DNA from: an uncultured Planctomycetaceae bacterium
Lineage (GTDB): Bacteria > Planctomycetota > Planctomycetia > Gemmatales > Gemmataceae
Direction of reading: 5' to 3'
Assembly (NCBI GenBank): GCA_937888715.1
Contig: CALARU010000249.1
Coordinates: 1 to 40,355 of the forward strand
DNA length: 40,355 bases
Part shown: positions 1 to 40,355 of the stretch, one piece after another
Layout: each line of letters begins with the position of its first letter
Numbering within the stretch: the first letter of the stretch is position 1
Program-made: the position numbers and the translations under genes
Notes under the pieces: model-generated
What the model was told of the DNA's origin: nothing
Seen by the model: only the letters and a program-made list of their open reading frames with translations
Databases searched by the model: none

Positions 1-443
1 TTTCGAGCCCTGCCTTCAAAGGTGACGAGGCATTCCCCAAAGAATTCACAGGCGATGGTGATGGTGTTTCCCCTCCTTTAGAGTGGAAGGGCGCACCAGA
101 AGGAACGAAGTTTTATGCGCTCACCCTTTGGCACATCCCAGGGCCAGGCGATGAAAAATCGTACTGGGTTATTTACAATATTCCTGCTTCGGTTAATAGC
201 TTGCCCAAGAATTCGATGAGCATCGGCAAGGATGGATTTAACGACAAAAATCGTACAGGCTATGATCCCATGAAATCCAAAGGCCCAGGCGCTAAACAAT
301 ACAACATTACGATTTACGCTTTATCCGCAGAACCCAAATTCAACAAAGAGAAAGTTACCCGCGCAGAATTGCTTTCAGCTATCAAGGGTATTTCTTTAGC
401 AAAATCCACCCTCACCTATAATTACGAACGAGGCGGAAAGTGA
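1..443 (+). CDS. PEBP/YbhB-YbcL family protein, 3' part (5' end outside window)
   Basis: The open frame runs in from the window edge (codons in phase from base 3) and stops at 441-443, giving about 146 residues. The visible part starts with the PEBP signature FTGDGDGVSPPLEW, followed by a YWVIYNIP strand and a GPGAKQYNITIYAL segment. The last corresponds to the PPxGxHRYxFxxYAL region of YbhB/YbcL (Raf-kinase-inhibitor-like) proteins. These are small beta-sandwich proteins that bind phosphate-like anions; the bacterial ones mostly have no proven role. The usual HRY is replaced by KQY, so the anion pocket may differ. The missing N-terminus prevents judging whether it is secreted. It converges on the minus-strand DUF1552 gene with only 12 bases between the two stop codons, and I see no clear terminator there. 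Confidence 0.85.
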   Translation, partial: SSPAFKGDEAFPKEFTGDGDGVSPPLEWKGAPEGTKFYALTLWHIPGPGDEKSYWVIYNIPASVNSLPKNSMSIGKDGFNDKNRTGYDPMKSKGPGAKQYNITIYALSAEPKFNKEKVTRAELLSAIKGISLAKSTLTYNYERGGK

Positions 444-455
444 TTGTAATTAAGA

Positions 456-1727
456 TTAACCCAAATCATTAAGGGCGCCCGTGCTTGCGCCAAATTTCTC
501 GGTCTCGATCCCCATTTTTTGCAGCATTCTTACATAAAGGTTAGACAGTTGGTAATTGTTCTTTTGGTCAAACGCCAGATGGCCCTTATGTTTGAATCCA
601 CCTCCCGCAAGAAAAACGGGCAGATTATCTGCAGAATGGGCAGATGCATCTCCCAAACTGCTTCCAATTAATACCTGTGTGCTATCTAACAAAGTTTTTC
701 CAGCTTCATTTGTAGCTACAAGCTTATCCAGAAATCCTGCAAAGTTCTGGTATTCTTTTTCCTCATAGCGAGCAAATTGCTCAATTTTTGCAGGGTCTTT
801 TCCGTGGTGTGATGCATCATGATGACCAATGTTAAGATCAGGGATATTTTGCTGCCCCTGCTCGCCCAATCCCAATACAACCACTCGGGTTGAATCGGTC
901 TGCAATGCCAGATGTATCAAGCTATACCATTGCTGCTGGCTAGCAACCCAATGCTCCGATTGCTCAAACTGCTTTGTAGTTGCTTCTACTTTAGGTTTTG
1001 GCTTAGATACCCAAGCTTCATCCTGAAGCAACATTTTTTCCGCTTCACGAATTGAAGATGCCAAAAGCTCAAGCCTTCTCTTATCAGCAGAACCTAAATT
1101 TGCACTCAAGGTTTTTAATTGGCTTCTCATGCCATCAAGAATACTTCTGCCATATTCCAATCTTTTGATTTCTCTAGCTATTTCATCTGGCGTTCCATCG
1201 ATAAACAACCTTCGGAACAAATTAGCTTTGCTTCTTTCCCAAGGTACGGGAACACCTTTACTATTCCAAGAAAGTGAAGCGCAATTAGCAGTGTTAAGGG
1301 TGAGCCCAGGAACCCTAGTCTGGTGACCGAACTTTTCAGCAACCAATTGATCAATTGAAATAGTGTTGTGAATATCATCCGCACGAGCCAACCCTTCAGG
1401 GGAAACACCAGTAAACATCGCAGATTCCGTATGGTGGGAATTAGGGTAACCCTTGTGCGATATTCCTGAAATCACTGTAAGATGTTTTTTGTGAGCCTGT
1501 AGCGGTTTAAGATACCTTGTAGGTTCGTAATCCATCCCTACTTTTTCAGGTACAAGAAAAGGGTGGTAGGTCCCTAAGGGGCGGTGGATCAATACCATCC
1601 TAGTGGGAATGCCAGACTCAGATTTTGTACCTGCATTTGTTTTTTCAGGCACCATAGCGTCAAGTAATGGCAGACTTAATGAAACAGCACCTGCCTTGAT
1701 AAATGAACGACGCGTTAGCTTTGCCAT
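456..1727 (-). CDS. DUF1552 domain protein, probably Tat-secreted
   Basis: The product is about 423 residues if translation starts at the ATG at 1727. I prefer this start because it gives a leader with TRRSFIKAG followed by a hydrophobic stretch (twin-arginine type), and an AAGGGA Shine-Dalgarno sequence lies just upstream. A longer frame from 1778 would overlap the preceding gene and hide the leader. The mature protein begins with RMVLIHRPLGTYHPFL and continues with GISHKGYPNSHHTESAMFTG, both typical of DUF1552. The family is expanded in planctomycetes and some verrucomicrobia, is nearly always encoded after a DUF1592 gene, and has no established reaction. Here it is the last gene of a DUF1501-DUF1592-DUF1552 set, 13 bases after the DUF1592 stop. 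A periplasmic location is inferred from the leader. The length matches the family. Confidence 0.9.
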   Translation of the reverse strand: MAKLTRRSFIKAGAVSLSLPLLDAMVPEKTNAGTKSESGIPTRMVLIHRPLGTYHPFLVPEKVGMDYEPTRYLKPLQAHKKHLTVISGISHKGYPNSHHTESAMFTGVSPEGLARADDIHNTISIDQLVAEKFGHQTRVPGLTLNTANCASLSWNSKGVPVPWERSKANLFRRLFIDGTPDEIAREIKRLEYGRSILDGMRSQLKTLSANLGSADKRRLELLASSIREAEKMLLQDEAWVSKPKPKVEATTKQFEQSEHWVASQQQWYSLIHLALQTDSTRVVVLGLGEQGQQNIPDLNIGHHDASHHGKDPAKIEQFARYEEKEYQNFAGFLDKLVATNEAGKTLLDSTQVLIGSSLGDASAHSADNLPVFLAGGGFKHKGHLAFDQKNNYQLSNLYVRMLQKMGIETEKFGASTGALNDLG

Positions 1728-1740
1728 TTGTAATCCCTTT

Positions 1741-4290
1741 TTATTTGGTTTTAAAAACCCTGCTTTGTACAACTTCATGCACTAAAGAGCGAAAAGCGTG
1801 ATTCTCTTTCTTGGTCAAACCAAGTATTTGCTCTATTACTTCACGATCCGAATACTGCAATGTAGCGCCTGTAGAATAAACCAAAAGTTTACCTGCAAGA
1901 TTCCTTGCTATCTGATCGTTATCCAGAAGAACAATCTTTTTGTAATCATCAATATTTGAAAAATGTTCGCCTTTATGGGTATCGCCAGAAGCTTCGACGG
2001 GCTTTGCCATCCAGACTTTTCGGCCTGGATAATTTTTCAACTCCACATATTTATTGCCATCGCCACCTTGCTTGGTCCTGTAAAAATCCCTCCAACCACC
2101 GATTACATCAAAATTTTCTAGGGCAAAGCCCGGGGGATCGATCTTAACATGGCAAGAAGCACAGACTTCTACTGTCTTGTGTTTCTCAAGTTGTTGGCGA
2201 ATGGTGACAGCGCCTCTGATATCAGGTTCAATAGCGGCAACATCGGGAGGGGGAGGGGCTGGAGGAAGCCCAAGAATTCGTTCAATCACCCACACTCCCC
2301 GCTTGACCGGAGAAGTATAGGTGGCATTCGTGGAAAGCTTTAAAACACTGGCATGAGTGATAATTCCTCCCCGGTGTGACCCAACAGGAAGTTCGACTTT
2401 CCGTAAATCCATACCAACCACGCCATCGATTCCATAATGTTTTGCAAGCCTTTCATTCAGCATGGTCCAAGATGAATCAAAAAAGGAAGCTGCTGGAAGG
2501 TTTTCATCCAAGACTTTCTGAAAGAATTTTTTTGTTTCTTCGGGCATAGACCAGGCTAGCTTGTCATCAAATTCCCCGTACATGTTGTCGGGTTTCATCT
2601 CATGGATTTTGCGAAGATCAAGCCATTGACCTGTGAAGCTTTCTGTAAATCGATTTGATTTTGGGTGTTTCAAAAGCCTTTCGGTTTGTTCCCTTAAAAT
2701 ATTAGGCTTCTTTAATTCTCCCCGTTTCGCAATTTCCAATAATTCATCATCAGGCATTGAATCCCAGATAAAATAAGACAATCTGGATGCCAGCGCATGA
2801 TCATCGAGCGCCCCGGGTTTTTCAATAAGCATCAAAAAGTAAGGAGAACAAAGAACCGATTTGTAAATCTTTGGTAATACAACCTCGAGAGGTTCCCCCT
2901 TGTCAAGCATTTCATGAGCCGAACCAATATAAGTGCCAAATAACTCTTCAGAAACAGTGGATCGAAAGGCCCGGGGAATGAATTCACGAATCAAACGGGT
3001 GGCATCAGCCTTTGGGTCTTTGCTGATCATTCTAAGACGGTTATGGGGCTTGGAAAATTCCCCCGCATTCCATTTGCTCCAGTCAGTTTTGATGGTTTTT
3101 CCTGCAAGTGTGTCTGCATAAAAAAGATTGGGTACCCTAGGCAAACCACCAAAAAACTGCTGGTAACCCCTGCCTGCATCTAATGGCCCTTCAAGTTCAA
3201 TCCAATCCACTGCAAGTCCAGGCCCATTAAAATCCGGGGCTACAGGTTGGTCTTTTAATTGTTTCTTTAATTCAGAAAAAAAAGGCAATCCCATGCCTTC
3301 AAGATATATTTGTTCGCCCCGGGGTAACCCAACTTCAACTTCGATTACACGCTTTTTGTTTGCAGGTGCATCTTGAATTGAAATTACATGTTCCAGTTTT
3401 TCATGAGCAAACCTATCGGAACTTATTTTTCCCATTAGCACCGGAATGGGTTTCCCATCCGTATTTAGTGCGCTTACTGATGCACGGATTTTATATCTTC
3501 CGGGAAGCGGTGTCTGTATCGTGGTCACGCTGCCATGCTTGTACAAGGTTGCACACAAAACAATTGTATCGCCTTCAAAACGAACAAATGGCTCGGTTCC
3601 CTGTCGATTAGGCTTGGGCCTGCTTTCCAAATATTCTTTCCCACTCCAGCGTTTTACCAACGGATTCATAAGGACAATATCGTTTGGGAACAAGGCTTCA
3701 AGCGCGCGGTCTGCAGCAAGTTGGTAACGGACTAGATGAGTCGCAGAAATTTCCAACCCACTGCTGATTTTGTCAAACCCAGCAACTAGGTTGTCTTCGG
3801 GCAGCAAGTCTTTCAAAGGTATTTGAATTCCGAGGAGGTCGTGAAGGGTGTTTTCATATTCCGATCGGTTTAATCTGCGCACTAAAACGCGCCCTTCCAA
3901 GCCCTGCCTTTCGATATAAGCCTTCTTCAACCTGCCATCAATCCAAGAAAGAAATTCCTTCCGGTCTGCAACTGAAGGTTGAACTTCTTTTGGAGGTGGC
4001 ATCTCATTATTTTGAATGCGGTCGTGAACCCGGGAAAGTTTCTCGAGCTTAGCAGGGTTGGAAAAGTCAATTTTGGAAACTTCGAGGGATAATGTCGCGC
4101 GCGGTTTGTCGCCCGAATGACAATCAAGGCAATGACTTTCTATAAAACTTTTTATTTTTGGAGGTATCTCGGCAGAGTCTGCCCAAGCATTGTTATTAAT
4201 GAAAAACAAAAGGAACCATGCGAGTACTATTAAAAGTACTTTCGAATCAGGCTCTAAAAATAATCTTCTGCAACCACCAACAATAGACAT
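1741..4290 (-). CDS. DUF1587/DUF1595/DUF1592/DUF1588/DUF1585 multidomain c-type cytochrome-like protein
   Basis: The 849-residue protein has a hydrophobic leader (about residues 17-37) and then a planctomycete cytochrome-c-like segment with CLDCH at 54-58. DUF1587 follows (RLNRSEYENTLHDLLG, about 137-152). A beta-rich section spans about 210-370. Next come DUF1595 and DUF1592 (about 425-620, including ASRLSYFIWDSMPDDELL), DUF1588 with PPAPPPPDVAAIEPDIRG and a second haem-type motif CASCH near 710, and C-terminal DUF1585. Both CxxCH motifs could bind covalent haem, so a periplasmic electron-transfer or redox-enzyme role is inferred; no reaction is known. The ATG at 4290 is preceded by AAGGGG at good spacing. 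It lies 66 bases after a DUF1501 gene and immediately before DUF1552, its usual partner. Order and length (about 850 residues) are normal for the family. Confidence 0.92.
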   Translation of the reverse strand: MSIVGGCRRLFLEPDSKVLLIVLAWFLLFFINNNAWADSAEIPPKIKSFIESHCLDCHSGDKPRATLSLEVSKIDFSNPAKLEKLSRVHDRIQNNEMPPPKEVQPSVADRKEFLSWIDGRLKKAYIERQGLEGRVLVRRLNRSEYENTLHDLLGIQIPLKDLLPEDNLVAGFDKISSGLEISATHLVRYQLAADRALEALFPNDIVLMNPLVKRWSGKEYLESRPKPNRQGTEPFVRFEGDTIVLCATLYKHGSVTTIQTPLPGRYKIRASVSALNTDGKPIPVLMGKISSDRFAHEKLEHVISIQDAPANKKRVIEVEVGLPRGEQIYLEGMGLPFFSELKKQLKDQPVAPDFNGPGLAVDWIELEGPLDAGRGYQQFFGGLPRVPNLFYADTLAGKTIKTDWSKWNAGEFSKPHNRLRMISKDPKADATRLIREFIPRAFRSTVSEELFGTYIGSAHEMLDKGEPLEVVLPKIYKSVLCSPYFLMLIEKPGALDDHALASRLSYFIWDSMPDDELLEIAKRGELKKPNILREQTERLLKHPKSNRFTESFTGQWLDLRKIHEMKPDNMYGEFDDKLAWSMPEETKKFFQKVLDENLPAASFFDSSWTMLNERLAKHYGIDGVVGMDLRKVELPVGSHRGGIITHASVLKLSTNATYTSPVKRGVWVIERILGLPPAPPPPDVAAIEPDIRGAVTIRQQLEKHKTVEVCASCHVKIDPPGFALENFDVIGGWRDFYRTKQGGDGNKYVELKNYPGRKVWMAKPVEASGDTHKGEHFSNIDDYKKIVLLDNDQIARNLAGKLLVYSTGATLQYSDREVIEQILGLTKKENHAFRSLVHEVVQSRVFKTK

Positions 4291-4356
4291 CCAAAGCCCC
4301 TTAAAATGCCAAATAATCAGGTTATTTATAGCTATGTTCGCATAGTCAAAGTTGAA

Positions 4357-5736
4357 TTAAATAATTTCTTCAATGACTTGTCCGCGGGCCAATGGGTGTG
4401 GGCGCCCGGAATTGTCCAGATAATTTGTCTGCGGATCTATCCCCAGATAATCATAAATAGTGGCAAGAAAATCATGCGGATCGTATCGCTTGGTTTTCGG
4501 GTTTTCGCCTTTCGAATTGGTGGCACCTACAATATCGCCACGCTTTTTCCCACCCCCCGAAATCAACACCGACATTGCACTAGGCCAGTGATCACGACCG
4601 ATGTTGCCATTTGCATTATGCTCCAGCCTTGGAGTTCTACCGAATTCACCTGTAACAACAAGCATCACTTTTTCGTCTAGGCCGCGTTCATGAAGGTCTT
4701 CAATAAGCGTTGTTACAATATGATCGTACCAAGGAAGGCGGGCTTTCATTGCTTTGTTCATATCCCAATTAACGGCATGATCATCCCAGTTGTAACCCTT
4801 GGCATCAGAACCATAAGGTTGACCACCGATATACACATTAACGAAATTAACACCCGACTCTACCAATCTGCGAGCCAATAATAAATCTTGGCCAAAACCA
4901 CAGGCATTATATCGATCCCGAAGCTTGATTTCTTCTTTGGAAATATCAAACGCAGTTGCAACCCTGCTGCTGGTTAACACATCAAATGCCTGCCTTTGGT
5001 ATTGGTTAACCGCATCCAATGCACCTGAATTATCAAGGTTTGCACGGAATTGATCAAACCCACTTAACAAATGCCTGCGGTCCCCGAATCGCAATGGATC
5101 GATTTTCAATTGCATCCCATCTGCACCCTGCGTCAATCCGTTGGAAGGATGAACATAATATTGGGGTACATCATACTTAGCACCAAAGAAACCTGGGCCA
5201 CGCCAAGGCGTAGAGGCCTTGAATGGGCCAACATTTACTGAAACTGGCATGCCATCTTTTAGCATCCCAAGGGAACGATAAATCGAGGTTTCCATTGCGG
5301 GAAAGTAGGAATAGCCATTGGCAGAACCGGGCATGTCATTTTTGTAACCGGTGCAAAGCCTGCGGGTGCCAAATCCATGGTCCGCTTCATCATGCGCAAG
5401 GCTTCTCAACAAAGTATACTTGTCTGCTATTTTTGCATGCTTGGGCAAAAGTTCGCATACATCAATACCCGGAACATTAGTATGAATGGGCGAAAAGTTT
5501 CCGCGAATTTCCGCAGGGGCATCGGGTTTCATGTCATAGGTTTCTAGGTGGCTTGGCCCTCCATGAACCCATAACACTATCACAGCACGATTTTTCTTTT
5601 CCGTTTGACCGGCCTGAGCTTGAAGTTGAAAAAGTTGAGGCAGTGATAAACCACCCAAACAAATAGAACCCACGCTAAGCATGGTACGCCTGTTGACTTT
5701 TTTATTACCACCTAGTGTGTTCACTAAATCTAACAT
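4357..5736 (-). CDS. DUF1501 protein (subtype with GGPSH / DMKPDAP motifs)
   Basis: The 459-residue protein has an N-terminal NRRTMLSVGSICLGGL stretch that looks like a weak twin-arginine leader. The core carries VHGGPSHLETYDMKPDAP, the RGNFSPIHTNVPGIDVCE segment, and near the C-terminus TGEFGRTP followed by GRDHWPSA and SGGGKKRG. DUF1501 has been placed in the alkaline-phosphatase/sulfatase-like superfamily; by analogy the His/Asp-rich motifs may bind metal, but no substrate is known. The start ATG at 5736 has AAAAGG upstream. It is the first gene of a three-gene minus-strand set with the DUF1592 and DUF1552 genes. Its usual T-F-D (DTFD) motif is ETYD here. DUF1501 next to DUF1592/DUF1552 is less typical than DUF1501 next to PSD1. 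Confidence 0.92.
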   Translation of the reverse strand: MLDLVNTLGGNKKVNRRTMLSVGSICLGGLSLPQLFQLQAQAGQTEKKNRAVIVLWVHGGPSHLETYDMKPDAPAEIRGNFSPIHTNVPGIDVCELLPKHAKIADKYTLLRSLAHDEADHGFGTRRLCTGYKNDMPGSANGYSYFPAMETSIYRSLGMLKDGMPVSVNVGPFKASTPWRGPGFFGAKYDVPQYYVHPSNGLTQGADGMQLKIDPLRFGDRRHLLSGFDQFRANLDNSGALDAVNQYQRQAFDVLTSSRVATAFDISKEEIKLRDRYNACGFGQDLLLARRLVESGVNFVNVYIGGQPYGSDAKGYNWDDHAVNWDMNKAMKARLPWYDHIVTTLIEDLHERGLDEKVMLVVTGEFGRTPRLEHNANGNIGRDHWPSAMSVLISGGGKKRGDIVGATNSKGENPKTKRYDPHDFLATIYDYLGIDPQTNYLDNSGRPHPLARGQVIEEII

Positions 5737-5837
5737 GATTCAACCTTTTATGTGATAGCATCAACCTCTGGCAGGATGTTAAGACTATACCATATTCCAA
5801 AAGGAATTCACAAGATTGTAGCAATATAAGATGGGGA

Positions 5838-6635
5838 TTATTTCCTAGGCAGGGAGTAGGGCCATTCTTTTTCCCTAAACCACTTGGTCAAAATGAACTT
5901 TTCGCCTTTGACCACTGGCTCGCCCGCATGGGAGGATTCCGGGATCATGACCCCATTGTTAGTATTTTCCCACAGGATTAATTTGCCTGCTGTTGGTGTC
6001 ATGGCCTGTGCAATTGCAGGAAAACCCGTTGCGCCGCCCTCTTCAACATCATTGAGATAAATCATTGCGGTCCATGGGCGGTTGCCATAATACTGAACCG
6101 TTTCTTTATCCGAAGTGAAGGCGTCAAAGTGCTGTTTGAATTCCTGACCAGGCTTATACCACTGACCTTGAATTGGTTCGGAATAAAGTAGTTCGATTCC
6201 TGCCAACAGTTGAACTTTATCTTCAATTTCAAGGATGGGTGAGAAATCATAGCCGGGGTTTTGAAAGTAAGCAGTCATGCTGGTTCTGCTGGTATCGTAA
6301 GCGGTTTCCTTATCAGAACCAACGGTGGAGGGGTTGGCAGAAAAGCGAATCATATCGCATGCAATCTTGCATTGTTGGGGGTCTACAAAATTCTTGATCT
6401 CGAAAATATTGAAGGTTGGATGCAACCTATTAACGCTTTGAAGAGATTCTATTTTCGCAGGGTCGATTTTTACCGGGCACGATCTGAATAAATCAGGCAG
6501 TTCTAACTCAGCTTTAATGGCTTCGATATCAAACCGGTGTTGCATCAGAGTTTTTGCAACTTCAAGCTTGTGGATACCCAACCCGAGATTTTCCTTAACC
6601 CAAGCCTTCCAACTCTGATCCAATTGCTTTTGCAT
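5838..6635 (-). CDS. 2OG-Fe(II) oxygenase, prolyl-4-hydroxylase-like
   Basis: The 265-residue protein has a double-stranded beta-helix dioxygenase domain in its C-terminal two thirds. The iron ligands are visible as His169 and Asp171 (FKQHFDAF) and His236 in SSHAGEPV. Lys246, ten residues after the distal His, is placed to bind the 2-oxoglutarate carboxylate. YLNDVEEGGATGFP matches the conserved P4H strand. The N-terminal ~60 residues (LGIHKLEVAKTLMQHRFDIEAI) form a helical region often seen in bacterial P4H proteins. There is no signal peptide, so it is probably cytoplasmic. Bacterial members hydroxylate prolyl or other residues of proteins; the target here is unknown. The ATG at 6635 has AAAGGCG upstream. 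It stands alone between the helicase gene and the DUF1501 set, with about 100 bases on each side. Confidence 0.88.
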   Translation of the reverse strand: MQKQLDQSWKAWVKENLGLGIHKLEVAKTLMQHRFDIEAIKAELELPDLFRSCPVKIDPAKIESLQSVNRLHPTFNIFEIKNFVDPQQCKIACDMIRFSANPSTVGSDKETAYDTSRTSMTAYFQNPGYDFSPILEIEDKVQLLAGIELLYSEPIQGQWYKPGQEFKQHFDAFTSDKETVQYYGNRPWTAMIYLNDVEEGGATGFPAIAQAMTPTAGKLILWENTNNGVMIPESSHAGEPVVKGEKFILTKWFREKEWPYSLPRK

Positions 6636-6743
6636 GAAAACGCCTTTACCTGATTTATTTGGATGAACTCAACTTATTTTCCCTGATCTGATTGTACCTA
6701 ACAAAGGCATTTTCATCCAGATGCAATCACCGCAAAGGTTTGA

Positions 6744-9700
6744 CTACCCGCCCACCCGCTTTTCTTCAAGCAATTCAGCAGGCATATCATTTTCGAGTTC
6801 CCAAACGAAAGAGATTGGGCGCTCTCCTTCGAATTTAACTTGATTGGCTCTGCCTAAAAACTGGAATGGCACTGTGAGCGTTTCTGTTTTTCTGTTGATT
6901 CTAACAAAGAGAAAAATTTGATACCCCAGCTCCTTGTGATGAATCATGTTTTGCCCGTCAGAATGCTTTTGTAGGGTATTCGATTGGGATTCCCAATGGA
7001 ACAACCTCTCATTGATGGGGTAATCCTTGTACATGGTAGATGCTGAAAATTCATTTTCTATTTTGTTAGTGGTGATAAGCAATGCATAAGATTTTTTTAA
7101 AGGAAAGTGCAGTACCCCAACACCCTTTTGTGTGTTTTTGCTGAACGTATCAATGCCAAAAGCTGCTTGGATTTCGTCATTGCCGTAATGAGCATGCAAT
7201 TCCAAAGGCAATCCTTCGTAATCACTATCTTTTTTAATAAGTGATCTTTCCTGACTAAAGGAAGCGATTTCGGAAATATCATTGCAGAAATTAGGATTAG
7301 CTTTCAATCGTAGAAAAGAATCCTCCAATGTTTGCATTCCCATTTTAGAACCACTTTGACCCCATACCAAGGAATGCAGCATACAAGAGGCAGCGCCCGA
7401 AGGAACTGGTGTATTGGAAAGAACCAAATCTTTAAGCCTTTGCAGGTGCTTGATTCCGGAAGATTGGCAAATCCTTCCCAGCGTAATTTTTAAAGCCTCA
7501 GCATCGGCATCCGTTACTTTGGGAATAATATTTGCTGCCGCTTTCCATTCACACCAAGGCTTCATCGCCAAGACTTTTTCAGGCATCAAGTCATGGTGCT
7601 TGAAATAATTTGCAAACGTAAGCTGTAAACCTGTTTCGTGTTCAAATGCTTTCAGCGTTTCAGGAATATAATTTTTAAGGTTTGAATATGCAGCCTTGAT
7701 GTTTTGCAGAACCAAAGCCATGGCTTGTTTTTCCATCTGGATAATACAGCCAGGTGGAAGATGCGGAAAACCCGCCAAGACTTCTTTTTCTATATTAAAT
7801 CGCCTGCTTGGAAGCAGTGCTGCGAACTTGCGATCAATCCTGTAACGCCTATGCATTTGCGCAACAAAATCCAAAACCAGCAAGCATTCCTTGTGTGTTG
7901 AAGCAGAGTGCCTTAGGCCACGACCCAATTGTTGCAAATATACCGTTAAACTATCGGTCGGCCTTAAAAATAGCACGAGGTTGACTTCGGGTATATCAAC
8001 GCCCTCATTAAAAAGATCAACTGTAAATATAAAATTGATCGTTCCCTGCCTCAATGCTTGAACAGCATTCTTACGATCTTCATCAAGGCTTTGCGAATGA
8101 AGCGCAAGCGAAGGCAGGCCCTTATTGTTAAATTCTTGAGCCATGAATTCTGCATGTTTCACAGATACGCAAAAAGCAAGCCCTTTGTAAGACTGAATGT
8201 CCCCTAGGCAATAAAGATCAAGCGCCCTGAAGATTGCATCAGTTCTTTGCTTTGCTGAGGAAGGATTATTGACATAAGCTTTTTCCAATTCCGATTGGGA
8301 GTATTTGCCTTTCTCCCAAAATTTCTCATCACTAATATTCACAGGATCAGCAACGCAGAAGTATTGGAAAGGGCAAAGAAGTTTTTCCTCTAAAGCCTCG
8401 GGAAGGCGCAATTCAGCAGCAACTCGGTCATTAAAATACTTGAGGATGTTTTCGCCATCCATGCGCTCTGGGGTTGCAGTGAGACCTAACAAAATCTTCG
8501 GTTTAAAAAACCCGAATATTCCTTGGTAGCTAGATGCCGCACTATGATGAACTTCATCCACCACGATGTATTCGTAATAATCGCTTGGGAGCGTATTCCA
8601 AAGTTCTCTTGCATGAAAAGTTTGCACAGTACAAAAAAGATGATCCATGTTAGCAGGGTCAGGCCTGCCCCCACCCAACTGGCTGGCAAAGTTCGCATCC
8701 TTTAAAACAATCCTGAAAGTATCAAGGCTTTGCGTAAGAATTTCATCCCGATGAGCAAGGAACAATAATTTTGGCCTTCTGCCTTGATTGCTTCCTACAA
8801 ACCTCCGGTAATCGAGCGCTGCTATTACTGTTTTTCCTGTTCCTGTTGCAGCAATAACTAGATTCTTGAATGAGCCGCGGAGCATTCTTTCCGCTTCAAG
8901 GTTTTCAAGGATTCGATTTTGAAAAGGGTACGCATTAACATCCATGAATTTGGATTGGGAAAATGAATTTACTCGTATGCCGCTAATATCCAAGGCTTCT
9001 TGAAGTTTTTTCTTATCAACTCCTTGCCTGTAATGGCTAAAAATTTGGCTATTCCAATAGCCTTCAAACTCCGCTTCAAATTTCTTGATAATATCGGGAA
9101 GGTCTTGGCTGGTTACTTTGAGGTTCCATTCCAACCCCTCACGCATGGCAGGGTCCGACATATTCGATGAGCCAACATAAGCCGTTGAAAAACCGCTATT
9201 TCGATGGAAGTAGTAAGCCTTTGCATGAAGCCTAGTATGTTTCTTATCGAACGATATTTTCAATTGCACATTTGAATATTTTGCAAGGTTTTCAATTGCT
9301 TCAAGCTGGGTTGCCCCGAGATAAGTGGTGGTGATAATTCTTACGGGAACCTTACGATCTTGCAGAATATCAAAGCCTTTGCGCAGCAACCTAAAACCCG
9401 AATTAAGAATAAAGGACACTAGGATATCTAGGCGATCTGCTGATTCCATTTCGGCAATAAGCTCATTAAAAAGCTGTGGACCATTACGGGAACCAGTAAA
9501 AAGCGAACTTTGCACCAAAGATGTAACAGGTACAGCGGGTTTTTCGTTTTGACCTGTTCGGAGGATCGCCTCTAGTAATTTACATTTGTCGTCCAGTAAT
9601 TTGTCATCATCGACCTGTGGATCCCACTTTTCAACTTCTGTAAGCACTTTATTAAATAAAAGAACCTGCTGTTGGATAGCATCATCCCCTTCAATACTTT

Positions 9701-9860
9701 CCAACGATCTTTGAATGAGTTGTCGGAGTTTATTGCTTAAAAAAGCGGGGGCTTCTTTTTTTTCAAGATCAATCACATTCTCAAAATCGCGAGGCTCCAA
9801 TAACTTTTGCAAGCTTTTGGTCAATAACGCCGCATAAAGACCAGGATGAAGTTTTGCCAT
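6744..9860 (-). CDS. PLD-like nuclease / superfamily 2 helicase with C-terminal DUF3427
   Basis: The 1038-residue protein starts with a helical segment (GLYAALLTKSLQKLL). A phospholipase-D-like nuclease domain follows at about 115-290, with RLHAKAYYF near residue 211 and GSSNMSDPAM. The helicase core has Walker A ATGTGKT near 340, DEVHH (Walker B) near 436, GLTATPER, and motif VI QQLGRGLRHS near 643. The C-terminal ~230 residues match DUF3427 (STMYKDYPINERLFHWESQS, then LFVR and GERPISFVWELE). The architecture is full length and all catalytic motifs are present. Such proteins are scattered among bacteria; DNA repair or defence against foreign DNA is suggested by the fold but not proven. No methylase or other defence gene is adjacent. 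The start ATG at 9860 has AGGTGA five bases upstream. Cytoplasmic. Confidence 0.93.
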   Translation of the reverse strand: MAKLHPGLYAALLTKSLQKLLEPRDFENVIDLEKKEAPAFLSNKLRQLIQRSLESIEGDDAIQQQVLLFNKVLTEVEKWDPQVDDDKLLDDKCKLLEAILRTGQNEKPAVPVTSLVQSSLFTGSRNGPQLFNELIAEMESADRLDILVSFILNSGFRLLRKGFDILQDRKVPVRIITTTYLGATQLEAIENLAKYSNVQLKISFDKKHTRLHAKAYYFHRNSGFSTAYVGSSNMSDPAMREGLEWNLKVTSQDLPDIIKKFEAEFEGYWNSQIFSHYRQGVDKKKLQEALDISGIRVNSFSQSKFMDVNAYPFQNRILENLEAERMLRGSFKNLVIAATGTGKTVIAALDYRRFVGSNQGRRPKLLFLAHRDEILTQSLDTFRIVLKDANFASQLGGGRPDPANMDHLFCTVQTFHARELWNTLPSDYYEYIVVDEVHHSAASSYQGIFGFFKPKILLGLTATPERMDGENILKYFNDRVAAELRLPEALEEKLLCPFQYFCVADPVNISDEKFWEKGKYSQSELEKAYVNNPSSAKQRTDAIFRALDLYCLGDIQSYKGLAFCVSVKHAEFMAQEFNNKGLPSLALHSQSLDEDRKNAVQALRQGTINFIFTVDLFNEGVDIPEVNLVLFLRPTDSLTVYLQQLGRGLRHSASTHKECLLVLDFVAQMHRRYRIDRKFAALLPSRRFNIEKEVLAGFPHLPPGCIIQMEKQAMALVLQNIKAAYSNLKNYIPETLKAFEHETGLQLTFANYFKHHDLMPEKVLAMKPWCEWKAAANIIPKVTDADAEALKITLGRICQSSGIKHLQRLKDLVLSNTPVPSGAASCMLHSLVWGQSGSKMGMQTLEDSFLRLKANPNFCNDISEIASFSQERSLIKKDSDYEGLPLELHAHYGNDEIQAAFGIDTFSKNTQKGVGVLHFPLKKSYALLITTNKIENEFSASTMYKDYPINERLFHWESQSNTLQKHSDGQNMIHHKELGYQIFLFVRINRKTETLTVPFQFLGRANQVKFEGERPISFVWELENDMPAELLEEKRVGG

Positions 9861-9954
9861 GTATCACCTGCCTGCCAATTTTAATTCACCAACTCCAGGT
9901 TATCACCCATCTATTCTTTAACCAGGAAAATCTAACTCGAAATATCCATAGAAA

Positions 9955-9994
9955 CGAAAAAGGAGCGCCAGAGATTATCTGACGCCCCTTTTCG
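9955..9994 (-). terminator. Hairpin terminator after the Gfo/Idh/MocA gene
   Basis: A long imperfect inverted repeat starts 22 bases after the stop at 10016. The arms pair GCG, CAGA/TCTG and AAAAGG/CCTTTT across a five-base loop (9973-9977), with two mismatches and one bulge. Read on the minus strand it ends in CTCCTTTTTCG, so a run of T closes the stem, as in intrinsic terminators. It separates the oxidoreductase gene from the helicase gene and could also work from the other side. Confidence 0.65.
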
Positions 9995-10015
9995 AAAAGA
10001 TAATCACTTCAAGGT

Positions 10016-11488
10016 TTACACTCTGGGCAGTTCGAATCCCTTGCGGTATTCCCGTGTGAACAACTTGTTCGCTGCCTCATTGGTGGAAAGTTCTGTCTTA
10101 GGATCAATCGTCAGTTCCTCACCCATGTAAAACTTGGTAGCGTCGAAGTCCACATTGTGCTCTTTAAGACCAGCTTCGAAGCTAGCCAAGGTTTCTGCAA
10201 CATGCTTGTTTTCAGCAAACTTGCTAGGCTTGGTTCCCAAAGGAACAACCTTGCCCAATCGATAAGAAACATTTCCAAGATGCGCCAAAGCGCTAGAAAG
10301 ATGCCCCTGCTCGATGTCGAGGTGCAAATCCTTATAGTTACGGCTCTTGATCGCCTTGACGAAATTTGCGAAGTGGGCCTGATATTCACCACCACTCCAT
10401 TTGCCAAGCTGATTACCCTTGTAATCAAACGCAACGCCTGAAGTGTAGTTAGGGCCAACGGCATAGCCATCAGTGCCAAACCAAATATTGCAAGCGCCAT
10501 TGAATGGGCCACCCTTTAAACCAAAAGTTACAGGAGTCTTGATGGGCAAGCCCCGAACATCAGAGATTAATTGGGCGCCATCGTCCCATTGAAAAATACT
10601 AATCTGGCTGTTGGCAACATCGCCATTATCCTTGTAACCAAGCCTGCCACCCAGACTGATTACACGCTTAGGAAGTTCATTCTTGCCCAAGGCCCATCTT
10701 GCCTTGTCAAGTTCATGGGGATTTTGATTTCCGAGATCGCCATTGCCTGTTTCGAATACCCAATGCCAATCGTAGTGCAATCTTTTTCTAATGGGAACAA
10801 CCTTGGGCGCAGGGCCACACCAAAGATCAAAGTCGAGGCCTTCAGGAATTGGGGCAGGGGTGTCTACCAAGCCAATGCTATCGCGTTTACGATAACAGAT
10901 GGCTCGGGCTTCAGTGACTTTTCCGATTTTACCACTTTGAATAAATTCAATAGTCTGCCTCATGCCAGTCATACTGCGGCTTTGCACGCCCATCTGGCAC
11001 ATGCGGTTTAACTTGCGAGCCCACTGGGTCATCACCCGACCTTCAAGCACATTATGGCTGCAAGGTTTTTCGACATAGACATCCTTACCCGACTGCATGG
11101 CCCAAATAGCCATCACTGCATGCCAGTGATTAGGGGTTGCAATGGAAACAGCATCGATGTTTTTATCTTCGCAAAGCTTGCGAACATCCTGAAAGAACTT
11201 GGGCTGATGTTTCAGCGATTTGAACTTGTTCATGTTTTTTTGGTAGGCAGCGGGATCAACATCACAAACACCAACAAGGTCGACATCCGGGTTTTTAAGC
11301 CATTCACCAAGATGGCTACCGCCCTGACCGTTGACACCTATGACTGCAACGCGCAGCTTTTCGTTGGCCCCAACTTTGCGTTCTGATTTGGTGTCTGCTG
11401 CTTCGGAAGTTTGCGGAACCCCTGAAGCCAAGGCTGCGGAAGCTGCGATTATGGATTGTTCAACGAAACCTCTGCGTGTAATTCTCAT
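10016..11488 (-). CDS. Gfo/Idh/MocA family oxidoreductase, Tat-secreted type
   Basis: The 490-residue protein has a twin-arginine leader (MRITRRGFVEQS, alanine-rich to about residue 30). The NAD(P)-binding Rossmann segment is KLRVAVIGVNGQGGSHL (glycines near 51-57), and the family motif VEKPCSHN lies near 136. The C-terminal domain has GNGDLGNQNPHELDKARW near 248-262, close to the conserved DLGxxxxHxxD of the bacterial C3-type domain. Members oxidise or reduce sugars and cyclitols; secreted planctomycete members are numerous and mostly uncharacterised. The ATG at 11488 has AAGGGG upstream. It follows an amidohydrolase and a ceramidase-like gene on the same strand and is followed by a hairpin terminator, so it is probably the last gene of that set. 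Substrate unknown. Confidence 0.92.
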   Translation of the reverse strand: MRITRRGFVEQSIIAASAALASGVPQTSEAADTKSERKVGANEKLRVAVIGVNGQGGSHLGEWLKNPDVDLVGVCDVDPAAYQKNMNKFKSLKHQPKFFQDVRKLCEDKNIDAVSIATPNHWHAVMAIWAMQSGKDVYVEKPCSHNVLEGRVMTQWARKLNRMCQMGVQSRSMTGMRQTIEFIQSGKIGKVTEARAICYRKRDSIGLVDTPAPIPEGLDFDLWCGPAPKVVPIRKRLHYDWHWVFETGNGDLGNQNPHELDKARWALGKNELPKRVISLGGRLGYKDNGDVANSQISIFQWDDGAQLISDVRGLPIKTPVTFGLKGGPFNGACNIWFGTDGYAVGPNYTSGVAFDYKGNQLGKWSGGEYQAHFANFVKAIKSRNYKDLHLDIEQGHLSSALAHLGNVSYRLGKVVPLGTKPSKFAENKHVAETLASFEAGLKEHNVDFDATKFYMGEELTIDPKTELSTNEAANKLFTREYRKGFELPRV

Positions 11489-11572
11489 CGAATGAAACCC
11501 CTTAAATAATGAAAGAGCCTAAGATAATTCTACAATATCTAATCTTTCGTAATATTCACGAAAATAAATTGA

Positions 11573-12499
11573 TTAGCCCTCAAATTGAAATAATCGTTGG
11601 GCATTGCCTCCCATGATCATCGATTGTTCCAAGGGAGAAAGCACTGCAAGATACGATCTGATATTTTCCCGATAGGCACGATACGATTGCGCATCGGATT
11701 TTTCATCAAAGCCTCCACCATAGATCAAACGCATGGGCGTAAATCGATTCACCAAATCCTTGATGACTTTGCCTGCATCCCGCTCAGGAAACATTTTAGG
11801 ATCAGGTAAAGAAGAAACTTTCATTATGGTATTTTCGAACTTGGACCATCCAAGCACACGCTTGTTTTCTTCTTGGGTGCCATCGAAGGGCCTGCCCATA
11901 TGATCGATGATCACCTTGGTTTTTGAAAACTCTTTGATCAAGGGTTCGAAACCAAAAGCATAGCGTGGTTCGAAATGCAATTGGATGTTCAAACCAAGTT
12001 CAGCAGCGGCCTTCCATAACTTTCTTAGTTCAGGTTTTTCAAACGGTGGAAGTTTTTCTTTGTTGTAAGCATGAAAGCGGAGAGCAACAATCTTCCTTGG
12101 ATTTCGTTTGACCAATTCACCCATAAGTCGGGGTGAGTTGTCTTTATTTGCGAAAAACAGGCATGTTCCCTTTAATTGTTTTTCTCCCACAGACAAACAG
12201 TATTCCAGATACCGATGATCATCCTGATAAGGTTCGGGATGAACAACAACTGCGAAATCAACGCCCGCCTTCTTCATCTGATCCAACAAAATCTGTGGCG
12301 AAGTAATCGCATCAGGTTGGTAGGGGCCATCGCTATGATAGGGAAAGTCTTTGTTTTTATTACCTGCAAAACAGTGAACATGAGTATCGATGATGGGGGA
12401 TTGTTTCTGCGTTGCAATCGCCTGAGATTGCGAACAACCAATCGCAGCAAGCGAACTGATGACAGTCTTTGCAAAGTTTCGACGGGTTAGATGGTTCAA
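11573..12499 (-). CDS. Amidohydrolase family 2 (TIM-barrel metal hydrolase), exported
   Basis: The 308-residue protein appears to start at a TTG (12499) with AGAAGGG about eight bases upstream. This start places TRRNFAKT directly at the N-terminus, a twin-arginine leader, with a Cys at residue 22 (AIGC) that might be lipidated. Metal-site motifs are IDTHVHCF (about 38-43), VVHPEP (about 85-90), RFHAY, QLHFEP and IDHMGRP (about 199). In many relatives the final catalytic Asp sits in GSDWP; here the region reads YGGGFDEKSD, so the Asp is displaced and the activity may differ. The C-terminal GGNAQRLFQF is typical of the family, whose members hydrolyse or decarboxylate lactones and carboxylated rings. 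It lies between the ceramidase-like and Gfo/Idh/MocA genes. Substrate unknown. Confidence 0.88.
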   Translation of the reverse strand: MNHLTRRNFAKTVISSLAAIGCSQSQAIATQKQSPIIDTHVHCFAGNKNKDFPYHSDGPYQPDAITSPQILLDQMKKAGVDFAVVVHPEPYQDDHRYLEYCLSVGEKQLKGTCLFFANKDNSPRLMGELVKRNPRKIVALRFHAYNKEKLPPFEKPELRKLWKAAAELGLNIQLHFEPRYAFGFEPLIKEFSKTKVIIDHMGRPFDGTQEENKRVLGWSKFENTIMKVSSLPDPKMFPERDAGKVIKDLVNRFTPMRLIYGGGFDEKSDAQSYRAYRENIRSYLAVLSPLEQSMIMGGNAQRLFQFEG

Positions 12500-12534
12500 A
12501 ACAAAACCCTTCTATGATTAGGATAAAAAGCGTG

Positions 12535-13911
12535 CTACTTGTTCACAGCGTCTACTAATTTCTTGATTTTCCCTGCGATCAATTCTTCGTTATCGGCAGC
12601 CCAGCGTAATGCAGGACGGCCATATTCAAATAGATTAGGGCCACCTTCATAACCACCTTCTGCCCATACTCTTCGTGATGGAATATAAGCGATCATGTCA
12701 TCCACATAGCCACAAACCCAGGTGCCTTTCCCGAACTCTGCTTTAAAACGAAGGGCGTAATCAACCACGGTCTCCGCACCCATGCCAATCATCAGCATTT
12801 CGTTTCCCAACTTCCACGCATGAATAGGATAGGGGTACGAAGATTCAAACTTTTCCCCCGCATCCATTTTTTTAATCATCCGCTCAGCCCAACGCTTTCG
12901 CACTCCATTGGTATCCTTGAGTGCAACTTCAAGCTCGGAACGGGTGATTGTTTTTTCATACGGAAGGGGCATGAGTTCAAAAGAGGTTTTCAAGCCAGGC
13001 TGAACAGTTTTAAGAGGTTTCATAAGAGCCTCTTCCACACCATCAGCTAGCATTTTCCCATACTTTTCGCAAAGTTCCACCTTCCTGCGGGGAAGAGGAT
13101 TTTGATCACCGCCACAAGTATTGACAAACATCGCAAGTGCGCCCGGATGATTCTTTTCGATTAGGATCTGCGCAAAGCCTGGGTAGTCGCCACACCATTT
13201 GGTGAAGCTTAGCGTGGTCGGATGGCATGCGTATCCAAAAAGTATTGCGATGATCTTTTTATCGTTCCCTGATACTGTCAAGACAGGCACGGTATGATCA
13301 ACGGGGCCCTTAAGTGCTTCACCCTTGGCTATGATATTGGGGACCTCGGCTTCTTTATTGTTGCGCCTATTGACTGCAAAAGTCGCCCGGCCTTCGCCCA
13401 TGTTTAAGGTTGCAGGTGCAAGGTTGGCGATGGATTCACCAATCATCGAAACCATCTTTAACACCATTTGATCTGTGTATTCATCAACCAACTTCACTTG
13501 TTCCGCTTCAATGGGGTAGTAATCCACAAGATCAAGACCCAAGCGCGGGCCGCAATGGTTGTGCGAAAAAGTGATCATCACCTGATGGCGTTCAAGGTTG
13601 TGTTTTTTCTTAAGCAGAACAAACACCGCATCGCTCATTTCCTTGGGAACACCCTGAAAATCACTGGTGACAAGTATCGCCCGTTTACCATCGGGGGCTT
13701 CGAGTGCCAGAGATTTCATCCAGATATCATGAAGCTTTCCATCAGGCGCGCGCTTCGATCCATACCCCGCAAGCCATACGCTTTTTTCAGGTGTGATAAC
13801 AGCCTTGGCGACCCCGGCTTTCCAAGAAGTTTTACCTTCCTGCGCTACCCCCTGTGTTAAAAGAGATAACGAAATTCCAAGACAAACAATCCCTGCGGTA
13901 ATTCTAATCAT
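12535..13911 (-). CDS. Neutral/alkaline non-lysosomal ceramidase-like protein, N-terminal domain only
   Basis: The product is about 458 residues from the ATG at 13911. An upstream TTG at 13944 would put eleven residues ahead of a good signal peptide (MIRITAGIVCLGISLSL), so I reject it. The mature protein starts KAGVAKAVITPE, as in the neutral ceramidase N-terminal domain. Zinc-type motifs are FSHNHCGP (about 115-121) and GYACHPTTL (about 227-234). Characterised ceramidases carry the catalytic serine in GDVSPN; the equivalent site here reads GGDQNP with no serine. The C-terminal Ig-like domain of true ceramidases is also absent. A hydrolase acting on another amide or ester is therefore more likely than ceramide cleavage. 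It follows the DUF1501 gene by 47 bases and precedes the amidohydrolase by 35. Confidence 0.85.
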   Translation of the reverse strand: MIRITAGIVCLGISLSLLTQGVAQEGKTSWKAGVAKAVITPEKSVWLAGYGSKRAPDGKLHDIWMKSLALEAPDGKRAILVTSDFQGVPKEMSDAVFVLLKKKHNLERHQVMITFSHNHCGPRLGLDLVDYYPIEAEQVKLVDEYTDQMVLKMVSMIGESIANLAPATLNMGEGRATFAVNRRNNKEAEVPNIIAKGEALKGPVDHTVPVLTVSGNDKKIIAILFGYACHPTTLSFTKWCGDYPGFAQILIEKNHPGALAMFVNTCGGDQNPLPRRKVELCEKYGKMLADGVEEALMKPLKTVQPGLKTSFELMPLPYEKTITRSELEVALKDTNGVRKRWAERMIKKMDAGEKFESSYPYPIHAWKLGNEMLMIGMGAETVVDYALRFKAEFGKGTWVCGYVDDMIAYIPSRRVWAEGGYEGGPNLFEYGRPALRWAADNEELIAGKIKKLVDAVNK

Positions 13912-13958
13912 AGTTCGTGCCTTATTTACAAGGAGTGAAACCAACAGGGCATTTAAGA

Positions 13959-15383
13959 TTAGGCCAAGATTTCTCGAACCACTCTGCCATGCACATCGGT
14001 CAGGCGGAAGTTTCTACCCGCATGCTTATAAGTGAGTTTCTCGTGGTCCAAACCCAACTGGTGCAAGATGGTGGCATGCAAGTCGTGGAAATGAACTTTG
14101 TTCTCGACGGAATAATAACCATAATCATCGGTGGCACCGTAACTGATGCCGGGTTTTATGCCCCCACCCGCAAGCCACATGGTAAAGCCATGCGGGTTAT
14201 GATCTCTGCCATCCCCTCCTTGAGCCGTGGGAGTACGACCGAATTCACCGCCCCACCAAACAAGGGTGTCTTCCAAAAGGCCACGCTGTTTCAAATCGTA
14301 AAGAAGGCCTGCAATGGGTCGATCCACTTCCCTAGCATTCTTGGCATGATCTTTCCGAAGATTGCCATGCTGATCCCATTTGTAGCTGTGCGAGATCTGA
14401 ATAAATCGAACGCCCGCTTCAGCAAAGCGCCTAGCCATCAAACATTGCCTGCCATAGTTCGCAGTAGCGGGATCATCCAACCCATAAAGCTTTTGCGTGA
14501 GTGGTGTTTCGTTTGAAAGATCCTGCAATTGAGGTGCGGTTGCTTGCATTCTGAAAGCTAGTTCGAACGAATCAATTCTGCCTTCAAGTCCGTTATCGGG
14601 GCCTGTGACTTGCAAACGCTCACGATTCATCCTGTTAAAGAAATCAATTTCCATGCGCTGTAATTGGGTAGGTGTATCGCCAGTGATGAACGGAATTTTC
14701 GCCTTGTCACTGGGTGTACCAGCATTGCCCACGGGGGTGCCTTGATAGATAGCAGGAAGGAATGCCGAAGAGAAATTGTTCTCTGCGCCATGGGAAAGTG
14801 TTGGGCATACGGTTATAAATCCGGGAAGGTTTCGATTCTCGGTACCTAAGCCATAAGTGACCCAGCTACCCATGCTAGGTCGAACAAAAGTATCACTGCC
14901 TGTATGAAGTTCCAACAAGGCTCCACCATGGCGGGAGTTAGAACCATACATCGATTTGATAAAGCAAATATCATCTGCATGGGATGCGATCTCGGGGAAT
15001 AATTCGCTGGCCCAGGCACCCGACTGGCCATGCTGTTTAAAGCTCCAAGGCGATTTCAAAAGATTGCCCGTCTGCCCAGAAACTACCCTAGGTTTATTGA
15101 AGGGTAGGGGCTTGCCATCATCGCGTTCCAACAAAGGTTTGTAATCAAAAGTATCAACCTGGCTTGGGCCACCATGCATGAAAAGAAAGATAACTCTTTT
15201 AGCCTTGGCAGGAAACTGAGGCGCTTTGGGTGCGAGTGGATCTTGGATTGGCGCATTGAGTTTAACATCCGCTTTGGCTTCGTCAGCTAGCATTGCGGAA
15301 AGTGCGAGCATGCCAAACCCGTTGGCGGATTGCGTGAGCATTTCGCGTCTGGTGGGCAATGATTTACGAAAGGAATGCGTCAT
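13959..15383 (-). CDS. DUF1501 protein (subtype with GGPSQVDTFDYKP)
   Basis: The 474-residue protein has a leader with TRREMLTQSANGFG and a short hydrophobic stretch ending near AKA (about residue 38), suggesting Tat export. Conserved elements are FLFMHGGPSQVDTFDYKP, the SGAWASELFPEIASHADDIC segment, GGEFGRTPTAQGGDGRDHN, HGFTMWLAGGGIKPG, and the C-terminal LDHEKLTYKHAGRNFRLTDV. All metal-site candidates of this superfamily (His, Asp, Glu in these motifs) are present. It begins 14 bases after the stop of the PSD1 gene, the standard pairing for this subtype, and the two products probably act together outside the cytoplasm. AGGA lies six bases before the ATG at 15383. Enzymatic reaction unknown. 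Confidence 0.93.
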   Translation of the reverse strand: MTHSFRKSLPTRREMLTQSANGFGMLALSAMLADEAKADVKLNAPIQDPLAPKAPQFPAKAKRVIFLFMHGGPSQVDTFDYKPLLERDDGKPLPFNKPRVVSGQTGNLLKSPWSFKQHGQSGAWASELFPEIASHADDICFIKSMYGSNSRHGGALLELHTGSDTFVRPSMGSWVTYGLGTENRNLPGFITVCPTLSHGAENNFSSAFLPAIYQGTPVGNAGTPSDKAKIPFITGDTPTQLQRMEIDFFNRMNRERLQVTGPDNGLEGRIDSFELAFRMQATAPQLQDLSNETPLTQKLYGLDDPATANYGRQCLMARRFAEAGVRFIQISHSYKWDQHGNLRKDHAKNAREVDRPIAGLLYDLKQRGLLEDTLVWWGGEFGRTPTAQGGDGRDHNPHGFTMWLAGGGIKPGISYGATDDYGYYSVENKVHFHDLHATILHQLGLDHEKLTYKHAGRNFRLTDVHGRVVREILA

Positions 15384-15397
15384 TTGAAATCCTATGC

Positions 15398-18300
15398 TTA
15401 TTCAACAAATACAAATTCATTGGTGGAAAGTAACGATCTGCACAACCCCTGCCAAGCCAAGATCAACGATTCATCCTTGGAAACTTTTTCTGACTGTGCT
15501 GCAGCTTGATAAAGGTTGAGGAATTCGATTGCCCGTTGCACTTCGAAAGGCTGTGCATTTCTTGAAAAGAGTATCTCATAAGCCAAGTTTATTTTCTTCG
15601 CTTCATCCCCGGATTGCTTCATCAAATGCTCTGCCATCTTGCGGGTCTGATCTTGCACCAGTTTGCCATTCATCAAAAGTAGGGATTGAGCGGGAATGTT
15701 GGTGACCGCTCTTCGCCCCATGGTGACACTCGGATCGGGAAAATCAAACGCCTGGAATGGTTCATAACCCGAACTTCGAATCACAGGAAGATAAACCGAA
15801 CGCTTTTTGGTGTTGTACCCTTCGAAACTTCGGCTCCCAGTATTAGTGACATATTTCCGGTTTTCCAAGCCTAAAAGCGAACCTCCGGTGGTGCGGTCTA
15901 AAGAATCACTAATGACAAATAACGAATCACGGAAAGATTCAGCATCGAGCCTTTGCCTTTGCCTGTGCCAAAACAATCTGTTTTCAGAATCGATCAATTC
16001 GGCCTGAGCATTGGCTTCGGTGCTCATCTGATAGGTTGCAGAATTCATGATGAGCTTGTGCATCGCCTTTGCAGACCAACCCTGTTGTAAAAAAGATTGA
16101 GCCAGCCAATCCAAAAGTTCTTGATGAGCGGGTTGATCGCCAAGCCTTCCAAAGTTATCTGGCGTACGCACTAAGCCATCGCCGAAATGCCAAGTCCACA
16201 AACGATTGACCGCAACCCGTGGGGTCAGGGGGTTATCAGGCTGGGTGATCCAGTTAGCGAATTGCAATCTGCCACTTTCTTTTTCATCAATCTTCGGGAC
16301 ATTTGCCAGAGTGATTAAAGAGGGAAACCCACGAGGGGCATCAGCGCCTAGGGTGAGATGACTGCCTCGGATGTGGATTTTAACATCTTGGGGCTTGTCT
16401 TCTGAAACCGCCATCGCTGTTGGAAGCTTAGGCTTGTCTTTTTCAAGCTTGGCAAGATTATCGCGAAGGGGCTTCAAAGTCGCGATTACATTTGCTGGAA
16501 GAACAAGATCAATGTTCTTGGGCCTTGCAAAAGGTCCATCCTTGGATTGAAGCAGTTGTTTAAATGCCTCGCCCTCAGGGATTTTTCCACCCTTGCCCAG
16601 ATATGCAATCCATTGATCAATAAACCCAGGTACCAACCCTGCAGTTGAAACAACCTGAGCATCTAAAGACTGGCCCTTGGGTAAGGGAAGCAGCGCAAAC
16701 TTATCGATATGCGGAAACGGCCCCTCTCGATCGATGCGAACGATGAGCTTGCCTTTTTTAAGTGGGGTAAGAAAGCCAGCCTCCCACTTTTGAGCTTCGG
16801 GATTCCAGCCCCCGGTCACACTCGCAGCAAATTCGCCCTTGGCTTTGCCATCAAGTGATATACGAACAGGCCTCTTATCTGCTGCAGCATACCGGATTTC
16901 AAAACTGTAATTGCCATCCGCAGGTATGTTCAAATCATATTCAACAAAGTTAGGCAACTGCCCAGCATTAACCAATACGCCAATTCCCTTGCCATATCCT
17001 TCAACATCTTTAAGCACATTACCCCGAGCAAAAGATTCTGCCTCAATCAACAAGGTACCTTCTACTTGCTTACCAGCCTTCATCCGGGTCTTGCCCAACC
17101 CCTCCCCAGACTTGTTCTTTTCCTGTGCCGCCTTAAGGTATGAATCCGCTTCAAGCCTAGCCTTGGCGACAACCTCTGCAAAAGCTTTGTCTTCCGTCTT
17201 CTTTATTTCCTGCTTAGCTTTTTTAACCTGTTCTTCGTGCTCTTTTTCCTGCGCCACTTCCATCGGGCCCGCCATCGGCCTTTCTTGCCATTTCGCTACA
17301 ACTGAATAAGTCTCCATCGTTCTGGTCGACTTCATGATTCCTGCAAGTGAGTAATATTCTTTAGTTGGAATCGGATCAAACTTATGATCATGGCACCTAG
17401 CGCATCCCATCGTCAAACCCATGAAGGCCTGGCTAATGGTATCCAACTGCTCATCGACGATATCCATGTGCATTTTCACAGGGTCATCTTCAGCAAGCAT
17501 CTTGGGGCCAACCATCAGGAAGCCCGTTGCAATCATGCCATCATGGTTGTTGGGCTCTAGAAGATCACCTGCGATTTGCATGCGAATGAATTGATCAAAG
17601 GGCATGTCAGAATTAAAAGACTTGATCACCCAGTCGCGATAACGCCAAGCACTGGCGTAAGCAAGGTTTTCATCCATGCCGTTGCTATCTGCATACCTTG
17701 CAACATCAAGCCAATGCCTACCCCAGCGCTCGCCATAATGCGAGGATGCAAGAAGCTTGTCCACCAGTTTTGCAAAGGCATCGGAAGATTCATCTTTAAG
17801 AAAAGCTTCGACTTCCTTGGGTTCTGGGGGCATTCCCAACAGATCAAAATAAGCCCTGCGAACCAGAGTTCGTTTGTCTGCGGGCCTTGCAGGTTTTAAA
17901 CTCTTTGCCTCAAGTTTATTCAAAACAAATTGATCAATCGGGTTTCTAACCCAACTCTTATTCTTCACCTCGGGTGGTGCAGGATTTCGCAAGGGCTGAA
18001 ACGCCCAATGATCCTTCCCCGAAACTGTTGAGCCCGCTTTTGTATCTTTCACTTCCACCGCTACGGTGGTGGGCCAAGGTGCGCCCATCTTGATCCATGC
18101 CGAAAGATCTGCAATTTGTTTTGAGTTCAACTTGCCCTTGGGGGGCATTTTTAAATCGCCTTCATACCCCAGCGCCTTGATCATCAAGCTTGCAGCAGGG
18201 TCGCCCGGAATAATCGCAGTGCCTATATCGCCACCCTTGATCATTGCAGCCTTGCTATCAAGTTTCAAACCACCCTTTTGTTTATCTGGCCCATGGCAAG

Positions 18301-18460
18301 AAAAACAATGCTCTGCAAGGTGGGGTCTGACTTTTTCTTCGAAGAACTTTTCGCCTGCGTTGTTTTTATCCGCAGCAAAAACCGAGGGCACAATCAAAGC
18401 GCTCACCATCAAAATCAATGCAAGTTTTAAAACTCGAATAATGCGGTTGCTAATCAACAT
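15398..18460 (-). CDS. PSD1 protein: cytochrome c / DUF1549 / CBM6-like insert / DUF1553
   Basis: The 1020-residue protein has a signal peptide (about 1-29) and a planctomycete cytochrome-c domain with CFSCHGPDKQKGGLKLDS (haem Cys52, Cys55, His56). DUF1549 (about 165-385) ends in a second CARCHDHKFDP motif near 353. A charged helical stretch follows (about 400-460), then a beta-rich module (about 467-592) starting LLIEAESFARGN and containing VEYDLNIPADGNYSFEIRY and VRISLDGK. That pattern matches carbohydrate-binding modules of the CBM6/CBM35 type. DUF1553 (about 730-1005) carries PLTPRVAVNRLWTWHFG. The C-terminal LLSTNEF is typical of the family. Two possible haems plus a glycan-binding-like module point to a periplasmic or cell-surface redox protein acting near a polysaccharide; this is inference. 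AGAAG precedes the ATG. The DUF1501 partner follows after 14 bases. Confidence 0.93.
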   Translation of the reverse strand: MLISNRIIRVLKLALILMVSALIVPSVFAADKNNAGEKFFEEKVRPHLAEHCFSCHGPDKQKGGLKLDSKAAMIKGGDIGTAIIPGDPAASLMIKALGYEGDLKMPPKGKLNSKQIADLSAWIKMGAPWPTTVAVEVKDTKAGSTVSGKDHWAFQPLRNPAPPEVKNKSWVRNPIDQFVLNKLEAKSLKPARPADKRTLVRRAYFDLLGMPPEPKEVEAFLKDESSDAFAKLVDKLLASSHYGERWGRHWLDVARYADSNGMDENLAYASAWRYRDWVIKSFNSDMPFDQFIRMQIAGDLLEPNNHDGMIATGFLMVGPKMLAEDDPVKMHMDIVDEQLDTISQAFMGLTMGCARCHDHKFDPIPTKEYYSLAGIMKSTRTMETYSVVAKWQERPMAGPMEVAQEKEHEEQVKKAKQEIKKTEDKAFAEVVAKARLEADSYLKAAQEKNKSGEGLGKTRMKAGKQVEGTLLIEAESFARGNVLKDVEGYGKGIGVLVNAGQLPNFVEYDLNIPADGNYSFEIRYAAADKRPVRISLDGKAKGEFAASVTGGWNPEAQKWEAGFLTPLKKGKLIVRIDREGPFPHIDKFALLPLPKGQSLDAQVVSTAGLVPGFIDQWIAYLGKGGKIPEGEAFKQLLQSKDGPFARPKNIDLVLPANVIATLKPLRDNLAKLEKDKPKLPTAMAVSEDKPQDVKIHIRGSHLTLGADAPRGFPSLITLANVPKIDEKESGRLQFANWITQPDNPLTPRVAVNRLWTWHFGDGLVRTPDNFGRLGDQPAHQELLDWLAQSFLQQGWSAKAMHKLIMNSATYQMSTEANAQAELIDSENRLFWHRQRQRLDAESFRDSLFVISDSLDRTTGGSLLGLENRKYVTNTGSRSFEGYNTKKRSVYLPVIRSSGYEPFQAFDFPDPSVTMGRRAVTNIPAQSLLLMNGKLVQDQTRKMAEHLMKQSGDEAKKINLAYEILFSRNAQPFEVQRAIEFLNLYQAAAQSEKVSKDESLILAWQGLCRSLLSTNEFVFVE

Positions 18461-18615
18461 GATTACTTCTTTTATAAAATCGTCTAACTAAGGCATGTTT
18501 CTACAGGATCTAGTATACCGCATGATTTCAGCATTAAAAGGCCAATCAGGGCGAATCATTACCGCTAAAACCCCCTGCAATCTTCACTTCTTTTGCAGAA
18601 AGATGCGGGTTTTGA

Positions 18616-20085
18616 TCAAGCAATCGCTTTTGTGATGATTTGACGGTCTATGGTACCCGTTAGCTTTTGATCCAAGCCACTGTAAAAGTAAGTTAAATGC
18701 CTGTAATCAAAGCCCATCAAATGAAGAATGGTGGCATGTAAATCAGAAACATGATATCGATCGCTTACACCTTCAAACCCCAACTCATCAGTTTCGCCAA
18801 TCGCCTGCCCGCCCTTTACGCCGCCCCCAGCAAGCCACATCGTAAACCCAAGCCAATTATGATCCCTGCCTGGTTTGTTAACTCCCTCGCTTGTGGGCGT
18901 GCGCCCGAATTCCCCACCCCATACCAACAATGTTTCATCCCACAAACCCCGCTGTTTTAAATCCGTCATCAATGCTGCAATCGGCTGATCAGTTTCCGCT
19001 GCATGGGTCTTATGATTCGTAATGCAATCGTTGTGCCCATCCCAAGTTGATTCAATATGCCCGCCTCCCGAATAAAGCTGTATGAACCTGACACCTTTTT
19101 CAATCAGCCGTCTAGTGATCAGACACTTCCTGCCAAAATCGGCAGTGATGGGATTATTGATACCATACATATTTTTGATATCTGAACTCTCGTTATCTAT
19201 ATTTACAACTTCTGTCGCACTGGTTTGCATACGGTAGGCTAGTTCATAATTGCTAATCCTTGCATGAAGATCGCTTTCGTTCGAACGGCTTCGCAAATGC
19301 TGTTGGTTTAATTCGTTGAGGAAATCTAGGGCGTAACGCTGGGCCCGCTGGTTTACCCCCGTAGGGTTAGAAAGATCGAGTAAGGGCGCACCGCCACTGC
19401 GAAACAAAGTGCCTTGGTATTTTGCAGGCATATAGCCATTGCCCCAATTTGGCGCCCCACCAATGGGCCCACCACGCGGATCGGTCATCACTACATAATT
19501 GGGCAGGCTTTCATTGAGCGAACCCAAGCCGTAACTCAACCAAGAACCAAGGCTGGGCTTACCTGTAAGCGGGCTTCCCGTGTTCATCTGCAAACACCCG
19601 GAGGAATGCGCTGCAGTATCGGTATAAAGCGCTTTCAATACACACAAATCATCCGCATGAAGGGCAGTATTGGGAAACAAGTTGCTAATCTCAAGACCGC
19701 TTTTTCCATGCCGATTGAATTCAAACGGGCTGCGCATTAGATACCCGATGGCTCTACCATTAGAGCCAACCTTGGTTTTTCCCGCATAGGGCTTACCATG
19801 GTGTTTGTCCAAGGCCGGTTTGTGGTCGAAAGTGTCAACTTGGCTGGGTGCGCCATTCATGAACAAGAACACACAATGCTTTGCTTTTTTAGAAAAGTGT
19901 GGGGCAGGGGTTTGTAATCCAGTAGAGCTTTCGATAGCAACGGCTTTCGATTTAAAAAATCCATCCCGACCTAGGATGCTTGCAAGAGGTAATGCTGCAA
20001 ACCCAGCGCCTGACTTCAAAAAAAAGTTGCGCCTGCTTTGAAGCATCGCTTTTTGAACTTCATCTATTTTATACAAATCACGCAT
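18616..20085 (-). CDS. DUF1501 protein (subtype with GAPSQVDTFDHKP)
   Basis: The 489-residue protein has QSRRNFFLKSGAGFAALPL at about 16-34, a twin-arginine-type leader. The start at 20085 has AGGG five bases upstream and is kept although a Met at residue 14 is possible. Conserved elements are FLFMNGAPSQVDTFDHKP, KSGLEISNLFPNTALHADD, GGEFGRTPTSEGVNKPGRDH and GFTMWLAGGGVKGG, ending in FDYRHLTYFYSGLDQKLT. It belongs to the same motif subtype as the genes at 13959 and 37223, with Ala replacing the second Gly of GGPS. It starts 20 bases after the PSD1 stop and is the last gene of the molybdopterin enzyme-PSD1-DUF1501 set. The role is inferred only from partners. Confidence 0.92.
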   Translation of the reverse strand: MRDLYKIDEVQKAMLQSRRNFFLKSGAGFAALPLASILGRDGFFKSKAVAIESSTGLQTPAPHFSKKAKHCVFLFMNGAPSQVDTFDHKPALDKHHGKPYAGKTKVGSNGRAIGYLMRSPFEFNRHGKSGLEISNLFPNTALHADDLCVLKALYTDTAAHSSGCLQMNTGSPLTGKPSLGSWLSYGLGSLNESLPNYVVMTDPRGGPIGGAPNWGNGYMPAKYQGTLFRSGGAPLLDLSNPTGVNQRAQRYALDFLNELNQQHLRSRSNESDLHARISNYELAYRMQTSATEVVNIDNESSDIKNMYGINNPITADFGRKCLITRRLIEKGVRFIQLYSGGGHIESTWDGHNDCITNHKTHAAETDQPIAALMTDLKQRGLWDETLLVWGGEFGRTPTSEGVNKPGRDHNWLGFTMWLAGGGVKGGQAIGETDELGFEGVSDRYHVSDLHATILHLMGFDYRHLTYFYSGLDQKLTGTIDRQIITKAIA

Positions 20086-20105
20086 CGCAACCCTATCTAC
20101 AAATT

Positions 20106-22337
20106 TTAATTGGGGTAAAGAAACTCGTTGAGATTCAACATGACCCTACAAGCCTGCACTAGGGCGCGGTGCTCTGCAGATGAAGGAACCTTGGCTGCAT
20201 CGGGTTGCAAAACCTTTGCTTCTTTTTGAAGGAACAAAAGCATCGCCACTTTCTCTGATTCAGCGGGCGGCCTTGCAAGGCATAACCTAAACACCATTTC
20301 TATTTGCAATCTAGAATCATTCTTGAATTCACCCTCAAGCCTAAAAGCAAGTTGCTCTGCTTGATGATTGACGAATTCACTGTTAAAAAGAGTGAGGGCC
20401 TGAGGAGCTACATTGGTGCTGGATCGTTTTTCCGAACTTTGGGTCGTATCGCAAAAATCAAAAGTCTCTAGTAGCGGTAATGTCAGGGTACGCTTTACAA
20501 ATGCATAGATCGTCCTTCTATTTATTGCAGAGCCAGATTCAGCCTTCCATGCTGCCTGCTTATCGGTATGCGCCTCGATCACAACATCTGGCACGGGCAG
20601 AAAAACCCCGGGCCCTTGCATTGCTTTGTTCAAGTTCCCCGAAACCGAAAGCATCGAATCACGAATAGATTCAATATCAAGCCGCTTGTACGGAAATCGC
20701 CAGAGCAACTTATTCTCAGGATCTACAAGGGCCGCTGCTTCCTTATAGGAAGAATCCTGCCTGTAGGTTTCACTGAGCAATATCAACCGATGTAATTCCT
20801 TGAGCGACCATTTTGCATCGTTAACAAACCAATGTGCAAGCCAATCAAGCAACTCTGGATGAGTGGGCCTTGCACCCATCTGACCAAAATCACTCGAAGT
20901 TGCAACCAACCCAACACCAAAATGCTGCTGCCAAACCCGATTGACAATCACCCTCGCAACCAACGGATTATCTTGCTGGATCAGCCATTGGGCCAAGGCT
21001 AGCCTTCGCTCGGAGGTTTGCTTTCCCTTTTCAGGAAATGCTGGTTGTTGGGGCGCCAATACTGCAGGCACCTGAGGTTTCATCTCCGGCCCCAGATTGC
21101 TAGCCCTACCAGAAAGCAGCAAGTGTGTTGGATTAGGCTTTGCAGAGCTTTCAACCAAGCGATACAACTTTCCAAGATTCCCAAAGGGAACGTCCACATC
21201 CGTGCGACCTTGGCTCGGTCTCTTCAAAGGCGAAAATATCGCCCCCAAACTGTAATAGTCCACCATCGTAAGCGGATCAAACTTATGGTTATGGCATCTC
21301 GCACACCCGAGTGTTAGCCCAAGAAAAGTTTGCGAGGTTGTTCGGATTAAATCATCCACTTCGTCCGCCCGGTATTGGGCAGCTTCCAACGGGTCGACCT
21401 CATCCTGCCAGGTTCCCAATGCATGAAATCCCGTTGCAACCATGGTTTCAAAGGATGGCTCAGAAAGCTCGTCCCCCGCCAACTGTTCCAGTACAAAGCG
21501 ATCGTATGGTTTGTCGTTGTTGAAAGCTGCAATCACATAATCACGGTATTTCCATACACTTGGTTTTGCAGCATCGCGCTCGTAGCCATTGGAATCTGCA
21601 TAGCGCACAAGATCGAGCCAATGCCTGGCCCATTTTTCGCCATGTGCAGGGTCGCCTAAAAATCGTTCCACCAACGATGCATAAGAATCATGGTTTTGAT
21701 CTTTTAAAAACCGATCCTGCTCTTCAAGCGTAGGGGGCAACCCTCGTACACCAAGAGACACACGGCGTAACAGGTTCCCCTTCGATGCAGGTTGGGATAG
21801 GCTAAGTTTGTTTGCTTCAAGTTTATTGATGATGAAGGAATCAATCGGATTCGAAACTCGGGAAGGATGCATTACGATTGGAACAGCGGGTCGCTTTACT
21901 TTCTGAAAGGACCAAAAATCTCTCGCAACTTTAAGGTCCACTTTTTTCTCATGAATGCCCAAAGCTCTGTTTGCAGGCCACTTCGCCCCTTCGCTTATCC
22001 ACTCCTTTAGCTTCAAAAGATCCGCACTCGCAACCGCCTTTAATCCCTTGCCTTCCTTAGGGGGCATCTCTCCCAATTCAATGCGCTGGATCATCAAGCT
22101 TTCTTTGGGTTTGCCAAATATCAAAGCAGTTCCCTGATCTCCGCCGGCTTTCATCATTGCAATAGATGTCAAATCCAGCCCACCACTCTTTTTGTTGGGT
22201 TGATGACATTCCAAGCAATGCTCTATCAGAAGGGGTGCAATATCTTTTTCAAAATCTACTGCCCTGACTGGGCCAGCAAATAAGAAAAGTACGATCAACA
22301 AAAGTAAGGATGTGCCAAAGTTCATCGAGTTACTCAT
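20106..22337 (-). CDS. PSD1 protein: cytochrome c / DUF1549 / DUF1553 (compact form)
   Basis: The 743-residue protein is the shortest PSD1 in the window. It has a signal peptide (about 1-26, ending PVRA) and a cytochrome-c-like domain with CLECHQPNKKSGGLDLTS (Cys41, Cys44, His45). DUF1549 (about 145-375) includes CARCHNHKFDP near 345. A short linker contains THLLLSGRASNLGPEMKP, and DUF1553 (about 442-715) has PLVARVIVNRVWQQHFG. It lacks the coiled-coil or sugar-binding insert of its paralogues. The ATG overlaps the stop of the upstream sulfite-oxidase-like gene by four bases (ATGA at 22334-22337), so translation is probably coupled. That makes this cytochrome a candidate electron acceptor for the molybdenum enzyme. 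The DUF1501 partner follows after 20 bases. Confidence 0.93.
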   Translation of the reverse strand: MSNSMNFGTSLLLLIVLFLFAGPVRAVDFEKDIAPLLIEHCLECHQPNKKSGGLDLTSIAMMKAGGDQGTALIFGKPKESLMIQRIELGEMPPKEGKGLKAVASADLLKLKEWISEGAKWPANRALGIHEKKVDLKVARDFWSFQKVKRPAVPIVMHPSRVSNPIDSFIINKLEANKLSLSQPASKGNLLRRVSLGVRGLPPTLEEQDRFLKDQNHDSYASLVERFLGDPAHGEKWARHWLDLVRYADSNGYERDAAKPSVWKYRDYVIAAFNNDKPYDRFVLEQLAGDELSEPSFETMVATGFHALGTWQDEVDPLEAAQYRADEVDDLIRTTSQTFLGLTLGCARCHNHKFDPLTMVDYYSLGAIFSPLKRPSQGRTDVDVPFGNLGKLYRLVESSAKPNPTHLLLSGRASNLGPEMKPQVPAVLAPQQPAFPEKGKQTSERRLALAQWLIQQDNPLVARVIVNRVWQQHFGVGLVATSSDFGQMGARPTHPELLDWLAHWFVNDAKWSLKELHRLILLSETYRQDSSYKEAAALVDPENKLLWRFPYKRLDIESIRDSMLSVSGNLNKAMQGPGVFLPVPDVVIEAHTDKQAAWKAESGSAINRRTIYAFVKRTLTLPLLETFDFCDTTQSSEKRSSTNVAPQALTLFNSEFVNHQAEQLAFRLEGEFKNDSRLQIEMVFRLCLARPPAESEKVAMLLFLQKEAKVLQPDAAKVPSSAEHRALVQACRVMLNLNEFLYPN

Positions 22338-23614
22338 ACGATTTCAAAACGCCTAACTTGGATGCCATTTCTGCCACTCTTCTGAGTGGGCCGGGGTTCG
22401 GGTTGTGCAAAATCATTAAGATCTACCGATCTTGCGCGCACTTCATACTGCCCAATTTTCAATCCCTTGATGGTTGCAGCATAGGAACACATACTATAGC
22501 GCAAAGGCCACGAAAGCGCTTTGCCCGTGTTCTTATCAAAGCCCAAAACCTTATTCGCCTTAACACCCTCAGGGAAGACATTATTCCAATCGGGTTGCTC
22601 CTGCATTTCGCAAGGAATCCACGGGCCTTGCAATAACTCCGGCGCATCATCTCCCAAAGTCGATGGCTTATCTCCCACCTTGCGCACCCAGTATTCCACC
22701 CGTTTCACCCCTGATGGCCCGCTGATCACGGTGCCACTGATTTCTACCGCCTCACCCACCTTAAACTTTTTACCATCAGGCGACTTATCCATGTACGCTG
22801 CACTTTTCAAAAACGACTCCGGATCATTATTACCTGTTGAGTAAGTGTCATTATTGCGGGCATCATTCGTAACAAAAATATGCTGCAGCCATTTGATCGA
22901 TTTATAACCATGAGACCAGGGCACGATCATGCGCACCGGCCCACCCCTCTCGGGCGATATCGCCTCGCCATTTAACTTGTATGCAATGAACACAGGCAAT
23001 TCATTGGGTGGCGTTTCCATCGCATTGGTGTAGGTCACCGAAGATTTAAAAACCTGTTTAGCATCGTTGTTATGAAAACCCCAATAGTAAATCCTGCGAA
23101 CATTATTCATCTTCCCGCAAAGTTTCAGCACCTCGCGCAAGGGCACACCCGTCCATAAACCCTGCCCCAAGGGCGTATCAATGTTCAAGCACTGCATTGC
23201 CTTGAGAAAATGCACCTCATGCTTCTTGCCCAATTCCAAGAGTTGTTTGAAATCAAGTGCGGTGCCATCTGCAAGGGTGAGAGATTTTGTAAGAGTTGCA
23301 GGCACCTTGGTATGGGGCTCTTCAACAAAGGGGTCTGCGGTTATTTCAAGTCGCCAAGTATCGGGAGTAAGCCTGGCTTCTGCTTGTGCAGCGCCTAAAA
23401 GCTTATGAGGCTTTGGATCTCCGCGAGAAACATCGCCAAAATCTTTGCCGGGCGTTAGGTATGGCTTGGTAATAGGCGCAGTTTTCTTCTCGGAAGATGC
23501 ATCTGCGGGGTTTGCCAACACAGCTTCAGAAATTGCCAATGAGGTCGCACATGCAGCACCAGCGTTGATGAAATCCCTGCGGGTTACATTGCTGGCTTGT
23601 AATTCTTCGCTCAT
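22334..23614 (-). CDS. Sulfite-oxidase-like molybdopterin oxidoreductase, Tat-exported
   Basis: The 426-residue protein has a twin-arginine leader (NVTRRDFINAGAACATSL). Its oxidoreductase molybdopterin-binding domain spans about 85-255. The expected molybdenum-ligand cysteine is Cys142 in KAMQCLNID; SUOX/SorA/SoxC enzymes usually have a CxGN-type motif here, so the surroundings are divergent. Further landmarks are GVPLREVL, ERGGPVRMIVPWSHGYKSIKW (about 222-241, the cofactor-binding loop) and a C-terminal dimerisation domain (about 285-420, starting VGEAVEISGTVISG). No haem domain is present in this protein, but the next gene, overlapping by four bases, encodes a c-type cytochrome. The substrate may be sulfite or another oxyanion or S-oxide. 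AGGAAG precedes the ATG. First gene of its set. Confidence 0.9.
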   Translation of the reverse strand: MSEELQASNVTRRDFINAGAACATSLAISEAVLANPADASSEKKTAPITKPYLTPGKDFGDVSRGDPKPHKLLGAAQAEARLTPDTWRLEITADPFVEEPHTKVPATLTKSLTLADGTALDFKQLLELGKKHEVHFLKAMQCLNIDTPLGQGLWTGVPLREVLKLCGKMNNVRRIYYWGFHNNDAKQVFKSSVTYTNAMETPPNELPVFIAYKLNGEAISPERGGPVRMIVPWSHGYKSIKWLQHIFVTNDARNNDTYSTGNNDPESFLKSAAYMDKSPDGKKFKVGEAVEISGTVISGPSGVKRVEYWVRKVGDKPSTLGDDAPELLQGPWIPCEMQEQPDWNNVFPEGVKANKVLGFDKNTGKALSWPLRYSMCSYAATIKGLKIGQYEVRARSVDLNDFAQPEPRPTQKSGRNGIQVRRFEIV

Positions 23615-24019
23615 GAGAATGCTTCCTAATGCGGGCGGGCGCTTTTGAAACTACAGCCCATTAATAGTTTATTAGAAATGTATTGTAACCCTGCTGATAG
23701 GGTCAAGGAAGATAAAAAGGGGGAAGGATATTAGTAGAGCGCCTTATCCTGAGCAAACAAATACATACTTTAAATATCACTTTTATTTTAATATATGTGT
23801 ATAATCTTTTTGAGCAGTAGGAGTGCCACCTTATACATCACACCAAGATGAAAGGTCGAAATGGCGGAGGTTGATCAATGCAGTACATCCGGAAATAGAT
23901 TCCCTTGCCTAAGCTAAAAAAACTCCCCCAATAATTTGTGGCTAAGCACTCTAAATTAGCGTTTAATATATTTCGACTAAGATTAGATTAAACTCATATA
24001 AAGCTGAGCGTGTTGATTG
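23615..24019. promoter_or_regulatory. 405-base divergent intergenic region
   Basis: This AT-rich region separates the minus-strand molybdopterin set from the plus-strand FkbM gene, so it should hold both promoters. On the plus strand a sigma70-like pair TTGAGC (23810-23815) and TATACA (23832-23837), 16 bases apart, can be seen. Downstream lies a perfect GGAGG (23866-23870) seven bases before an ATG that opens a six-codon frame, MQYIRK. Next to the minus-strand gene, ACCCT-gctgat-AGGGT (23688-23703) could form a small hairpin or operator. No longer gene or RNA was recognised. Confidence 0.4.
23878..23898 (+). other. Possible six-codon leader peptide with strong RBS
   Basis: ATG at 23878 is preceded by GGAGG with seven-base spacing and encodes MQYIRK before a TAG. 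It lies about 35 bases downstream of the predicted start point of a sigma70-like promoter and 120 bases ahead of the FkbM gene. A second frame starting at 23861 (18 codons) overlaps it. Chance occurrence cannot be excluded. Confidence 0.25.
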
Positions 24020-25231
24020 ATGAAGCCATTAAAACAACTGATACATCGTTTGCTGGATAGCTGCGGATTTAAAGTAATGAAAAATTCAGCACATACAGAC
24101 CTAATCAGAGAGCTAGAGAAAAACCTAGAAAAAAGGTTTGATTTTCTACAAGAGAGAATAGTCGCTAACAGCTTTTTTTTTAAAAGAAATGTCCCCGCTT
24201 GGTACCAGCCGATTGCATCTGAACCCGGCGTGCAGTTAATCCTTCGAGACCTAATAAAACCAGGCGATACCTGCCTAGATGTTGGCGCCTTCCAAGGAGA
24301 TCTGACATTGGTGATGTCCAGACTGGTTGGACCAAAAGGACAGATAGTCACCTTTGAAGCAAACCCCTTGATTCTCGAACGATTAACCAACAATTGCATT
24401 TCCAACTTTCTTACCAATGTATTCCTAATACATGGTGCGGTATGGCATAAATCCGATGAATGGCTACAATTTTTCAACAACGGCGCAGCTTCTCGAATCG
24501 ATATTAAATCAACTGAAAAAATTGAAGATTTGTTTCATGTAAAATCTATAAGCTTGGATGATTTTCTAGCACGTAACAAAATGATTCCAGATGTTGTAAA
24601 AATGGACATCGAGGGTGCTGAAAAACATGCATTACGTGGTTTTGCCAACAATTTGGATCTGCACAAACCCCATCTAATCTTCGAGCACGCTACGAATGAT
24701 CGTGATGATGATGCATTGGTTATAATCAAGAGTCACGGTTACCGGACATTTTGCTCGAATCAATATCAGGAAGTCCACACCTCTGCTGATTTTTTAAAGG
24801 GTTCTACAATTCGGAATGTGGTCTGCATTCATGAATCCAAGATCGGGAGCACCGGGTTTGCTAATCCACTTTCATTGGTAGAGAAAACAAAGTTTAAATT
24901 GTCTGATTTTGAGAAAGTTACAGAAAGTGTTTATTCGATAAAAACCAACCTAGATACTGGAAGGTATATCGCACTTTTAGAACTTTCTGCCCCAGCGGAT
25001 GCAACCATCTCTTACCAGATTGCAACCGAAAGAGGCATACAAGGGCAATATTATGAACAATACTGCAGATTCGAACCGAGCTGCAGAGACCTTCCATTTG
25101 ATCTTTCAGAACCACAAACCGTTAAGGTTAATTTGGAAACAGTTGAAAGAGATTTTGCTTCAACCATTCAAACCTGCTCTGTTCAGATTTTCAGAGTTGA
25201 TGGGTATCCTGTTTCCAAGCACTTTATTTGA
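24020..25231 (+). CDS. FkbM family methyltransferase with extra C-terminal domain
   Basis: The product is about 403 residues from the ATG at 24020; a TTG directly before it is less likely. A helical N-terminal part (about 1-60) precedes the SAM-binding fold: motif I CLDVGAFQGDLTLV (about 85-98), acidic VTFEANP (about 110-116), then SISLDDFL and VVKMDIEGAEKHALRGF (about 192-208), the FkbM hallmark. FkbM enzymes O-methylate sugars or other small molecules. Residues about 265-403 form an additional, probably beta-rich segment that I do not recognise. The gene is more AT-rich than its neighbours: the rows 24061-24240 contain 70 G or C in 180 bases by my count, and no clear RBS is visible. Both points hint at transfer. 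The last 81 bases recur, mutated, at 30939-31025. Confidence 0.88.
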   Translation: MKPLKQLIHRLLDSCGFKVMKNSAHTDLIRELEKNLEKRFDFLQERIVANSFFFKRNVPAWYQPIASEPGVQLILRDLIKPGDTCLDVGAFQGDLTLVMSRLVGPKGQIVTFEANPLILERLTNNCISNFLTNVFLIHGAVWHKSDEWLQFFNNGAASRIDIKSTEKIEDLFHVKSISLDDFLARNKMIPDVVKMDIEGAEKHALRGFANNLDLHKPHLIFEHATNDRDDDALVIIKSHGYRTFCSNQYQEVHTSADFLKGSTIRNVVCIHESKIGSTGFANPLSLVEKTKFKLSDFEKVTESVYSIKTNLDTGRYIALLELSAPADATISYQIATERGIQGQYYEQYCRFEPSCRDLPFDLSEPQTVKVNLETVERDFASTIQTCSVQIFRVDGYPVSKHFI

Positions 25232-25237
25232 AAACCC
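25151..25237 (+). repeat. 87-base direct repeat, copy 1 (inside the FkbM 3' end)
   Basis: This segment covers the last 27 codons of the FkbM gene, counting the stop, plus six bases. It recurs in the same orientation at 30939-31025. My hand alignment gives 80 identical bases out of 87 without gaps. Confidence 0.9.
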
Positions 25238-25358
25238 AAAACACCTGCTTAAATAATTAATGTTATTTACTATACACATCTTTATGTATTACAATCTAAA
25301 CTTAGACTGCCAGAATATCTTCTAAAAATAAATCATGAAAAGAACACAAGGTTGAACC

Positions 25359-28064
25359 ATGATCTCATTGAACCTTGGCACATCCGCGACACTGATTAAA
25401 ATGCTGGACTTCATTAGCATTTCTAACATCCATCGACACTTTTTAACCACTTGGCTCGTACTTCTTTTTAGTCTGTTTCCCAACCACGCAAAAGCTGCAG
25501 ACGAGGAAGTCTCATATCACAAGCATATAATGGCGCTGTTTAGTAAGTTAAGCTGTAATGGAGGAAATTGTCATGGAGCGGTGAAAGGACAGAATGGGTT
25601 TCGACTATCGATGTTTTCTGCCGACCCGCAAGGCGACCACGCAAGATTGTTATATGAAACAGGGGGTCGACGAGTGAACCCCCAAGATCCAGTTTCCAGC
25701 TTGTTGTTGCTTAAAGCTACGGGCCAAATTCCCCATGGAGGCGATGTGCGGATGCACTTAGGCGGTGCAGACTACCAAATGTTCTTACGCTGGCTGGCAT
25801 CAGGTGCACAAAAAGATGATATCAATATGGCCCAACTAAGTTCGTTACAAGTCACCCCATCTGAGCAATTAACCAAGCCTGGAGAAAAGTATCGACTAAA
25901 GGTGCAAGCAAAATTCGCGAGTGGCAAGAGCGAAGATGTAACCGATTTATGCTCATTCGAATCGCTTGATCCAGGAGTCGCAACAATAGATCGAAAAGGA
26001 TGGGTGGAAGGCGTGGGCGTAGGTGATGCGGGACTGATCGTGCGCTACCGCGCTCAGCCGATCGCAGCGCGGGTACTTGTTCCCAAAATCCATGGAATCC
26101 CTTTTCCTAATCTGCAAACCGCCCACTTCATCGATAGGCATGTGGTGGAAAAACTAAAGCTGTTAAATCTTCCGCCTGCGGATTTATGCGATGATGCCAC
26201 CTTCTTTCGTCGAATACACATTGATATGCTGGGCGATCTTCCCAGCCCGGAGGAAGTCCGTACCTTTTTACAGGATAAACAGCCTGACAAACGCACAAAG
26301 AAAATCGAACAGTTACTCGTTCACCCTTCACATGCCGACCTGTGGACCCTAAAGTTTTGCGACTTGCTCAAGGCTGCAGAGTTCGGGGTCTATGCGGATG
26401 CCCTGTCGAAAGAACAAGATGCGCCTCGGATGCAAGCATGGATTCATAGCAGGCTGGTCGAAAACATCCCCTACGATCAATTCGCTGAGCGGATTTTACT
26501 TGCCAACAGTCGTGAAGGCCGATCAATCGAGGAATACATCCGCGAAGTAACCGCCCTATTTGAAGGCTATGCACCAGGCCGACCTGACCTCGAAGTATAC
26601 TCCAAGCGAAAAACACTGGATCTTTATTGGCAAAGGCGCAATTCGAGCGGAGTGAAAGGCACCTTGCAGGTGGCGCATGCATTTCTCGGACTAAGGCTCG
26701 AATGCGCCCAATGTCATCGACATCCACATGACAATTGGCAGCAAGAAGACCTGCTTGACTTTGCAAACCTCTTCATGCGTGTCCGAAATGTAGGCTTTGA
26801 AGGTGATAACGAGAAAAAGTTTCCCGATATTGCAGTCCACTTCAAAAAACTAAACACTGAATCCAAGACCCTCGAAAGCGAAGTAAAGAAACGGAAAGAA
26901 GGAGAAGGAAAGAAGCAAGACGAGCTTGGAAAGAAATACAAACTCGAATCAGAAAAATTAACCTCAGAAGTAGCTAAGTTAGAAAAGAGCAATCCTGGTG
27001 ATCCTGAGTTGTCAAAGAAGAAGGAAGAGCTGAAGCGGACAAAGGATGGGTTAGAAACTGTAGAAAAGTACCGTCAAGAAACGGCTACTCTAGAAAAGAA
27101 ATCCAAACTATTGAACGGCATATCGGTTCGTATGATGCATGCGGAGAGTCGACTCTTGCCCGAAGGCACTTTTGCAAAAGTCACGAGCCCACTAGGCACT
27201 GCAGAATCAAAAAAATCTCGCCTCTTGGGAAAAACGGAGGCTGTCTCAGTGCCTGCAGAAAGCGACCCTCGAGTATCTGTCATCGCTTGGATGCGCGAGC
27301 CAACAAATCCTTACTTTGCCAAAGCTATTGTCAATCGCGTCTGGGCTCATTACTTTGGACGGGGTATTATCGATCCTCCCGACAATCTTTCTGCATTCAA
27401 TCCCGCCACCCATCCCGAATTATTGGAAGAACTTTGTGCTGGCTTCATTAAGAATAACTACGATCTACGATGGTTGCATCGGACGATTATTTCCAGTAGA
27501 ACCTATCAGCAATCAAGCACACCCAAACCTGGTTCAGAAACAGACCGCACGCACTACGCATCATTCACCCTCCGCAGAATGCAAGCAGAGATATTACTAG
27601 ACGCAATCAACACTGCGACCAGTACTAACGAGAATATGGACATGAAGTTTTCAAATTGGCCAGACTCAATGAAGATAGTGCAGATGCCTTTTTTTCCTCG
27701 TAATACTTTTGTGACTCATGTGCTAGAGACTTATGGTAAGCCTCAACGAAACGGAGGGGTACAATGCGATTGCGAACGCGACGAGTCTAGCTCTATCTTT
27801 CAAGTGCTCACGATTGCAAATCATCCCCGCATTTGGGAAAAGATTAAAGACCCGAAAGGCCGATTGGCAAAACTGCTCAAGGAATCGCTCGACGATTCCC
27901 AGAAGATAGAGGAATTATTCCTTGCAACACTAAGCCGAACACCCAATGAAAATGAGCGAACGCATTGCCTAGAGTATATCAAAGCGGCATCTTCTTCCGA
28001 AAAAGGTTATCAAGGCGTGTTCTGGAGCCTGCTGAATACCCGGGAATTCTTATTACAACATTGA
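25359..28064 (+). CDS. PSD1 protein with cytochrome-like, Ig-like, DUF1549, coiled-coil and DUF1553 regions
   Basis: The 901-residue protein has a leader ending near residue 46 (NHAKAAD). The N-terminal haem-like motif is CNGGNCHG (Cys66, Cys71, His72), that is CX4CH rather than CXXCH. A bacterial Ig-like domain (BIG2 type, about 162-246; SSLQVTPSEQ, then DPGVATIDRKGWVEGVGVG) follows. DUF1549 (about 255-460) ends with a normal CAQCHRHPHDNW near 448. A highly charged heptad-like segment (about 490-585) is probably a coiled coil. DUF1553 (about 639-880) has FAKAIVNRVWAHYFG and ends LLNTREFLLQH. This belongs to a PSD1 branch distinct from the other three in the window. AAGG precedes the ATG. The paired DUF1501 gene starts 83 bases downstream. 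A secreted redox or adhesion role is inferred. Confidence 0.92.
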   Translation: MISLNLGTSATLIKMLDFISISNIHRHFLTTWLVLLFSLFPNHAKAADEEVSYHKHIMALFSKLSCNGGNCHGAVKGQNGFRLSMFSADPQGDHARLLYETGGRRVNPQDPVSSLLLLKATGQIPHGGDVRMHLGGADYQMFLRWLASGAQKDDINMAQLSSLQVTPSEQLTKPGEKYRLKVQAKFASGKSEDVTDLCSFESLDPGVATIDRKGWVEGVGVGDAGLIVRYRAQPIAARVLVPKIHGIPFPNLQTAHFIDRHVVEKLKLLNLPPADLCDDATFFRRIHIDMLGDLPSPEEVRTFLQDKQPDKRTKKIEQLLVHPSHADLWTLKFCDLLKAAEFGVYADALSKEQDAPRMQAWIHSRLVENIPYDQFAERILLANSREGRSIEEYIREVTALFEGYAPGRPDLEVYSKRKTLDLYWQRRNSSGVKGTLQVAHAFLGLRLECAQCHRHPHDNWQQEDLLDFANLFMRVRNVGFEGDNEKKFPDIAVHFKKLNTESKTLESEVKKRKEGEGKKQDELGKKYKLESEKLTSEVAKLEKSNPGDPELSKKKEELKRTKDGLETVEKYRQETATLEKKSKLLNGISVRMMHAESRLLPEGTFAKVTSPLGTAESKKSRLLGKTEAVSVPAESDPRVSVIAWMREPTNPYFAKAIVNRVWAHYFGRGIIDPPDNLSAFNPATHPELLEELCAGFIKNNYDLRWLHRTIISSRTYQQSSTPKPGSETDRTHYASFTLRRMQAEILLDAINTATSTNENMDMKFSNWPDSMKIVQMPFFPRNTFVTHVLETYGKPQRNGGVQCDCERDESSSIFQVLTIANHPRIWEKIKDPKGRLAKLLKESLDDSQKIEELFLATLSRTPNENERTHCLEYIKAASSSEKGYQGVFWSLLNTREFLLQH

Positions 28065-28147
28065 ATACTACCAATAAAATTTTGGATTCCTTCTCAAATG
28101 TAGGGTAAGATAAAACTAGTAAAGACTCTCAATAATGGGGCACTATT

Positions 28148-29473
28148 ATGATTCGAAGAGATTTCCTTCGTATAGGTGGTTTAGGATTGTGTGGCATAGG
28201 GGCACTAGATGTGCTGCGTGCACAAACCCTAGGAAACAACAAGCAAGCCAAGGCAAAACAAATGATTGTCTGCTGGTTGGGGGGTGGGCCTCCCCATCTC
28301 GATATGTTTGATATGAAGCCCGATGCACCTGAAGAGTATCGGGGCCTCTTCAAACCGATCCAGACAAAAGTTGTAGGTTTACAAGTTGGGGAACTACTGC
28401 CCGAACTAGCCAAGCGAGCAGACAAATTTACTGTGATTCGTTCCGTCAGCACCTTAAACAAGCCAGGCGATCATGCCCAAGCTCCACTCTATTGGCTGAC
28501 GGGCAATCCCAGACTCACATCCGGCAGTGATGAATACCCGATGTATGGCAGCGTAATAAATAAGCTGAAGCCGGGTTCCAAAGATTTACCAAGCTTCGCA
28601 GTGTTGGACGAAATTGATGTACACACCCACAATGCGCTCTCACGCAACTTTCTCGGGTGGGCCCACTCCCCGCTCATCATGCAACCCCTCAAAGACAAAG
28701 ATGCCATCACACAGATGCTCACTCCCCAGCTTGAACTTCAAGCTTTCGAGAGCCAAACAAATCTGTTGAAAAAGCTTGATGGCAAACTTCGCCGAAACGA
28801 TTCGCAAGATGAAGTGATCGCTGGCCTCGATCAATATCAACAGACTGCATTCAATCTGCTTCGTTCACCAAAACTACGGCAAGCTTTGGACATTTCAAAA
28901 GAGCCCGCCAGCTCAGTTGAACGGTATACCAAAAATAAACCAAGTAAGGCTCGGTACCCTATTGGTGATCCCTTGCACTTCTTGATCGCACGAAAACTGG
29001 TGGAAGCCGGTGTTCCCGTCGTCCATTTTAACTTGGGCTATTGGGATTGGCACGGCGATAACTTTACCGCAGGCAAACAACAGATACCTATGTTCGATTC
29101 GTGCATGGCCGCCCTGCTCGACGATTTGGAAGAGAGGGGCTTGCTTGATTCGACGATCGTCCTTGCACTCGGAGAAATGGGCCGGAAGCCAAAAATTGAC
29201 AATGTAAAGGCGGTCGGTGCTGGAAGAGACCACTGGGATTACGCACAATTCGTACTGGCGGCTGGCGGTGGGTTTAAGCGCGGTGCCATCGTTGGTGCCA
29301 CCGACAAGTTGGGTGAGCGTGTTGTGGACAAGTTCTACAAGGTCGAGAGTTTTGGTCGAACCCTGTACCATCTATTAGGCATTGATGCTGATACCATAGT
29401 CCATACTCCAACCAAACGACCGGTCAAACTCATTCTTGAAGATGCCCCCCTGATCAAAGAAGCACTGATTTAA
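28148..29473 (+). CDS. DUF1501 protein with divergent motifs
   Basis: The 441-residue protein has a leader (MIRRDFLRIGGLGLCGIGAL) of twin-arginine type. The first motif reads WLGGGPPHLDMFDMKPDAP, where relatives have GGPSH-DTFD; both the Ser and the Thr are lost (Pro and Met). The second motif reads ALGEMGRKPKI instead of GEFGRTP, while GRDHWDYAQF and AAGGGFKRG are kept. The family fold is therefore intact, but the putative nucleophile region is altered, so the protein might be a binding or structural relative rather than an active hydrolase; this is inference. GGGG lies about nine bases before the ATG. It pairs with the Ig-containing PSD1 gene upstream. The end GRTLYHLLGIDADTIVH is typical. 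Confidence 0.9.
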   Translation: MIRRDFLRIGGLGLCGIGALDVLRAQTLGNNKQAKAKQMIVCWLGGGPPHLDMFDMKPDAPEEYRGLFKPIQTKVVGLQVGELLPELAKRADKFTVIRSVSTLNKPGDHAQAPLYWLTGNPRLTSGSDEYPMYGSVINKLKPGSKDLPSFAVLDEIDVHTHNALSRNFLGWAHSPLIMQPLKDKDAITQMLTPQLELQAFESQTNLLKKLDGKLRRNDSQDEVIAGLDQYQQTAFNLLRSPKLRQALDISKEPASSVERYTKNKPSKARYPIGDPLHFLIARKLVEAGVPVVHFNLGYWDWHGDNFTAGKQQIPMFDSCMAALLDDLEERGLLDSTIVLALGEMGRKPKIDNVKAVGAGRDHWDYAQFVLAAGGGFKRGAIVGATDKLGERVVDKFYKVESFGRTLYHLLGIDADTIVHTPTKRPVKLILEDAPLIKEALI

Positions 29474-29518
29474 ACCTAACGAAAACTGCCATTCACTCGG
29501 GGAGGACTCCATTACTTA

Positions 29519-29563
29519 TTTAGCTTCACCCCTCGATGATAAAAGCATGAAACTGAAGCTAAA
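29519..29563. repeat. 10-base perfect inverted repeat
   Basis: TTTAGCTTCA at 29519-29528 and TGAAGCTAAA at 29554-29563 are perfect inverses separated by 25 bases. The position, 46 bases after the DUF1501 stop, suits a weak terminator for that gene, but there is no following T run on the plus strand. It could also be an operator or a mobile-element end. Confidence 0.55.
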
Positions 29564-29753
29564 CCATCAGGAGAGCCATGGCTATTGCGCCAATGGACGG
29601 TTCTTCAACGAGCCGAAAAGCCAGCATGGTAGGATCCACGAAACCGAGGGTAAACCCTAGAACGCTACCCACCATGATGCGACTGATTACAAGAATGCCA
29701 ATCAGCCACACAATCGTAGCGGGCCACCTGTATCTCCGCAGTGTCGATGGCAT
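29559..29753 (-). CDS. Candidate 64-residue membrane protein or fragment
   Basis: On the minus strand, in the gap between two plus-strand genes, a frame of 64 codons starts MPSTLRRYRWPATIVWLIGI. It continues through a long hydrophobic stretch (VISRIMVGSVLGFTLGF) to a second hydrophobic end (IGAIAMALLMV). The pattern of basic start, transmembrane segment, acidic loop and second hydrophobic segment looks like real protein. There is no convincing ribosome-binding site; the same frame is open further upstream opposite the LamG gene. I do not recognise a family. It may be the remnant of a larger membrane protein or a chance antisense frame. Confidence 0.3.
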   Translation of the reverse strand: MPSTLRRYRWPATIVWLIGILVISRIMVGSVLGFTLGFVDPTMLAFRLVEEPSIGAIAMALLMV

Positions 29754-29804
29754 CTTCTGCCGGAACCTTTGTAACCCCACTAAATAGCGAAAAGGAATAC
29801 AACG

Positions 29805-30890
29805 ATGGCCCGCATCTTTTTTACGATTCTCTTTGTTGCCGCCACAACGCTTGTTAGGGCAGAGCCACAAGCTCCGACCGGGGATGTCGCCTCCCGGGTA
29901 GAGAATAAACTCAAGACCACCCGCACCCGCGACTCCATCTTCAGTGAACTGCGTAACAAGGCGGTCGTTTCTGGCCGTGTCGACGAAAACAATATTCGCA
30001 AAGCTGTCACTTTTTATGCGAGCTTCGACGAAAGCCTTAAAGCCGACTATGGTGCGGGAGAGCGTGCGCCCCATACTCGATTCAACCACCCAACAGAAAA
30101 GGGTCAGTTCATCTTCGAGAAAGATATCAAGGAAAAAGTCTTCACCATCGCAAAGTCGAAGGGCATAGCTGGCGGCGCTCTCGAGGTGGTGGATGTACTG
30201 GATAAAAACGGCCGCATCTTCTACCCGGCGAAGGGGAACATCGCTTTCAAGAAAGATGGCTGGAGCGGATCAGTCTCGATGTGGTGCAAAACCGACTCCG
30301 AAAAGCTGCTAAAAACGAAGTTTTGCGACCCGGTCCAGATTACGCAGAAGGGCGCAAACAACGGCGGGTTGTGGTTCGACTTCAACGATGCCAAACCGCG
30401 TGACCTGCGGCATGGCGCATTCTCGATGATCCCCGATGGACAAAAGGGTATAGGCGAGGACGACCCCAAAGCTCCTATGGTTCGAGTTTCAGGCATAGGA
30501 TGGAAAGCCAACGATTGGCACCATGTCGTGCTCACCTTCAAGAACCTCGATACCGGCAAACCCGACGCCTTGACCGCAATTTATATCGATGGCAAACTCA
30601 TTGGTGAAGTGAAAGACCGAGCCATTGCAATGGGCTGGGACATAGAAAAGGCCGGCATATACGTCGCAATTAATTATATCGGCTTGCTCGACGAGTTCGC
30701 ATTGTTCGACAAGGCACTCACAGGCGAGGAAGTGTCACATTTGCACAAGAATCCCGAACTGCTGTCGCCACTCAAAAAAAAGGCTGCCCTCGAGAATCCT
30801 CCCGCCTCGACAGCCATAACTTCAGAAGAAGTGCCTCGCGGCTTGAAGGATTTCTACCGCAAAACGGCTCGCCCGGATGGTTCTTTTTAA
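29805..30890 (+). CDS. Secreted LamG/concanavalin-A-like domain protein
   Basis: The 361-residue protein has a signal peptide (MARIFFTILFVAATTLVRA). A laminin-G-like jelly-roll domain (about 65-300) begins TFYASFDESLKADY, includes GWSGSVSMWCKTD, NDWHHVVLTFKNLD and AIYIDGKLIGEV, and ends with YIGLLDEFALFDKALTGEEV. Those strands are characteristic of LamG_3 domains, which usually bind or recognise glycans. A proline-rich tail follows. AAGGA lies eight bases before the ATG at 29805. Base composition is higher in GC than the surroundings: the three rows 29881-30060 contain 96 G or C in 180 bases by my count. It may accompany the upstream PSD1/DUF1501 pair as a surface-binding partner, or be an independent insertion. 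Confidence 0.88.
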   Translation: MARIFFTILFVAATTLVRAEPQAPTGDVASRVENKLKTTRTRDSIFSELRNKAVVSGRVDENNIRKAVTFYASFDESLKADYGAGERAPHTRFNHPTEKGQFIFEKDIKEKVFTIAKSKGIAGGALEVVDVLDKNGRIFYPAKGNIAFKKDGWSGSVSMWCKTDSEKLLKTKFCDPVQITQKGANNGGLWFDFNDAKPRDLRHGAFSMIPDGQKGIGEDDPKAPMVRVSGIGWKANDWHHVVLTFKNLDTGKPDALTAIYIDGKLIGEVKDRAIAMGWDIEKAGIYVAINYIGLLDEFALFDKALTGEEVSHLHKNPELLSPLKKKAALENPPASTAITSEEVPRGLKDFYRKTARPDGSF

Positions 30891-30938
30891 AACGGGATCG
30901 ATCCGGGCTATCGCAGCATATCCGATGCGGCATACAGC

Positions 30939-31025
30939 GATTTTGCTTCAACCATTTAAAGCTGCTCCATGCAGATTTTCAGGGTTGATGGGTATCCTGT
31001 TTCCAAGTACTTTATTTGAAAACCC
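30939..31025 (+). pseudogene. 87-base repeat, copy 2: remnant of an FkbM-type gene 3' end
   Basis: This piece matches 25151-25237 in 80 of 87 positions by hand alignment. In the frame of the intact gene it reads DFASTI, a stop (CAA changed to TAA), then SCSMQIFRVDGYPVSKYFI and the same final stop codon. Two of the seven differences are silent third-base changes, as expected for divergence of once-coding copies. Nothing upstream of 30939 resembles the rest of the methyltransferase. It lies between the LamG stop and the convergent hydrolase gene. Confidence 0.7.
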
Positions 31026-31052
31026 TAGAGCCATACGAATATCAACTTATTA

Positions 31053-31964
31053 TTATTTCCTCGCAGGCAAATAGCCAAGTGAAACGAGGAAGTCATCAGC
31101 TTGATCAAGTGTTTCTTTCATTTTCTTGTTGTTAAAAAACCCATGACCTTCGCCTTCGAACCCAATGAGTTGACAGCGATTACCAGCTTTGTTCATGCGT
31201 TCTGAAAATTCCGCAGCAGAACTGTAAGGCACAGTGGTATCTGCTTTGCCATGAAAGATAATGGTTGGGGGAACACCCTTCTTAACATGATGGGCTGGGG
31301 AAAATGCCTCAGGGTCGCAACCAAATCTTTCCTTGGTCGATTTTGCCAAAAAGCCCTCTAGCATTAATCCAGGAATAGGAGCCAACACCAATGCAGGGTT
31401 AAATAACACCAGCGCATTGGGTGTACTTGAAACTTTAAGATCTTCGCCAGCAGCTTCTAAGCCAGGAAGGGTGGCAGTGGCAGCAGCAAGATGACCCCCT
31501 GCAGAGCCGCCACCCGCAGCAACCCGATCAGGATCAATCCCCAACCGCACTGCATTGGTACGAATATATCGAACACAAGCCTTGGCATCCGCAACGCAAT
31601 CAATTGGCTTTGCCATGTTGCGCGATGAAACTCGATAATCTGCAACAATTGCAACCATGCCTCGCTCTGCAAGATGCTGACACTGTGGAACAAATTGAGA
31701 TGGAGTGCCTGAGGTCCAGCCGCCGCCAAAGAAAAACACAATTGCAGGCCTAGGCTTTGTTGCTTTTTCCTTTGGTTCAAATATCCAAATTTTAAGTTCT
31801 GTATCACCAACCTTACGATAGGTTTCAACTTTGGAACTTTCAATCGTTGGCGGGTAAGCCTTGTTAGCTTTTTGCTTTTGTTCCTGTGCCATGGCTGTGC
31901 CAGAAACCATACTCATCAATAAGAGAGATGGGATGAAGGAATTCTTTAAAGTAATCTTAAACAT
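31053..31964 (-). CDS. Secreted alpha/beta hydrolase (esterase, Abhydrolase_3-like)
   Basis: The 303-residue protein has a signal peptide (about 1-26, ending TAMA). Landmarks of the hormone-sensitive-lipase/acetyl-esterase branch are FFFGGGW (oxyanion loop, about 77-83; HGGG in most relatives, so the His is lost), VADYRVSS, and the nucleophile elbow GGGSAGGH with Ser154. The remaining triad residues are Asp242 in GKADTTVP and His274 in GEGHGFF. A complete triad suggests an active carboxylesterase, perhaps removing acetyl or other acyl groups from polysaccharides; the substrate is a guess. AAGGT precedes the ATG at 31964. It is the only minus-strand gene in the right half and diverges from the C39-like gene. 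Confidence 0.9.
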   Translation of the reverse strand: MFKITLKNSFIPSLLLMSMVSGTAMAQEQKQKANKAYPPTIESSKVETYRKVGDTELKIWIFEPKEKATKPRPAIVFFFGGGWTSGTPSQFVPQCQHLAERGMVAIVADYRVSSRNMAKPIDCVADAKACVRYIRTNAVRLGIDPDRVAAGGGSAGGHLAAATATLPGLEAAGEDLKVSSTPNALVLFNPALVLAPIPGLMLEGFLAKSTKERFGCDPEAFSPAHHVKKGVPPTIIFHGKADTTVPYSSAAEFSERMNKAGNRCQLIGFEGEGHGFFNNKKMKETLDQADDFLVSLGYLPARK

Positions 31965-32167
31965 TGTGGTACCTTTTTAAATCAATTTGCCCGGATCTGT
32001 ACCAAAGCTAATATAGCCTAACCAAGGAAGTTAAGAAACTGTCATTCCCATCCAAGCAGAAACTGTAAAATTCTTCTTCGAATTATTAGCTTCCCGCACT
32101 TTTGTGACCTGAGTTACAAAAACTTCATTATGTGCATTTGTTATCCCAATATTCAAAGGGATCATCA

Positions 32168-33119
32168 ATGTTTAAGTTAGAATTGCAAACTCGTCGAAAT
32201 TTTTTAAGTGCAACAGCATTAGGTTTAATTTCTGCAGGGATCGCCAGCGCCCAAACTGTACCCACCACCATACGGATGCCAATCGCCCCACGAAGGCAAT
32301 GGGATGAAAAAAACGGCTATTGCGGCGAATGTTCGATCCAGCAGGCTGCACTTTATTTTGGCACTTATGTTTCCCAGTATGTTTGCAGGGCCATTATTAA
32401 CACCAACCAACAAAGCCAATTGCTTGTCGCAGTGAATGCCCAAAAAGTTTTAACTGCTTTAAAACTGAACTCAACCGAGTTCAATTACAATGGATATGCA
32501 TCTCCTCAATTTCAAACCTATTTCGGCTGGGTGAAACAACATCTCAAATTATTGCACCCCGTGCTTATAACAGCTTTTGTCAAAGGATTAAGCGACCCAG
32601 ATTACGACCACATTATGCTTGCAACGGGTGTCACCGCTTTAAACTTCACAACTTATAATTCAACCGATCAGCTTTACTTCAATGACTGTTTCAGCAGCCA
32701 AGTAAGCATTCGAACTGCATCAACCCTCAACGATATCCGGTCCATGCTTATCAACGGTGCAAAATATCCCTTTTGCATTCCGACTAAAATTTGTTATGGC
32801 TGTGCTTGGTATCCAAGATACCTCTTCGAGGGTTCTGCCCGTCAGTATAACTCTGGGCAACTGGACCGAACCCAATGTCATCGCCGGTGCTTCCCCATCA
32901 ACATTGACCGCTTCTGTAAGCGTCAATGGTCTAGTTGTGGGAAAGTCCTACTCTCTATTCAGGTATAATGATTATCGAAAAGTTCCCACAGCCAATTACA
33001 CTGCTAGCGCCTATTCCACGGTACGAAATTTTGTTGCAAGCGGTACGACGGCCAACTTCACTGAAAACATCGTATCCAATGGCGTAGCAATTTTCCGATG
33101 TGTCCCCACAGGAAGTTAA
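32168..33119 (+). pseudogene. C39-like cysteine peptidase-fold protein, interrupted by one frameshift
   Basis: Translation from the ATG at 32168 (AAAGGG seven bases upstream) gives a twin-arginine leader (LQTRRNFLSATALGL). A C39-like peptidase-fold domain follows: GYCGECSIQQAALYFGTY with Cys52 at the expected catalytic place, PDYDHIMLATGV with His148, and LYFNDCFS with Asn172. The frame breaks at an AAAA run (32786-32789). Skipping one A changes IPTKICYG to IPTKFVMA and joins directly to the second frame, which runs VLGIQDTSSRVLPVSITL and ends at 33119 in a beta-rich domain (YSLFRYNDYRKVP). The restored protein would be about 316 residues and continuous in character. Either the gene is inactive, the reading slips at the A run, or a base is wrong in the sequence. 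It diverges from the alpha/beta hydrolase. Confidence 0.7.
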
Positions 33120-33215
33120 ACATTATGATAATTTTAGATACCGGTTACAATCAACAAATGAACTATTGTAGGAGTGGTTAAATAATCTACGATAGTGCTT
33201 GAGTTCCTATTAATC

Positions 33216-34658
33216 ATGAAGATTTCAAATGTAATTGTGTTATTTCTGATGGTGATTTTTTGTAAAGTGCCTGCAATTATGGCAAGCCCGAATATCATCA
33301 TGGTATTCATTGATGACATGGGTTGGGGCGACTTTTCGTGTTTTGGAAATAAAGATGTACAAACTCCAAATGCAGATCGGCTTGCAAAAGAAGGGATTCG
33401 TTTCTCGCAGTTTTATGTGAACTCGCCCATTTGTTCGCCTTCGCGTTGCGCTTTGGTTACTGGCCAATATCCATACCGATGGAAGATAAACTCTTTTCTA
33501 AATAATCGTGCTGATAATGAAAGACGAGGCGTTGCCAACTGGCTTGATCCCAAAGCCCCGACCCTTGCCCGCATCCTAAAGCAGAATGGTTATGCCACCG
33601 GGCATTTTGGTAAATGGCATCTAGGCGGCCAGCGAGATGTAGATAATGCCCCGCCCATTTCCAACTACGGATTTGATGATTCACTTACCAACTTTGAAGG
33701 CATGGGAAAAAAGATTCTCCCACTTACGATGAAGCCAGGCGAAAACAAACCAGGACGCATTTGGGCTGATGCCGAGCGTCTTGGAAAACCTGTAATCTGG
33801 ATGCAGCGCTCTGAAATCACAAGTGGATTTGTATCTGCAGCAATACCGTTCATCGACCTAGCTTCCAAAGAGAAAAAACCTTTTTACATCAATCTCTGGC
33901 CCGATGATGTTCACAGCCCATTCTGGCCACCTGTTGAGAAATGGGCAAAGGATAAGCGTGGGATGTATCTTGCAGTATTGAAAGAAATGGATCGGCAGCT
34001 TGGCAAACTTTTTGACCACATCCGCAACACGCCCGCCTTGCGCGACAATACTATTATCCTCGTATGCTCAGACAACGGCCCTGAACCAGGGGCAGGCAGT
34101 GCAGGTCCATTTCGAGGCACCAAGGGAACTCTTTACGAGGGCGGCACGCGCTCACCATTAATCGTCTGGGCGCCCGGATTGATGGATAAAGAAAAGGTTG
34201 GAATGCACAACGAAACTTCTGTTTTTGCAGCCTTTGATCTTGTTCCTTCGCTAATCACGCTTGCAAAAATTCCCGCTCCCGCAAACATCAAGTTTGATGG
34301 CGAAAACCTTGCACCGGTCTTGTTAGGTAAAAGCGTTGGTTCTCGAAGCAATCCAATAATGTGGCGTCGGCCCCCAGACCGAAAAACCATGCCACCTTCT
34401 CAAGAAAGATTGCCCGACCTTTGCATTCGTGAAGGTGATTGGAAATTGTTATGCGAATACGATGGCAGCCTGCCCCAGCTTTATAATCTCTCTTTAGATC
34501 GCGCTGAAACTTTAAATCTTGCAACCAAGCATCCCGACCGGGTAAATAATCTTGCAAAGGCGTTACTCGAGTGGAACAAATCCATGCCTGCAGATAATGG
34601 CCCAGCATTAGGCAAAGAACATAAAGTTCAAGCAAAAGAAAAGAATTCCAAAAACTAA
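33216..34658 (+). CDS. Secreted sulfatase (type I, formylglycine)
   Basis: The product is about 480 residues from the ATG at 33216; a GTG 21 bases upstream is possible, and neither has a clear RBS. A signal peptide ends at AIMA. Sulfatase landmarks are IIMVFIDDMGWGD (calcium-binding Asp pair, about 33-34) and CSPSRCALVTGQ, where Cys73 is the residue oxidised to formylglycine. Further on are FGKWHLGG, DVHSPFWPP, VCSDNGPEPG and FRGTKGTLYEGGTRSP. All catalytic elements appear present, so it is probably an active arylsulfatase-like enzyme removing sulfate from glycans. No maturation enzyme is seen in the window. It precedes a PSD1/DUF1501 pair by about 200 bases on the same strand. Confidence 0.95.
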   Translation: MKISNVIVLFLMVIFCKVPAIMASPNIIMVFIDDMGWGDFSCFGNKDVQTPNADRLAKEGIRFSQFYVNSPICSPSRCALVTGQYPYRWKINSFLNNRADNERRGVANWLDPKAPTLARILKQNGYATGHFGKWHLGGQRDVDNAPPISNYGFDDSLTNFEGMGKKILPLTMKPGENKPGRIWADAERLGKPVIWMQRSEITSGFVSAAIPFIDLASKEKKPFYINLWPDDVHSPFWPPVEKWAKDKRGMYLAVLKEMDRQLGKLFDHIRNTPALRDNTIILVCSDNGPEPGAGSAGPFRGTKGTLYEGGTRSPLIVWAPGLMDKEKVGMHNETSVFAAFDLVPSLITLAKIPAPANIKFDGENLAPVLLGKSVGSRSNPIMWRRPPDRKTMPPSQERLPDLCIREGDWKLLCEYDGSLPQLYNLSLDRAETLNLATKHPDRVNNLAKALLEWNKSMPADNGPALGKEHKVQAKEKNSKN

Positions 34659-34861
34659 TGCTGTGCTTTTTGCCATTAAAGAAAAGTCGCCCATCCGGGT
34701 TAAGGTTAGAATGATAAAAACCCTGCAACTAATGCTATTTAAGCAAAATTCGAGTTGTGTTATCTAGGGGAGGGTTTAATATAAGATTACTGCCTAATTG
34801 AATAAGTCTGATCTACAGGAAAATTCGACTAGCCTTCATTTATTATCGAGTCTTTTAATTA

Positions 34862-37207
34862 ATGAATCATTCTCTACCCAGCCTTCTGTTTTTTGGATTC
34901 ATCGTTTCAGCCTTGATTGCAACCCAACCCGAGAAAACTTTAGCACCTGCTGGTTCGGCGACGCCCTTGGCTACTGCAGCTCAAATCGAGTTCTTCGAAA
35001 ACAAAGTAAGGCCAGTATTAGTAAAAAACTGCTTTCGTTGCCATGGTGAAAACGAAAAAGCTATCAAGGGTGGGCTTCGTCTTACCAGTCGGGAAGGAAT
35101 TCTTAAAGGTGGCGACACCGGCCCTGCAATCGTTTCTGGTAATCCCGAGCAAAGCCTTCTCGTAAAAGCAATTCGTTACAAAGATACAAATACTGCGATG
35201 CCACCTAAACAAAAGCTGACAGATACAGAAATTGCAGCGTTGACAAAATGGGTGGAGATCGGTGCCCCTTGGCCGGGTTCAGACTCGACTGCAGTAGCAA
35301 AAGGTGGCAAGTCGGCCGGTTATAATTGGGAAAAGTTTCGGCGCGAACATTGGTCATTCAAACCCATTACACCGATCGATCCACCAGAAGTAAAAAATAC
35401 GAAGTGGGCCAATGGTAACATTGATCGCTTTGTAATGGCACGACTTGAAGCAGCAAAAATGAAGCCCAACCCTAGTGCAGAAAAACACATTTTGATTCGC
35501 AGGGCATATCTGGATCTCATCGGCATACCGCCAACCCCTGAACAAGTAAAAGCTTTTATAAACGATGCCAAGCCCGATTCCCTTGCCAGAGTAGTTGACG
35601 AATTGTTGCGTTCAAAACATTATGGTGAACGATGGGCACGCCATTGGCTGGATGTCGCTAGATACAGTGATGGTCTTGGAGGTTTTTTAGATGCTGCGGA
35701 TTTACCCAATGCTTGGCGCTATCGCGATTGGGTCGTGCAATCTCTTAATGAAGACATGCCCTACAATGAATTTGTAATTCGACAAATTGCGGGCGATGTT
35801 CGCAAGCCAGAACCCGATGCAGTTGCAACAGGTTTTTTCGCAGTCGGACCAACCTACATCTCGGATGGGGGAGACCCTGAAGCAACATTACAGGCGCAAG
35901 CCGAGACTTTGGCAGATCGAGTTGATACATTTTCCCGTGCATTTCTTGGCTTAACCGTTGCTTGCGCTCGCTGCCATGATCATAAGTTTGATCCCATCAC
36001 CACTAAAGATTACTACGCAATCGCAGGCGTTTTTAAGAATACCGCCATCAGCGAAATATCTCTGGCATCAAAAGAAGTAATCGAAGCCCAGAAAGCAAAC
36101 GAAGAAAAAGTTAAACTTGCGCAACAGGCATTAAGACAATTCACCAAGTCACTTCAAGACCCTGATAAAAAAGAAAAACCAAAGTTCACCCAAGAAGAAC
36201 AAAAACGCATCGATCAATTAAAACAGGAAGTGGAGATCGCCAAGAAAACAGCACCACCCAAAGCCCCCGGTATTCATGTCTTAAAAGAAAGTGGCAATGC
36301 AGACATGCATGTTGCCCTTAAAGGTGATCTTTCTAAAAAAGGCGATTTGGCCCCTCGCAAGTTCCTGCAAATCATTGCAGGTGAAAATGCCAAACAATTT
36401 ACCGAGGGCAGTGGAAGGCGCGAACTTGCTGAAGCAGTCGTGCAAACTAACAACCCGCTTACCGCCCGGGTTATAGTTAATCGTGTCTGGGAATGGCACT
36501 TTGGTGAAGCCCTTGTGCGTACTCCCGGGAACTTCGGAACCTTGGGAGAAAAACCTACCCACCCAGAACTTCTAGATTGGCTAGCTGCTCGATTCATGGC
36601 AAACGGATGGTCGCTTAAATGGCTCCACCGCGAAATCATGCTCTCTGCAACTTGGCAGATGAGTAGTTCGCATGATGTAACCAAATTTGCAAACGATGGC
36701 GACAACCGTCTGCTATGGCGCATGAACCCACGCAAACTTGAAGTTGAAAACTGGCGTGATAGCCTACTTGCAGTCACAGGGGAGTTAGATCGCACCATAG
36801 GTGGTGCGCCCATTGAAAAAATTCTCGAAAGTAATCGCAGATCAATATATGCAAGAATAAGCCGTAGTGGCGATCGTTTTGAATCTGATGCATTTTTTCG
36901 AACCTTCGATTTTCCTGCAGCCCAAGCCACCGCTGATTCTCGCACCACAACCATTGTGCCACAGCAATATCTTTTCATGATGAACAACCCCTTCATGATT
37001 AACCGAGGAATCGCACTTGCGAAATCGCTTGAACCCTTGGGCAGTAATGAGGTGCGCATTCGCAACGCTTATGAGAAGCTGTTTAGCAGGCAACCCGAAG
37101 ATCGTGAGATTCAAGCAGGGCTTGCGTTTGTCAAAGATCATCCTGAAAATTGGCCAAAGTATGCACAGGTTCTACTAAGCACACATGAATTTCTGCAGAT
37201 GCAGTAA
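34862..37207 (+). CDS. PSD1 protein: cytochrome c / DUF1549 / coiled coil / DUF1553
   Basis: The 781-residue protein has a leader (SLLFFGFIVSALIA). Its cytochrome-c-like domain contains CFRCHGENEKAIKGGLRL (Cys57, Cys60, His61) and AMPPKQKLTDTEIAALTKW. DUF1549 (about 180-395) has HYGERWARHWLDVARYSD and a second haem-type motif CARCHDHKFDP near 368. A charged helical stretch (about 400-465, VKLAQQALRQF, then QEEQKRIDQLKQEVEIAKK) is probably a coiled coil. DUF1553 (about 518-775) carries PLTARVIVNRVWEWHFG and ends LLSTHEFLQMQ. No clear RBS precedes the ATG at 34862, which follows an AT-rich stretch. The DUF1501 partner begins 15 bases after the stop. A periplasmic redox role is inferred from the two CxxCH motifs. 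Confidence 0.93.
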   Translation: MNHSLPSLLFFGFIVSALIATQPEKTLAPAGSATPLATAAQIEFFENKVRPVLVKNCFRCHGENEKAIKGGLRLTSREGILKGGDTGPAIVSGNPEQSLLVKAIRYKDTNTAMPPKQKLTDTEIAALTKWVEIGAPWPGSDSTAVAKGGKSAGYNWEKFRREHWSFKPITPIDPPEVKNTKWANGNIDRFVMARLEAAKMKPNPSAEKHILIRRAYLDLIGIPPTPEQVKAFINDAKPDSLARVVDELLRSKHYGERWARHWLDVARYSDGLGGFLDAADLPNAWRYRDWVVQSLNEDMPYNEFVIRQIAGDVRKPEPDAVATGFFAVGPTYISDGGDPEATLQAQAETLADRVDTFSRAFLGLTVACARCHDHKFDPITTKDYYAIAGVFKNTAISEISLASKEVIEAQKANEEKVKLAQQALRQFTKSLQDPDKKEKPKFTQEEQKRIDQLKQEVEIAKKTAPPKAPGIHVLKESGNADMHVALKGDLSKKGDLAPRKFLQIIAGENAKQFTEGSGRRELAEAVVQTNNPLTARVIVNRVWEWHFGEALVRTPGNFGTLGEKPTHPELLDWLAARFMANGWSLKWLHREIMLSATWQMSSSHDVTKFANDGDNRLLWRMNPRKLEVENWRDSLLAVTGELDRTIGGAPIEKILESNRRSIYARISRSGDRFESDAFFRTFDFPAAQATADSRTTTIVPQQYLFMMNNPFMINRGIALAKSLEPLGSNEVRIRNAYEKLFSRQPEDREIQAGLAFVKDHPENWPKYAQVLLSTHEFLQMQ

Positions 37208-37222
37208 AAAGGAAATCGAGCC

Positions 37223-38659
37223 ATGAAATTCCAACAGCACCAGAAAGAATATCAGAACGCAATGTTTCGTGATATTTCACGCCGTGAAGCATTACGAAAG
37301 ATGGGTGCTGGCCTTGGTGGCATAGGATTGGCAAGCATGCTTTCGGAGAAAAATGCCGGTGCAGCTTCTTCAACATTCGAATCACGCGGGCCCCACTTCG
37401 CTCCAAAAGCCAAGCGCATCATTCAGCTTTTTATGCCCGGTGGCCCTTCGCAAGTCGACACCTTTGATTACAAACCCATGCTTGCAAAACATGCAGGCGA
37501 ACGCCCAGGTCTGGTTGATAGAAAATCATTACGCAACACCAAAATGGGGCTAATGCCTTCCCCGTTCGGCTTCAAACAATATGGGCAGTGTGGTAAGTGG
37601 GTCAGCGATATTTTCCCCGAGACCGCCCAATGCGTTGATGACATTTGTTTCGTTCACTCGATGCACACCGACATTCCAGAGCACGCAGGCGCAATCCTCA
37701 TGACCAATCTGGGGGCCTTGCAACCCAATCGGCCAAGCATGGGTTCTTGGCTTGTCTATGGCCTTGGTGCAGAAACCAACAACCTTCCAGGCTTTGTCGC
37801 AATGTCACCTGTTGCCAAGCCGCGTGGTAATGTCGCCAATTGGGGTAACTCCTTCCTGCCAGGCGCCTATGCTGGCTCGTATGTGAACATCCGCGAGATG
37901 AAATCAGATGCTATACTTCGCGACCTTGGAAAACCCTCCTCACTATCTTCAGAACAACGCAAGCAAGCCGACCTGCTGAGTCAACTTAACAAAATGCATC
38001 TTGATCGCAGACAGCAAGACCAGCAACTCGAGGCAGCAATTGCATCCATGGAAATGGCTTTCCGCATGCAGATGTCGGTTCCCGAAGTTTTCGATATCAG
38101 CAAAGAAAGCAAGGCAACACGCGATCTTTATGGTGATAGTGAATTTGCCAAGGGGTGCTTAATCTCCCGTAGGCTGATCGAAAACGGTGTTCGTGTGGTC
38201 CAGATTTCTCACTCGATAAGCGGGTATGATATTGCATGGGATACGGGGCACGAAAACATTGTGAACGGGCATGCGGAACTTGCAAAAGCATGCGACCGTG
38301 GAATCGCAGCACTTTTAAAAGATCTTAAATGTAGAGGTTTGCTCGAAGATACTCTTGTTCTTTGGGGCGGGGAATTCGGGCGGGCTCCAACTTCTGAAGG
38401 TGCCAAAGGCCGCGATCACGATCATTATGGCTACACGGTATGGATGGCGGGCGGTGGCGTCAAAGGCGGTTTCAGTTACGGTGCAACCGATGAGTTTGGG
38501 CTTTCCGCAGTCGAAAATCGAGTTCATGTTCACGACCTTCATGCCACCATTCTTCACCTCATGGGCCTTGATCATGAGAAACTTACCTATCGTTATTCGG
38601 GTCGAGATTACCGCCTTACGGATGTCCATGGCCAAGTTATCAAAGAACTATTTGCATAA
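37223..38659 (+). CDS. DUF1501 protein (subtype with GGPSQVDTFDYKP)
   Basis: The 478-residue protein has SRREALRKMGAGLGGIGLASM at about 18-38, a twin-arginine-like leader. The ATG at 37223 has AAGGA nine bases upstream; a Met at residue 14 is an alternative start. The core has LFMPGGPSQVDTFDYKP, QCGKWVSDIFPETAQCVDD, GGEFGRAPTSEGAKGRDHDH, GYTVWMAGGGVKGG and the C-terminal LDHEKLTYRYSGRDYRLTDV. It is closest in motifs to the gene at 13959; the usual T of GRTP is Ala here. It lies 15 bases after its PSD1 partner, the same arrangement as in the two minus-strand pairs. Function unknown; probably a periplasmic metal-dependent hydrolase by fold. Confidence 0.93.
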   Translation: MKFQQHQKEYQNAMFRDISRREALRKMGAGLGGIGLASMLSEKNAGAASSTFESRGPHFAPKAKRIIQLFMPGGPSQVDTFDYKPMLAKHAGERPGLVDRKSLRNTKMGLMPSPFGFKQYGQCGKWVSDIFPETAQCVDDICFVHSMHTDIPEHAGAILMTNLGALQPNRPSMGSWLVYGLGAETNNLPGFVAMSPVAKPRGNVANWGNSFLPGAYAGSYVNIREMKSDAILRDLGKPSSLSSEQRKQADLLSQLNKMHLDRRQQDQQLEAAIASMEMAFRMQMSVPEVFDISKESKATRDLYGDSEFAKGCLISRRLIENGVRVVQISHSISGYDIAWDTGHENIVNGHAELAKACDRGIAALLKDLKCRGLLEDTLVLWGGEFGRAPTSEGAKGRDHDHYGYTVWMAGGGVKGGFSYGATDEFGLSAVENRVHVHDLHATILHLMGLDHEKLTYRYSGRDYRLTDVHGQVIKELFA

Positions 38660-38689
38660 TAAAGAAATGCCAACGATCTAGACATTTAA

Positions 38690-38866
38690 TCCAGTCGAGG
38701 TGAACGAAACTGGGACGGTAAAATCCCAGCCATGAAATCTCTGGCATTTGAAGCCGACAAAGGTTATACTGATAATAATGACAGCTTAAAGGCACTACTA
38801 GCATCGCTGTTGTCCGCCGAATCTTTCCTTGATAGAGCTGTCCCACCAGAAAGAGCCAAGAAATGA
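38690..38866 (+). pseudogene. 3' remnant of a larger gene, probably PSD1/DUF1553-like
   Basis: After an in-frame TAA at 38687 an open frame of 58 codons runs to a TGA at 38864-38866. It reads SSRGERNWDGKIPAMKSLAF and later DSLKALLASLLSAESFLDR. The only internal ATG (38732) has no ribosome-binding site. The segment LLSAESF has the same spacing as the C-terminal LLSTNEF, LLSTHEF and LLNTREF of the three larger PSD1 proteins here. The stop overlaps the ATG of the next DUF1501 gene (ATGA at 38863-38866), the normal coupling of such pairs. I infer that most of the upstream partner has been deleted, with the junction between 38660 and 38690. A real 44-residue peptide cannot be excluded. Confidence 0.5.
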
Positions 38867-40218
38867 CGCTAAATAACAAGAATCGCTTGTGCAACGGCCT
38901 CCACCGGCGGGAACTTCTTCATTTGGGAGCCGCAGCGCTCTGCGGATTGACTCAGGCCGATTTCCTTCGTGCTGATGCACAATCCACGCTCGATCCTTCT
39001 TATCGCAAAAGATCGATTGTCAATGTCTGGTTGGCAGGTGGCCCTTCCCATATTGATACTTTCGATATGAAGCCCGATGCCCCTGTAGAGTTTCGCGGAG
39101 AATTTAAGCCCATTGCGACTCGCGTTCCGGGTATTCAAATCTGCGAGCATCTTCCGCGTATTGCCGAGCGGATGGATCGCATCACCCTGATTCGTTCACT
39201 GACTGGCACCGTCGACTCGCATGATGGTGCAATGTGTGCGACAGCTTATCCACCAGGCAACATGAAAAATGTTGGAGGTCGGCCTAACATCGGATCCGTT
39301 GTGGCGAAACTTCAGGGCCCAACCAACGGTAATGTACCCACATCAGTCGCCATGCTTTCTAGTTATAACCCCAACGAGCAGGCATACTTTCGTTCAGCAG
39401 GGTTTCTTGGCCGTGCCTTCGATTGTTATACTCCGGACAGCGAAGCTGGGCGCGCGAACCTAATATCACGCAATATCACACAGGATCGCAGAGACTTATT
39501 ACCTCACTTCGACACCATTCGAAGAGAAATAGATACACGAGGCAACATGCTAGCGATGGATATCTATGCCCAGCGCGCCGTTCAATTCGTGACATCCCGC
39601 GAGTTTGCGGATGCCCTCGACATAAACCGCGTACCCGATTCTGTGCGGAGTCGTTATGGCATCAATTGCGGAGTAAGCCCAAAATCAAAAAAACCTCTCG
39701 GGCTCCAAAATGCTCGGTTTCTAATGGCTCGTCGGTTAATAGAATGTGGAGCGCGTTGTGTTAACCTTACCTGGGAAGAAGAAGGTGAACGCCGATGGGA
39801 CACCCACAAAGACAACTTCAACGCTTTGCGCCATGAATTATTGCCTTCCTTCGATATTGGCCTCAGTGCTTTTTTCGACGATCTCGAAACTCGAGGTATG
39901 CTTGAAGATGTCCTCGTACTCGTCTGGGGTGAGTTCGGTCGTACTCCGCGAATCAATAAGGATGCGGGACGCGACCACTATGCACCAGCAGCATCCGCAC
40001 TAATGTTCGGCGGCGGCCTCAAGGTGGGGCAAGTGATCGGCAGCACTACGAAAAATGGTGAAAGGCCACTCGATCGGCCTATCCATTTCCAACAGATGTT
40101 TGCCACACTTTATCGGCATCTCGGTATCGATCCGACTCAGGCCACGGTACTTGATCCAAACAACCGCCCTCAGTACCTCATTGACCATACGGATACAATC
40201 CGGGAACTGGTTGGATGA
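38863..40218 (+). CDS. DUF1501 protein (subtype with GGPSH / DMKPDAP motifs)
   Basis: The 451-residue protein has a leader with LHRRELLHLGAAALCGLT, a twin-arginine-like pattern. The core shows WLAGGPSHIDTFDMKPDAP, RGEFKPIATRVPGIQICEHL, WGEFGRTPRINKDAGRDHY and MFGGGLKVGQVIGSTTKNGE, with the typical end TLYRHLGIDPTQA. It groups by motifs with the genes at 4357 and 28148 and keeps the Ser and Thr that 28148 has lost. The ATG overlaps the stop of a short remnant frame, so the gene was probably translated by coupling to a partner that is now missing. No good independent RBS is visible, so expression may be reduced. Confidence 0.92.
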   Translation: MTLNNKNRLCNGLHRRELLHLGAAALCGLTQADFLRADAQSTLDPSYRKRSIVNVWLAGGPSHIDTFDMKPDAPVEFRGEFKPIATRVPGIQICEHLPRIAERMDRITLIRSLTGTVDSHDGAMCATAYPPGNMKNVGGRPNIGSVVAKLQGPTNGNVPTSVAMLSSYNPNEQAYFRSAGFLGRAFDCYTPDSEAGRANLISRNITQDRRDLLPHFDTIRREIDTRGNMLAMDIYAQRAVQFVTSREFADALDINRVPDSVRSRYGINCGVSPKSKKPLGLQNARFLMARRLIECGARCVNLTWEEEGERRWDTHKDNFNALRHELLPSFDIGLSAFFDDLETRGMLEDVLVLVWGEFGRTPRINKDAGRDHYAPAASALMFGGGLKVGQVIGSTTKNGERPLDRPIHFQQMFATLYRHLGIDPTQATVLDPNNRPQYLIDHTDTIRELVG

Positions 40219-40355
40219 TGCTTACCCTAAACTAGTACCTTTTTGGCTGCCCCGCAGGTGAGCATTGTTACTTCCCATAAACTCGAACGGCGTTCTGTTC
40301 TCATGGCATTCCAACTCCAACCGTTTACGCAATGCTTCCATTAATCATGATTGAA

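Follow-up and report, generated by a model that had tools for sequence, protein, structure and literature searches.

In E. coli, single-crossover integrations of a plasmid duplicated parts of the homologous locus, 109–950 bp long (Amarir-Bouhram et al. 2011, PMC3240628). In homology-facilitated illegitimate recombination, described in S. pneumoniae, A. baylyi and P. stutzeri, one homologous join is combined with one join at 3–10 bp of microhomology, and in its classical form recipient DNA is usually deleted or replaced rather than duplicated (PMC3240628). For Rhs 3′ ends and orphan immunity genes, a comparable process has been suggested (PMC5361080).

The locus described here lies in a window of 40,355 nucleotides (the whole stretch of DNA that was analysed) from an uncultured Planctomycetaceae bacterium, in which a PSD1-DUF1501-LamG module stands between two copies of the 3′ end of an FkbM-family methyltransferase gene. 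As in the single-crossover integration of circularised DNA, a foreign insert is flanked by a partial direct duplication, of 87–90 bp here; there, E. coli and a plasmid were used, whereas here the event is read from the sequence, the duplication is shorter and the donor was not found. The combination of one homologous with one microhomology join would be shared with homology-facilitated illegitimate recombination, but about 87 bases were duplicated here and nothing was visibly lost, which counts against that route. As in the T6SS/Rhs 3′-end displacement arrays (PMC5361080), genes appear to have been added behind a conserved anchor and the old 3′ end to have been pushed downstream as an orphan, although here the product of FkbM is left essentially as it was and no use of the remnant is known. 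Direct repeats and a restored target 3′ end are likewise features of integrative elements in the 3′ ends of genes; here, in contrast, there is no integrase, the repeats are imperfect and one junction is a microhomology within a truncated gene.

Repeat pair and genes of the locus

The sequence-only reading had reported a direct repeat at 25151-25237 and 30939-31025, identical in 80 of 87 positions and in the same orientation, with the functional end of FkbM as the first copy and, as the second, a tail with an early stop in which the frame and the final stop are kept. The repeat finder and a search of the whole genome (4.56 Mb; E = 4e-30) confirmed it, the former calling 25148-25237 and 30936-31025 as direct repeats of 90 nt, 91% identical (82/90 matching positions), with a spacing of 5788. 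The features of the locus are listed below; the comparison set comprised seven genomes of the genus, namely the window genome (G000) and six others (G001 to G006).

24020..25231, + strand: intact FkbM-family methyltransferase gene, 403 aa from ATG (TTG at 24017 also possible); Pfam PF05050, E = 3e-15; NCBIfam TIGR01444
25148..25237, + strand: repeat copy 1, the functional FkbM 3′ end and six bases past the stop
25238..30935, + strand: inserted segment; not at the same site in G006 (L072 2224-2313 empty, continuing TAGAGC...), filled sites in L071 and L070
25359..28064, + strand: PSCyt2/PSD1 (DUF1549/DUF1553) protein gene, 901 aa; domain match, 98-99% in G003/G005
28148..29473, + strand: DUF1501 protein gene, 441 aa; domain match and homologue searches
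29805..30890, + strand: LamG (Laminin_G_3) protein gene, 361 aa; domain match, its C-terminus prolonged by reading into a fragment of a foreign gene
30829..30946, + strand: truncated 5′ part of a prenyltransferase/squalene-cyclase-like gene, about 40 codons, with an in-frame TAA; protein matches in other genera
30936..31025, + strand: repeat copy 2, non-functional FkbM tail, then native downstream sequence
30939..30946, + strand: microhomology GATTTTGC, 8 bases, at the join of the prenyltransferase-like fragment and the FkbM tail; from alignment to homologue L161
31053..31964, − strand: alpha/beta hydrolase (esterase) gene, the native right-hand neighbour; domain match, syntenic in L072, L070 and L099

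The FkbM protein scored 93.8 bits against TIGR01444, above the curated cut-off of 37.7, and its orthologues in G005 and G006 are 96-97% identical. Copy 2 is without a start, and a change from CAA to TAA gives its early stop; this stop is private to the window genome, copy 2 of G005 and of G003 reading CAA at that place. The two copies differ by 6-9% within one genome, and copy 2 is a non-functional, decaying scar. In copy 1 of the window (25187-25220), GGGTATCC is found, as it is in the second copies of the window and G003, where most other copies have GGTTACC; gene conversion between the copies is a possible source of this sharing.

When the 4.56 Mb genome was searched for further copies of the 87-base segment, none was found beyond the two real ones. 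The next-best match was of 27 bases (E = 0.18), and the same 27-base match recurs in G001, G002 and G005. A dispersed repeat was thus ruled out by the search of the genome and its congeners: the segment has two genome copies only, and the weak 27-base match (C398) lies in congener-conserved sequence. Neither in the genome nor in the congeners was the segment found as an attachment site elsewhere or with other cargo. A diversity-generating retroelement, with template and variable repeats, was ruled out on sight, the differences between the copies not being limited to A positions.

Empty and filled sites in the genus

The FkbM tail is present in three of the six further genomes. An empty site, as insertion predicts, was found in one of them, G006 (L072), where a complete, single-tail FkbM runs straight into a gene here called X (392 aa, weakly glycosidase-like), followed by the esterase gene. 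The sequence after this single repeat is the sequence that follows copy 2 in G005 (95.8% over 1.5 kb). In G005 (L071), FkbM, the module, copy 2, X and the esterase 3′ end follow in order. In G003 (L070), the module stands behind an FkbM cut to its last 53 codons, and copy 2 is located past a scaffold gap of ten N (L070 9428-9437). The same two junctions were found in the filled sites of G000, G005 and, with its scaffold gap, G003: at the left, AAAAYACCTGC comes after ...TTTGAAAACCC, in place of the TAGAGC of the empty site; at the right, ...ATACARCGATTTT is joined to the FkbM tail, and the native TAGAGC comes after copy 2.

In G001, which is close to G006 (95.6% over 7.7 kb adjoining the locus), no FkbM, X or module lies between oxidoreductase remnants and the esterase gene. 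G004 has neither FkbM nor module, and in G002, an incomplete genome, no copy of the module was found and the only FkbM is distant (32%). Close homologues of the module genes were not found in the congeners without the module. An ancient stable order, which the sequence-only reading had named as speaking against its proposal, is thus not what was found: the arrangement occurs in three of the seven genomes. The locus without the module, for which it had proposed a search, was found, the empty site resting on one genome, G006, within a set of fragmented assemblies, two of them named as metagenome-assembled.

Several further differences were observed around the module. An apparently longer duplication in G003 (a 111-base LamG end and a 210-base esterase end) was traced to the scaffold gap. 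At this gap (L070 7419-9664, N at 9428-9437), what appear to be two different forms of the locus are joined, the first having X but no copy 2 and the second copy 2 but no X. In G006 and G005 the FkbM tail is followed by X; at 31026-31105 of the window, this gene is absent. A sequence of ~55 bases at the start of X resembles the 3′ end of the esterase gene, and X was probably lost from the window by recombination between these short repeats. REP-like palindromes, CCTGAAGCGCAAGCGAAGG...CCTTCGCTTGCGCTTCAGG, flank an IS200/REP-associated-transposase-like gene that lies between the oxidoreductase gene and FkbM in G006 (L072 102-641) and G003 (L070 744-1283); this gene was also found in G005 (L082) by DNA match. 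The window is without this gene and has kept its right-hand edge, TCCGGAAATAGATTC, at about 23889. The spacer between the oxidoreductase gene and FkbM is a hot spot of variation in the genus, and the break of FkbM in G003 lies inside REP-like repeats (L070 1616-1700). Since the module persists in G003 after the near-total loss of FkbM, FkbM is not needed for its persistence.

Composition, right junction and divergence of the inserted segment

The only genes of the insert are those for PSD1, DUF1501 and LamG; neither a transposase nor an integrase was found in it, nor were terminal inverted repeats. A transposon with target duplication was ruled out, as transposase and inverted repeats are lacking and 87 bases are too long. 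In other genera of the family, the PSD1 and DUF1501 genes are conserved as a pair (orthologues 60-63% and 76-84% identical, respectively); within the genus, PSD1 proteins elsewhere have at most 42% identity. At three of the PSD1-DUF1501 loci in other genera, the pair adjoins a prenyltransferase-like gene in divergent orientation, which belongs to the family from which the fragment derives. A conserved PSD1-DUF1501-LamG trio was sought elsewhere and not found; the relatives of LamG (55-85%) stand in other contexts, some of them fused to other domains. FkbM is absent beside the PSD1-DUF1501 orthologues at seven loci of other genera, FkbM had no match in viral contigs, and LamG had none in plasmids. 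The inserted piece thus appears to be a composite, which would have been assembled before it entered these genomes.

At the right end of the insert, 118 bases before and into copy 2 (30829-30946) correspond to residues 28-70 of prenyltransferase-like proteins (336 aa) of other genera, with a protein identity of 56-66%; an intact homologue belongs to Pfam PF00432. The homology stops at GATTTTGC, the start of the FkbM tail. The alignment to homologue L161 ends at 30946 (AGCGATCTTGC), L161 itself reading GATCTTGC, and FkbM copy 1 of G000, G003 and G005 carries AGAGATTTTGC at this position. Judged from homologue L161, the microhomology falls within the 3–10 bp range of illegitimate joins, and a gene cut exactly at the repeat edge with such a microhomology is the mark of one. 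Since LamG reads into the prenyltransferase-like fragment, its last residues are not native; many LamG relatives end at or near ...LKKK. The right end of the module is not a clean cassette end. The description of the block as a self-contained module therefore holds for the PSD1-DUF1501 pair, which is conserved elsewhere in the family, but not for LamG, with relatives in other contexts, nor for the right end, a truncated unrelated gene.

Between species, dS of the module genes ranges from 0.03 to 0.08, against 0.20-0.34 for the oxidoreductase and esterase flanks. For the window and G005, dS was 0.06-0.08 for PSD1, DUF1501 and LamG, 0.16 for FkbM, 0.27 for the oxidoreductase and 0.29 for the esterase; for the window and G003, it was 0.03-0.04 for the module, 0.27 for the oxidoreductase fragment and 0.20 for the esterase. 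At fourfold sites, the module differed from the flanks with p = 8e-13 (G005) and 7e-9 (G003), and from FkbM with p = 0.013 (G005). In sliding bins, the mismatch rate against G003 falls at copy 1 and climbs again from copy 2 onward. As its dS is far below that of the flanks and below that of FkbM, the module arrived or was exchanged later; either it is younger at this site than the FkbM alleles, or it has been exchanged between species. Selection on codon use is not favoured as the source of the low dS, which is common to all three genes despite their differing GC3 (0.46-0.61). DUF1501 is without amino-acid change across the three module-bearing genomes, which shows purifying selection, under which the module genes have stayed. 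The most variable part of the otherwise uniform module is the non-coding stretch before LamG (29600-29700), with clustered mismatches and a 35-base gap relative to G005.

Origin of the arrangement

The 87-base repeat is probably, with somewhat better than even chances, an insertion scar, 5.7 kb having been added by one homologous and one microhomology join and the FkbM tail duplicated in the process. The ancestral order would have been oxidoreductase, FkbM, X and esterase, as in G006. A piece of 5.7 kb with PSD1, DUF1501, LamG and a broken prenyltransferase-like gene would then have been added behind FkbM, by a homologous join in the FkbM 3′ end and an illegitimate join at GATTTTGC, 87 bases short of where the shared stretch ends. 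FkbM would have remained intact ahead of the insert, with an extra copy of its tail after it. Most likely, a circularised fragment would have been integrated by single crossover, or a linear one by homology-facilitated illegitimate recombination, the incoming DNA coming from a relative whose FkbM was already followed by the module. We infer the homologous join, since no donor locus with FkbM next to PSD1-DUF1501-LamG was found outside the three genomes; we likewise infer the donor, the order of the steps and the circular or linear intermediate, and for the same reason a circle, a linear intermediate and capture at a staggered break are not distinguishable. Of the origins suggested from the sequence, insertion of the module beside FkbM is the most likely, given a congener with the site and without the module; neither a duplication of FkbM genes nor a second FkbM reduced to a remnant is borne out, as no genome of the genus has a second such FkbM and one recombination event suffices. 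The reading as a second FkbM gene is unnecessary.

Had FkbM once stood at either side of the module, a deletion beginning midway through the prenyltransferase-like gene and reaching almost to the end of the second FkbM would have removed most of the latter; it would also be expected to join the fragment to the FkbM tail at a microhomology. In G003, a deletion has taken away almost the whole of the front FkbM. Such a history of duplication and deletion is unlikely, since it takes two events against one and a longer second FkbM was present in no genome examined. We regard it as quite unlikely that the filled arrangement is ancestral and that G006 lost the module. Recombination between the 90-base direct repeats would yield exactly the G006 structure, and the closely related G001 lost or never had even more at this place; however, the module is younger than FkbM, its dS being about half that of FkbM between the same genomes, and the G006 copy combines the variants of the two G005 copies so that a simple recombination would not suffice and several crossovers would be needed (weakly, from four sites only).

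Insertion with a homologous join has also to be weighed against capture of foreign DNA at a staggered break, in which two nicks 87 bases apart would be filled in and joined to a foreign fragment, the target being duplicated without donor homology. This would account for the exact duplication of recipient sequence on both sides and for the microhomology at the right join, but a stagger of 87 bases is long and nothing positive sets this course apart, so that it, too, seems rather improbable. It is very doubtful that the FkbM tail is a repeatedly used exchange site, through which the PSD1-DUF1501-LamG block would move between species without a recombinase of its own. Least probable of all is an integrative element with 87-base attachment sites at the FkbM 3′ end, able to excise and reinsert: direct repeats placed at the 3′ end of an intact protein gene, empty and filled sites, and a module less diverged than its surroundings are consistent with it, whereas the lack of integrase, transposase and terminal inverted repeats in the insert, the 6-9% difference between copies within a genome, the right repeat abutting a truncated gene at a microhomology, and the segment's presence at no other site argue against it.

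The locus is a real acquisition scar, ordinary in mechanism and unusually well documented. It makes an acquisition event readable in an uncultured planctomycete genus: the site is seen both empty and filled, the two junctions are at hand and a relative age can be given. It also cautions that a partial gene copy need not imply a lost second gene. For PSD1 and DUF1501 genes, which abound in planctomycetes and whose function is unknown, it shows how plain recombination can add them without a dedicated mobile element.
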